Shown in pieces: positions 1 through 43,103 of a DNA stretch of 43,103 nucleotides. A program made the translations under genes and the position numbers. The DNA is from Victivallales bacterium (GTDB lineage Bacteria > Verrucomicrobiota > Lentisphaeria > Victivallales > GWF2-38-69). The stretch's first letter is position 1, and the number at the start of each line of letters is the position of its first letter. Below the pieces are notes generated by a model. That model saw only the letters and a list, made by a program, of their open reading frames with translations. It was not told where the DNA came from and ran no database searches. The stretch spans positions 1-43,103 of the forward strand of contig JAIPJT010000022.1 of NCBI GenBank assembly GCA_021733985.1, given 5' to 3'.

Positions 1-152
1 AGATCGCGCCCTACCGTTTGGACACAGGATTGCGGCGCGCTAAGCCGTCGCCCCGGAGTAGCGGGGCTATGGCTCACACGGTCGGAGATCGCGCCCTACC
101 GTTTTGTTTCAGTAAAGATTAAACTTCGTCGTGCGAAGAACAACGCTAATTA
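1..152. repeat. Dispersed mosaic repeat, copy A (cut by window start)
   Basis: First of three copies of a GC-rich intergenic repeat (others at 10101-10367 and 18933-19092). It contains AGATCGCGCCCTACCGTTT twice (1-19 and 87-105), a GCGGCGCGCTAAGCC block, and a strong hairpin at 43-74 (AGCC, GCCCCG, loop GAGTAG, CGGGGC, GGCT). It ends in the shared tail CAACGCTAATTA. Its GC content stands out against the AT-rich surroundings. No protein is credible here. The left end is outside the window. Confidence 0.85.
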
Positions 153-160
153 GATCATTT

Positions 161-326
161 CTGGAAAGGGGGAATACTAAAATTTCTTTCCAGGATTTAT
201 ACTATAGATTTTGCTAAATTTCGACTTTTTATCTAAAATGATCTTCTAAATTTCTGTGAAAGTCGGAAATTTAGTAAAACCTCTATTTTTCTTTACTTTT
301 CACTATTTTTAAACAGAATCCCCCTG
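161..326. repeat. Nested inverted repeats, MITE-like
   Basis: Three nested palindromic structures lie in a gene-free stretch. CTGGAAAG at 161-168 pairs with CTTTCCAG at 186-193. TTTTGCTAAATTTCGACTTT at 209-228 pairs with 259-279 (about 19 pairs, one mismatch, one bulge). An outer GGGGGAAT at 168-175 is roughly mirrored by AATCCCCC near 317-324. The arrangement looks like a small non-autonomous element or the downstream end of the adjoining transposon. It could also act as a terminator for the minus-strand transposase gene. Confidence 0.5.
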
Positions 327-358
327 TTTTTCCTTAATTTGTTATCCTTTGAACAGCT

Positions 359-1873
359 TTAAGCTGCTGATCTTTCTATATTTTCAAGCTTTACTATCTT
401 ATGCAGATAATTATAAGCAATAACCTTACCGAACATTTCACACTTTACGGCTTCTATTCCTCTTCTTCTGAGTCTTCCGAAATGGACAGTATATTTCAGC
501 GAAAACATAAGAGCTTCTACAGCGGATCTGTTTCTTCTTGCTTCAGCATACTTTTCAACTTTCCAGAGCTCTTCACCAAGTATTTTTTTCCCAACTGCTC
601 CACTGAAACTTACATCTTTTACGCCAAGCTCAAGTACGTCCTTTCGTCCTGATGCAGAAGAGTAACCGTCATCAGCAGATACAAGTTCCGGAGTAACTCC
701 AGTGTTATCTATATGTTTTTTAACCAGCGGGGTAAAATAAACCGAATCTGCACCGTTGCCGGGTTCAATAATAAGAGTACTTACATAACCGTTCTGAGAC
801 ATTCCGAGCTGAGGCTTATATCCGATAACCGAATTGCGGCTTCCTTTTTTGATAAAAGCAACAGTAGTATCTGAAAGGCTTAAAATCTTTTCTGAAGACG
901 GAAGTTTTTTGTCAAAAAAAACTCTGTCTTCCGTGTAATACAAAACAGCACTTACTGCAAGAAGATCATCTTCCAAATGCTCATATAAAGATAAAAGTTT
1001 TAATGTTTCAGACGGTTTAAGTTTCACTGTATTAATTATCTCGCCAGTTTTAGCAATATGTCTTATATAAAATTCATTCATCTTATGGGCAACTCTAAGG
1101 TACTGCTTATAATCAGGCTTCACTTTCTCTTTCTTAGGATTACCGGAAGTTCCCTTTGTATTATTTATCTTAAATAAAAGTTTTGAAAGTTTATTCAACC
1201 ATTTGTCCGGATACTTAATGCTTATGTTTTTTAGACCGAATTTCTCAAATTTGGATGCCTGTTTTCTAATTCTGTTAAAAAGTCTGTAAATAACCGCTGC
1301 ATCTGCCGGCCATGAACTTGATGCATGAACTGAAGTACTGTTAAAAACTGCATAACTGAAGTCATCAAGGCTTTCATTTAAAAACTCTTCAAGCTGACAT
1401 TTGTGGATATATTCCATTGTTTCACTGCTTATTGCGTTAAGATTCTCATTTATTGTCTTTGGCCTGGGCATTTTCTTATTCTTATCGAGATAGTAAAACT
1501 GAAGGCTTACAGGCTCAACCATCCTTTCTGATGCCTCTGAGGTGGTAACTGAATCAAAATAACCTCTAAGACAGATAAAGATAAATACTTCTTCAGCTGA
1601 AATCCTTTCTCTGCCGACTTCAAGTTCAGTTACCGGTAATTCATCATCCAGTACTGGAAAACTCTTTACTTAAAAACCGGTCTGGCTTGCTATATACATT
1701 TTATCCTGTTTGCGGATTTTCTTTTTCTCAAGACCTTTTCTATCAAGATCTGCATTTATTCTTTTGTAGATTTCATTGTATAAAGAACCTCTCTCCTGTG
1801 AAAATTTTATCAATTTTGCCAAATTTGTGTCCGGAATTCCAAAAAGTGCCTTGTAAAAGTTATTTTCACACAT
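359..1873 (-). pseudogene. DDE-type transposase interrupted by an in-frame stop
   Basis: One reading frame of about 503 codons on the minus strand runs from an ATG at 1873 to a stop at 359, broken by a single TAA at 1672-1670. The pieces are a 67-residue N-terminal part and a 387-residue part read from an internal ATG at 1522; the roughly 49 codons between them are open in the same frame. The C-terminal piece has the look of a DDE transposase. It has a central GYKPQLGMSQNGYVST-type strand, an 'SADDGYSS' segment likely holding the second catalytic Asp, and a late 'RRNRSAVEALMFSLKY' stretch with the probable catalytic Glu. I cannot assign the IS family with certainty; it resembles ISNCY/IS1182-like proteins. 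It is probably inactive unless the stop is read through or is an assembly error. Confidence 0.75.
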
Positions 1874-1880
1874 ATCTTTT

Positions 1881-1948
1881 AATATTCCTTTGTGAGGTGT
1901 TTTTTGTTTTGTAAATAATTATAATATAACACCTTATAAAGGAATATT
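1881..1948. repeat. 68-bp imperfect palindrome upstream of the transposase
   Basis: AATATTCCTTT (1881-1891) and AGGTGTT (1895-1901) pair with AACACCT (1928-1934) and AAAGGAATATT (1938-1948), with a 3x3 internal loop and a 26-nt AT-rich loop. The palindrome begins eight bases before the transposase ATG. It may be the end of the insertion sequence or a nested mini-element. Confidence 0.7.
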
Positions 1949-1958
1949 AAAGTTTTTT

Positions 1959-1992
1959 CTTCGTGTTTTTCGTGAACTTCGTGGTTAAAAAA
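1959..1992. repeat. TTCGTG-reiterated intergenic motif
   Basis: Three spaced TTCGTG units followed by GTTAAAAA read on the minus strand as the peptide NHEVHEKHEE. Motifs of this type recur between genes in many environmental bacterial genomes and are often misannotated as short proteins. This is recollection of a pattern, not a search result. Confidence 0.45.
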
Positions 1993-2044
1993 ACTTTTCA
2001 GATATGGTCTAATTAAATATATTTGGAGGCAAAACGGAAATGGC

Positions 2045-2770
2045 TCAGTTTTCCAATTCCAGGGATACGCTGATTTCCATGGCACCCTTCGGCGGTTTCG
2101 GCAGCTTTTTCAGATTTTGCAGCAGTACTTTGACGGAACTGTCCATTGCGGCGATTCCGCTTTCTTCCAATATTCTGTAATTCCTGATATTTCCATATTT
2201 ATCAATATTAATTAATACCTGTACGGCTGGTAGCCTACTGTCAAGGACTGTTTTTGCCGGCTGCTGCCATCTGCTGTATAAATATCCTGATACTTTATTG
2301 TTGTAGTTCTGTAATGTTTTGTAATTTCTGTAGGGATTTTCAAATTTTATTGTTTTTACTTTATTTCGAAGGCTGTTTGCCAGCACAGAAGCTTCAGCTG
2401 TTTTCTGTACTTTTTTTGCCGGACTTCGGGTAATAATATTGTTTGTTTTTTTTATCTGACTTGCATCAAGCGCTTTCCATCTCTTTTTTATTCTTTTTGA
2501 GGTTTCCTTTTTTCTTTTTAAATTATGTTTTGTTTCGGGCTGTTCAGAGTGAAAATCCTTTTGTTTATAATGCCTGTTAGGGGGAACAAGGGTGACGCTG
2601 ATAGGATTGCCGGAAGGCCTGTCAGTACAGCCTTTGAATGTGAAAACAGCGAATATTATAAATATCGCGGATATATGGGACACAGAAACCCAAAATACTG
2701 TTTTCCTTTTCCTGCTTTTTTTCAGTTTTTGATCTGATCTGAGATTCAATTGTAAAAAATTACGGGACAT
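2045..2770 (-). CDS. TonB/TolA-like energy-transducer protein
   Basis: 241 residues. A basic N-terminus (1-24) is followed by one membrane segment (about 25-46), a long Lys/Arg-rich periplasmic linker (about 60-150), and a C-terminal domain with the TonB_C pattern. In that pattern 'LPAVQVLINIDKYGNI' is followed by a residue series ending in 'LPKPPKGAMEISVSLELE'. Proteins of this build sit in the inner membrane with ExbB/ExbD- or TolQ/TolR-type motors and pass proton-motive force to outer-membrane receptors or the Tol-Pal system. No motor gene is adjacent, so the partner is unknown. The linker is basic rather than the Pro-Glu/Pro-Lys type of classic TonB, which leans towards TolA-like. The stop is close to the TTCGTG repeat. 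Confidence 0.7.
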   Translation of the reverse strand: MSRNFLQLNLRSDQKLKKSRKRKTVFWVSVSHISAIFIIFAVFTFKGCTDRPSGNPISVTLVPPNRHYKQKDFHSEQPETKHNLKRKKETSKRIKKRWKALDASQIKKTNNIITRSPAKKVQKTAEASVLANSLRNKVKTIKFENPYRNYKTLQNYNNKVSGYLYSRWQQPAKTVLDSRLPAVQVLINIDKYGNIRNYRILEESGIAAMDSSVKVLLQNLKKLPKPPKGAMEISVSLELEN

Positions 2771-2935
2771 AATCTAACCGGGTTTATAATTCGTAGAACA
2801 ATAAAACTTAGCAGGATTTTGACAATTAATCAACTATAACAAAACAAAAGTTACCTTGACTAACAGTTAAAATAGTAAAAATAAAATAAAATTGTATGTT
2901 CTTGTAAACAGTATCTATTGTAATTTAGTTCTTAA

Positions 2936-2946
2936 ATGATTATCAT
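2936..2946. promoter_or_regulatory. Possible Fur-box-like palindrome
   Basis: ATGATTATCAT is a perfect 5-1-5 palindrome matching the core of the Fur consensus. It lies in the gap between the leftward TonB-like gene and the rightward lipoprotein gene. It is short and lies in AT-rich DNA, so a chance match is quite possible. Confidence 0.25.
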
Positions 2947-2984
2947 GTTTATAAAGGATTATTTATTTCAGGGATATATAACAC

Positions 2985-3120
2985 TTGAACCTGAATCCGT
3001 GAGATAGTTTATTAAAAAAAATAGATATATTTTATTTACAGTAAGCTGATTTATATAATATTTGATACTTTACCTTTCAGGTGAAAAGAATATTTTTTAT
3101 AAATCACGGATTCAGGTTGA
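2985..3120. repeat. 136-bp segment bounded by inverted repeats
   Basis: TTGAACCTGAATCCGTGA at 2985-3002 is mirrored by TCACGGATTCAGGTT at 3104-3118, giving 15 perfect pairs. The enclosed DNA is AT-rich and non-coding. The right arm ends 23 bp before the lipoprotein ATG, so the element probably carries or replaces that gene's promoter. The rest of the 2771-3142 gap shows only AT-rich sequence. Confidence 0.65.
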
Positions 3121-3142
3121 ATGTAATTCGAAGGGAACTGTT

Positions 3143-3535
3143 ATGAAGAAAATATTTATATTATTTTTTGCCACTATTATTTTATGCTCCTGCTCAAAAC
3201 ATATATCGGATGAACCAAAACAATTAGGATTTGAAGATAGCGGAAAGGAAATATCTATATTTACCGGACAGAGTATTGACATAAACCTTGTTGAAAATAC
3301 GGCAGCGGGAAATGTTTGGGGAATAAGTCCTTATAAGGCTGATACCCTGGGATTCATATCTTCTAAATTTATACCTGATGAAAATATTAAAGGAGCAGGG
3401 GGACACAGAATTATACGGTTCAGAGCTTTGAGATCAGGCGAAGCAGTTATAAAAATAACTTATTATAAAATTCAGGAAAATGAAGATAAACCGATAAAGG
3501 AGTTCAGGATCAAAGTTAAGATTTTAGATGATTAA
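3143..3535 (+). CDS. Chagasin-like (I42 family) protease-inhibitor lipoprotein
   Basis: 130 residues from the ATG at 3143, which follows an AAGGGA ribosome site and starts a typical lipoprotein signal (hydrophobic stretch, then ILCSC). An upstream in-frame start at 3062 would bury the signal peptide and was not used. The mature part shows the hallmarks of chagasin/ICP inhibitors of papain-like cysteine proteases. An 'NTAAGNVW' loop stands in the place of the NPTTGY.W motif, followed by 'GAGGHRIIRFRAL' and a closing beta-strand 'AVIKITYYK'. The loop is degenerate (AAGN instead of TTGY), so inhibition is less certain than the fold. It is probably anchored on a membrane facing the periplasm or outside. 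Confidence 0.7.
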   Translation: MKKIFILFFATIILCSCSKHISDEPKQLGFEDSGKEISIFTGQSIDINLVENTAAGNVWGISPYKADTLGFISSKFIPDENIKGAGGHRIIRFRALRSGEAVIKITYYKIQENEDKPIKEFRIKVKILDD

Positions 3536-3548
3536 GAATCTAATGAAC

Positions 3549-4058
3549 TCAAATAATAACCGAAGACAGATAGAGCTTTAATTCCTTTTCACAAGCGGGA
3601 GTAATAATTTCTTTTCCGAAAGATCCTTTTAATTCGTTGACTGTCCAGAAACTGACCTCATCTATTTCTTCTTTCTGGAAATTAAAAGGACCGTTGTAAT
3701 TGAGTTTATATACCGATACGTTTTCAGATTCGATTTCATTTCTTATTCTGATATCAAATATGTAACTTACAGGGGTATTTATCGGGATGCCGAGTTCCTC
3801 ATTCATTTCCCGTCGAACAGCCTGGTATGCACTTTCCCCCGGTATGAAATGGCCGGCCGCGGCAGTATCCCATTTACACGGCTGAATATCCTTGTTCATT
3901 GAACGCTTTTGAAGTAATATTTCTCCTTTATCATTTTCAATTATAAGATGGGCTGTCCTGTGAATTAATTCAGGCTTGCCGTGACATTCACTTCGGAGTG
4001 CTCTGCCGATTACGTTGTTTTGTTCATCAACTATTTCAAGGTATTCTTCTGACTGCAT
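3549..4058 (-). CDS. Nudix hydrolase, IPP isomerase/YfcD-like
   Basis: 169 residues with a perfect Nudix box: Gly, five residues, Glu, seven residues, then REMNEELGI (around residues 70-95). The N-terminus (EYLEIVDEQNNVIGRALRSE) and 'HRTAHLIIENDKGEILLQKRS' match the subfamily that also contains type I isopentenyl-diphosphate isomerase and E. coli YfcD. Family members cleave or rearrange diphosphate-linked substrates with Mg2+; the substrate here is unknown. The gene lies two bases downstream of clpC on the same strand, so the two are probably co-transcribed. Confidence 0.85.
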   Translation of the reverse strand: MQSEEYLEIVDEQNNVIGRALRSECHGKPELIHRTAHLIIENDKGEILLQKRSMNKDIQPCKWDTAAAGHFIPGESAYQAVRREMNEELGIPINTPVSYIFDIRIRNEIESENVSVYKLNYNGPFNFQKEEIDEVSFWTVNELKGSFGKEIITPACEKELKLYLSSVII

Positions 4059-4060
4059 AA

Positions 4061-6496
4061 TTATTTTTGTTCAAAAACAAGCTTTGAATCTTTTACTTTT
4101 GCTGATATTTCTCTGCCCGGGGTGATTTCACCTTTTAGCATTTCCTCTGCCAGTGGATCTTCAATATATCTTTCTATAGTCCTGCGCAGCGGCCTTGCTC
4201 CGAATTCAGGCTGGCATCCGGTATCAATTAGAAAGTCAAGAGATGGTTTGTCCAGCGAGATAGAAAGGTTTTTGCTCACGAGCCTTTCCCTGACTTTTTT
4301 AATTTCAAGTTCAACAATAGCTCTAAGATCGTTCCTGTCAAGTTTTCTGAATATTATTACCTCATCTGTCCTGTTGATAAATTCAGGTTTAAAATATTTT
4401 TTAGCTTCTTCGATCAGACGTTCCCGCGCTTTATCGTTTTCCTGGTTTACACTACCTGTGCCAAACCCCAAACCTTTACCCTGTATTATTTTATGCGCCC
4501 CTAAATTGCTTGTCATTATTATAATAGTGTTTCTGAAATCAATTACGCGGCCGACATTGTCGGTAAGTTTACCTTCTTCTATAATCTGAAGAAGCATATG
4601 TATTACATCAGGATGTGCTTTATCTATTTCATCAAAAAGGACAACTGAATAAGGACGCCTTCTTACTTTTTCTGAAAGCTGTCCGCCTTCTTCATGTCCG
4701 ATATAACCTGGAGGCGAACCGACAAGCCGGCTGACATTAAATTTTTCCATATATTCAGACATATCGAGTTGGATTATTGCATCTGAATCCCCGAACATAA
4801 ATTCTGCCAAAGATTTTGCTAATAAAGTCTTACCGACACCGGTCGGTCCAAGAAATATAAAAGATCCGATGGGGCGTCTTGGATCTTTCAGGTCGGCACG
4901 CGATCTTCTCAGAGCCCTGGAAATAACTCCAATTGCTTCCTGCTGCCCAATAACAATATTTCCGAGTTCTTCATCCATCTTCAGCAGACGGTTGTTCTCC
5001 TTATCTTCCACCTGTTTTATAGGTATTCCTGTAAGCTTTGCAACTACATCTGTGATTTCTTTAACCCCTATTTCAATCTTAAGGTTTTCTTTATTATTTT
5101 TCCATTTACATAGTATGTGATCTATTTCAGTTTTAATCTTTTTTTCTTTATCACGGAATAACGCCGCGTCTTCAAATTTCTGATTCTTTATTGCTTTTTC
5201 TTTTTTGTTTTTAAGCTCCTCTATTTTTTTCTCAAGCTCGGATGTGTCAGGAGGCGGAACAACCTGAGAAAGCCTTGTTTTTGCACCGGTTTCATCCATC
5301 ACATCAATAGCTTTATCCGGAAGGAATCTGCCGTTTATATAACGCTCAGACAACTTAACGGCTGCTTCAAGAGAAGAGTTAAGGTATTTGACATTATGAT
5401 GCTTTTCATAGCTTATACTAAGCCCTTTTAATATTTCAATTGTTTCTTCAACTGTCGGGGGATTTACTGTAATAGGTTGAAAACGTCTTTCCAGAGCTGA
5501 ATCCTTTTCAATGTTTTTACGGTATTCATCCATAGTAGTTGCACCGATACATTGAAGTTCTCCTCTGGCCAGTGCGGGTTTAAGAATATTGGAGGTATCC
5601 ATTGCACCCTCAGCACCTCCTGCACCAACTATAGTGTGCAGTTCGTCAATGAAAACAATAACCTTTCCGGAATTTTTAATTTCTTCAATAATTCCGCGTA
5701 TCCTTTCTTCAAACTGCCCTCTGTATTTTGTCCCGGCAATAACCAGCGGAAGGTCCAGGCCGAATACCATCTTGTCATGAAGAATGTCGGGAACCTTTTT
5801 AGATGTTATTGCCTGTGCAAGGCCTTCAACAATTGCAGTTTTCCCAACTCCGGCTTCTCCGATCAAGACAGGATTGTTCTTTGTTCTTCTGCACAGAACC
5901 TGGATAATCCGCTCTATTTCATCGTTTCTCCCAATTACAGGATCGAGTTCATTCTTCTCAGCAAGTTCTGTCAGATTTCGACCAAAAGACTTTAAGTTGC
6001 TTAAATCTGCTTCTGCCGACTGATCACCGGTTGTCCCGGAAATATCATCTCCAGGTAAAAAATTTGGATCCAGTGCCGACATTATTTCACGTCTGATAAG
6101 TTCCAGATTTATATTGAGATTTGTCAGTATTTTGGTGGCATCACAGAAATTGTCCTGCAGTACCCCTAAAAGAAGATGTTCTGTGCCAATATAATTGTAA
6201 TTCATATTTTTGGCTTCTCTTGTGGCCAGAGCAAGAACTTTTTTCAATCCCTGAGTGTAGGGGAGGAACCCCTGCTGCTGTGTATTACTGCCTACGCCGA
6301 ACAGCTTTTCTATTTCCAGTCTTATGCTTTCAACATTTACTCCTAACGATTTTAAAATGGATACTGCAACCCCCTGGCCTAATTTTAATAAACCTAAAAG
6401 TAAATGTTCTGTCCCGATTTTATCATGGCACAGATTCTGTGCTTCTTTTTCTGCAAGTATCAGCACCTGCTTTGCCCTTGGAGTGAAATTGTCCAT
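4061..6496 (-). CDS. clpC: ATP-dependent Clp protease ATP-binding subunit ClpC
   Basis: 811 residues, full family length. Two Clp-N repeats (about 5-70 and 80-145) precede the first AAA+ module with Walker A GEAGVGKT (213-220) and '[10 protein letters not shown]'. A UVR motif region follows (about 425-460, '[19 protein letters not shown]'), then the second AAA+ module with GPTGVGKT and '[14 protein letters not shown]', and a C-terminal D2-small domain. The UVR motif and domain order separate ClpC from ClpB and ClpA. It unfolds substrates and feeds them to ClpP in the cytoplasm. The ATG is preceded by AAGAAGGAAG. The next gene, a Nudix hydrolase, is immediately downstream. Confidence 0.96.
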
Positions 6497-6673
6497 TATT
6501 CTTCTTCCTTCTTATATGTAAACTGTGAATTATGTATAGCCTTGAAATATAATATACTCCAATCAGCTGTTTTTTCGAAAATAATTAGATAATACAGTCT
6601 CAACAATTTTCAAATTATTTTTGTGAAAAAGTCAAGCTGTATGAAAAGTATATTTTTAGCCCGTTGTTTTCTG

Positions 6674-6782
6674 TTGACTCGCTATTACAACATCTTATTT
6701 AAAATTAGGCAGAAAATTATATTTTTTTTTGTTATTTTTTTATCTTACTCTTGACTGTTTTGAGAAAGGGTTTACTTTATAA
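6674..6782 (+). promoter_or_regulatory. Probable sigma-70-type promoters for the rpmJ-rplQ operon
   Basis: The 335-bp gap between divergent clpC and rpmJ holds two -35-like TTGACT hexamers at 6674 and 6751. The second is followed after 16 bp by TACTTT (6773-6778) and then TTATAA, about 50 bp before the rpmJ ATG. The match to the -10 consensus is only fair. The rest of the gap is T-rich with no gene. Confidence 0.45.
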
Positions 6783-6831
6783 ACCTTTCATGCCATAATT
6801 ATATAAATTTTTAAACACATAGAGGTAGATA

Positions 6832-6948
6832 ATGAAAGTCAGAGCTTCGGTAAAAAGACAGTGTGAATACTGCCAGATTGTAAAAAGAGGCGGAATTGTA
6901 CGGGTTGTGTGTTCAAGAAACGCAAGACACAAACAGAAACAGGGTTAA
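6832..6948 (+). CDS. rpmJ: Large-subunit ribosomal protein bL36
   Basis: 38 residues, starting at an ATG behind AGAGG. Sequence [14 protein letters not shown] is diagnostic, with the zinc-type ligands C11, C14, C27 and H33. It begins the rpmJ-rpsM-rpsK-rpsD-rpoA-rplQ operon, the usual bacterial end of the spc/alpha ribosomal cluster. The secY, adk, map or infA genes that often precede it are absent here; clpC lies upstream on the other strand. Confidence 0.95.
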
Positions 6949-6992
6949 ACTAAAAATAAATCATAAATAAAAATAGAAGTGAGAGGTTAAGA

Positions 6993-7385
6993 ATGCCAAG
7001 AATTATCGGTATCGATATTCCGGGAAAAAAAAGAGTCGAAATAGCTCTTCGCTATATATACGGCATAGGGCCGACAAAGGCGATTGAGATAATTAAAAAG
7101 GCTAATATACCGGAAGGAACAAAAGCAGATAATCTGACCGGTGATCAGATTTCAGCAATTACAGCCATTCTACAGAATGATTACATGGTAGAAGGAGATT
7201 TGAGAAGAGCAGTAGCAGGCGATATACGCAGGCTGGGATCTATAAAAAGCTACAGAGGTATCAGGCACCGCAGAGGCCTTCCGGTTCGTGGACAGAGGAC
7301 AAAAACCAATGCACACACAAGGAAGGGTAAAAGTAAAACTGTCGGAGCTGTTCGTGACAAAACTCAACGTAAACTTGCTAAATAA
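6993..7385 (+). CDS. rpsM: Small-subunit ribosomal protein uS13
   Basis: 130 residues from an ATG behind GAGAGG. The N-terminal MPRIIGIDIPGKKRVEIAL, the 'YGIGPTKA' helix-hairpin motif and the 'GIRHRRGLPVRGQRTKTNA' tail are classic for S13, which sits in the head of the 30S subunit and contacts the P-site tRNA and bridges to the 50S. It is the second gene of the alpha operon, 44 bp after rpmJ. Confidence 0.97.
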   Translation: MPRIIGIDIPGKKRVEIALRYIYGIGPTKAIEIIKKANIPEGTKADNLTGDQISAITAILQNDYMVEGDLRRAVAGDIRRLGSIKSYRGIRHRRGLPVRGQRTKTNAHTRKGKSKTVGAVRDKTQRKLAK

Positions 7386-7415
7386 GGCTTTTTTATTAAC
7401 ATAAGGAATGTACAA

Positions 7416-7862
7416 ATGGAAGAAAAAAATATCAAAAATAAAGAAGCGGAAAACAAAGTTCAGGAAGAAACTGCTGCTGCCGGTCCTAAGAAAAAATTTA
7501 AGGGCGGCCGTATGGTGCCTTCAGGCATAGCGTTTATCAGAGCTACTTTTAATAATACAAAAGTAACAATTACAGACCTTCACGGCAACGTACTTTGCTG
7601 GGCGACTGCCGGAAAAGTCGGATTTAAAGGTTCAAGGAAAAGTACAGCTTATGCTGCCCAAATGGTTGCTGCGGATGCAATCAAAAAGGCACAGTTGAAT
7701 TTTGGAGTTAGAAGTGTTGAAGCGCGCATCAAAGGACCGGGTCCGGGACGTGAATCCGCAGTCAGGGGAATATCGGCTGCAGGAGTTGAAGTATCGAGCA
7801 TTCAGGACATTACCCCGGTTCCCCATAACGGCTGTAGACCGCCTAAAAGACGTCGTATTTAA
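7416..7862 (+). CDS. rpsK: Small-subunit ribosomal protein uS11
   Basis: 148 residues. The conserved core starts around residue 33 ('[24 protein letters not shown]') and ends in '[15 protein letters not shown]', as in all S11 proteins. The first roughly 30 residues form a Lys/Glu-rich extension that exceeds the usual 125-130 residue length. The start is supported by AAGGA eight bases upstream. S11 forms the platform of the 30S subunit with S6, S15 and S18. Confidence 0.97.
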
Positions 7863-7886
7863 AAAATGTTAAATGGAGATTAATTA

Positions 7887-8513
7887 ATGAGATATACAGG
7901 ACCCGCATGTAAATTATGCCGTAGAGAAGGCAAAAAGCTCTTCCTCAAAGGGGAAAGATGCATGAAAGCAAAATGCGCTATAGATAGAGAAAGACCGGTG
8001 CCCGGGGCCAGTCAGCGCAGACGTGCTAAAATTTCTGATTATGGAGTGCAGTTAAGGGCGAAACAGCAAATACGCCGTTACTACGGGCTTTCAGAAAAAC
8101 AATTTTTAAAAACATTTAAAATTGCTTCAAAGAAGACCGGTATAACAAGTTTTGAATTTCTTGTATTACTTGAAATGAGACTTGACAATACAGTTTACCG
8201 TTTAGGTTTTGCATCCTCAAGATCTGCTGCAAGACAGATCATAAACCATGGACATATCAGAGTCAACGGAAGGAAAGTTGATATTCCTTCTTATAAATTG
8301 AAAAAAGGTGATACGATTGAACTTAAGAAATCAGATAAAAGCCTTGCGTTTGTACAAAAGAATATAGAAGAAACTTCGGGTACTGTTACTTTACCAGAGT
8401 GGCTTACTTTTGAGAAAGAGGCACTTAAGGCAGAAGTACTACGTTTTCCTGAAGAAAGTGAAATTCAGGCGCCTGCGGATGCACAGTTAATCGTTGAATT
8501 GTATTCTAAGTAA
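7887..8513 (+). CDS. rpsD: Small-subunit ribosomal protein uS4, zinc-type
   Basis: 208 residues. The N-terminus carries four cysteines (C8, C11, C25, C30), the zinc-binding form of S4. An S4 RNA-binding domain follows ('MRLDNTVYRLGFASSRSAARQ', 'HGHIRVNGRKVDIPSYKLKKGD'). S4 is a primary 16S rRNA binder and in many bacteria a translational repressor of its operon; no leader pseudoknot was identified here. The start follows GGAG. Confidence 0.97.
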   Translation: MRYTGPACKLCRREGKKLFLKGERCMKAKCAIDRERPVPGASQRRRAKISDYGVQLRAKQQIRRYYGLSEKQFLKTFKIASKKTGITSFEFLVLLEMRLDNTVYRLGFASSRSAARQIINHGHIRVNGRKVDIPSYKLKKGDTIELKKSDKSLAFVQKNIEETSGTVTLPEWLTFEKEALKAEVLRFPEESEIQAPADAQLIVELYSK

Positions 8514-8532
8514 AAAATTGGAGTGAATTATA

Positions 8533-9561
8533 ATGGGAATATTACAGGATTTTCCTTTACCGCAAGAAATAGAAATTGATGAATCAACAGCGACCGAAAC
8601 TTATGGTAAATTCACAGCCGCTCCTTTTCAGAGCGGTTTCGGCCATACACTTGGTAATGCCTTAAGGAGAGTGCTGCTTTCATCACTGGAGGGCTCAGCA
8701 ATTTCTGCTATAAGGATTGACGGAGTAGCTCATGAGTTCGCAACTGTTCCAAAAGTAGTTGAAGATGTTGCAGAAATAGTTTTAAATATGAAAAAAATTC
8801 TGCTTATCTGCCACACGGATACACCGAAAACTTTAGAAATCCGCAAGGATACTGCAGGGGAAGTTACAGCTGCTGATATTAAGACAGACGGTACAGTAGA
8901 GATTATTAATAAAGGACAGTTAATTTGTACACTTGATAAAGATGTAAATTTCAGGGCGGAAATTGATATAGTTGACGGTAGAGGCTATAGACCGGCTGAA
9001 AAAAATAAGCAGGACGATCAGCCTGTAGGTACTATACCGATAGACAGTCTTTTTTCTCCTGTTAAACGTGTACGTTATGACATTGGCACCGCCCGTGTCG
9101 GAGAAGCAACAGAGATGGACAGTCTTGAACTTGAAATATGGACTGACGGCAGGCTTACACCACAGGATGCACTGGAGAAAAGTGCTAAAATTTTAAAAGA
9201 GCATTTACGTCCGTTCCTGGGCAAAGATGAAAGTCAGGATATTGAGTCACTGATGACCGACGAAGAAAAGTCTCTTTATAAACTCCTTGTTCAGGATGTA
9301 GATACTTTGAATCTTTCTGTAAGGTCGCAGAACTGTTTGAATAATGCAGATATTAAGCTTATTGGTGAGCTTTGCAATAAACCTGAATCAAAGATGCTTA
9401 AATATAAAAATTTTGGTAAGAAGTCGCTTGATGAGATTACCGAAAAACTGCAAAGCCTTGGTTTAGACCTGGGGATGACATATCCGGAGATTATAAATGA
9501 TGCTCTCCTCAAAGAGATAGAAAAAGCAAAATCAAACGTAGAAGAAAACGATGGAGAATAG
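8533..9561 (+). CDS. rpoA: DNA-directed RNA polymerase alpha subunit
   Basis: 342 residues, normal length. The N-terminal dimerisation domain (about 20-235) contains 'FGHTLGNALRRVLLSSLEGSAI'. The C-terminal domain (about 262-330), which touches UP elements and activators, has 'LNLSVRSQNCLNNADIKLIGEL' and 'KNFGKKSLDEI'. The start follows GGAG, 19 bp after rpsD. A Glu/Asn-rich tail closes the protein. Confidence 0.97.
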   Translation: MGILQDFPLPQEIEIDESTATETYGKFTAAPFQSGFGHTLGNALRRVLLSSLEGSAISAIRIDGVAHEFATVPKVVEDVAEIVLNMKKILLICHTDTPKTLEIRKDTAGEVTAADIKTDGTVEIINKGQLICTLDKDVNFRAEIDIVDGRGYRPAEKNKQDDQPVGTIPIDSLFSPVKRVRYDIGTARVGEATEMDSLELEIWTDGRLTPQDALEKSAKILKEHLRPFLGKDESQDIESLMTDEEKSLYKLLVQDVDTLNLSVRSQNCLNNADIKLIGELCNKPESKMLKYKNFGKKSLDEITEKLQSLGLDLGMTYPEIINDALLKEIEKAKSNVEENDGE

Positions 9562-9564
9562 AAA

Positions 9565-9969
9565 ATGCGTCATAAAAAATATACTTTTAAAATAGGAAAA
9601 TCTGGCTCACACAGAAAAGCTATGCTGGCTAATCAGGCATGCAGCCTCATTCTTTCAGACCAAATAAAAACTACTGTTGTTAAAGCGAAAGAAACAAAAA
9701 GAGTAGCAGAAAAAATGGTAACCCTGGCAAAAAAAGGTACACTTCATCACAGACGCCGTGCAATAGGCAGGCTTCGTGATAAAGAGGCTGTACGGGTACT
9801 TTTTGATGAGTTAGCTCCTAAGTTTAAGGACAGAAACGGCGGCTATACAAGAATAATACGTTTAGGCCAGCGTAAAGGTGACGGTGCGGAAATGTGTTTG
9901 CTCCAGTGGGTGGAAGAAGAAAAAGCAGCGGTTAATGAAGAAGAAAACACCACTGAAAAGGAAGCATAG
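9565..9969 (+). CDS. rplQ: Large-subunit ribosomal protein bL17
   Basis: 134 residues. 'SGSHRKAMLANQACSLILSDQIKTT' and 'DRNGGYTRIIRLGQRKGDGAEM' are diagnostic of L17. It starts three bases after rpoA, with its GGAG ribosome site lying inside the end of rpoA, so the two are translationally close-coupled. An acidic tail of about 20 residues extends beyond the core. It is the last gene of the operon. Confidence 0.97.
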   Translation: MRHKKYTFKIGKSGSHRKAMLANQACSLILSDQIKTTVVKAKETKRVAEKMVTLAKKGTLHHRRRAIGRLRDKEAVRVLFDELAPKFKDRNGGYTRIIRLGQRKGDGAEMCLLQWVEEEKAAVNEEENTTEKEA

Positions 9970-10008
9970 AAACAGTATAATAAAAAATTTATAGAATAAA
10001 ATTATATA

Positions 10009-10045
10009 AAGGGCAGTATCATTTACTGATACTGCCCTTATTTCT
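10009..10045 (+). terminator. Rho-independent terminator of the rpmJ-rplQ operon
   Basis: A perfect 13-bp stem, AAGGGCAGTATCA (10009-10021) with TGATACTGCCCTT (10027-10039), closes a TTTAC loop 39 bp after rplQ. It is followed by ATTTCT. The T tract is short, but the stem is unusually strong. Confidence 0.85.
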
Positions 10046-10100
10046 ATTGAAAAATAAGAAGCGTTTAAACGAAAAACTTTTCACAGTACAGCTTTTCCTT

Positions 10101-10367
10101 TGAAACAAAAATTACTGTACAGTAAAATATTGCCTTAAATCGTATGATTTTATTATACATTTAACAATAATGCTGTATTGCGGCGCGCTAAGCCGTCGCC
10201 CCGGAGTAGCGGGGCTATGGCTCACCCTGCTTCGTACCGTTTAGGCACTACGCAGGGCAGGCAGTTTTTCGTCTTAACTATTTCTGAGTATTACGGCGAA
10301 AGATCGCGCCCTACCGTTTTGTTTCAGAAAAGATTAAACTTTGTCGAACGAAGATCAACGCTAATTA
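10101..10367. repeat. Dispersed mosaic repeat, copy B
   Basis: The fullest of the three copies. It begins with TGAAACAAA and a perfect palindrome TTACTGTACAGTAA, then a long AT stretch shared with copy C, the GCGGCGCGCTAAGCC block with the GCCCCG/CGGGGC hairpin (10191-10222), and an insert unique to this copy (a CCCTGC/GCAGGG stem near 10226-10257). It then has AGATCGCGCCCTACCGTTTT and the tail CAACGCTAATTA. The CTA of the tail is the TAG stop of the minus-strand gene beginning at 11125. Confidence 0.9.
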
Positions 10368-11125
10368 TTTCCTAAAAATTTTTCGTAGTATTTATTGGTA
10401 ATTTTATCATATTTACCGCTCTGTTTGAGCTTATTAAGAGCCTGTTCGAATTTATGGACAACTGAATCAGGGATATTTTTGTTAAATCCGATATACATAT
10501 CAATAGTTTTAACTTTTAATACGCACTGGATTAGTTCCTGGTCTATTTTTTCTTTGCTGAGGACACAGTAAAAGGGTAGCTCTGATGCCGCTATCAGCTG
10601 GGCTTTATAGTTAAGCATTTCTTTTACCGAATCATAAAGGTTTTTAGTGAGCTGCAAATGAGCAAATTTTTTATTTACCAAATGTTCCGTAAAAGCTCCT
10701 TTATGTTGAGTTGCAATAGAATATTTCTTTGCATCTTCCAATGTATTTAAATCATAATTCATTTCTTTTGTTCCGATTTTTGACATAGAGTATATATTCC
10801 AGTAGTCAGTGGCGATTGGGCCTACCCATTTAAAATTTTTTTCTCTTTTCGGTGTACGAACCATAGAAAATATTATAGTATTAGGGGTGTGTTTTGAAAG
10901 TTCAAGGGCAATATCCCAGGGCAGAACCTGTATATCTGTGTCAGACCAATTGATTTCTTTTAAAATCAATTTTATAATTTCCGTCGATATTCCTTTTAAT
11001 TTGCCGTTTTCTACATAGTTAAAAGGCGGATAATCTTCGGTTACAATTTTATAATCCTTGCCTGCGAATGCAATTATACATAAAAGAAAAGCAATAAGGA
11101 TAAAAATTATTTTGATTTTCTTCAT
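10361..11125 (-). CDS. Periplasmic solute-binding protein, family 3
   Basis: 254 residues. A signal peptide (about 1-21, MKKIKIIFILIAFLLC...AFA) precedes a family 3 substrate-binding fold. Its signatures are 'YKIVTEDYPPFNYVENGKLKGISTEIIK' at the start and 'FSMVRTPKREKNFKWVGPI' in the middle. Such proteins bind polar amino acids or related molecules for ABC importers or sensor proteins; many stand-alone ones have unknown ligands. No permease or ATPase gene is nearby, so the role is open. The TAG stop lies inside repeat copy B, which may have replaced the original end of the gene. Confidence 0.8.
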   Translation of the reverse strand: MKKIKIIFILIAFLLCIIAFAGKDYKIVTEDYPPFNYVENGKLKGISTEIIKLILKEINWSDTDIQVLPWDIALELSKHTPNTIIFSMVRTPKREKNFKWVGPIATDYWNIYSMSKIGTKEMNYDLNTLEDAKKYSIATQHKGAFTEHLVNKKFAHLQLTKNLYDSVKEMLNYKAQLIAASELPFYCVLSKEKIDQELIQCVLKVKTIDMYIGFNKNIPDSVVHKFEQALNKLKQSGKYDKITNKYYEKFLGNN

Positions 11126-11261
11126 ATTATATTGTTTAAGTTATGCTTAGTGAAATGGATATAATTTTAGATGTTTCGATATTCTTATATTATATAGCAT
11201 AATCTTTTACAAACAACATTAATTTTCGAAGTATACAGTCAAAATGGAATGGGCTCGGCTT

Positions 11262-12263
11262 TTATAATACAGACTCCAGCTTTTTTCTCAGCCGGTTTAA
11301 GAGCATATTTAGGTTAGTAGAATCAATAGCCGAAATTTTTATAATTTCTATATTATCTTTCAATCTTTCTGAGAAATCTTTCAGATTTTCACTGCTTTGC
11401 ACTAAATCTATCTTATTTGCTGCTATTAGAGAAGGGCGATCGGACAGGCCGGCTTGATATTGTTCAAGTTCATTTTTTAGCGAAATATAGTCATCAAAAG
11501 GATTTCTTCCGTCAAGTCCGGACATATCAATTACGTATAGAAGGACTTTTGTTCTTTCGATATGTTTAAGAAATTTATGACCTAAACCTACATTGTTATG
11601 AGCTCCTTCGATTAAACCCGGTATATCAGCGATTGAAATCCTGAAAAAATCCTGAAATTCAACAATCCCTACAGTTGGCTGTAAAGTAGTAAAAGGGTAT
11701 GGAGCCGCTTTCGGAGCAGCAGCTGATAAAGAGCCGAGAAGTGTAGATTTTCCTGCATTCGGATATCCCACAAGCCCTATATCCGCAATAGTCTTAAGTT
11801 CCATTTCAAGATGTTTTTCTTCTCCGGGGCGACCTTCTTCGCAGTGTTTTGGGGTCCTGTTTATGCTTGAAACAAAATGTTTATTTCCCTTTCCACCTTT
11901 TCCTCCATGAGCTGCAACAAACCTTTTGCCCGGAGTATCAAGATCACAGACTACTTCATGTTCTTTTTCAATGTCCTTGACAACTGTACCGGCCGGTACT
12001 TTTAAAATTACATTTTTTCCGGACCTGCCATGTTTGTCGTTCCCCTGACCGTGTTTACCGCGTTCGCCTGAATAGTGTCTTTTATAATAGAGCCCTATCA
12101 AGCTTTGTTCACCGGTAACAGCTTCTATAACGATATCTCCGCCTTTTCCGCCGTCCCCTCCGTTTGGACCACCTTTAGGGACATATTTTTCACGGCGGAA
12201 ACTTGCGCAGCCATTGCCGCCGTCACCACCTTTTATCTTAATTGTAATTTTATCTATAAACAT
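11262..12263 (-). CDS. obg: Obg/CgtA GTPase
   Basis: 333 residues. The glycine-rich Obg fold is at 1-158 (MFIDKITIKIKGGDGGNGCASFRREKYVPKGG pattern, split here for length). It is followed by a GTPase domain with G1 GYPNAGKST, G3 DIPGLIEGA, G4 ANKID and a G5 SA. There is no C-terminal OCT domain, as in many bacteria. Obg acts in late 50S ribosome assembly and stress responses. It lies downstream of rpmA on the same strand, the usual order; rplU, normally upstream of rpmA, is not here. Confidence 0.96.
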   Translation of the reverse strand: MFIDKITIKIKGGDGGNGCASFRREKYVPKGGPNGGDGGKGGDIVIEAVTGEQSLIGLYYKRHYSGERGKHGQGNDKHGRSGKNVILKVPAGTVVKDIEKEHEVVCDLDTPGKRFVAAHGGKGGKGNKHFVSSINRTPKHCEEGRPGEEKHLEMELKTIADIGLVGYPNAGKSTLLGSLSAAAPKAAPYPFTTLQPTVGIVEFQDFFRISIADIPGLIEGAHNNVGLGHKFLKHIERTKVLLYVIDMSGLDGRNPFDDYISLKNELEQYQAGLSDRPSLIAANKIDLVQSSENLKDFSERLKDNIEIIKISAIDSTNLNMLLNRLRKKLESVL

Positions 12264-12413
12264 TGTTTGTCCCGGTTATAAATAGTCATTTAAAAAAAAG
12301 TTCAACAGGAATATATTAATCAATATTAATGAATTGGTTATGGGTAAGATCAGCTGTCCTCAGACAACAGGGTGCATAATCCTTGATTTAATGAGATGAG
12401 GATAAATACAACA

Positions 12414-12439
12414 AACGCATCGTATAACTACGATGCGTT
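12414..12439 (-). terminator. Hairpin between rpmA and obg
   Basis: AACGCATCGT (12414-12423) pairs perfectly with ACGATGCGTT (12430-12439) over a six-base loop, 24 bp after the rpmA stop. It lacks a long U tract, so it may be an attenuating or RNA-processing hairpin rather than a full terminator. Confidence 0.6.
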
Positions 12440-12463
12440 CAGAATAAAATATCCTAATTATTA

Positions 12464-12709
12464 CTAAGCTGTTACTACATTCACTTTGCGTTGTGATTTA
12501 TTGAATTCAACAACGCCATCTTTTAGTGCATACAGTGTATAGTCGTTGCCGCATCCCACGTTTTTGCCGGGGTGAAATTTTGTACCGCGCTGACGTATTA
12601 TAATATTTCCGGCTCTAATTTTCTGCCCGCCGAAAATTTTAATTCCTAAATATTTAGGGTTACTGTCTCTTCCGTTTCTACTGCTGGACTGTCCTTTTTT
12701 ATGTGCCAT
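12464..12709 (-). CDS. rpmA: Large-subunit ribosomal protein bL27
   Basis: 81 residues from the ATG at 12709, chosen because the strong GGAGG lies just upstream and [17 protein letters not shown] is the normal L27 start. An upstream TTG in the same frame overlaps that ribosome site and is rejected. '[23 protein letters not shown]' is conserved. The protein begins directly with MAHKKG, so it has no cleavable Firmicutes-type N-terminal extension. Confidence 0.96.
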
Positions 12710-13035
12710 ATTGTTTTCCTCCAAAAATATAAATAAATTTAAATTGATGCCGTTTTGAGCATATTAAAATAAATCTGTTTTTTAAAAAAGCAAATAAAAT
12801 GATTATAAAATATAAAATAATTAACTATAGCAGAGTTAAAAATGTATATTAATTTAATTCAGAATAAAAGGCAGGAGTCAGAGCTAAGGGATTTCCTCAG
12901 ATGATACAGAGAACATTTATTTTACGGTTCTATGTCAAAGCGGTTTTTAAGTCTTGAAAAATCGGGTTAAACTTTTTTTATTATGTTTTACCTTTTTAAT
13001 CGCTGATACCGCTTATACTCTGCCAACTGAAAAAG
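12710..13035. other. Gene-free stretch, nothing recognised
   Basis: 326 bp of AT-rich DNA between rpmA and secG. Apart from the rpmA ribosome site at its left edge I see no gene, repeat copy or convincing hairpin. rplU, which often precedes rpmA, is not present even as a fragment that I can recognise. Confidence 0.6.
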
Positions 13036-13476
13036 TTAAATGCCGCCTTTTTTCTTTTTAGTCGTTTCCGGTTTACTTACGCCTGTTGTTTTGTTGTTGG
13101 GGCTGAAGGCATTGTCGGCTTTTTCAGGCCCGGGTACAACAGGCTTTCCGGTGTTGGTGTCTAATGGGCTTTCTTCCGTGTTCTGTGTTTTAGCGGCAAC
13201 AGGCAGTATATTATCAGAAATACTGTCCTTGTATTTTGACTGATGTGCTGAAAGTATAGCAAGGCTTAGTGTGATTGCTAAAAACAGGGATGCAAAAACA
13301 ATAGTAAGCCTGCTTAAATGTGATTCAGCATGGGCACCAAATAGCGAGTCAGAACCGCCTCCGCCAAATGTAGTTCCAAGGCCGGAGCTTTTTGACTGCT
13401 GTACAAGAACCAGAGCTATAATTAATATAGCAATCAGCACATCAAGAACAGTCAATATTGTTATTATAATATTCAT
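13036..13476 (-). CDS. secG: Preprotein translocase subunit SecG
   Basis: 146 residues. Two membrane segments (about 4-25 and 57-78) flank the conserved cytoplasmic loop 'VLVQQSKSSGLGTTFGGGGSDSLFG'. A roughly 65-residue polar tail rich in Pro, Thr and Lys follows, longer than in the 75-110 residue SecG proteins of model species. SecG assists SecYE/SecA in protein export. It lies directly after tpiA, an arrangement seen in many bacteria. Confidence 0.93.
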   Translation of the reverse strand: MNIIITILTVLDVLIAILIIALVLVQQSKSSGLGTTFGGGGSDSLFGAHAESHLSRLTIVFASLFLAITLSLAILSAHQSKYKDSISDNILPVAAKTQNTEESPLDTNTGKPVVPGPEKADNAFSPNNKTTGVSKPETTKKKKGGI

Positions 13477-13493
13477 AAACTTTAGCCGTAATA

Positions 13494-14258
13494 TTACAAA
13501 GCGTTAGAAATAAGATCGTTAAAGACATCGGGTTTCAGGCTGGCGCCGCCGACAAGAGCACCGTCAATATCTTTTTTAGCCATAAGTTCAGCTGAATTTC
13601 CGGGTTTAACTGAACCGCCGTACTGTATTTTTACTTCTTCTGCTGTTTTTTCTCCGTAAATTTCAGTTAGCAGTTTTCTGATCAGCTGATGGACTTCCTG
13701 CGCCTGTTCAGGAGTAGCGGTTTTTCCTGTACCGATAGCCCATACGGGTTCATAAGCAAGAGTCGTTTTTAATATTTCTTCTGAGCTAATGCCGTTAAGG
13801 CTTCCTTTCACCTGTTTAGTAATTACATCGAAAGTTTTATCTGATTCACGCTCTTCGAGTGTTTCTCCTATACAGACAATAGGTTTTAAGCCCGCGTTCA
13901 GGGCCGTTTTTGCTTTTTTGCTTATAAGTTCATCAGTTTCATTATGGTATTCACGGCGTTCGCTGTGTCCTATTATTACATATTCAACTCCGAGGTCCAA
14001 CAGCATTTGAGCCGAAATTTCACCTGTAAAAGCTCCGGATTCTTTGTCTGAAATATCCTGTGCGCCGATTTTAATGTTTGAACCTTTGACTGTTTGAACA
14101 GCGCGGTCAAGAGATGTAAAAGTAGGGCACACTGCTATTTCAAGCTTACCTTCAAATTTCTGTAAATTTTCTTTAAGGGCGGTGAGTACTTCCACAGCCT
14201 CTGTCGCAGTTTTATTCATTTTCCAGTTACCGGCAATAAAAAGAGATCTGTTCGACAT
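13494..14258 (-). CDS. tpiA: Triose-phosphate isomerase
   Basis: 254 residues from the ATG at 14258, which has GGAG nine bases upstream; an in-frame ATG at 14273 overlaps that site and was not chosen. Catalytic residues are visible: the Lys in 'GNWKMNKT', the His in 'IIGHSERR' and the Glu in 'AYEPVWAIGTG', followed by loop 'QYGGSVKPGN' for phosphate binding. It interconverts dihydroxyacetone phosphate and glyceraldehyde 3-phosphate in glycolysis. It is probably co-transcribed with secG 17 bp downstream. Confidence 0.97.
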   Translation of the reverse strand: MSNRSLFIAGNWKMNKTATEAVEVLTALKENLQKFEGKLEIAVCPTFTSLDRAVQTVKGSNIKIGAQDISDKESGAFTGEISAQMLLDLGVEYVIIGHSERREYHNETDELISKKAKTALNAGLKPIVCIGETLEERESDKTFDVITKQVKGSLNGISSEEILKTTLAYEPVWAIGTGKTATPEQAQEVHQLIRKLLTEIYGEKTAEEVKIQYGGSVKPGNSAELMAKKDIDGALVGGASLKPDVFNDLISNAL

Positions 14259-14460
14259 TATGATATTCTCCATTTAATTATTTTAATTTTTTGAGATAAG
14301 TTCTTAAATCCGGCTTTATACTGTTTAAAATATAAAGTTTTGGCTACAATAAACCCTGATTATGCAATTTGGGATAAATCCCAAAAGTAAAAATATATAC
14401 TGTTTTAAAAAAAAATCAAAAAGTTAATTTACATTCAGCTAATTTTATTAAAAAGAATAA

Positions 14461-15726
14461 TTAGACGCTCTGAAAATAGTCAGCTGCAGGTATCTCCTCA
14501 TTGGTATTGACATCTATAACGGTTGTATTACTGTAAGCAGTATCTATCAAACTCTTTATATCCATTTTTCGGTCGCCGGCCAGTATCATATTCTTTGGTG
14601 CATTTGTGCTTGGATTAGATGGGGAAAAAACAGTGCAGCTGTCAGGGGTTTGCACTTTTGATATATCGAATGTATCGATCTTTTTGGCGGTATTCATTAT
14701 TTTTATTTTATCTTCGCTGATTAAAGGTCTTAGAACTAATATTTCTATTGCGCTGTCTATATTCGAAAGGTTTGCTATTGTCTGGCTTGCTACCTGGCCT
14801 ACAGACTCTCCGGTAACAAGAGCCTTATTTCCGTTGAGAGCGGCTATCTTTTCCGCAAGCCTGAACATGATTCTTCTATAATGGATTGTTCTGAAATTTT
14901 CAAATATTTTTTCACAAATAGTTTTCTGTGTCTCAAGAAAGTTACAGACAAAAAGTTTTCTGTTTCCCTGAAATTTATTGAGTACAGCGGTCAGCCGTTT
15001 AATTTTCTCTACTGTTTCCATAGGGGTAAAAGGATAGCTGTGAAATGTTAGAAAATCAACAAAAACCCCCCTCCGCATCATGGAATAAGATGCGACCGGT
15101 GAGTCAAAGCCGCCTGACAGCAGAGATAAAACAGGTTGATTGCTTCCGGAAGGCAGCCCACCCTGAGCCATGTACTTCTCAGAGTAAATCAATGTAAAAT
15201 TTTTATATACCTCGCAAAATAAACTGAAATCAGCTTTGTCTGACAGGTCCACCCTTAAATCTTTACTGAATGAAGAAACAAGTTCACCAAGTATAATTTC
15301 TGTTTCTCTTGTGGAATAAGAAAAATTTTTGTTATTCCTCTTTACTCTTATCCTGAAGGTCGGCAGCCTGTTTTTAATTTCATCTACAGTACTAAGTACT
15401 TTAATATTAAAACAATTATATACAGCTGCTTTTATTGCCTCCATATCTGTATCCGTTCTAATGCAGAATGAAAAAGAATCAATCCCGAACACGTAGTTCA
15501 ATGCATTTTTAACTGTTTTGCATTCTTTTTCTGAAAAAGTTGAAAAATCCTGTTTGTGTATAATTATACGGCCCCGGATTTTACCTACTGTCATCTCCGG
15601 TAGCATGTTCAGGAGAAGGTTAAGCCTGTCTATTATACATTTCTCAAAACGCCACCTGTTTTTGCCCTTTAAAGCAACTTCACTGTATCTGCAAATTACA
15701 ATATTGTAATTGGATAATGGATGCAT
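14461..15726 (-). CDS. thiI: tRNA 4-thiouridine synthetase ThiI
   Basis: 421 residues. The N-terminal ferredoxin-like and THUMP domains (about 1-175) begin with 'YSEVALKGKNRWRFEK'. The PP-loop adenylation domain has 'SGGFDSPVASYSMMRRG', and 'TPDSCTVFSP' carries the conserved catalytic-region cysteine. There is no C-terminal rhodanese domain, so sulfur must come from a separate donor or directly from a cysteine desulfurase. The enzyme makes s4U8 in tRNA and in some species supplies thiamine sulfur. The gene is divergent from the TolC-like gene. Confidence 0.93.
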   Translation of the reverse strand: MHPLSNYNIVICRYSEVALKGKNRWRFEKCIIDRLNLLLNMLPEMTVGKIRGRIIIHKQDFSTFSEKECKTVKNALNYVFGIDSFSFCIRTDTDMEAIKAAVYNCFNIKVLSTVDEIKNRLPTFRIRVKRNNKNFSYSTRETEIILGELVSSFSKDLRVDLSDKADFSLFCEVYKNFTLIYSEKYMAQGGLPSGSNQPVLSLLSGGFDSPVASYSMMRRGVFVDFLTFHSYPFTPMETVEKIKRLTAVLNKFQGNRKLFVCNFLETQKTICEKIFENFRTIHYRRIMFRLAEKIAALNGNKALVTGESVGQVASQTIANLSNIDSAIEILVLRPLISEDKIKIMNTAKKIDTFDISKVQTPDSCTVFSPSNPSTNAPKNMILAGDRKMDIKSLIDTAYSNTTVIDVNTNEEIPAADYFQSV

Positions 15727-15952
15727 ATTACTAACCTTTAAATTTTTATGAATTATTTTTCAAAAAACATAATAAAAAATCAAAAAAAAATAAAAATAAT
15801 ATAGCTTTGATTATTTTATAATATATAATTGAGTTAAATTTAGATAAAGCAATTAAATTTAATGGGTATTTTGTATTTTCAAATGTTATTCAATAAAATT
15901 AATACAGAATAATAATTTTAAAAAATAATTGAATATTTGAAAGGAGTCGAAT

Positions 15953-17341
15953 GTGAAATTAGTTAGGAATTTTTTTCTGACAGCCGTAATCTTTTTTGTA
16001 GCAATACTTACAGGATGTGTGAATTATGACCCACCACCGAGTGTTATTCATTCAAATGATTACACGGGAGTTAAGGTTAACGACCAACGGACACTTCCGG
16101 CGGCAGATAAAGTGCTTACTCTTAGCCATGCACAGGGAATAGCCCTCGAAAACAACCCGGATTACAAAACCTATCAGCTTAACAAGATTTCAGCATTTGC
16201 ACTGTACTATGCTGCGCTTGCTGCATATTCACCGACTCTGTCCGCTGACTGGGGTGCAACTCAATATCAGGGAGCTTCCAGCGGGAACGTAAACACTACT
16301 ACTACCGGAGGTCAATTTTCAGCTTCATATCAGGCTTTCAGCGGATTTACGACAACTTTTAATGCGTTGAATGCACGAGCTACAGCCAAGCAGAGCGAAT
16401 GGAGTATAAAGAACTTTCGCAGGCAGCTTGTGAGAGATGTCTGGACTTCATATAATCAGGTACTTTACAGCAGAGCTATTTTCAGGATCCAGCAGGCGAA
16501 TGAAAGATTTAATATTATCAATACCAGGAATACAGCTCTAAAATATAATGCCGGAGCATCTTCACTTTCCGAACTCCTTAACTTTAAGGTCAGAAAAAAT
16601 CAGGCACAGAGTAAACGAATAGCTGCGCAGAGAGACTACAAGATTGCACGTTATGCTCTTGCTGCAATTATGGGGTTGACAACAGCAGATCTCCCTGTAG
16701 AAATAAAATTTCCTGAAATCACTGTACCACAGGCAGATGAATTTGAACTTGGAGTTGAGTTTTACCTTGATATAGCCATAGCACAGCGCCCGGACCTGAA
16801 AGCGCAGAAAGAGGCTCTTAAAGGAGCAAGGTATAATCTTTATTCTGCATGGGGTGCGTTTTCACCCACATTAGATCTTGATTTAAATTATGGGTATAGT
16901 AATGCAAATCAGCCGGGAGGCATGAATTCTCATTTAGACATGTCGCAAAATGGTGTCTATAATTACGGTTTCGAATTTAACTGGGATTTGTGGAAAGGCG
17001 GCTCGAGAATATTTAATGTCAGGAGTCAGCAGGCACTTTATGATGTTCAAAGGCAGAACCTTTTGAAAAAATGGATTACTATTGTAAAAGAAGTAAGGAC
17101 ATATTACGTAAAGCTTATTGCAAATGTAGCAAGGAGAAAAGTGCTTGACCAGGCCAGAATGATGGCAAAACAGAGAAGGGATCTTGTCCAGGAAGAATTT
17201 AACGCGGGTAATGTGGATATAGCAACACTTAACCAGGCGCAGAATCAGCTCGTTGAAGCCAGGCAGCAGTATGTACAGGCGACAATTGATGTTTCAAATT
17301 CACGTGCGAGACTCTACGCAGCAGTAGGTATTGACCAGTAA
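15953..17341 (+). CDS. TolC-like outer-membrane efflux lipoprotein
   Basis: 462 residues from a GTG at 15953, six bases after AAGGAG; the ATG two bases earlier is followed at once by a stop. A lipoprotein signal ends in LTGC with C22. Two OEP repeats follow, rich in long Ala/Gln/Asn helices, with 'FAQRPDLKAQKEAL'-type motif 'IAQRPDLKAQKEALKGARYNL' spread over about residues 275-300. Such NodT/TolC-type trimers form the outer-membrane channel of tripartite exporters. No membrane-fusion protein or pump is adjacent, so the partner is elsewhere. A strong terminator follows. Confidence 0.85.
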   Translation: MKLVRNFFLTAVIFFVAILTGCVNYDPPPSVIHSNDYTGVKVNDQRTLPAADKVLTLSHAQGIALENNPDYKTYQLNKISAFALYYAALAAYSPTLSADWGATQYQGASSGNVNTTTTGGQFSASYQAFSGFTTTFNALNARATAKQSEWSIKNFRRQLVRDVWTSYNQVLYSRAIFRIQQANERFNIINTRNTALKYNAGASSLSELLNFKVRKNQAQSKRIAAQRDYKIARYALAAIMGLTTADLPVEIKFPEITVPQADEFELGVEFYLDIAIAQRPDLKAQKEALKGARYNLYSAWGAFSPTLDLDLNYGYSNANQPGGMNSHLDMSQNGVYNYGFEFNWDLWKGGSRIFNVRSQQALYDVQRQNLLKKWITIVKEVRTYYVKLIANVARRKVLDQARMMAKQRRDLVQEEFNAGNVDIATLNQAQNQLVEARQQYVQATIDVSNSRARLYAAVGIDQ

Positions 17342-17362
17342 AAAAATAAATATAACTCAATA

Positions 17363-17397
17363 AAAAAAAACCTGTCTGAAGCAGACAGGTTTTTTTA
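17363..17397 (+). terminator. Rho-independent terminator after the TolC-like gene
   Basis: CCTGTCTG (17371-17378), loop AAG, CAGACAGG (17382-17389), flanked by A8 on the left and T7 on the right. It is textbook in form and, with the A tract, may also work in reverse. Confidence 0.92.
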
Positions 17398-17415
17398 ATT
17401 TGAAAGGGAAAAATC

Positions 17416-18096
17416 TTGCGTTGTTTTTACTGTCAAAATTTAAATCATGAATATGCGGAACTTGATAAAACAGAGAAAAGCCATCTTTTTAAAGTTTTAA
17501 GAGCGCGGGCAGGTACTAAACTGCTGCTTATGAACGGATACGGAATTATTGCTGAAGGATTAGTGGAATCTGAGCAAAGCATAAAGATTTTAAGTAGAGA
17601 GTATTATTCCGCCCCTTCAAAGAAAATACACCTTTTTGCGGCGGTACCGAGGAAAAATAAGATGGAAACAATGCTTTCGCAATGTACAGAATTAGGGGTC
17701 TGGAGTATAAACCCCATATTTACTGATAGAAGTGTTGCTGTTCCCGGGAAAAAAAATACTGTTGAAAAATGGAAAGAAAAAGTTATTGAAGCCTGTAAGC
17801 AGTCACATAACCCTTTTATACCTGTAATTTTAAGTCCTGTTAAATTAACAGAGTCAATGAAATATGTCTGTGATAAAGGAATGAAATCATATTATGGGGA
17901 TAGAGAAAGCGGCTGTATGCCGGATGAGGGTAATTTAAAAGAAAATATAGCCTTGTTTGTCGGCCCTGAAGGCGGTTTTTCGGAAAATGAAATATCTCTA
18001 ATGAAGAAGGCTGATTTCAGGCCTGTTTCACTTCCGGGGTGGATATTGAAAGTTGAAACTGCTGCGGCAGTAGGGACTGCACTGCTGAAGCGATAA
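17416..18096 (+). CDS. rsmE: 16S rRNA m3U1498 methyltransferase RsmE
   Basis: 226 residues from a TTG at 17416 that follows GAAAGGG. The N-terminal PUA-like domain begins MRCFYCQNLNHEYAELDK and contains 'HLFKVLRARAGTKLLLMNGYG'. The C-terminal SPOUT methyltransferase domain has 'KKNKMETMLSQCTELGVWSI' (usual K..R.E.....ELGV), 'GPEGGFSENEI' and 'LPGWILKVETAAAVG', where LG.RILR.ETA is usual. The W-for-R substitution in the last motif is a mild oddity. It methylates U1498 of 16S rRNA in the decoding centre, using S-adenosylmethionine. Confidence 0.9.
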   Translation: MRCFYCQNLNHEYAELDKTEKSHLFKVLRARAGTKLLLMNGYGIIAEGLVESEQSIKILSREYYSAPSKKIHLFAAVPRKNKMETMLSQCTELGVWSINPIFTDRSVAVPGKKNTVEKWKEKVIEACKQSHNPFIPVILSPVKLTESMKYVCDKGMKSYYGDRESGCMPDEGNLKENIALFVGPEGGFSENEISLMKKADFRPVSLPGWILKVETAAAVGTALLKR

Positions 18097-18211
18097 TCAG
18101 AAGAGTACGAAAATAATTTTAGTTTAAACGTTTCTGATAAAAATGATGAAACAATATTTGAAACTGACTCGATAATAATCTCAATTAATACTAAAATATT
18201 ATACAATGCAT

Positions 18212-18268
18212 TTTATTTTTCGACCATATCATTTGATACGGATAAATAAACCAAGACATATTGTGTAT
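18212..18268. repeat. Partial copy of the hemW-flanking repeat
   Basis: The 30 bases from 18212 to 18241 match the reverse complement of 21571-21601 at about 27 positions (TTTATTTTTCGACC, TATCATT and GATAC blocks). Weaker similarity (ATTGTGT) continues to about 18268. It lies just upstream of the lipoprotein gene start. Confidence 0.7.
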
Positions 18269-18310
18269 ATTTATTGTTATAAGTTGAATATGAGGGAAGA
18301 AACAGTAGAA

Positions 18311-18904
18311 ATGAAAATAAAGAATATTATTATTATAAGTATGTCGGTACTGCTTACGTCATGTGTTTTTATTCCTAAAACTGAATCCAATCTACAATAT
18401 GTATATGACATGTACGGTTTGAATTACAATCGGGGGAATAAATTTTATCTTCAGCACAATGTATGGTATAAGGAGCCGATGAATATTTCTTCAATGAATT
18501 ATCTTGAGGGTAAAATTATTCCTGTTGGTACTGAGATCAAATTCATAAAATCATTTCCCGGATACGTGATATTTAAAACAGTTAACAATGGGGAAAAATA
18601 TAAAATAATAAATGATTCTGAAGTGTCTTTGTTATCCGACCAACTGCAGTTTCATAGAATCATAGGAAACAAAAATCCTGTTGAAGGGCTGAATTTAAGC
18701 AAAGAATACCTTCAGCAGATAAAGGCCGGCAGGATATTAGAAGGAATGCCTAAAAAGTTTGTTCTGCTTTCTTACGGAAACCCCCCCAGTGTTTATAACC
18801 CGCCCAAATCCAAAACCACGTGGGTGTACTTGATGAACGAAGATTTGAAAACAAGGCATGTTGTTTTTAAAGACGATAAAGTTGTTTATGTCTTTGACTG
18901 TTGA
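18311..18904 (+). CDS. Lipoprotein with BamE/SmpA-like C-terminus
   Basis: 197 residues from the ATG at 18311, which begins a lipoprotein signal (MKIKNIIIISMSVLLTSC, lipobox LTSC). Longer in-frame starts at 18206 and 18290 precede the signal and overlap a repeat fragment, so they are unlikely. The middle (about 25-120) is not recognised. The last 50 residues, 'GRILEGMPKKFVLLSYGNP' then 'TTWVYLMN' and 'HVVFKDDKVVYVF', follow the pattern of SmpA/BamE-type domains (gate motif, G-P turn, W.Y strand, F..G.V closing strand). A function in outer-membrane assembly is only inferred from this. Repeat copy C begins 29 bp after the stop. Confidence 0.65.
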   Translation: MKIKNIIIISMSVLLTSCVFIPKTESNLQYVYDMYGLNYNRGNKFYLQHNVWYKEPMNISSMNYLEGKIIPVGTEIKFIKSFPGYVIFKTVNNGEKYKIINDSEVSLLSDQLQFHRIIGNKNPVEGLNLSKEYLQQIKAGRILEGMPKKFVLLSYGNPPSVYNPPKSKTTWVYLMNEDLKTRHVVFKDDKVVYVFDC

Positions 18905-18932
18905 TTTGAATTTTTTAGTGTAACATCTCCCC

Positions 18933-19092
18933 TGAAACAAAGAATTACTATACAGTAAAATACTGCATTAAATCGTATAATTTTATTATACATTTAACAA
19001 TAATGCTGTATTGCGGCGCGCTCGGAGATCGCGCCCTACCGTTTTGTTTCAGAAAAGATTAAACTTCGTCGTGCGAAGTTCAACGCTAATTA
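18933..19092. repeat. Dispersed mosaic repeat, copy C
   Basis: Shares the left AT block with copy B (TGAAACAAAG onward, about 85 bp with few differences). It jumps from GCGGCGCGCT straight to CGGAGATCGCGCCCTACCG, lacking the roughly 41-bp hairpin block of copies A and B. It then has TTTTGTTTCAGAAAAGATT, a 7-bp AACTTCG/CGAAGTT hairpin and the tail CAACGCTAATTA. The CTA of the tail is the TAG stop of the LysM gene. Confidence 0.9.
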
Positions 19093-19853
19093 TTATTTAC
19101 TGCCGGCAGCGTTAGTGTGATACCCGGTCTAATATCAGAAGGGGATCTGAGCCGGTCTTTATTTGCCGACCAGATTAAGTTGTAATAACTGTATGAACCA
19201 TACATTTTTTTAGAAATTTTATACAGGGTATCTCCCGGTTTCACAAGGTACTGCCTGGTAGAAAATGTTTTATCTTTTTCTGCTTTTCCATTTTCCGGTT
19301 TCAAGGAGGCAGTTTTTTTCTTTTTATCGGTTACTATTTTTTCTAATAAAGTTTTTTGATGTTTTATAATAAAATCCCGCATTAATTTATTTTGCCGCTT
19401 AAGTGTTGATACTTCCTTTTTCAGTTTTCTGTATTGTTTGGAATCAACTGACATAGTTTTAATGCCTGAATCAGGAGAGAACTCTTTCCCGAGTTTATTG
19501 TACAGTGAAGCTTCTGAACCAGCTATCCATTTTTTTATTATTTTTCTGTCAGAGGAATCGGGTTCTAATTTTAAATATTTTTTAAAATGGTAAATAGCCA
19601 TAATATAATCTTTTTTTTCTAAATAGATTGTAGCTAAATTATAGTATGCCTTCGGAGATTCCGGAAAGAGTTTTAAGTATTTATTATAGAAAGTTATTGC
19701 TTCAGAGTAGTTTCCTTCAGAATAAAGATTTCCGGCTTTTATATAAAACGGGTTATGGATATTTTCCTGTTTTTTATAGCATGAACAAAGTATGAAGAAT
19801 ATAAATATGTTTAAAAATCGGAATAAATATTTTTTATTGTTAAGAAAGCTCAT
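19086..19853 (-). CDS. TPR and LysM lipoprotein
   Basis: 255 residues. The lipoprotein signal ends FILCSC (Cys near residue 25). Two tetratricopeptide repeats follow (about 35-105: 'AGNLYSEGNYSEAITFYNKYLKLFPES' type, given here as motif only), then a Lys-rich coiled region (about 130-185) and a C-terminal LysM domain ('YLVKPGDTLYKISKKMYGS', 'IRPGITLTLPA'). LysM binds peptidoglycan, so the protein probably tethers the outer membrane or a complex to the wall. Its stop codon TAG is inside repeat copy C, so the last residues may be repeat-derived. Confidence 0.85.
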   Translation of the reverse strand: MSFLNNKKYLFRFLNIFIFFILCSCYKKQENIHNPFYIKAGNLYSEGNYSEAITFYNKYLKLFPESPKAYYNLATIYLEKKDYIMAIYHFKKYLKLEPDSSDRKIIKKWIAGSEASLYNKLGKEFSPDSGIKTMSVDSKQYRKLKKEVSTLKRQNKLMRDFIIKHQKTLLEKIVTDKKKKTASLKPENGKAEKDKTFSTRQYLVKPGDTLYKISKKMYGSYSYYNLIWSANKDRLRSPSDIRPGITLTLPAVNNN

Positions 19854-19889
19854 AGTTCTATAAGTTACAAAAATTAATTATTAAAATTT

Positions 19890-20017
19890 AATTATACACA
19901 AGTGTATGCGATTTTTTTTAATCAGGCGTAGTTCCGCAATAGCGTAAACGAAGACGGAATGGTTTTTGTCCTTCGTAACTGAACCTGGACATATACAAAA
20001 GCCGATTTATTTTTCGA
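19890..20017. repeat. Left arm of an inverted repeat pair flanking hemW
   Basis: Begins AATTATACACAAGTGTATGCG, contains AGTTCCGCAATAGCGTAAACG and CTTCGTAACTGAACCTGG, and ends TTTATTTTTCGA. It is the inverse of 21590-21709, at roughly 85-90 percent by eye over about 107 bp plus the final block. It lies in a 471-bp gene-free stretch (19854-20324). Confidence 0.88.
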
Positions 20018-20180
20018 AAATTAGTAAATAAAATATATTGTAATTATCCGTGATACAAGTAACCTTTTTGAAGAACCGTCTTTTGTATCTAATATTTTTC
20101 AGAAATATTAAAAGACATTCGGTAAAATAGAGACCCTTACTAAGTGAAAATTTCCAGATTATTGGAGTGTAAACGACAAG

Positions 20181-20250
20181 AATTATATATACACACGTTA
20201 ACGATTTATTTTTCGAAAATCTCGAAAAATCAATTGTAATGTGTATAATT
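20181..20250. repeat. Imperfect palindrome sharing sequence with the hemW-flanking repeat
   Basis: AATTATATATACACA on the left is mirrored by TGTGTATAATT on the right, with TTTTTCGA/TCGAAAAA inside. The 19-mer CGATTTATTTTTCGAAAAT at 20202 is an exact direct repeat of that at 20003. It looks like a mini-element related to the flanking repeat. The remaining sequence of this gap shows nothing else. Confidence 0.6.
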
Positions 20251-20324
20251 GCAAAAAGGTTTTCAAATGTAGGGGCATGTTTTCAGGCTGATCGCAAAAA
20301 ATAAACTCTTATAAAAAATTAATA

Positions 20325-21500
20325 TTAAACAGTTTCCATAATTTCAAGAGCTAACGAATCCCAGAATAAACGTCCCTTTTCTGTAGAATAAATTAAAAAG
20401 CAGTTGTTTTTACGAATAATGTATAAGAGATTATTCTTTTTCAGGTAATTTAGTTTATTTAACAGTTTTTGCCATTTTTTTTCATCCAAAGACAATTTCT
20501 TGTTCATATAATCAGAAGTCATTAACGCTGGTCCCGGGACTTTAATATTTACGGACCAGGGATGAGTCGTTCTAAGCCCCATTATGAATATTTCAATAAG
20601 CCTTTCATAAGCTGAAATAATATCTTCTTCCGGAGCTTTTCCTTTCAACCAAGGATACAAAACCGGATTAGTAAATCTAATCTCGTTATAATAGGAGGAT
20701 GCAGTTGGCCCCAGTCCTAAATAATTACCGCCAAGCCAGGTATTCAGATTATGTTTACACTCATAACCGCATTTAGCATAATTCGATACTTCATATCTTT
20801 TCATACCTTTACAGTTTAAGAAATTTCCTGCCGTGTGCCACATTTCCGCTGCAAGAACTTCGAATTCCTTCTTATCACAGTTTAGTTTTTTATTAATTTC
20901 TGTTCCTTCTTCAAAAGTTAGTGAATATAGAGATATATGAGATAAAGGTAATTGCAGTACTCTTGTCAGATCTTTTTGGAAATCGGAAAGTGTTTGTCCG
21001 GGAATGCCGTATATAAGGTCTGCAGAAATATTTGTGAGGTTGTTTCTGCTAAGACTTTCAATAATATTGTCGATACAATCCGGATCTCCATTGCGGCCGA
21101 GAGTTGTCCTTAATGCGGGATTAAATGACTGGATACCCAGAGATATTCTATTTGAAAAGCTTGAAATCAGTTTGATTTTTTTTTCGGTCAGTGATGCGGG
21201 ATTACTTTCAACTGATATTTCTGCTTTAGGGTCAATAACGAAATTTTCAGAAATAAGTAAAAACAGCTTTTCTAATTTTTCTGCAGTTAGAAGGGTGGGG
21301 GTTCCCCCGCCAAAATAAATACTTTGCAAATTTCCGCATAGGTGCTTTTTGCGGATGATTTCAATTTCGAGATGTTTCAAAAATAAATTTATTAAGCTCT
21401 CGGAATCAGTCGGGATGGAATAGAAAGCACAGTAATCGCACTTTTTGCTGCAAAAAGGGACGTGAATATATAAATGTTTGATGTCATTAATGTCTTTCAT
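20325..21500 (-). CDS. hemW: HemW-like radical SAM protein (coproporphyrinogen oxidase-like)
   Basis: 391 residues from the ATG at 21500, preceded by AAAGGA; an upstream TTG at 21530 lacks a ribosome site. The radical SAM cluster motif is C17, C21, C24 followed by F26 (HVPFCSKKCDYCAF), as in HemW. 'YFGGGTPTLL', 'SVESNPASLT', 'RISLGIQSFNP' and 'DLIYGIPGQTLSDF' follow in the usual order, with a HemN_C winged-helix end. HemW is a haem-binding chaperone, not the oxygen-independent oxidase HemN; the two are often confused, and the Phe after the third Cys favours HemW. The gene is bracketed by an inverted repeat pair. Confidence 0.88.
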   Translation of the reverse strand: MKDINDIKHLYIHVPFCSKKCDYCAFYSIPTDSESLINLFLKHLEIEIIRKKHLCGNLQSIYFGGGTPTLLTAEKLEKLFLLISENFVIDPKAEISVESNPASLTEKKIKLISSFSNRISLGIQSFNPALRTTLGRNGDPDCIDNIIESLSRNNLTNISADLIYGIPGQTLSDFQKDLTRVLQLPLSHISLYSLTFEEGTEINKKLNCDKKEFEVLAAEMWHTAGNFLNCKGMKRYEVSNYAKCGYECKHNLNTWLGGNYLGLGPTASSYYNEIRFTNPVLYPWLKGKAPEEDIISAYERLIEIFIMGLRTTHPWSVNIKVPGPALMTSDYMNKKLSLDEKKWQKLLNKLNYLKKNNLLYIIRKNNCFLIYSTEKGRLFWDSLALEIMETV

Positions 21501-21589
21501 TATATTCCTTTCCCTGCAAATTATACCCAAAACGTTTTGGCTTATTTATCAAACACACAATACGGTATGACCTGTATCGAATGATAAGG

Positions 21590-21709
21590 TCGAAAAATAA
21601 AGTGTATATCCAGGTTCAGTTACGAAGGACAAAAAACCGTTCCTACTTCGTTTACGCTATTGCGGAACTACTCCGGATTAAAAGAAACCGCATACACTTG
21701 TGTATAATT
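21590..21709. repeat. Right arm of the inverted repeat pair flanking hemW
   Basis: Inverse of 19890-20017. Its inner continuation to 21571 also matches the fragment at 18212-18241. The arm sits 90 bp upstream of the hemW ATG, so it may contain promoter elements for it (TATACACAAGTGTAT-type palindrome at the outer end). Confidence 0.88.
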
Positions 21710-21792
21710 TGAAGCTGCACGAAAAGAATTTTCGTTTAAACGCTTCTTCCCTGAAAAGGGAATTATTATATCAGATTAAACTTAAATTATTA

Positions 21793-21829
21793 CAAAAAAA
21801 GCCGAATTTAAGAAGTTAAAATTCGGCTT
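21793..21829 (-). terminator. Rho-independent terminator of rpsB-tsf
   Basis: On the minus strand AAGCCGAATTT pairs with AAATTCGGCTT over a nine-base loop and is followed by seven Ts (plus-strand A run 21794-21800). It lies 25 bp after the tsf stop. Confidence 0.9.
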
Positions 21830-21853
21830 CAAGTATGAAAATATTTATGTGTT

Positions 21854-22642
21854 TTATATTTCTTCGCCAACCTGCCAGCGGACAAAGCGTTTCACTTTTG
21901 TGTTAGGATTAGCTTTTGCTGTTGAAATTTTGTCATCTCTAACCCATGGCTGGTCATAAAGACAAACTTCTTTGTACCATTTGCCGAGTTTTCCCATTAT
22001 AATTTTATCTATAATGTTTTCTGGTTTGCCTGTTAACTGCGCTTTATGAATTTCTTTTTCTTTTTCGATTATATTTTCCGGTATATCTTTTGAGCAGATG
22101 TACTGAGGATTGAAAGCAGCTATATGCATGCAAATATCTGTTGCAGGTGCTGAATCGCCATCAAAATCAATCATTACACCGATACGGCCGCCGCCGTGAA
22201 TATAAGTGGCACAGTTTCCGTTCCAGCGGACTGCGCGGCGAATCTGCATATTTTCGCCTATTTTTGCTATCATTGAAACAAGGTTTTCTTTTTCAATTTC
22301 ATTGATTTTTTCTGTAACGTCTCCGTCAGTATCCAGTGCCTCTATTTTATCAAGTATTTCATTGGCGTAAGCTTTGAATTTTTCATTCTTTGCCACAAAA
22401 TCCGTTTCGCATAACAGTTCAACAATTGCGCCGCTGTTGTCGCCGATTTTAGTAGCCACCATTCCTTCATTAGCAGTTCTTCCAGATTTTTTCTGGGCTT
22501 TGGCAATACCGGATTTTCTCAAAATGTCTATAGCATCCTCAATGTTGCCGTCAGCTTCTTTCAAAGCTTTTTTACAATCCATCATTCCGCATCCGGTTTT
22601 TTCTCTTAATTCTTTAACTGTTTTAGCGTTAATTCCGGCCAT
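21854..22642 (-). CDS. tsf: Elongation factor Ts
   Basis: 262 residues. The N-terminal UBA-like domain has 'VKELREKTGCGMMDCKKALKEADG'. The core has 'SGAIVELLCETDFVAKNEKF' and 'ICMHIAAFNPQYI', and the C-terminal part has 'GKLGKWYKEVCLYDQPWVRD'. It is the nucleotide-exchange factor for EF-Tu. The ATG follows AAGGAG. It lies downstream of rpsB, the normal order, with a 274-bp spacer. Confidence 0.97.
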   Translation of the reverse strand: MAGINAKTVKELREKTGCGMMDCKKALKEADGNIEDAIDILRKSGIAKAQKKSGRTANEGMVATKIGDNSGAIVELLCETDFVAKNEKFKAYANEILDKIEALDTDGDVTEKINEIEKENLVSMIAKIGENMQIRRAVRWNGNCATYIHGGGRIGVMIDFDGDSAPATDICMHIAAFNPQYICSKDIPENIIEKEKEIHKAQLTGKPENIIDKIIMGKLGKWYKEVCLYDQPWVRDDKISTAKANPNTKVKRFVRWQVGEEI

Positions 22643-22754
22643 AGGTTTTACTCCTTAATATGAATATTTTAAAATGTTTATAAAATTATTAATTGTGTTT
22701 TAAAAAAGAATTTCAGGGAGGTTGTATCAAATTTCTGTAATCAGAAAAAAACAG

Positions 22755-22772
22755 CTGGAGCGTACGCTCCAG
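22755..22772. repeat. Perfect 18-bp palindrome between rpsB and tsf
   Basis: CTGGAGCGTACGCTCCAG is fully self-complementary and GC-rich in AT-rich surroundings. With AGGGGCCCCT at 22886-22895 it makes two hairpins in the rpsB-tsf spacer. They may attenuate or process the transcript. Confidence 0.6.
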
Positions 22773-22916
22773 GAATGTCGAAAGTCGTGATTAACTTGCT
22801 TTTTAAAGGTTGATTTTTACCCTTAAGCGTGACCACGATATTTGCATTGAACAAATATTTCGACAGAATTCAAGCCTTTTTTGATAGGGGCCCCTGAAAA
22901 TTATTTAAACTGAGTC

Positions 22917-23897
22917 TTATTCTGAAGCTTTTTGTTCTTTTACAGGAGCTTTAGCTTCTTTTTCCGGTTCTTCTTTTCCGGCTTCAGTTTTTGTTTTAGG
23001 TGCTGCTTTTTGAGCCGTTTCCTTTTTTGCTACCGGTTTATCTTTGGTTTCTGTTTTCTGCACGCTTTTTTTAGCTGCCGGCTTTGGTTTTGCGGCATCT
23101 TTCTTTTCGACCTGTCTTTTTGCTTTCTTAGCTTCTTTTTCCTTTTTGGCTCTTTCTTTTTCTTCAGCGCGCTTTTTTGCTTTTTCAGCTTTTTCTTCTT
23201 CAGCTTTCTGTCTGTAGAGCTCTGCGGCAACCTGTACTGAATCGCCTATTACCTTTAAGAGTATTTTGATTGACCTAATTGCATCATCATTTCCGGGTAT
23301 TGGATAGCTTACTTCTTCCGGGTCAGTATTGGTATCAATAATTGCTACGATCGGAATATTAAGTTTTTGAGCTTCTTTAACGGCAATATGTTCGTTGCAG
23401 GTGTCAACTACGACTATAGCTGCAGGCATTTTTTTCATCTGGGCAATTCCGTCGAGATTCTTGTGCAGTTTTACTGAATTTCTATTTAGCGAAGCCAGTT
23501 CTTTTTTTGGAAGAGTATCACCCTGATTTTCTATTTGTTTATCGATAGTACGCATTTTGTTGATGCTTTTACGGATAGTGGCGTGATTTGTCAATGTTCC
23601 GCCGAGCCAGCGTTCCGCCATATGAAACATGCCTGTTTTTTCAGCTTCCTCCTGTACAATTGCCTGTGCCTGGCGTTTGGTGCCTACAAAAAGGATATTG
23701 CCGCCTTCATAAACTGTTTTCTGAAGAAAGTTGCAGGCATCTGATAACTGTACCATTGTTTTTGTCAAATCAATAATGTGAATCCCGTTTCTTACTCCGT
23801 AGACGAAATCTTTCATCTTGGGATTCCACCGTTTCACCTGATGTCCAAAATGAACACCGCATTCCATTAAGTCCTGAACTGTAATTTTTTCTGCCAT
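22917..23897 (-). CDS. rpsB: Small-subunit ribosomal protein uS2 with long charged tail
   Basis: 326 residues from the ATG at 23897, behind AAGGAAA; an upstream start at 23924 has no ribosome site. The S2 core (about 1-225) has 'LMECGVHFGHQVKRWNPKMKDFVYG' and 'ERWLGGTLTNHATIRKS' and 'VDTNTDPEEVSYPIPGNDDAIRS'-type signatures. About 100 further residues form a Lys/Glu/Ala-rich low-complexity tail, absent from E. coli S2 (241 residues); tails of this kind occur in some other phyla. Confidence 0.96.
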   Translation of the reverse strand: MAEKITVQDLMECGVHFGHQVKRWNPKMKDFVYGVRNGIHIIDLTKTMVQLSDACNFLQKTVYEGGNILFVGTKRQAQAIVQEEAEKTGMFHMAERWLGGTLTNHATIRKSINKMRTIDKQIENQGDTLPKKELASLNRNSVKLHKNLDGIAQMKKMPAAIVVVDTCNEHIAVKEAQKLNIPIVAIIDTNTDPEEVSYPIPGNDDAIRSIKILLKVIGDSVQVAAELYRQKAEEEKAEKAKKRAEEKERAKKEKEAKKAKRQVEKKDAAKPKPAAKKSVQKTETKDKPVAKKETAQKAAPKTKTEAGKEEPEKEAKAPVKEQKASE

Positions 23898-23919
23898 AAA
23901 ATTTCCTTTTCTTTTTGCT

Positions 23920-24030
23920 GGCACCTTTACCGTCGGCTTAATTCTGTTTATGCCGAGGAAGGATTCTTAGGTTAAAGTGTTTTGCTCCTGCTGTACTCAA
24001 ACAGCACCTGTTAGTTTTTTGTGAACCTGA
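23920..24030 (-). promoter_or_regulatory. Possible rpsB leader with two hairpins
   Basis: In the 330-bp gap between tRNA-Arg and rpsB, two hairpins precede the gene: GCTGT/ACAGC (23990-24005) and a TCGGC/GCCGA stem (23933-23956). The word AGGTGC occurs near both. S2 often regulates its own operon through a leader, but I cannot match this one to a known class. The remainder of the gap is AT-rich with no gene. Confidence 0.3.
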
Positions 24031-24227
24031 AAAATATCTTTTCATGGTTAATTTATTCAAACGTTAAAGGTCTATAAAATAAAACAATTGTGTATAAAGT
24101 CAACTTAAAAACATTTAAATTACTCATTAAAATAAAAATATATTGAAAAACTCTGATAAAGAGCTTGACCAAAACGAATTTGAATGTAATTTAAAGCCCG
24201 TTCTAAAGAGCAAGCTTACTTACTTAT

Positions 24228-24304
24228 GCGCCCATAGCTCAATTGGATAGAGCGTCTGGCTACGGACCAGAAGGTTTGGGGTTCGAATCCCTATGGGCGT
24301 GCCA
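24228..24304 (+). tRNA. tRNA-Arg (anticodon ACG)
   Basis: 77 bases with an encoded CCA. Acceptor GCGCCCA pairs with TGGGCGT (one G-U). The D arm is GCTC/GAGC, the anticodon stem TCTGG/CCAGA with loop CTACGGA, and the T arm TGGGG/CCCTA with TTCGAAT. The ACG anticodon (read as inosine) decodes CGU, CGC and CGA. Its 3' end faces the mobile element, a typical integration site, though I found no second copy of the tRNA end. Confidence 0.97.
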
Positions 24305-24376
24305 TTTATTATCTACTCCCTATCAACGATTTACAGTTAAATATACTATACATATTTATCTCTCATTTTTTTATCC

Positions 24377-24610
24377 GGGGCTACCTTGGGGCTACCAGCT
24401 ATTATAGTTATTGGCGAAAACATAATAAAATACTTTTTGTATAATAAACAGTTCATTATATGTTCTGCAATTTTTAAAAGATTATTTGTTCTGGGCTACC
24501 TCTGGGGCTACCCGTTATAGCATTTTTTAATTGAAAAAACAGCTAAATTACCTTGTGTATAATAACCAGTTCATTACAAGTATCTGCAATTTTTAAAAGA
24601 TTATTTATAT
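24377..24610. repeat. Degenerate tandem duplication between the tRNA and the repressor gene
   Basis: A unit of about 116-119 bp occurs twice. Each has two GGGCTACC words (24378, 24389 and 24493, 24505) and the exact 23-base block starting CTGCAATTTTTAAAAG at 24465 and 24584. The second unit includes the 3' end of the repressor gene; the first is a decayed duplicate of it, still readable as 'NNLLKIAE' on the minus strand. Confidence 0.8.
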
Positions 24611-25115
24611 AAATATCTTCTTTCAATTTTTCAGGAAGTATTTTATATACGGATTTTATCTTATTATACAATGCAATTAATTTTTCCTTAATAGTTTTTT
24701 CAGCTGAACGATTATTTACAAAATGCGAAGCAGAATCTATATAATTTAAAATATTATTTCTGAAATTTTCCATATGTTTGTATAATTCATTTTCAGGCAA
24801 CGTAAATAAAATATTTAAATCGCTCAAACCGCCAGGTAAATATGATGCGATTTTATTTAATATTTGATTAGTTGGAGAAAATCCGGTCTTTACTTCTACA
24901 AATAAATACTGCAAATCTATCTTTTCTTCTCTGCTGAATCCTAAAAAGTCGATTAATTTCTCGAAAATCGTTCCATTTAATTGTTTTTTCCCAGATAAAA
25001 CATCAGAAACAAAGGGTTGTGAAATATCAAGATAATTAGCTATATCGCTTTGTGTTATATTTGAGATTTTTGCCTGATTCTGTAGTCTTTTGGCAAGTAA
25101 TATTTTTTTATCCAT
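24543..25115 (-). CDS. XRE-type helix-turn-helix repressor
   Basis: 190 residues. An N-terminal Cro/CI-type helix-turn-helix lies at about 17-60 ('ITQSDIANYLDISQPFVSDVLSGKKQL'-type, motif abbreviated). The remaining 130 residues are helical and not recognised, and may be a ligand or dimerisation domain. It is divergent from the gene at 25312, so it may control the mobile element. The gene tail is partly duplicated downstream (24377-24493). Confidence 0.8.
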   Translation of the reverse strand: MDKKILLAKRLQNQAKISNITQSDIANYLDISQPFVSDVLSGKKQLNGTIFEKLIDFLGFSREEKIDLQYLFVEVKTGFSPTNQILNKIASYLPGGLSDLNILFTLPENELYKHMENFRNNILNYIDSASHFVNNRSAEKTIKEKLIALYNKIKSVYKILPEKLKEDIYINNLLKIADTCNELVIIHKVI

Positions 25116-25311
25116 ATCATTGATCCTTTTATGTGAATTTCAAATAAATAATTAACTCTTTAATTTATTATAGCATAAAATATAACTAATAGAAATAGAA
25201 TATTGCAAAAAAATATAAAATATTATTTGAATAAATAAAAATAACTAAATAAAGTAATATATAGCCGATAGCAATAAAATAAAACAAAAACCAATAAATA
25301 GGGAGGTCTTT
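25116..25311. promoter_or_regulatory. Divergent control region of the mobile element
   Basis: About 196 bp of very AT-rich DNA between the leftward repressor and the rightward operon. It ends with GGGAGG, the ribosome site of the next gene. Several near-repeats such as ACTAATAGAAATAG and ACTAAATAAAGTAA could be operators; none is clearly symmetrical. Confidence 0.4.
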
Positions 25312-25635
25312 ATGCAGTTTTGTGATAAGTGTAAAATTCCTTATGATCTAACTTGTCCAGTTTGTGAGGCAAAGCGTCAATTAAAACTAAAAGACAAATT
25401 AATAGAGAAAATTTTAAGGAATAATGAAGTCTTTACAGACAACCGTGTTCTCGATATTGAACAGGTTAGTAAGGCGATTCATAGAAAAATATCAACTATT
25501 TATCAGGATAGATGCAGATGTAATGATCTGAATTTGCCCTTCAAAAAGAACGGTAAAAAACTCACTATTTTACAGGCTGATTTAAAAAAGTGGGCAGTTG
25601 CCAGGGGAGAGAATCTTAATTTAGTTAATTTATAA
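25312..25635 (+). CDS. Small zinc-ribbon plus helix-turn-helix protein, excisionase-like
   Basis: 107 residues. The N-terminus has two CxxC pairs (CDKC at 4-7 and CPVC at 15-18). The C-terminal half, 'VLDIEQVSKAIHRKISTIYQD' and 'LPFKKNGKKLTILQADLKKW', follows the AlpA/MerR-like excisionase helix-turn-helix pattern, where the second part is the wing. Such proteins act as excision factors or transcription regulators of integrative elements. The zinc ribbon at the N-terminus is unusual for excisionases. The start follows GGGAGG. Confidence 0.6.
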   Translation: MQFCDKCKIPYDLTCPVCEAKRQLKLKDKLIEKILRNNEVFTDNRVLDIEQVSKAIHRKISTIYQDRCRCNDLNLPFKKNGKKLTILQADLKKWAVARGENLNLVNL

Positions 25636-25702
25636 ATAAATCAACGGAAATATGAATAAAGAAAAATTGTAAAAGTTCAAAAGATTATAGGAGTCTGATT
25701 GT

Positions 25703-26050
25703 ATGGCAACATACAGGATCAATAAAGACAAAGATAATCCCTATGTGATGATGAACAAGGAGTTTATTCAGAATCCTTATTTATCAATGCAGGCTAAAGG
25801 ACTACTCGCATATTTTCTCTCTCTTCCCAATGACTGGGAAATCAGACGCACTGAATTAACCGGGCATTTCTCTAATGGTATTCGCTCAATTTCAAATGTA
25901 ATCAATGAGCTTATAAAAGCCGGGTATATAACCAGAGTCCAGACGAGAAAAGAAAATAATTGTTTCGGAGAAGTCAGATACGATGTTTTTGAGATACCTC
26001 AACTGCCGGGAAAAGCCGCAGATACGTTTCCGCAACGCGGGTTTCCGTAA
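25703..26050 (+). CDS. Winged-helix (HTH_36-type) replication/regulatory protein
   Basis: 115 residues. 'VMMNKEFIQNPYLSMQAKGLLAYFLSLPNDWEI' (first 75 residues, abbreviated) and 'ISNVINELIKAGYITR' form the winged-helix domain common in plasmid and phage replication-associated proteins. The family often continues into a low-complexity region and a DnaD-like domain. Here the stop comes soon after the domain, so the protein may be truncated. The start follows AGGAG seven bases upstream. Confidence 0.65.
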   Translation: MATYRINKDKDNPYVMMNKEFIQNPYLSMQAKGLLAYFLSLPNDWEIRRTELTGHFSNGIRSISNVINELIKAGYITRVQTRKENNCFGEVRYDVFEIPQLPGKAADTFPQRGFP

Positions 26051-26135
26051 CGCGCAAAAGGTGCTCCTACTAATAAATAAAGAAATAATAAATAACAACC
26101 AACCAATAATAACTAAATAAATGGAAGAGAGGTTT

Positions 26136-26654
26136 ATGATGAATGCAGAAGTTTTAGAACAGGAATTATTGAAATATGGATATACCGGGAGATTGACAGA
26201 TTTAATAAAATATGCAGGTTCATTAGAAGCCTTGGAGTGGTACTGGAAAAATATACTTTTTAAACTACTGGAAAAATCAGGAAATTTTTATGGTGGTGGT
26301 TTTATTCGGTTCAAAATAAAGGAAGAAGCTTATAAAAAATTTCAAAAACACTGTCATGCAGTTAAAGAGTTTGAGAAAGCCAGACAAAATGAAAAGCTGA
26401 GAAGACAGCATATCAAAAAACAGGATTCTGAATTTTTTAGCTCTCTCAATTCATGGTTTACAAATTATGAAAAACAGACTGATAGAGAACAACAGATTGA
26501 TGATATTCAGAACTTTGTTGAATACTCTGGTTACTTCGATTATATGGACTACTCCAATAAAAATAAACTGCTATGTCTTGAGTCTCCTGTTTATATGAAC
26601 AGCATTCATAGAAGACTTTTTTATGATTATCATAACTCTCTTAACGCCTATTAA
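26136..26654 (+). CDS. Hypothetical helical protein of the mobile element
   Basis: 172 residues from the ATG at 26136 (an ATG follows immediately at 26139); GGAAGAGAGG lies just upstream, whereas the in-frame ATG at 26121 overlaps it and has no ribosome site. I do not recognise the family. It is charged and aromatic-rich, predicted helical, with a Lys/Arg/Gln-rich centre (about 80-115) and an acidic Tyr-rich tail. Its position before the candidate oriT and the mobilisation genes suggests a role in plasmid-like functions. Confidence 0.55.
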   Translation: MMNAEVLEQELLKYGYTGRLTDLIKYAGSLEALEWYWKNILFKLLEKSGNFYGGGFIRFKIKEEAYKKFQKHCHAVKEFEKARQNEKLRRQHIKKQDSEFFSSLNSWFTNYEKQTDREQQIDDIQNFVEYSGYFDYMDYSNKNKLLCLESPVYMNSIHRRLFYDYHNSLNAY

Positions 26655-26681
26655 TCAAATGAACTCAATTTCGTTTTTTTA

Positions 26682-26709
26682 TATAGACTATCGTCTTAGC
26701 TTTGCTAAG
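26682..26709 (-). other. Candidate oriT nic region
   Basis: Read on the minus strand, a CTTAGC-AAA-GCTAAG hairpin (26695-26709) is followed by AC and GATAGTCTATA (26682-26692). In plasmid R388, the MobF model, a short hairpin is likewise followed by TATTGTCT/ATAG with the nick after TCT. The shared hairpin-then-GTCTATA layout beside a MobF relaxase operon makes this a candidate origin of transfer, with a predicted nick between 26684 and 26685 on the minus strand. The R388 comparison is from memory. Confidence 0.45.
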
Positions 26710-26745
26710 GGAATTAAGGTTTTTAAACAAAACTCCAACATTATT

Positions 26746-26780
26746 AAAACACTTATCAAACATTTATCCAACAGTGTTTT
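26746..26780. repeat. Inverted repeat in the candidate oriT region
   Basis: AAAACACT (26746-26753) and AGTGTTTT (26773-26780) are perfect inverted arms around 19 bases. The words TCCAACA and ATCAAACATT inside recur inverted at 26802-26823. The 194-bp gap has no gene; this density of small repeats suits accessory-protein binding at an oriT. Confidence 0.55.
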
Positions 26781-26848
26781 AGTTTTGTGGGACTATTGTG
26801 GGATTAATGTTTGATGTTTGTTGGATGTATACTACGAGGAAATAATTT

Positions 26849-27202
26849 ATGGATAAGAAATACAATCCCAGTAAGTTACAACCTGTTGCAAAAGTAATAT
26901 TAGAATTGAGAGGTAAAGACTGTAGCTATAGAAAAATAGCTGAATACTTAAGAACAAATTATGAAATTAATGTAGATCATTCATCAATTTTTGCGTTTGT
27001 TAAAGTACGGTCTAAAAAAAAACAGGTAATAGAAATGCTGGAAGAAAACATAGTAAATTCTTCTAAAGAAAATCTTCGCTCAAAAATCAGGCAAAATGAT
27101 TTTAAAGAAAAAGGAGGCATAAAAAAATTAGAAGCTGTAGGCAAAGATTTTGACTGGGGAGAAAAGTTATTTACATATGATAGAAGTAAACCTATAACCT
27201 AA
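26849..27202 (+). CDS. Small helix-turn-helix protein of the mobilisation operon
   Basis: 117 residues. 'ILELRGKDCSYRKIAEYLRTN' then 'VDHSSIFAFVKVRSKK' forms a helix-turn-helix of the kind found in short plasmid proteins upstream of ParA/TraL-like ATPases. The C-terminal half is Lys/Glu-rich. It may be an oriT accessory protein or a regulator, given that the candidate oriT lies immediately upstream. The ribosome site is weak (ACGAGGA 12 bases before the ATG). Confidence 0.55.
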   Translation: MDKKYNPSKLQPVAKVILELRGKDCSYRKIAEYLRTNYEINVDHSSIFAFVKVRSKKKQVIEMLEENIVNSSKENLRSKIRQNDFKEKGGIKKLEAVGKDFDWGEKLFTYDRSKPIT

Positions 27203-27214
27203 GGAGATTTTGAT

Positions 27215-27928
27215 ATGAGTAAGTTAGTAGTTTTTACGATGGGGGGAAAAGGAGGAGTTGGTAAAACTGCAATAATGACCTCTCTAGCAGAATATTATCA
27301 ATCTAATAATATACCAATTGGAATGGTTGATTGTGATACAGAGAATGGTAAATCTGGTTGTTTAAATCATTTTTTCCCTGAAGCAAATAAAATAAATATT
27401 AGAGAGCCTGATGGTCTTGATATTTTTATTGATATAGCATCAGAAAATGACAAAGATGTCTTAATTGCTGATTTAGGAGCTGGATCAGGAGTAGATTTAA
27501 TAAACTGGTTCAGGGTAATGTATCCAATATGTGTTGAGTATGGGATAGAATTTTTAGCAATTGGAAGCATAACTGCAAATCCTGGCTCTATTGACACTGT
27601 TTTTACCTGGACTGAATTCCTGCAAAAAAATGTAAAATACCTGATAGTTAAAAATCAGTTCCAAGGAGATACAACCTTATGGGATAACAGTCATTCTGCG
27701 GAAAAATTGAAAAAAATATTTACTCCAGACATAATAACAATGCCCACAAGAATTCCTAAATGGCAGACGGAACTTGAAAATCACGGCCTAACCTTATCAA
27801 GAGCTATGGAAAGCAAACTTCCAATGTTCTCAAAAATTTCAGCAAGATGCAGACTTCATATGTGGAGAAAACAAATTTTCTCTGAATTCGATAAGGTTAA
27901 AGACATTCTTATTCCAGCTAGTGCATAA
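27215..27928 (+). CDS. ParA/TraL-like P-loop ATPase
   Basis: 237 residues. A deviant Walker A, GGKGGVGKTA (about 10-19), then 'GMVDCDTENGKSG' and 'VLIADLGAGSGVDLINW' mark the ParA/MinD/MipZ superfamily. The D-T-E and D-L-G-A-G variants are those of plasmid TraL/StbB-type ATPases, which help position or transfer plasmids rather than the classic partition ATPase with a ParB. No parB or parS is seen. It starts 12 bp after the previous gene, behind AAGGAG. Confidence 0.75.
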   Translation: MSKLVVFTMGGKGGVGKTAIMTSLAEYYQSNNIPIGMVDCDTENGKSGCLNHFFPEANKINIREPDGLDIFIDIASENDKDVLIADLGAGSGVDLINWFRVMYPICVEYGIEFLAIGSITANPGSIDTVFTWTEFLQKNVKYLIVKNQFQGDTTLWDNSHSAEKLKKIFTPDIITMPTRIPKWQTELENHGLTLSRAMESKLPMFSKISARCRLHMWRKQIFSEFDKVKDILIPASA

Positions 27929-27941
27929 AGGAATATACGCA

Positions 27942-28526
27942 ATGAAAACATCCCTGGAACATATTATTGATTCATTAAAGCTTACAGATGAGCAAAAAGC
28001 AGAACTGTATGAGAATATAAGAAACTTTGATTTAGAAGATGACAATGATCCTTTATTAAGAATCTCACTGTTTCTTTCAATACTGGCAAAGTTTACTGAA
28101 GAAATTCCAGATAAGGTCGCCTACGAAAGGCAGCTTATTGAATTGTCTTTAAAGGAGTTCAAAGACTCATGCGATAAACTGATAGACCAGAATGATTCTT
28201 CATTAAAAGAGCATAAGCCTACGGCAGATGAATCAAATAATACAGTAAATACTCATAAGGTTAGCAAAACTAAAAGATATTCAAAATATTATTTTGCTGT
28301 AATCTTGCTGATAACTGTTCTAGGGATCGTTTTTAACTATTTTTACACGGCTAAACCAATTTTTGAGACTTACCAAAAAAGAAAAGAGTTCTTGAAAAAA
28401 TGTTCCAGTTTACCTGAAGTTTTTAAGGTAAAGAATAAAAATGGCTGGTTCATTTCAATAGAAAAGAACTCTGTAACAAAACTGCAGAACGGTCAATATG
28501 CAGCAAAGCTAAAAGGTTATTACTAA
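27942..28526 (+). CDS. Single-pass membrane protein of the mobilisation operon
   Basis: 194 residues from the ATG at 27942, behind AAAGGA; a longer in-frame start at 27921 overlaps the preceding gene. A cytosolic helical part (1-105) is followed by one membrane segment (about 110-135, 'YYFAVILLITVLGIVFNYFY') and a short outer tail. I do not recognise the family. Its place between a TraL-like ATPase and a relaxase suggests a conjugation accessory role. Confidence 0.55.
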   Translation: MKTSLEHIIDSLKLTDEQKAELYENIRNFDLEDDNDPLLRISLFLSILAKFTEEIPDKVAYERQLIELSLKEFKDSCDKLIDQNDSSLKEHKPTADESNNTVNTHKVSKTKRYSKYYFAVILLITVLGIVFNYFYTAKPIFETYQKRKEFLKKCSSLPEVFKVKNKNGWFISIEKNSVTKLQNGQYAAKLKGYY

Positions 28527-28560
28527 GCACAAGAGCTTTTTAGACGGATAAAATTTCTGC

Positions 28561-28586
28561 AGTCTAAAGTCTGATAGTCTATAGTC
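28561..28586 (+). repeat. AGTCT direct repeats with a second nic-like word
   Basis: AGTCT starts at 28561, 28568 and 28576 and AGTC at 28583 (spacing 7, 8, 7). The stretch contains GATAGTCTATAG, identical over 11 bases to the candidate nic word at 26682-26692 in the opposite orientation. TTTAGAC some 15 bp upstream is inverted to GTCTAAA. It ends 24 bp before the relaxase gene. Confidence 0.55.
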
Positions 28587-28610
28587 AAATTTTATGGAGG
28601 ATAGGAAAAT

Positions 28611-31600
28611 ATGTTATCAGGAAAAGCTTTCACCGGTGGTAGAGGATATGCTCAGAATCATTTGAAATCCAACGACTATTACGAGAAAGGAAAAACCGTT
28701 AATGGTTACTGGCTTGGTAAAGCCTGTCAATGTTTTGGAGTAACAGAAGGTGCAAAAGTAACGGATGAAGAATTTGAAGCACTGAGAAGTAATCATAATC
28801 CGATATCAGGAGAACAACTTACCCTAAGAAATAATACAACACGTGTTAAGACCCTGTCTATCGAAAATGAAATTATTACGGAAACAGTATCAAACAGGCG
28901 AAGTTTTTATGATTTTACCTTTTCTGCACCTAAAAGCTTTTCTGTTATGGCTGTTACTCTTGATGATAATAGGATAAGAGACTGGCATGATAAAGCTGTT
29001 AAGAAAGCAGTAAAAGAGTTAGAAGTTTATACAGCAAGACAGGATCATACTTTTTCTGATATTGAAAGAACAGGAGAGTTTTGTGCAGCTCACTTCAAAC
29101 ATGACGCTAACAGGTCTCTTGAGCCTCAGCTTCACGACCATGTAGTTATATTCAATGCTACGCCTTCCAAGAAAGGCAAAAACTATGCGATAGAGTTCAA
29201 TGAATTTTATAAACGTTGTAAGTATATCACAGCAGTTTACAGGGATGAGCTGGCAAAACATGCAGCTGAAGGCGGATACAAAATTGAAATTGATGATCAG
29301 GGAGCACCGCAAATTTCAAATACAGAAGATATTGTTAAACACTTTTCAGGAAGAACCAGAATTATAGAAGAACATGTAAAAAATATTGAAGATGAAATTG
29401 GAACTGTTTTATCAAACTCACAAAAGAAACTCATTTCTTTTGCGACAAGAGGATTTGATGAAGAAAAGTTTGATAAGCTTTATGAGAAAAATAATTACGG
29501 GAAGAATTGGAGCAAGGAATCATACTTTAATGAGTATTTAAAGTTAGTAGGAATGTCCAGCAATTCAGGTTTGATAGAAGCAACAACACCGGATGTAATT
29601 GGAAATCAGAAGAAAAGTCTTTCAGAAGAACAATTACAAAGACTTGAGAATATTCTTACCATTTCTCAAAAATTGGAAATGGATATCCAAACTGGTAAAA
29701 CTAAACTCAAATCACCAGCAGTTTTATTAGATTCTATGGAGTTTTCAAGAAAACATAACTTTGAGAGAAAGAGTGTTGTTCAGGATTATGAATATTATAC
29801 TTCAGTATTAACACATTCATTAGGCCGAGGAACAGATATTGACCAAATGAAAAACTATCTTCAGTATCAGCTGGAGGATAACCAGCTTATTAAAATAAAA
29901 AATGAAATAGCAACAAAAGAACACCTGGAACAGGAGTTAAATATTATTGACTGGATAAAAGAAGGAGAAAATAAGTTTTCCAATATCAAAATTGGAGAGT
30001 TTATTCCTTCGGGTTTATTAAACAGAGAACAGCGAAATGCAGTAACTGAGCTTGTCCTATCAAAAGACCAGTTTAATGCTTTGATAGGACAAGCCGGTAC
30101 AGGAAAAACTTTTACTGTCAGTGAAATTGTCAGGGCAAATATAGAAAGTGGATATAATGTTCTGCTCTGTGCACCCTCAAATGGAGCAAGAGATGTTCTT
30201 AAAGAAGATGGCAGAAAAATAAAAAAAGAATACAACCAGCCATTAACAGCAAAACCTTTTGAATCAGCAGTATCTTTGCAAAAGCTTCTTGTCGATGAAA
30301 AGCTTCAAAATTCTATGGGAAACAATTCTTTAATAGCTCTGGATGAGGCAGGTATGGCTTCATTGAAGCAAATGAATCATTTGGCGAAACTTGCAAGAGA
30401 AAAATCCTGGAGGATACTTCATGTAGGTGATATAAAGCAGCATATTTCAGTAGAAGCCGGTGACGGTTTTAGAATTGAACTTAAATATTCAAATATTAAA
30501 AGATGTCAGCTAAAAAGAATTCAAAGACAAAGTAAAACTGCTATGAAAGGTAAATACAGACAGATTGCGATTGATTTAGCTTTTGGTAGAATAGCTGAAG
30601 CCTTTAACAACCTTGATAAACTTGGAGCTATTATTGAAGTGAAAAATTACGATATGTATAAAGCTCTTGCCGATGAATACATAAAATATTATGAAAATAA
30701 TAAATCGGTGGTAGTAGTCAATTCCACTCATAAAGAAAATTTCCTGGCATCAGAAGCTATCAGAGAAAGACTGAAAGAAAAAGGATTGATAACAAACGAA
30801 CAGAGGATAAATATAAACATCCCTTTAAACTGGACAAATGCAGAAAAGCTTGAGTTACGGAATTATAAACCCGGAATGATTATCGAATCTGTAACTGGAA
30901 AAGATAAAGGTTCAAGCTGGACAGTTAAATCAATCGATTTATCAAAAGGATTGAAGTGTATATCCGGAAATAGTGAAGAAAGATTTATCAATAAGGATCA
31001 GTTGAATTCATTTGATGTCTGTACTTCCAAAGAAATTATGCTTGGTATTGGTGATAAAATCATGATTCGTACCGGTGAAAAAAATAGAACTGGTGAACTT
31101 GTTAACGGTGAAATCATACAAGTCAAAGGCTTTGATAAATCAGGAAACATCATCACTGAAAATGACAAACTTATTTCTTCTAAAAAATTTACTTATGGAT
31201 ACGCTTCAACTTCCCATAAAGCACAGGGAAAAACAACTGAAGCTGTTCTTATAGGATTTGACAGATTTTCCGTTAGATTTGCAGATCAGAAAACAGCTTA
31301 TGTTGCAGGAACCAGAGGTGTTAATGAAATGAAAATATTCTGTGAAAATAAACTGGATTTATTAAAAATAGATACAAAAACAGGAGATAGAAAATCAGCA
31401 TTGGAATTAATTGAAGAAGCTTCTATCAACGATAGAAAAATCAGCGAATTTCAAAAAGACCGACAGCAAACAGTAGACAGAATGCGTACACATATATCAA
31501 ATATGAGAAAGATTGGAATTGTTTATGCCTTAGCAGAACTTTCTATTAAGCTAAAGTACAAGTTTAACAAAATCTTCAGTTCATCAAAAGAAAAATCAAA

Positions 31601-31676
31601 AACCGTTAATCTAAGCCAAAAACTAGAAAACCAGTATAAAAATACAAATCAGGAATCGTTTCATATTTCGTATTAA
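28611..31676 (+). CDS. MobF-family relaxase-helicase (TrwC/TraI-like)
   Basis: 1021 residues. The N-terminal relaxase (1-290) has Tyr candidates Y13 and Y23/Y24 ('NDYYEKG') and three metal-binding His, H164, H175 and H177 (PQLHDHVVIFN); the 11-and-2 spacing equals that of TrwC. The helicase part has Walker A GQAGTGKT (492-499), 'ALDEAGMAS' and a RecD-like 'ASTSHKAQGKT'. The protein would nick oriT, bind the 5' end and unwind the strand during mobilisation. It is full-length and apparently intact. AATATG follows a GGAGGATAGG ribosome site. No coupling protein or type IV secretion gene is seen nearby. Confidence 0.93.
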   Translation: MLSGKAFTGGRGYAQNHLKSNDYYEKGKTVNGYWLGKACQCFGVTEGAKVTDEEFEALRSNHNPISGEQLTLRNNTTRVKTLSIENEIITETVSNRRSFYDFTFSAPKSFSVMAVTLDDNRIRDWHDKAVKKAVKELEVYTARQDHTFSDIERTGEFCAAHFKHDANRSLEPQLHDHVVIFNATPSKKGKNYAIEFNEFYKRCKYITAVYRDELAKHAAEGGYKIEIDDQGAPQISNTEDIVKHFSGRTRIIEEHVKNIEDEIGTVLSNSQKKLISFATRGFDEEKFDKLYEKNNYGKNWSKESYFNEYLKLVGMSSNSGLIEATTPDVIGNQKKSLSEEQLQRLENILTISQKLEMDIQTGKTKLKSPAVLLDSMEFSRKHNFERKSVVQDYEYYTSVLTHSLGRGTDIDQMKNYLQYQLEDNQLIKIKNEIATKEHLEQELNIIDWIKEGENKFSNIKIGEFIPSGLLNREQRNAVTELVLSKDQFNALIGQAGTGKTFTVSEIVRANIESGYNVLLCAPSNGARDVLKEDGRKIKKEYNQPLTAKPFESAVSLQKLLVDEKLQNSMGNNSLIALDEAGMASLKQMNHLAKLAREKSWRILHVGDIKQHISVEAGDGFRIELKYSNIKRCQLKRIQRQSKTAMKGKYRQIAIDLAFGRIAEAFNNLDKLGAIIEVKNYDMYKALADEYIKYYENNKSVVVVNSTHKENFLASEAIRERLKEKGLITNEQRININIPLNWTNAEKLELRNYKPGMIIESVTGKDKGSSWTVKSIDLSKGLKCISGNSEERFINKDQLNSFDVCTSKEIMLGIGDKIMIRTGEKNRTGELVNGEIIQVKGFDKSGNIITENDKLISSKKFTYGYASTSHKAQGKTTEAVLIGFDRFSVRFADQKTAYVAGTRGVNEMKIFCENKLDLLKIDTKTGDRKSALELIEEASINDRKISEFQKDRQQTVDRMRTHISNMRKIGIVYALAELSIKLKYKFNKIFSSSKEKSKTVNLSQKLENQYKNTNQESFHISY

Positions 31677-31797
31677 TACTTCACCACTAATGAACGCAAT
31701 AGACACTCATTTGTTATTAGTTTTATTAAAATTCAAATATTGCAAAATAACGGTAGAAATGTCGGAGAAAAAGTGATTGTTAGATTATAAAAATCTT

Positions 31798-31992
31798 TCA
31801 ATCACATATTTCTTTGACTCTTCCTACTTCTCCAGTGGTCAATCTCACTTTTATTCCATGAGGATGAGTAGAAGATTTTGTCAGAATGTCTTTTACAATT
31901 CCCTCTGTTAATTTTCCGCTTCGCTGATCCTGCTTTAATACAATTTTAACTTCAAGGCCCGGCTTGATATTTATCCTATTTTTTCCATCCAT
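31798..31992 (-). CDS. YwbE-family protein (DUF2196)
   Basis: 64 residues from the ATG at 31992; a longer version begins at a TTG and adds nonconserved residues. 'NRINIKPGLEVKIVLKQDQRSGKLTEG' (given as a motif region, about 5-30) and 'SSTHPHGIKVRLTTGEVGRV' match the widespread YwbE family, whose function is unknown and whose fold is probably a small beta-barrel. GGAG lies 12 bases upstream, a long spacing. Confidence 0.85.
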   Translation of the reverse strand: MDGKNRINIKPGLEVKIVLKQDQRSGKLTEGIVKDILTKSSTHPHGIKVRLTTGEVGRVKEICD

Positions 31993-32099
31993 AATGTTTT
32001 TAAACTCCAGTTTTATAGTTTTTTTTAATATACAGCTCAATTCGTTTAATTCGCCGTGCCGAGCCGTAATTAAAAATGAAGGCTGGATGATGAAAGTGA

Positions 32100-32870
32100 T
32101 TAATTCAGGGCTTCGCCTATATCTCCAGCTGTTTTCAGGACATCATTTGTAATGCTTAGTCCGGCTTCAGTTAAATTCAAAGTTGTGTTTACACCGGTAA
32201 TAAAATATGCCCAGCCCTGTGAAACCCAGCTTCCTCTATCTTCATGTGTAGCTACATCCTGTGTTATGCTTCCACCTAATGCTGCAATAACAGTTTTGGT
32301 TATTCCACCATTAGTTGATAAATCTTTACAGTAAATATTCGGGATTTTAGAAATGACAGGAGTCTTACTGTGGAAATAGGTCTTGAGAGTTATGTTTCTG
32401 ATAAACAGTTCACCAATTTTATAGCTCTTTTTATTATCTGAAGCATTTCCTTTGTAATAAAAATAACTGGCCATATTACGTCTGATATCATTTAAATTGG
32501 AGCCGTTTATACTGTATATAGAATTAACGATTACACTGTTTGCAGAGATAGAGCTTATACATTTTTCTTTTTTAAAAAAACTTAATAAATCCAGGTTAAC
32601 TTTCATGTCATTGATAGATAATGCTTCAGCTGAAGAATACTCGGCAGGAGAATAAATTTTCAAATATTTAAAACAGATATTACCTCTGAATAATTCCAGT
32701 AATGAAAAGTCTGATTTTACTGTAGTGCCGGTAATGTCAGACAAATAACTGTTTACAAAATATGATGGTAAGTAATTCAGTCCTAATATTAACAATCCTA
32801 AAATTAAGAAAGTTCTTCTGTAGAAAAATAATCTGGCGAGGCTTCCTAATAAGTTCCATTGGCTAAACAT
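32100..32870 (-). CDS. AsmA/DUF748-like membrane-anchored protein
   Basis: 256 residues. One N-terminal membrane segment (about 17-38, 'RTFLILGLLILGLNYLPSYF') precedes a beta-rich periplasmic part with the pattern of AsmA-like proteins. 'GTTVKSDFSLLELFRGNICFKYLKIYSP' (abbreviated) and 'INDMKVNLDLLSFF' are followed by 'ISANSVIVNSIYSINGSNLNDI', which resembles the 'NP.GF' and 'D..SL' steps of AsmA/DUF748 proteins. AsmA relatives move lipids between membranes; that role is only inferred here. It is divergent from the WYL gene. Confidence 0.6.
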   Translation of the reverse strand: MFSQWNLLGSLARLFFYRRTFLILGLLILGLNYLPSYFVNSYLSDITGTTVKSDFSLLELFRGNICFKYLKIYSPAEYSSAEALSINDMKVNLDLLSFFKKEKCISSISANSVIVNSIYSINGSNLNDIRRNMASYFYYKGNASDNKKSYKIGELFIRNITLKTYFHSKTPVISKIPNIYCKDLSTNGGITKTVIAALGGSITQDVATHEDRGSWVSQGWAYFITGVNTTLNLTEAGLSITNDVLKTAGDIGEALN

Positions 32871-33159
32871 TTTGTGTCTCCTTGCTACGTTCTTGTGTCT
32901 TTGGCTAAATAATGTGACAATTTCTTATATTCGCTATAGAAAGCTATATGAGAATATAATATATTCTATTATATATGCAATAGGTAATTATATTATAATT
33001 TCAAAAAACTAAATGTGTTAATAAATAAACCCTTTGTAATGTTAAAATAAACCATTAAATTAAAAGCATATATGGTGATTGTTGGAGAAGCTTTTTGAAT
33101 AAGCTTGCATTCGAATTTAATAGAGCATAAAAAATAAACCTGCATGTAAGGTATTAACG
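32871..33159. promoter_or_regulatory. Divergent intergenic region upstream of the WYL regulator
   Basis: 289 bp, AT-rich. It contains palindromic sequence around 32935-32965 (TTATATTCGCTATAG and CTATATGAGAATATAA) and AAGCTT arms at 33089-33108. WYL regulators of this size usually bind such palindromes near their own promoter; no assignment is possible here. Confidence 0.35.
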
Positions 33160-34023
33160 ATGTTTTCTAAACCTGTTGAAGATCGGCTTTCTTATCTTGA
33201 ACTTTGCCTTTACTGGAAAGGTAGCGTAAATCGTATCGATTTGCGAAGTAAATTTGAAATATCAGTTCCACAGGCAACACAGGACTTTAGGAACTACCTT
33301 AAACTCGCGCCGGGAAATATTATTTATGACAAGAATGAAAGAGCCTATATTCCTATTGAAAAGACTTTTGAATTTAAATTCAAAGAAAACAGGCCTGAAA
33401 ACATTTTAAATATTCTTACTGGCAATAATAACGATAAGGATACCAGGAATAAGGTAAACGACTGCGTTTACAGCTTAAAGCCATACATAAAACAGTTTGA
33501 TCCCGGTATTTTGACAAAAGTTACACGGGCTGTTTTGCAGGATAATAAATTTTTAAAAATAGAATATCAATCCCTTCAGTCCTCAGAACCTGAGATTAGA
33601 ACGATTTATCCAACATCTTTTGGCTATTTCAAAGGCCGTTACCATATAAGAGCATTTTGTTTTACAAGAAATGATTATAGAGATTTTGTTTTAAGCAGAA
33701 TAATTTCAGTTGAATACAAAGATAAAATTAATAAAAAAGTACCTGAGGACATTGAAGCTAATTCAACAGTTGCAGCAATAATAAAACCTCACAGCAAATT
33801 ATCAGATACACAAAAAAAATGTATCGAACTGGAATATGGTATGAAAGACGGCTTTGCATGTATAACAGTAGAAAAGCATAAATTAATATATTTACTGGAT
33901 GATCTTAATCTTGTTTATCCGGAGCTTGAGCCTCCTTACACAGCTCTGGAGCTGGTAAACAGAGAGGATATTTGCATCAATAAAAACAGATTTCTGAAAG
34001 GATTTTATACTAATGAGTCTTAA
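33160..34023 (+). CDS. WYL-domain transcriptional regulator
   Basis: 287 residues. The order fits BrxR/CapW-type regulators: an N-terminal winged helix (about 5-75, 'LYWKGSVNRIDLRSKFEIS' and 'VPQATQDFRNYLK'), a WYL domain (about 120-200, 'LKIEYQSLQSSEPEIRTIYPTSFGYFKGRYHIRAFC' abbreviated), and a C-terminal dimerisation region. Such proteins often repress defence systems and sense an unknown ligand. The downstream GHKL ATPase overlaps its last 11 bases, indicating translational coupling. Confidence 0.85.
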   Translation: MFSKPVEDRLSYLELCLYWKGSVNRIDLRSKFEISVPQATQDFRNYLKLAPGNIIYDKNERAYIPIEKTFEFKFKENRPENILNILTGNNNDKDTRNKVNDCVYSLKPYIKQFDPGILTKVTRAVLQDNKFLKIEYQSLQSSEPEIRTIYPTSFGYFKGRYHIRAFCFTRNDYRDFVLSRIISVEYKDKINKKVPEDIEANSTVAAIIKPHSKLSDTQKKCIELEYGMKDGFACITVEKHKLIYLLDDLNLVYPELEPPYTALELVNREDICINKNRFLKGFYTNES

Positions 34024-34348
34024 GAAGATAACAGTCCAAGTTACTGATAATGCATTGCACAAGTACGAAAATTGCAATGTCAATGAAGCATTATTACAGG
34101 TGGTATGGAATTCAATAGATGCAGATGCAGTTAGTATTAATGTTGACATTGAAAAAATTAACGACTCACAGAGTCTTGATAAAAAAAATCCAATAAAAAT
34201 ACCTTCTCAAATTGTTATTAGTGATGACGATGAAGGAATACCATATGATAAACTAGAAAAATATCTTTCTCAGCTTGAAGATTCTTGGAAAAGAAAATCT
34301 ACAAGAAAAAATGGCAGGACATATCAGAGAAAAGAAAAACTGGAATAA
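34013..34348 (+). pseudogene. Truncated GHKL (HSP90-like) ATPase
   Basis: 111 residues. 'NEALLQVVWNSIDADA' (N box) and 'IVISDDDEGIPYDKLEKYL' (G1, D-x-G) are the start of a GHKL ATPase of the family that continues with a glycine-rich lid after 'SWKRKSTRKNGR'. The reading frame stops soon after, without the G2/lid motif. From about 34319 the DNA instead resembles the 3' end of the relaxase gene (see next entry). A real gene would be several hundred residues. It overlaps the WYL gene by 11 bp. It may be a defence-system remnant. Confidence 0.75.
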
Positions 34349-34530
34349 TTATAGCATTAGCAGAGTTTTCGAGAAAAATTAAGCATAAATTAGATATGTT
34401 TTTATGTTTGGATTATTTTAAATCAAGAACAGTCAATCTTAATAATATTTCTAAGGAAATAAATTATCATAAACAGCAAAAATTCTTTTCATATATTTTA
34501 TTAATTAGATTTGGATTAGAAATGAGTTAA
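34319..34530 (+). pseudogene. 3' relic of a second MobF relaxase gene
   Basis: In the frame ending at 34530, 'KTGIIIALAEFSRKIKHKLDMFL' (split by a short gap) followed by 'SRTVNLNN' aligns with the relaxase tail 'RKIGIVYALAELSIKLKYKFNKIF' and 'SKTVNLSQ' (28611 gene, about 31504-31620). The DNA match starts near ACATATCA at 34319 and continues to TTTCATAT and TTATTAAT at the end, with a one-base shift near the stop. The first codons come from the ATPase gene in another frame. This relic shows a deletion or recombination joined two elements here. Confidence 0.75.
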
Positions 34531-34708
34531 TACTGTTTTTGCGTATTTTCTGTATAAAGTCAAATTCATAATTTTTCAAAAACATGCTAGTTTTACAGCG
34601 ATGTTTATATTATAATTAGTGTTCTATGAGAAGGCGTTGCATAGGCTCCAGTGAGCATGAACGTTCTTAAAAAGTCTATGTATAAAATCAATCCGGCAGG
34701 TTAGTATT

Positions 34709-34996
34709 ATGGAAAATTCCGAAATTTCGATTGCAGAAAAAACACATAAAATTAACAACCTAAATCAAATTATAATGCTTAACATTCCAATTATTAGATC
34801 TGCCTGGGATGATCTGGTTTTATTGTCAAATGAATATTCTGAAATGCTTGACGACTTTAAAATTGCGGGTATGCCTTTCGAAACAGCTAAAGGCGTTATA
34901 TCTGGGCTTATAGAAGACATAGAAAACAGTTCATTAGATATAAAAAATACTGTCATGGAATTAAGAAATTCAGCATTAAAAGAAAAACTCAATTAG
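34709..34996 (+). CDS. Small helical protein of unknown function
   Basis: 95 residues, acidic, predicted almost wholly helical. 'MLNIPIIRSAWDDLVLLSNEYSEMLDDFKIAGM' (abbreviated) and 'GVISGLIEDIENSSLDIKNTVMELR' give heptad-like spacing. I do not recognise it. It begins the gene row that leads to the sigma-54 activator, 30 bp upstream of that gene, so it may be part of the signalling unit. The ribosome site is weak. Confidence 0.55.
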   Translation: MENSEISIAEKTHKINNLNQIIMLNIPIIRSAWDDLVLLSNEYSEMLDDFKIAGMPFETAKGVISGLIEDIENSSLDIKNTVMELRNSALKEKLN

Positions 34997-35026
34997 ATAT
35001 GAACGCATTAGGCATGGTGAAAAAAT

Positions 35027-36445
35027 ATGTCGGGAAAATTAAGATTTAATCCTTCAAAATCAATATTAATTATAGATGATGACAGTCAGATATTAAATAG
35101 CATTAAAATGTCCTTGTTATCTTCCGGATTTAATAATGTAAACTGCATTCAGGATCCGAGAGAAGTTTTTAGTACCGTTAATTTCAGTAATGTTTCTATA
35201 ATTCTCCTTGACATGTTTATGCCGTATATAACAGGTGAAAAACTACTCGAGCAATTACAGGATAGGCATCCTGGAATTCCTGTTATCATGATAAGCGGAA
35301 TGAATGATGTAAAATCAGCTGTAAAATGTATAAAAAAAGGACTCACTGATTATATTGTAAAACCAGTTGATGCAGACTCTCTGCTTGCAAGCATTAACAA
35401 AGCTCTTGAAGTATCTGAAATACGATTAGAAAATAGCAGCCTTAAAGAACAATTGCTCACGGCTTCTTCTACAAAAAATGAGGCTTTTTCCTCTATTATA
35501 ACAAAGAATAATAAGATGAAATATATTTTTCGTTATTGTGAGGTTATAGCATGCAGTTCTCAGCCAACTCTTATAACCGGTGAAACTGGAACAGGAAAAG
35601 AACTTTTTGCAAATGCTCTTTATAAGCTTATCGGATGTGTAGGGGAATTTGTTCCTGCCAATGTAGCTGGGTTTGATGATAATTTATTTTCTGATACACT
35701 TTTTGGTCATAAAAAAGGAGCGTTTACCGGAGCTAGCGAATCACGGGGAGGTTTAGTAGCAAAGGCTCAGAACGGAGTACTTTTTCTAGATGAAATTGGT
35801 GATTTAAGTATTACTTCACAGGTGAAACTTCTTCGCTTATTGCAGGAAAGAGAATATTCTCCTCTCGGAACAGATTTAACAAAAAAGTCAAATGCAAAAA
35901 TAATACTTGCAACTCACAAAAACTTAAAAGAACTGATTAAACAGGATAAATTCCGCAGAGACCTTTACTATCGCTTATCCATGCATCAGTTTCATCTTCC
36001 TCCATTGAGAGATCGTCTTGATGATATTCCTCTACTGCTAAATGAATTTCTCGAACAGGCTTCAAAGGATTTAAATAGAAAACCACCTACTTATCATCCA
36101 GAATTGATAAAATTATTATGTTCCTATTCCTTTCCAGGAAATATCAGAGAATTTCAAGCTATGGTATATGAAGCAGTAAGTAAACATAAATCTCATATGT
36201 TATCTGCAACGGCTTTTAGGGAACACATAGGAGATAATACTGAAAACCATTTACAAAATCAGCAGACAAATAATAACTGGATTTCACAACTGCAAACACT
36301 ACCTTCATTAAAAGGTGTTTCTGATATTATTGTAGATGAAGCATTACGACGTTCGAATGGGAATCAGCGGATTGCATCGCGTATGCTTGGGATAACTCCG
36401 CAGGCGTTAAGTAAAAGACTTAAGGGAAGAAAAAGTGATCAATGA
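35027..36445 (+). CDS. NtrC-type sigma-54-dependent response regulator
   Basis: 472 residues in the classic three-domain order. The receiver (about 10-120) has D62 as phospho-acceptor ('LLDMFMP') and an intact Lys ('IVKPV'). The AAA+ domain has Walker A GETGTGKE (185-192), the sigma-54-contacting GAFTGA loop (231-236), 'GVLFLDEIGDLS' and arginine fingers in 'FRRDLYYRLS'. A Fis-type helix-turn-helix ends the protein ('GNQRIASRMLGITPQALSKRL'). It should open a promoter bound by RpoN when phosphorylated. The histidine kinase follows 31 bp downstream; a sigma-54 promoter lies before gvpA. Confidence 0.95.
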   Translation: MSGKLRFNPSKSILIIDDDSQILNSIKMSLLSSGFNNVNCIQDPREVFSTVNFSNVSIILLDMFMPYITGEKLLEQLQDRHPGIPVIMISGMNDVKSAVKCIKKGLTDYIVKPVDADSLLASINKALEVSEIRLENSSLKEQLLTASSTKNEAFSSIITKNNKMKYIFRYCEVIACSSQPTLITGETGTGKELFANALYKLIGCVGEFVPANVAGFDDNLFSDTLFGHKKGAFTGASESRGGLVAKAQNGVLFLDEIGDLSITSQVKLLRLLQEREYSPLGTDLTKKSNAKIILATHKNLKELIKQDKFRRDLYYRLSMHQFHLPPLRDRLDDIPLLLNEFLEQASKDLNRKPPTYHPELIKLLCSYSFPGNIREFQAMVYEAVSKHKSHMLSATAFREHIGDNTENHLQNQQTNNNWISQLQTLPSLKGVSDIIVDEALRRSNGNQRIASRMLGITPQALSKRLKGRKSDQ

Positions 36446-36476
36446 GAACTGATGACTGATTTCTCAGAGATAAATT

Positions 36477-39400
36477 ATGAATGATAGGAAAATTTTAGTA
36501 GTTGATGATAGCCCTTCACAAACATTAAGGCTTAAGTCTATACTTGAGGGAAAGGGATTTTCTGTTGTTACAGCTAAAGACAGCTTAGACGCAATGAACT
36601 ACCTTGACGGTGAGAATACTCTGCCAGATTTGATGCTCGGCGACATAATCATGCCAAATATGGACGGAACTGAATTATGTGCAAAAATTAAAAAAACTTA
36701 TAAGAATGTACCTGTTATAGTTTTTACAGCTCATGACGGCGGAGAAAATCTGCAAAAAGCTTTTAATGCTGGCGCTGTGGATTTTCTGAGGATACCATTT
36801 TCAGATGAAGAATTGCTTCTTAGGATTAATAATGTTTTGAGAATGCAGAATATGATTGAGGAACAAGTAAAAGCTAAGCAGGTAATAGATGAGAGCGAAA
36901 AACAATATGCTGCTCTTATCCGGACAATACCTGACATAATATACAAGGTTGATGCTAGAGGAATTTTTACTTTTGTCAGCGAAGCCGTAAATCAATTAGG
37001 TTATAGCCCTGATGAACTTATTGGAAAACACTTTCAGGAATTTATACATCCAGATGATTTTGAAACAGTGGATCGCTGTAGTGTTCTGGAAGACTATACA
37101 GGAAAAATAACAGGTGATGAAGGATCGCCAAAGTTATTTAATGAGAGAAGAACTGCGGAAAGGGCGACTAGAGACCTTGAACTGAGATTGGCAGTAAAAT
37201 TACAGGATGGGGGTTTAAAAGAATATCGGTATTTTAAAATTGATTTTTCTGCCGGGCTGTGGAACAAGTCTGTTAAAGAAGAAAATAAAAAATATCTTGG
37301 AAGTGTTGGAATTGCCAGAGATGCTAGCAGACAAAAACAGACAGAAAATGATCTTGCAAACAAAACAGAGTCCCTGAAAGAACGCATCAAAGAACTTAAT
37401 TGTCTTTATGAAATTTCTAAATTAACAGAAAAAGAAGGAATTACACTTCAAGAAATTTGTCAGAGAATTGTCGATATAATACCTTCAGCCTGGCAATATC
37501 CGGAAATAACCTGTGCAAAGCTGACCATTGACAATGAAGAATATATTTCAACTAATTTTTTTGAATCACGGTGGAAGCTGGAATCCAACATTACTGTCAA
37601 TCATAAGAAATGCGGAAAACTTCAGGTTTTTTATGTTGAACAGAAACCGGAAGTTGATGAAGGCCCTTTCATAAAAGAAGAAAGAGATTTGCTAAATGCC
37701 ATATCTGAGCATTTTGGAAAAATTATCGTTCATATAAGAACAGAAAAAAAACTACAAATAAGCGAAAAACGGTTTAAAGACATTTCTTATTCTACTGGGG
37801 GCTGGCTTTGGGAAGTTGATGAAAAAGGCGTCTATAGATATTGTTCTGAAAACGTCTTACAGGTGCTTGGCTATCGTTACGATGAGATGCTATGTAAAAC
37901 GCCTTTTGACTTTATGTCTCGTGAAGAAGCAGGAAAAATAGGATCTTTGTTTGCTGATATTATAAGACAGAAGAAGCCTATTGTAGATTTAGAAAACTGG
38001 AATATTACTAAGGATGGGAAAGCAATATGTTTTCTCTCTAATGGCATTCCAATATTTGATAATAAAGGAAATTTAATTGGATATAGGGGGGTTGACAAGG
38101 ATATCACTGAACTCAAAAAAAATGAAGAACAAATCAAACTATTATCTGCTGCAGTAAGTACATCACTAAATGCAATAGCTATAAATGACCTTGACGGCAA
38201 ATTTAACTATGTCAACCCGGCTTTTGAAAGAATGTTCGGATATGCATATAAAGAATTGAGCAAAATGACGATACCACAGCTTATCCCGGTAGATTCAATA
38301 GAAAAATTAACAAATGAAATAATGCCAGCAATTGAAAAGGGTATTGGATGGATTGGAGAATTTCGAGGTTTGAAGAAAAATGGAATAGATTTCCCTATTT
38401 CAATGACTGCTGTTCTTGTAAAAGATATATTCGGCAAACCAATCGCAACAATTGGAACTTTTTTAGATATTACTGAGTCCAATAAGGAGAAAAAGGCATT
38501 GCAGGAGAGCGAGGAGAGATATCGCAGTGTTGTTCAATACATGCATGATGCGCTCATCATTGATGATATCGAAGGTAACGTAATCTTTGCCAATGATCGA
38601 TTCCTTAATCTGTTCGGTTTCAGCCGTGAGGAACTCCACTTGCTTAAGCTGGATGATTATATCGCTCCAGAATACCTTCCCTTGTTACGGGAATATCATC
38701 ACGCTTGTATTCGGGGTAAAAAGGTGCCGACGCAGTTTGAATATCAGGGATTGCGGCGTGACAAACAGCGTTTGTGGTTAGAGGTGAATGTCGCTGCAAT
38801 CACCGATCAGCAAGGCCGGGTGATTAATACTCAATCCACTATTCGTGACATCTCCCAGCGTAAGCAGGCAGAGGAAGAGCTGAAAAAATCATTGGATTAT
38901 ATAGAGAATATTTTTAAATCAGTGCTTGATATGTTAATTGTTATAACTCTGGATGCAACAATTAATACTGTCAATCCAGCAGTATATAATATTTTAGGCT
39001 ATAAAAAAGATGAATTAATTGGAAGGCCGATTTCTGATATTTTTGAAGAAGGGAAAAAAGAAGAGGGAAAGAACTTTTGCTGTATCGGGCTAGAAGAACT
39101 GATTAAAACAGGTTCAATTAAAAATTGTGAACATAATTATTTATCAAAATCCGGAGAAAAAGTCCCTGTCAATTGTTCTGTATTCGTTATGAAGAACGCA
39201 AAGGGTGAAAACATAGGTATTGTTATAGTTGCCCAGGATATGCGTATGATAAAGAAAATGGAAAAAATCATTAATGACAGAGAAGTGACATTGAGAAATA
39301 TGTACGACTCTAAGTTGATGGGATTTTTGCTATGGGATGCTGATAGTGAAATTATCGATAGTAATGATACTTTCTTAAAAATGCTAGGTTACTCTAAAGA

Positions 39401-40793
39401 AGAGTTTTTTTCAGAAGCCAAATTTTGGCAGGACATAGTGCCCGCAGAATATGTCCAGCGGGATATTAAAATTTTATCAGAATTGGCAGCTGAGAAAGAT
39501 GTTCTGCCTTTTGAGGAAGAATATATTTGTAAAGACGGGCATCGAATTTCGGCATTGGTCGGTGCAACAGTTTTACCGGATCCTGGCATTGGCGGAGCTG
39601 CTTTTGTACTGGATATTACTGAACGCAAAAAACTGAAAGAACAACTTCGGCAGTCAGAAAAAATGGATGCGGTAGGGCAATTATCGGGTGGAATTGCACA
39701 TGATTTCAACAACATACTTGCTGTTATTCTCGCAAATACCGAGGCTTCTTTGAAAAATATTTCAAAGGGGAAATCTCAAGTTAGGGACAGTTTAAAAGAA
39801 ATCCTATCAGCTAGCCTTCATGCGAAGAATGTTGTAAAACAACTTCTACTTTTCGCCCGTAAAACTGAAATAAAAAAAATGCCGCTAAAAATTAATGTAG
39901 CAGTTAGAGATGCCCTAAAACTTATTAAAACTTCCATACCTTCAACTATCACTCTAAAAACATATATTGCAGGAAATACAGGATTCGTTTATGCGGATCC
40001 AACCCAAATTAGTCAGTTGATGATTAACATTTGCACTAACGCAGTACATGCAATGGAAGAAAAAGGAGGTATTATTAAAATATCTCTGGTTGATGTTACT
40101 CTTGATGAAGAATCTGCATTTCAATATAGCGGTTTAAAACCGGGGAAATATGTTCATTTAACTGTAACCGATACTGGACATGGAATAAATTCAGAGGATA
40201 AACAACAGTTATTTGAACCATATTTTACAACAAAACCTATTGATAAAGGTACTGGTTTGGGGTTGGCGGTAACACATGGAATTGTCAAAGATTTAGGAGG
40301 TGATATTTTTGTAGAAAGCCTGCCTGGACAGGGCGCTAGTTTCAATATTTTGTTTCCTTATACTGAGAAAAAGCTTGTTTATCAGAAGAAAAAAGAAATT
40401 ATCAAAAAAGTGAAACCTCTGAAGGATTTTAAAATTCTTTTAATAGATGACGAAGAAGCTGTACTGAAAAGCCTGCAATTGATTCTCCAAATACGCGGAT
40501 TTGAGATTGAGGGAAGTACTAACCCACAGGAAGCTTTGGAGCTGCTGCGTGCCAATCCAAAGCATTTTAATTTGATTATAACTGATATGACTATGCCAGT
40601 GATGACTGGGGACAAATTGGCAATTGAAGCTCTTAAAATACGGCACGATATTCCTATAGTCCTCTGCACAGGTTTTAATGAGAAAATAGATGAAGAAAAA
40701 GTAAAAAGCATTGGCATCACTAAATATATTGAAAAACCTTTTACAGAAGAAGAAATCTTTCAGGTAATAAAGGAGGCTTTGGAGAAGAACTAA
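36477..40793 (+). CDS. Hybrid histidine kinase with two receivers and six PAS domains
   Basis: 1438 residues. Order: receiver 1 (1-120, D56); PAS 1 (about 145-260); GAF-like segment (about 305-420); PAS 2 to 4 (about 435-560, 562-675, 676-800); PAS 5 and 6 (about 805-1050); HisKA with H1075 (GGIAHDFNN); HATPase with N box 'NICTNAVHAM', 'DTGHGI' and 'GTGLGLA'; receiver 2 (about 1318-1438, intact D and K). Receiver 1 has Ile at 106 where the near-invariant Lys should be, so it may not signal normally. The fourth PAS (38500-38880) is much richer in GC than its neighbours. No membrane segment is seen, so it is probably cytosolic. It likely phosphorylates the adjacent sigma-54 activator. Confidence 0.93.
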   Translation: MNDRKILVVDDSPSQTLRLKSILEGKGFSVVTAKDSLDAMNYLDGENTLPDLMLGDIIMPNMDGTELCAKIKKTYKNVPVIVFTAHDGGENLQKAFNAGAVDFLRIPFSDEELLLRINNVLRMQNMIEEQVKAKQVIDESEKQYAALIRTIPDIIYKVDARGIFTFVSEAVNQLGYSPDELIGKHFQEFIHPDDFETVDRCSVLEDYTGKITGDEGSPKLFNERRTAERATRDLELRLAVKLQDGGLKEYRYFKIDFSAGLWNKSVKEENKKYLGSVGIARDASRQKQTENDLANKTESLKERIKELNCLYEISKLTEKEGITLQEICQRIVDIIPSAWQYPEITCAKLTIDNEEYISTNFFESRWKLESNITVNHKKCGKLQVFYVEQKPEVDEGPFIKEERDLLNAISEHFGKIIVHIRTEKKLQISEKRFKDISYSTGGWLWEVDEKGVYRYCSENVLQVLGYRYDEMLCKTPFDFMSREEAGKIGSLFADIIRQKKPIVDLENWNITKDGKAICFLSNGIPIFDNKGNLIGYRGVDKDITELKKNEEQIKLLSAAVSTSLNAIAINDLDGKFNYVNPAFERMFGYAYKELSKMTIPQLIPVDSIEKLTNEIMPAIEKGIGWIGEFRGLKKNGIDFPISMTAVLVKDIFGKPIATIGTFLDITESNKEKKALQESEERYRSVVQYMHDALIIDDIEGNVIFANDRFLNLFGFSREELHLLKLDDYIAPEYLPLLREYHHACIRGKKVPTQFEYQGLRRDKQRLWLEVNVAAITDQQGRVINTQSTIRDISQRKQAEEELKKSLDYIENIFKSVLDMLIVITLDATINTVNPAVYNILGYKKDELIGRPISDIFEEGKKEEGKNFCCIGLEELIKTGSIKNCEHNYLSKSGEKVPVNCSVFVMKNAKGENIGIVIVAQDMRMIKKMEKIINDREVTLRNMYDSKLMGFLLWDADSEIIDSNDTFLKMLGYSKEEFFSEAKFWQDIVPAEYVQRDIKILSELAAEKDVLPFEEEYICKDGHRISALVGATVLPDPGIGGAAFVLDITERKKLKEQLRQSEKMDAVGQLSGGIAHDFNNILAVILANTEASLKNISKGKSQVRDSLKEILSASLHAKNVVKQLLLFARKTEIKKMPLKINVAVRDALKLIKTSIPSTITLKTYIAGNTGFVYADPTQISQLMINICTNAVHAMEEKGGIIKISLVDVTLDEESAFQYSGLKPGKYVHLTVTDTGHGINSEDKQQLFEPYFTTKPIDKGTGLGLAVTHGIVKDLGGDIFVESLPGQGASFNILFPYTEKKLVYQKKKEIIKKVKPLKDFKILLIDDEEAVLKSLQLILQIRGFEIEGSTNPQEALELLRANPKHFNLIITDMTMPVMTGDKLAIEALKIRHDIPIVLCTGFNEKIDEEKVKSIGITKYIEKPFTEEEIFQVIKEALEKN

Positions 40794-40866
40794 ATACTTA
40801 TTATTCGTTCTTATTTTGTTCTATCGAGTTCCAAAGGATAAGAAATCATAAATTATAGAACCCCAT

Positions 40867-40883
40867 CAACTTTGGTTGATATA
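40867..40883. promoter_or_regulatory. Possible upstream activator box 1
   Basis: CAACTTTGGTTGATATA matches box 2 at 41038-41054 in 15 of 17 positions and is partly palindromic (CAAC/GTTG, ATCAAC/GTTGAT). It lies about 265 bp upstream of the sigma-54 promoter. Confidence 0.55.
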
Positions 40884-41037
40884 TCCAAAACAGTTTATTA
40901 TTTTTATGTGGTGTTCTTTTTCTCATGAACATCTGCAACAAAAACAATATATAGTATTTGGGCGCTTAGATATCAACTGTATATTGAATGAATGGCAGAT
41001 GTTTAGGGTTACCTCTACTGTTTTTTTCGAATATTGA

Positions 41038-41054
41038 CAACTTAAGTTGATATA
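41038..41054. promoter_or_regulatory. Possible upstream activator box 2
   Basis: CAACTTAAGTTGATATA contains the perfect 12-bp palindrome CAACTTAAGTTG. It is centred about 86 bp upstream of the -24 element, inside the range used by NtrC-type activators. The two TTGACAAT words nearby (41056 and 41095) add short direct repeats. Confidence 0.6.
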
Positions 41055-41130
41055 GTTGACAATATAAGTCCATCTTCATTTTAGCCTACATCTCATTGAC
41101 AATAAGTATATTATGGTTTATTTGCTATTT

Positions 41131-41146
41131 CGGCATGAATTCTGCT
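41131..41146 (+). promoter_or_regulatory. Sigma-54 promoter of gvpA
   Basis: CGGCATGAATTCTGCT fits the -24/-12 pattern (consensus TGGCACG, four bases, TTGCA): GG at 41132-41133 and GC at 41144-41145 separated by exactly ten bases. Transcription would begin near 41157, giving a leader of about 110 bases before gvpA. The gap 40794-41265 contains no gene. Confidence 0.7.
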
Positions 41147-41265
41147 TAACTAAGTAACCATGCACGTTAAACGGATTTGACCCAATTAATTCGGTTGTTA
41201 GATTCAGATTAGTTCTGAGTTGCCGTTTTAATAGGAGGGGGATCCAGAAAGCAAGGAGTCATATC

Positions 41266-41472
41266 ATGGCTGTAGAAAAAACAATCGGTAGTTCCAGCCT
41301 CGTGGAAGTTGTAGACAGGATTCTTGACAAAGGTATTGTTGTTGACGCATGGGCACGTGTATCTTTGGTAGGAATTGAACTCCTAGCGATTGAAGCTCGC
41401 GTAGTTGTAGCTTCAGTAGAAACATATCTGAAATATGCGGAAGCTATCGGCTTAACAGCTACAGCAGCATAA
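41266..41472 (+). CDS. gvpA: Gas vesicle structural protein GvpA
   Basis: 68 residues, near the usual 70. '[42 protein letters not shown]' (abbreviated in this note) is the near-invariant GvpA core: helix, beta-turn-beta, helix. '[14 protein letters not shown]' ends it. GvpA polymerises into the rib wall of the hollow, gas-filled cylinders that give cells buoyancy. Behind it come two GvpC-like genes. GGAGG lies about 25 bases upstream and AAGGAG about nine bases upstream of the ATG. Confidence 0.97.
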
Positions 41473-41647
41473 AATCAGAGATTTGAGAGTTCTTGCCGTA
41501 TTGTCCTTGGTTATTGAAAGAGATAATGGAGCACAATCCGCCGAGAATTCTATTTTTGTGTCCAAGTTTGAAGCTGGATATATATGCGGAAAATCAGACG
41601 GGATGGAATAATAAATTAAAATTACTTGAATAGAGCATAAAAAAATT

Positions 41648-42400
41648 ATGAATTCTGTCAACAAAAAAAAAGCATTGCGGACTAATAAACCAATCACCGC
41701 AAAAAATGAACCTGATAAAAGTAATGACAGACCTGCGGATAGAGGGAATAAGATGGAAAATCAGGCTGCTGAAAACATGAAAAATATTGCGGAGGAAGTA
41801 CTTCGATTCTATGAATCGAGTATTGATAAAGTCAGTACCATGGTTAACAGCACAAACCGTATACTTAATGAATTCAGAGTAGAACGAAATACTGCCAATA
41901 GTACTCTGAAAGATTCACTCGCGAAAGAAAAATCTGTAAGAAAAAAAGACTTTGATAATATATTAGATGAAATGATTCCTTTTCATGATGAAAAAGAGGA
42001 ACAGATTAAAACTACCTTAAATGACTTCCTGAATGAACAGAAAAAGGCTGCAGAAACGATTAAGAGAAAACTGTCGTCTAATGAAAAAATTAGATTTGAT
42101 GAATTCAGAGAAATGCTCAGTGAAATTCAGGGAGATAGGGAAAACAGGGAAAGTGAAGTCAGGGAAATGCTTCAGGAATTTCAGATGGAATACAAAAAAA
42201 TGGGTGAAGCTCTGCAGAATTTCTTAAAGATGGATAAATCAGTGCGTATAAGAGATGTGCGCGATATGATGAGAGATTTCAAAAAAGAAAGAGTGAAGAG
42301 AAAAACCGAGGCAAGAGAAAGAGCAGTAGAATGGCAGGAAACAGCCCAAAGGCTGGCCAGAGAAAGAGCTGAGAGAATAAGGAAAAAAATAGAAGTTTAG
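41648..42400 (+). CDS. GvpC-like repeat protein 1
   Basis: 250 residues from the ATG at 41648, or 215 from an ATG at 41753 with a better ribosome site (AGAGGGA). An N-terminal anchor 'KNIAEEVLRFYESSIDKV' is followed by helical repeats with a clear 51-residue period. The motif V/I-R-x-x-D/E-F-x-x-x-L recurs as VRKKDFDNILDEM, IRFDEFREMLSEI and VRIRDVRDMMRDF. It ends in an Arg/Glu-rich helix. Its place after gvpA and its repeated helices suggest a gas-vesicle wall-strengthening protein like GvpC. It is homologous to the next gene. Confidence 0.7.
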   Translation: MNSVNKKKALRTNKPITAKNEPDKSNDRPADRGNKMENQAAENMKNIAEEVLRFYESSIDKVSTMVNSTNRILNEFRVERNTANSTLKDSLAKEKSVRKKDFDNILDEMIPFHDEKEEQIKTTLNDFLNEQKKAAETIKRKLSSNEKIRFDEFREMLSEIQGDRENRESEVREMLQEFQMEYKKMGEALQNFLKMDKSVRIRDVRDMMRDFKKERVKRKTEARERAVEWQETAQRLARERAERIRKKIEV

Positions 42401-42478
42401 AAGCTTTTATTAATAAATCAGAAAATAAAAATTTATCTGTTTAAATATTTCTAAAATTAAATAAAAGGAGTCGGCAAA

Positions 42479-43103
42479 ATGAAAGTTAGCACAGGGCTGG
42501 GAGGGATTGCTGAAAGTATTTTGGCATCTTACGAAAACAGAGTGAAAGACATTGATAATATTGTTAAAGAAACAAAGCAAATGGCAAAAGATACCGGCGA
42601 GATGAGAAAAAAGTTCAGAAAAGAACATAAGGATATGAAAAATGAACAGAAAAAAGACTTTAACCAGTTTCGCAAAAATATGGCTAAAAATGAAAATGTC
42701 AGACTTTCAGATTTCAATGAAATGATTGGAGGAATTAAGGCTTCAATTACAGATAGCGCTGCTGATATTCGTTCAATTCTTGATAATGCAAAAAAAGACT
42801 TGAATAAAGCTGAGAAAGATCGTCTGGCTGACTTCAGTGATTTTATAACAGGAATGCAGAAAGACATTGCAGATGCAGGTGCGGATGTTCATTCCATGCT
42901 GAAAAATGTAAAATCTAATTTAAGCAGGGACGAAAAAAACCGTCTCTCTGAGTTCAGTGATTTTATAACAGGCATGCAGAAAGACATTGCAGATGCAGGT
43001 GCGGATGTTCATTCCATGCTGAAAAATGTAAAATCTAATTTAAGCAGGGACGAAAAAAACCGTCTCTCTGAGTTCAGTGATTTTATAACAGGCATGCAGA
43101 AAG
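42479..43103 (+). CDS. GvpC-like repeat protein 2 (cut by window end)
   Basis: At least 208 residues from the ATG at 42479, behind AAAAGGAG. The N-terminus, 'GGIAESILASYENRVKDI', parallels that of the previous protein. From 42701 it is built of 40-residue (120-bp) units, each beginning R-L-x-D/E-F-x-x-x-I. Units start at 42701, 42821, 42941 and 43061; units two and three are nearly identical in DNA, unit one is diverged. The open frame continues past the window. It probably binds the outside of gas vesicles; the 40-residue period differs from the 33-residue period of cyanobacterial GvpC. Confidence 0.7.
   Translation, partial: MKVSTGLGGIAESILASYENRVKDIDNIVKETKQMAKDTGEMRKKFRKEHKDMKNEQKKDFNQFRKNMAKNENVRLSDFNEMIGGIKASITDSAADIRSILDNAKKDLNKAEKDRLADFSDFITGMQKDIADAGADVHSMLKNVKSNLSRDEKNRLSEFSDFITGMQKDIADAGADVHSMLKNVKSNLSRDEKNRLSEFSDFITGMQK
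42701..43103 (+). repeat. 120-bp tandem repeats inside GvpC-like gene 2
   Basis: Period exactly 120 bases. Bases 42841-42900 and 42961-43020 differ at one position (GGA to GGC). Lines 42901-42960 and 43021-43080 are identical. The near-identity indicates recent duplication or gene conversion; the array runs off the window, so its copy number is unknown. Confidence 0.95.

Follow-up and report, generated by a model that had tools for sequence, protein, structure and literature searches.

We propose that gvpA in the window, by which we mean the whole 43,103-nucleotide stretch of DNA analysed here, is very probably under a sigma-54 promoter that the neighbouring activator would open from two upstream dyads via looping. 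The proposal draws on the recurrence of the dyad, at the same distance from sigma-54 promoters, in an oxygen-stress locus of a related genome, and on the conservation of the promoter before gvpA in other genomes of the phylum.

Results

The window is one contig (G000:C45) in full, whose end falls inside the gas-vesicle region. The activator gene is followed by a hybrid kinase gene and then by gvpA (Table 1). Domains PF00072, PF00158 and PF02954 all score above cut-off in the activator, and its translation contains GAFTGA, which places it among the NtrC-type regulators. The kinase, of 1438 residues, starts 31 bp downstream of the activator and is likely its partner; 472 bp separate the end of its gene (40793) from the gvpA start (41266). 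The GvpA product belongs to the GvpA family by both Pfam PF00741 (57.6 bits, above the curated cut-off) and NCBIfam NF006874 (132 bits, above cut-off). A coiled-coil gene, for which a Pfam search returned no family, probably shares an operon with gvpA, and genes resembling it likewise come after gvpA in relatives. The second coiled-coil gene, possibly GvpC-like, has 120-bp tandem repeats that match at 97% and run into the contig end. These repeats probably broke the assembly there, since GvpF/L has no match anywhere in the genome of the window (G000), and the assembly lacks the remainder of the gas-vesicle cluster.

Two further features of the window lie ahead of the activator. A MobF-type relaxase (TrwC domain plus helicase; 28611-31676) is encoded ~3.4 kb ahead of it, which raises the possibility that a mobile element carries or adjoins the gas-vesicle locus; a DNA search with the window only found no match in plasmids. 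A WYL-domain gene is followed by a short HATPase_c_3 reading frame (34013-34348, 111 aa), which resembles the truncated N-terminal part of some larger protein.

Table 1 Features of the window, and sigma-54 sites before gvpA in relatives
Feature	Position	Strand	Sequence	Basis or remark
Activator: response regulator, receiver + sigma-54 AAA+ + Fis-type HTH	35027..36445	+		Pfam, translation
Hybrid histidine kinase: receiver, multiple PAS, HisKA, HATPase, receiver	36477..40793	+		Pfam
Putative distal operator dyad, centre 40872.5	40865..40880	+	ATCAACTTTGGTTGAT	best in 43 kb, G002-only matrix
Putative proximal operator dyad, centre 41043.5	41036..41051	+	GACAACTTAAGTTGAT	second-best in 43 kb, G002-only matrix
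Sigma-54 (-24/-12) promoter core	41131..41146	+	CGGCATGAATTCTGCT	exact GG-N10-GC; orthologous sites before gvpA elsewhere
Predicted 5' leader, ~109 nt, Shine-Dalgarno-like AGGAG ahead of start codon	41157..41265	+		inferred from promoter position
gvpA, major gas-vesicle protein, 68 aa, target gene	41266..41472	+		PF00741, NF006874
Coiled-coil gene 3' of gvpA	41648..42400	+		translation; similar N-termini in L026, L088, L089
Second coiled-coil gene, 120-bp tandem repeats, cut by contig end	42479..43103	+		translation and repeat analysis
gvpA sigma-54 site, G002			TGGCAAGCTAATTGCT	
gvpA sigma-54 site, G033			TGGCATCCTTCATGCT	
gvpA sigma-54 site, G138			TGGCATTCATATTGCT	two copies
gvpA sigma-54 site, G054			TGGCACGCCGGTTGCT	two
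gvpA sigma-54 site, G059				three
gvpA sigma-54 site, G307			TGGCACGCTTCCTGCT	

The sequence-only reading had claimed an exact GG-N10-GC element before gvpA, and the letters agree, with GG at 41132-41133 and GC at 41144-41145. The element scores 10/12 against TGGCACG-N4-TTGCW, equalled in 7/1000 shuffles of the 300 bp before gvpA; its -25 base is C, where T is usual. The transcript is predicted to start at ~41157, and the leader that would follow folds weakly (z -1.9) and gave nothing credible in an Rfam search. Our search for gvpA covered the class (198 genomes) and the phylum (388), and upstream regions cut by a contig end are left out of the promoter count. A GG-N10-GC site is present in all 11 intact gvpA upstream regions (six other genomes of the phylum and the window), 79-138 bp before the start codon, and the sites of the relatives score 10-12/12. 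Together with an intact sigma-54 gene, rpoN, in the genome of the window (PF04552 match, E 4.4e-59), this conservation supports the assignment of a sigma-54 promoter to gvpA.

Box 1, CAACTTTGGTTGATATA (40867-40883), and box 2, CAACTTAAGTTGATATA (41038-41054), are exact 17-mers with 15 of 17 bases in common, and one includes a perfect palindrome, all as the sequence-only reading had described; the palindrome, CAACTTAAGTTG, is 12 bp long. What we correct is the unit: a dyad of 14-16 bp, ATCAAC-N4-GTTGAT, describes the repeat better, and box 1 is likewise a dyad, with 6-bp perfect arms flanking TTTG. Measured upstream from the -24 GG, the proximal dyad is centred at 88.5 bp (~-113 relative to the predicted start) and the distal dyad at 259.5 bp, 171 bp from the proximal one. 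Pairs of 17-mers matching at 15/17 or better arose in 32/2000 dinucleotide shuffles of 40794-41130 and in 44/2000 for 40794-41265; judged within the upstream region alone, the direct repeat is thus suggestive, moderately unlikely by chance. The pair becomes convincing because of its genome-wide uniqueness and a cross-genome match. CAACTT-NN-GTTGATATA has no other exact copy in the 2.46-Mb assembly, and other box-like matches in this genome whose loci were examined have no sigma-54 site nearby.

The cross-genome match comes from a genome of the same family, G002, in which an activator 57% identical to that of the window over its whole length (G002:C48, L084) is flanked by genes for rubrerythrin, Hsp20, ferritins, Fe-SOD, a PAS kinase, a DUF2934 protein and hemerythrin. 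Three sigma-54 sites at this locus, TGGCATGTATAATGCT, TGGCATGCATAATGCT and TGGCATACATAATGCT, precede the rubrerythrin, SOD and DUF2934 genes, and each promoter has the dyad TCAACTT-NN-GTTGA with at most two differences; the form shared with the window is TATCAAC-N4-GTTGA. From dyad centre to -24 GG, the dyad being upstream, we measured 88.5 bp for rubrerythrin, 87.5 bp for SOD, 87.5 bp for DUF2934 and 88.5 bp for the window. The window dyad is therefore placed as an enhancer would be, its position constrained relative to the promoter (in four promoters) at ~80-150 bp upstream of the start. Distal dyads have no common spacing (230.5 bp for rubrerythrin, 186.5 bp for DUF2934, 259.5 bp for the window), and the SOD promoter has one box only. 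The distal rubrerythrin dyad lies between two divergent genes and therefore might serve the activator gene. A stretch that we examined for IHF sites is 70-77% AT in all four dyad promoters; the window has no convincing IHF site, and one weak, one-mismatch candidate is inconsistent among the promoters.

The two loci thus have in common a 57%-identical activator, the dyad, the 88-bp spacing and a sigma-54 core, GGCATR-N-AT-NN-TGCT. They differ in their targets, which are rubrerythrin, Fe-SOD and the DUF2934 gene in G002:C48 and gvpA in the window, and their kinases are only partly similar (36% over 247 residues). The window's own genome encodes a rubrerythrin orthologue (74% identical), but the flank examined there shows neither a sigma-54 site nor the dyad.

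Several searches show how closely the dyad keeps to these loci. We gathered 34 sigma-54-like sites of G000, G001 and G002 by promoter pattern alone, disregarding boxes. Four of them, namely the window and the three G002:C48 promoters, have dyads of 14-16/16, and the remaining 30 reach at most 12/16 anywhere in 280 bp and at most 9/16 at the fixed distance. A composite box-spacing-promoter pattern of 20 fixed positions, run at both spacings on 198 genomes of the class, matched the same four promoters and nothing else with 0-1 mismatch, where ~0.13 chance matches are expected by our own arithmetic from 72 matches at three mismatches or fewer; at 2-3 mismatches the count is about level with a reversed-pattern control. 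With a matrix built from the five G002 sites only, the two window boxes are the top matches in 43 kb (21.8 and 16.1), ahead of a third at 13.4, and one side of the dyad reads TATCAAC in 7/7 sites from G002 and the window. The motif search before other genes that had been suggested as a check thus finds the dyad again, at the G002 rubrerythrin, Fe-SOD and DUF2934 promoters. The same dyad and spacing around a 57%-identical activator, and nowhere else in 198 genomes at one mismatch or fewer, support the idea that the boxes are operators of the neighbouring activator, which we predict to bind them. When we looked for the dyad in the neighbourhood of 30 further activators whose DNA-binding domain is similar, G002:C48 alone had it, so the operator would not be general to the wider subfamily.

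We sought this activator type with the last 47 residues of the window activator as query. One protein in the genome of the window (the window activator itself) and two in G002 have this type of DNA-binding domain, the single copy in the window's genome being a further point in favour of the boxes as its operators. A scan of genome contigs with the activator as query gave distant regulators only. A tree of 29 activators groups the window protein with both G002 proteins (100/100), and within this clade the G002 proteins are sisters (99/96). Of these two, one is encoded next to the gas-vesicle cluster (G002:C19) and the other in the oxygen-stress locus (G002:C48). The window's single copy sits at gvpA, yet the dyads beside it are of the operator type of the G002 stress locus. 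The simplest reading would be that a single ancestral activator was duplicated in G002 and that either a stress target or a gas-vesicle target was acquired; this history draws on two genomes, which cannot give the direction of the target change.

Upstream of gvpA itself, the window dyad was found in none of these relatives, same-family G002 included. Absence of the boxes from close relatives' gvpA had been named beforehand as grounds for giving up the operator model, and taken literally that is what we see; this does not by itself make the boxes meaningless, and the comparison shows a conserved sigma-54 promoter with what appears to be a lineage-specific dyad operator, because gvpA in the relatives adjoins different activators or a diverged paralogue.

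Other elements stand before gvpA in these genomes. The gvpA promoters of G054, G059 and G307 have in common another block, GGGAA-N3/4-TTCC-ATA (e.g. GGGAATCGATTCCATAG, GGGAAACATTTCCATAA), ~75-80 bp upstream of the sigma-54 site (L035, L041, L042, L043, L044, L083), which is a candidate operator of another gas-vesicle activator lineage. In G002, the perfect 17-bp palindrome ATCGACAATTTGTCGAT, with an odd centre, lies 188 bp upstream of the gvpA -24 element (L034 1168-1184; G002:C19:8103-8119). As a gvpA operator it could not be validated, having one exact copy in the genome and one-mismatch matches at control level. The interval from activator to gvpA in G033 contains a long inverted repeat, GTTGCTAAGTTAAGCC ... 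GGCTTAACTTAGCAAC (L026 ~8630-8730), which resembles a small mobile-element remnant.

Discussion

The protein bound cannot be told from the box sequence alone, and if one repressor acted on both the stress genes and gvpA, the two genomes would likewise have a dyad in common. The dyads could then be operators of a different regulator, such as a redox repressor of oxygen-defence and gas-vesicle genes, with the activator binding elsewhere; in other relatives, the kinase and activator are usually away from any recognisable target. We consider this improbable, as the spacing from dyad to -24 element is fixed within 1 bp at four sigma-54 promoters, which is expected of an enhancer, and all four lie within the loci of two closely related activators. 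Moreover, G001, a genome of the same family, has neither this activator domain type nor composite sites.

Even less credit is due to a sigma-70 promoter, TTGACA-18-GACAAT (41034-41063), as the driver of gvpA, with box 2 an overlapping repressor site and the sigma-54 match fortuitous. This candidate matches at 10/12 and does overlap box 2, and sigma-70-like sites are commoner here than in shuffles of this AT-rich stretch (8 vs 3.7 plus or minus 1.8), but its -10 (GACAAT) is poor, the G002 dyads have no TTGACA at the corresponding place, and every intact gvpA upstream region has its sigma-54 site at 79-138 bp. That the two boxes have no function, being a direct repeat that arose by chance or has decayed within this AT-rich intergenic DNA, would accord with their absence at other relatives' gvpA and with the 1.6-2.2% of shuffles that yield a pair as good; their independent recurrence in G002 at the same spacing and the reciprocal matrix test favouring them make this scarcely credible.

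We therefore return to activation from the paired dyads. The promoter, the dyads, their fixed spacing, the conservation and the intact activator domains are read directly from the sequences; the course of events is a model built on them. Sigma-54 RNA polymerase would transcribe gvpA from its -24/-12 element once the activator has opened the closed complex. The adjacent hybrid kinase, whose PAS domains may sense a soluble or redox signal, presumably phosphorylates the activator. Activator dimers would bind the two dyads (consensus TATCAACTT-NN-GTTGATA) through the Fis-type HTH, assemble, and reach the sigma-54 polymerase by looping over the AT-rich 80-bp spacer, the distal box having a presumed part in this; gvpA and the coiled-coil genes behind it would then be transcribed. 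Weighing against this explanation, the dyads are known from two genomes only and are missing at G002 gvpA despite an activator paralogue in the gvp cluster; the varied distal spacings, the single box at the SOD promoter and the C at -25 in the window also count against it. That oxygen or redox stress is the signal is a guess, made because the sister activator is located among rubrerythrin, SOD, ferritin and hemerythrin genes.

Comparable control is known elsewhere. According to the available text of the Serratia sp. ATCC 39006 studies, the start of gvpA1 has been mapped and has a consensus sigma-54 site, the NtrC-type GvrA is required (PMC4982088), an rpoN mutant makes no vesicles (PMC11778176), and gas-vesicle expression is raised at low oxygen, with no GvrA binding site described in that text (PMC4982088, PMC11778176). 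Like the window, Serratia 39006 has, as far as that text goes, a gvpA-first operon, a sigma-54 promoter and an NtrC-type regulator gene in the gas-vesicle locus (PMC4982088), but it is an unrelated bacterium, whereas the window has a predicted operator and, as activator, a response regulator that is encoded beside a PAS hybrid kinase and has its sister protein among oxygen-defence genes. In Desulfovibrio vulgaris, the DVU2106 and orp operons have sigma-54 promoters with palindromic activator sites at ~-88 and -131 and IHF-assisted looping (PMC3897727). The site position is like that of our proximal dyad, but activator, palindrome and targets differ, and the window has no convincing IHF site. 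The sigma-54 regulome of the same species, in the part of the account available, has activator genes beside the promoters they control, palindromic motifs and regulons of one to four operons (PMC4641369), and thus shares with the window the co-location of activator gene and sigma-54 promoter; that part mentions neither a regulon for gas vesicles or rubrerythrin nor a CAAC-N4-GTTG motif (PMC4641369). The kind of control proposed here is therefore already known, from Serratia, and what is added is the specific operator, its spacing and the link to oxygen-stress genes.

Beyond making a guessed promoter into a testable unit, with a defined activator, operator, fixed spacing and predicted start, the comparison bears on how flotation is regulated. 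Sigma-54 control of gvpA is general in our phylum sample, with activator and operator varying by lineage. It is possible, although we place it slightly on the doubtful side, that a single operator code, used by one activator subfamily, governs flotation in one genus and oxygen defence (rubrerythrin, Fe-SOD) in a different one. The gas vesicles of this lineage would in that case belong to an oxygen-stress regulon or have been recruited from one, and in the duplicated activators of G002 we would see a stress branch separating from a gas-vesicle branch. To our knowledge, oxygen or redox control of flotation has been little studied outside Serratia and haloarchaea; our findings suggest that flotation in this lineage may respond to such a signal.
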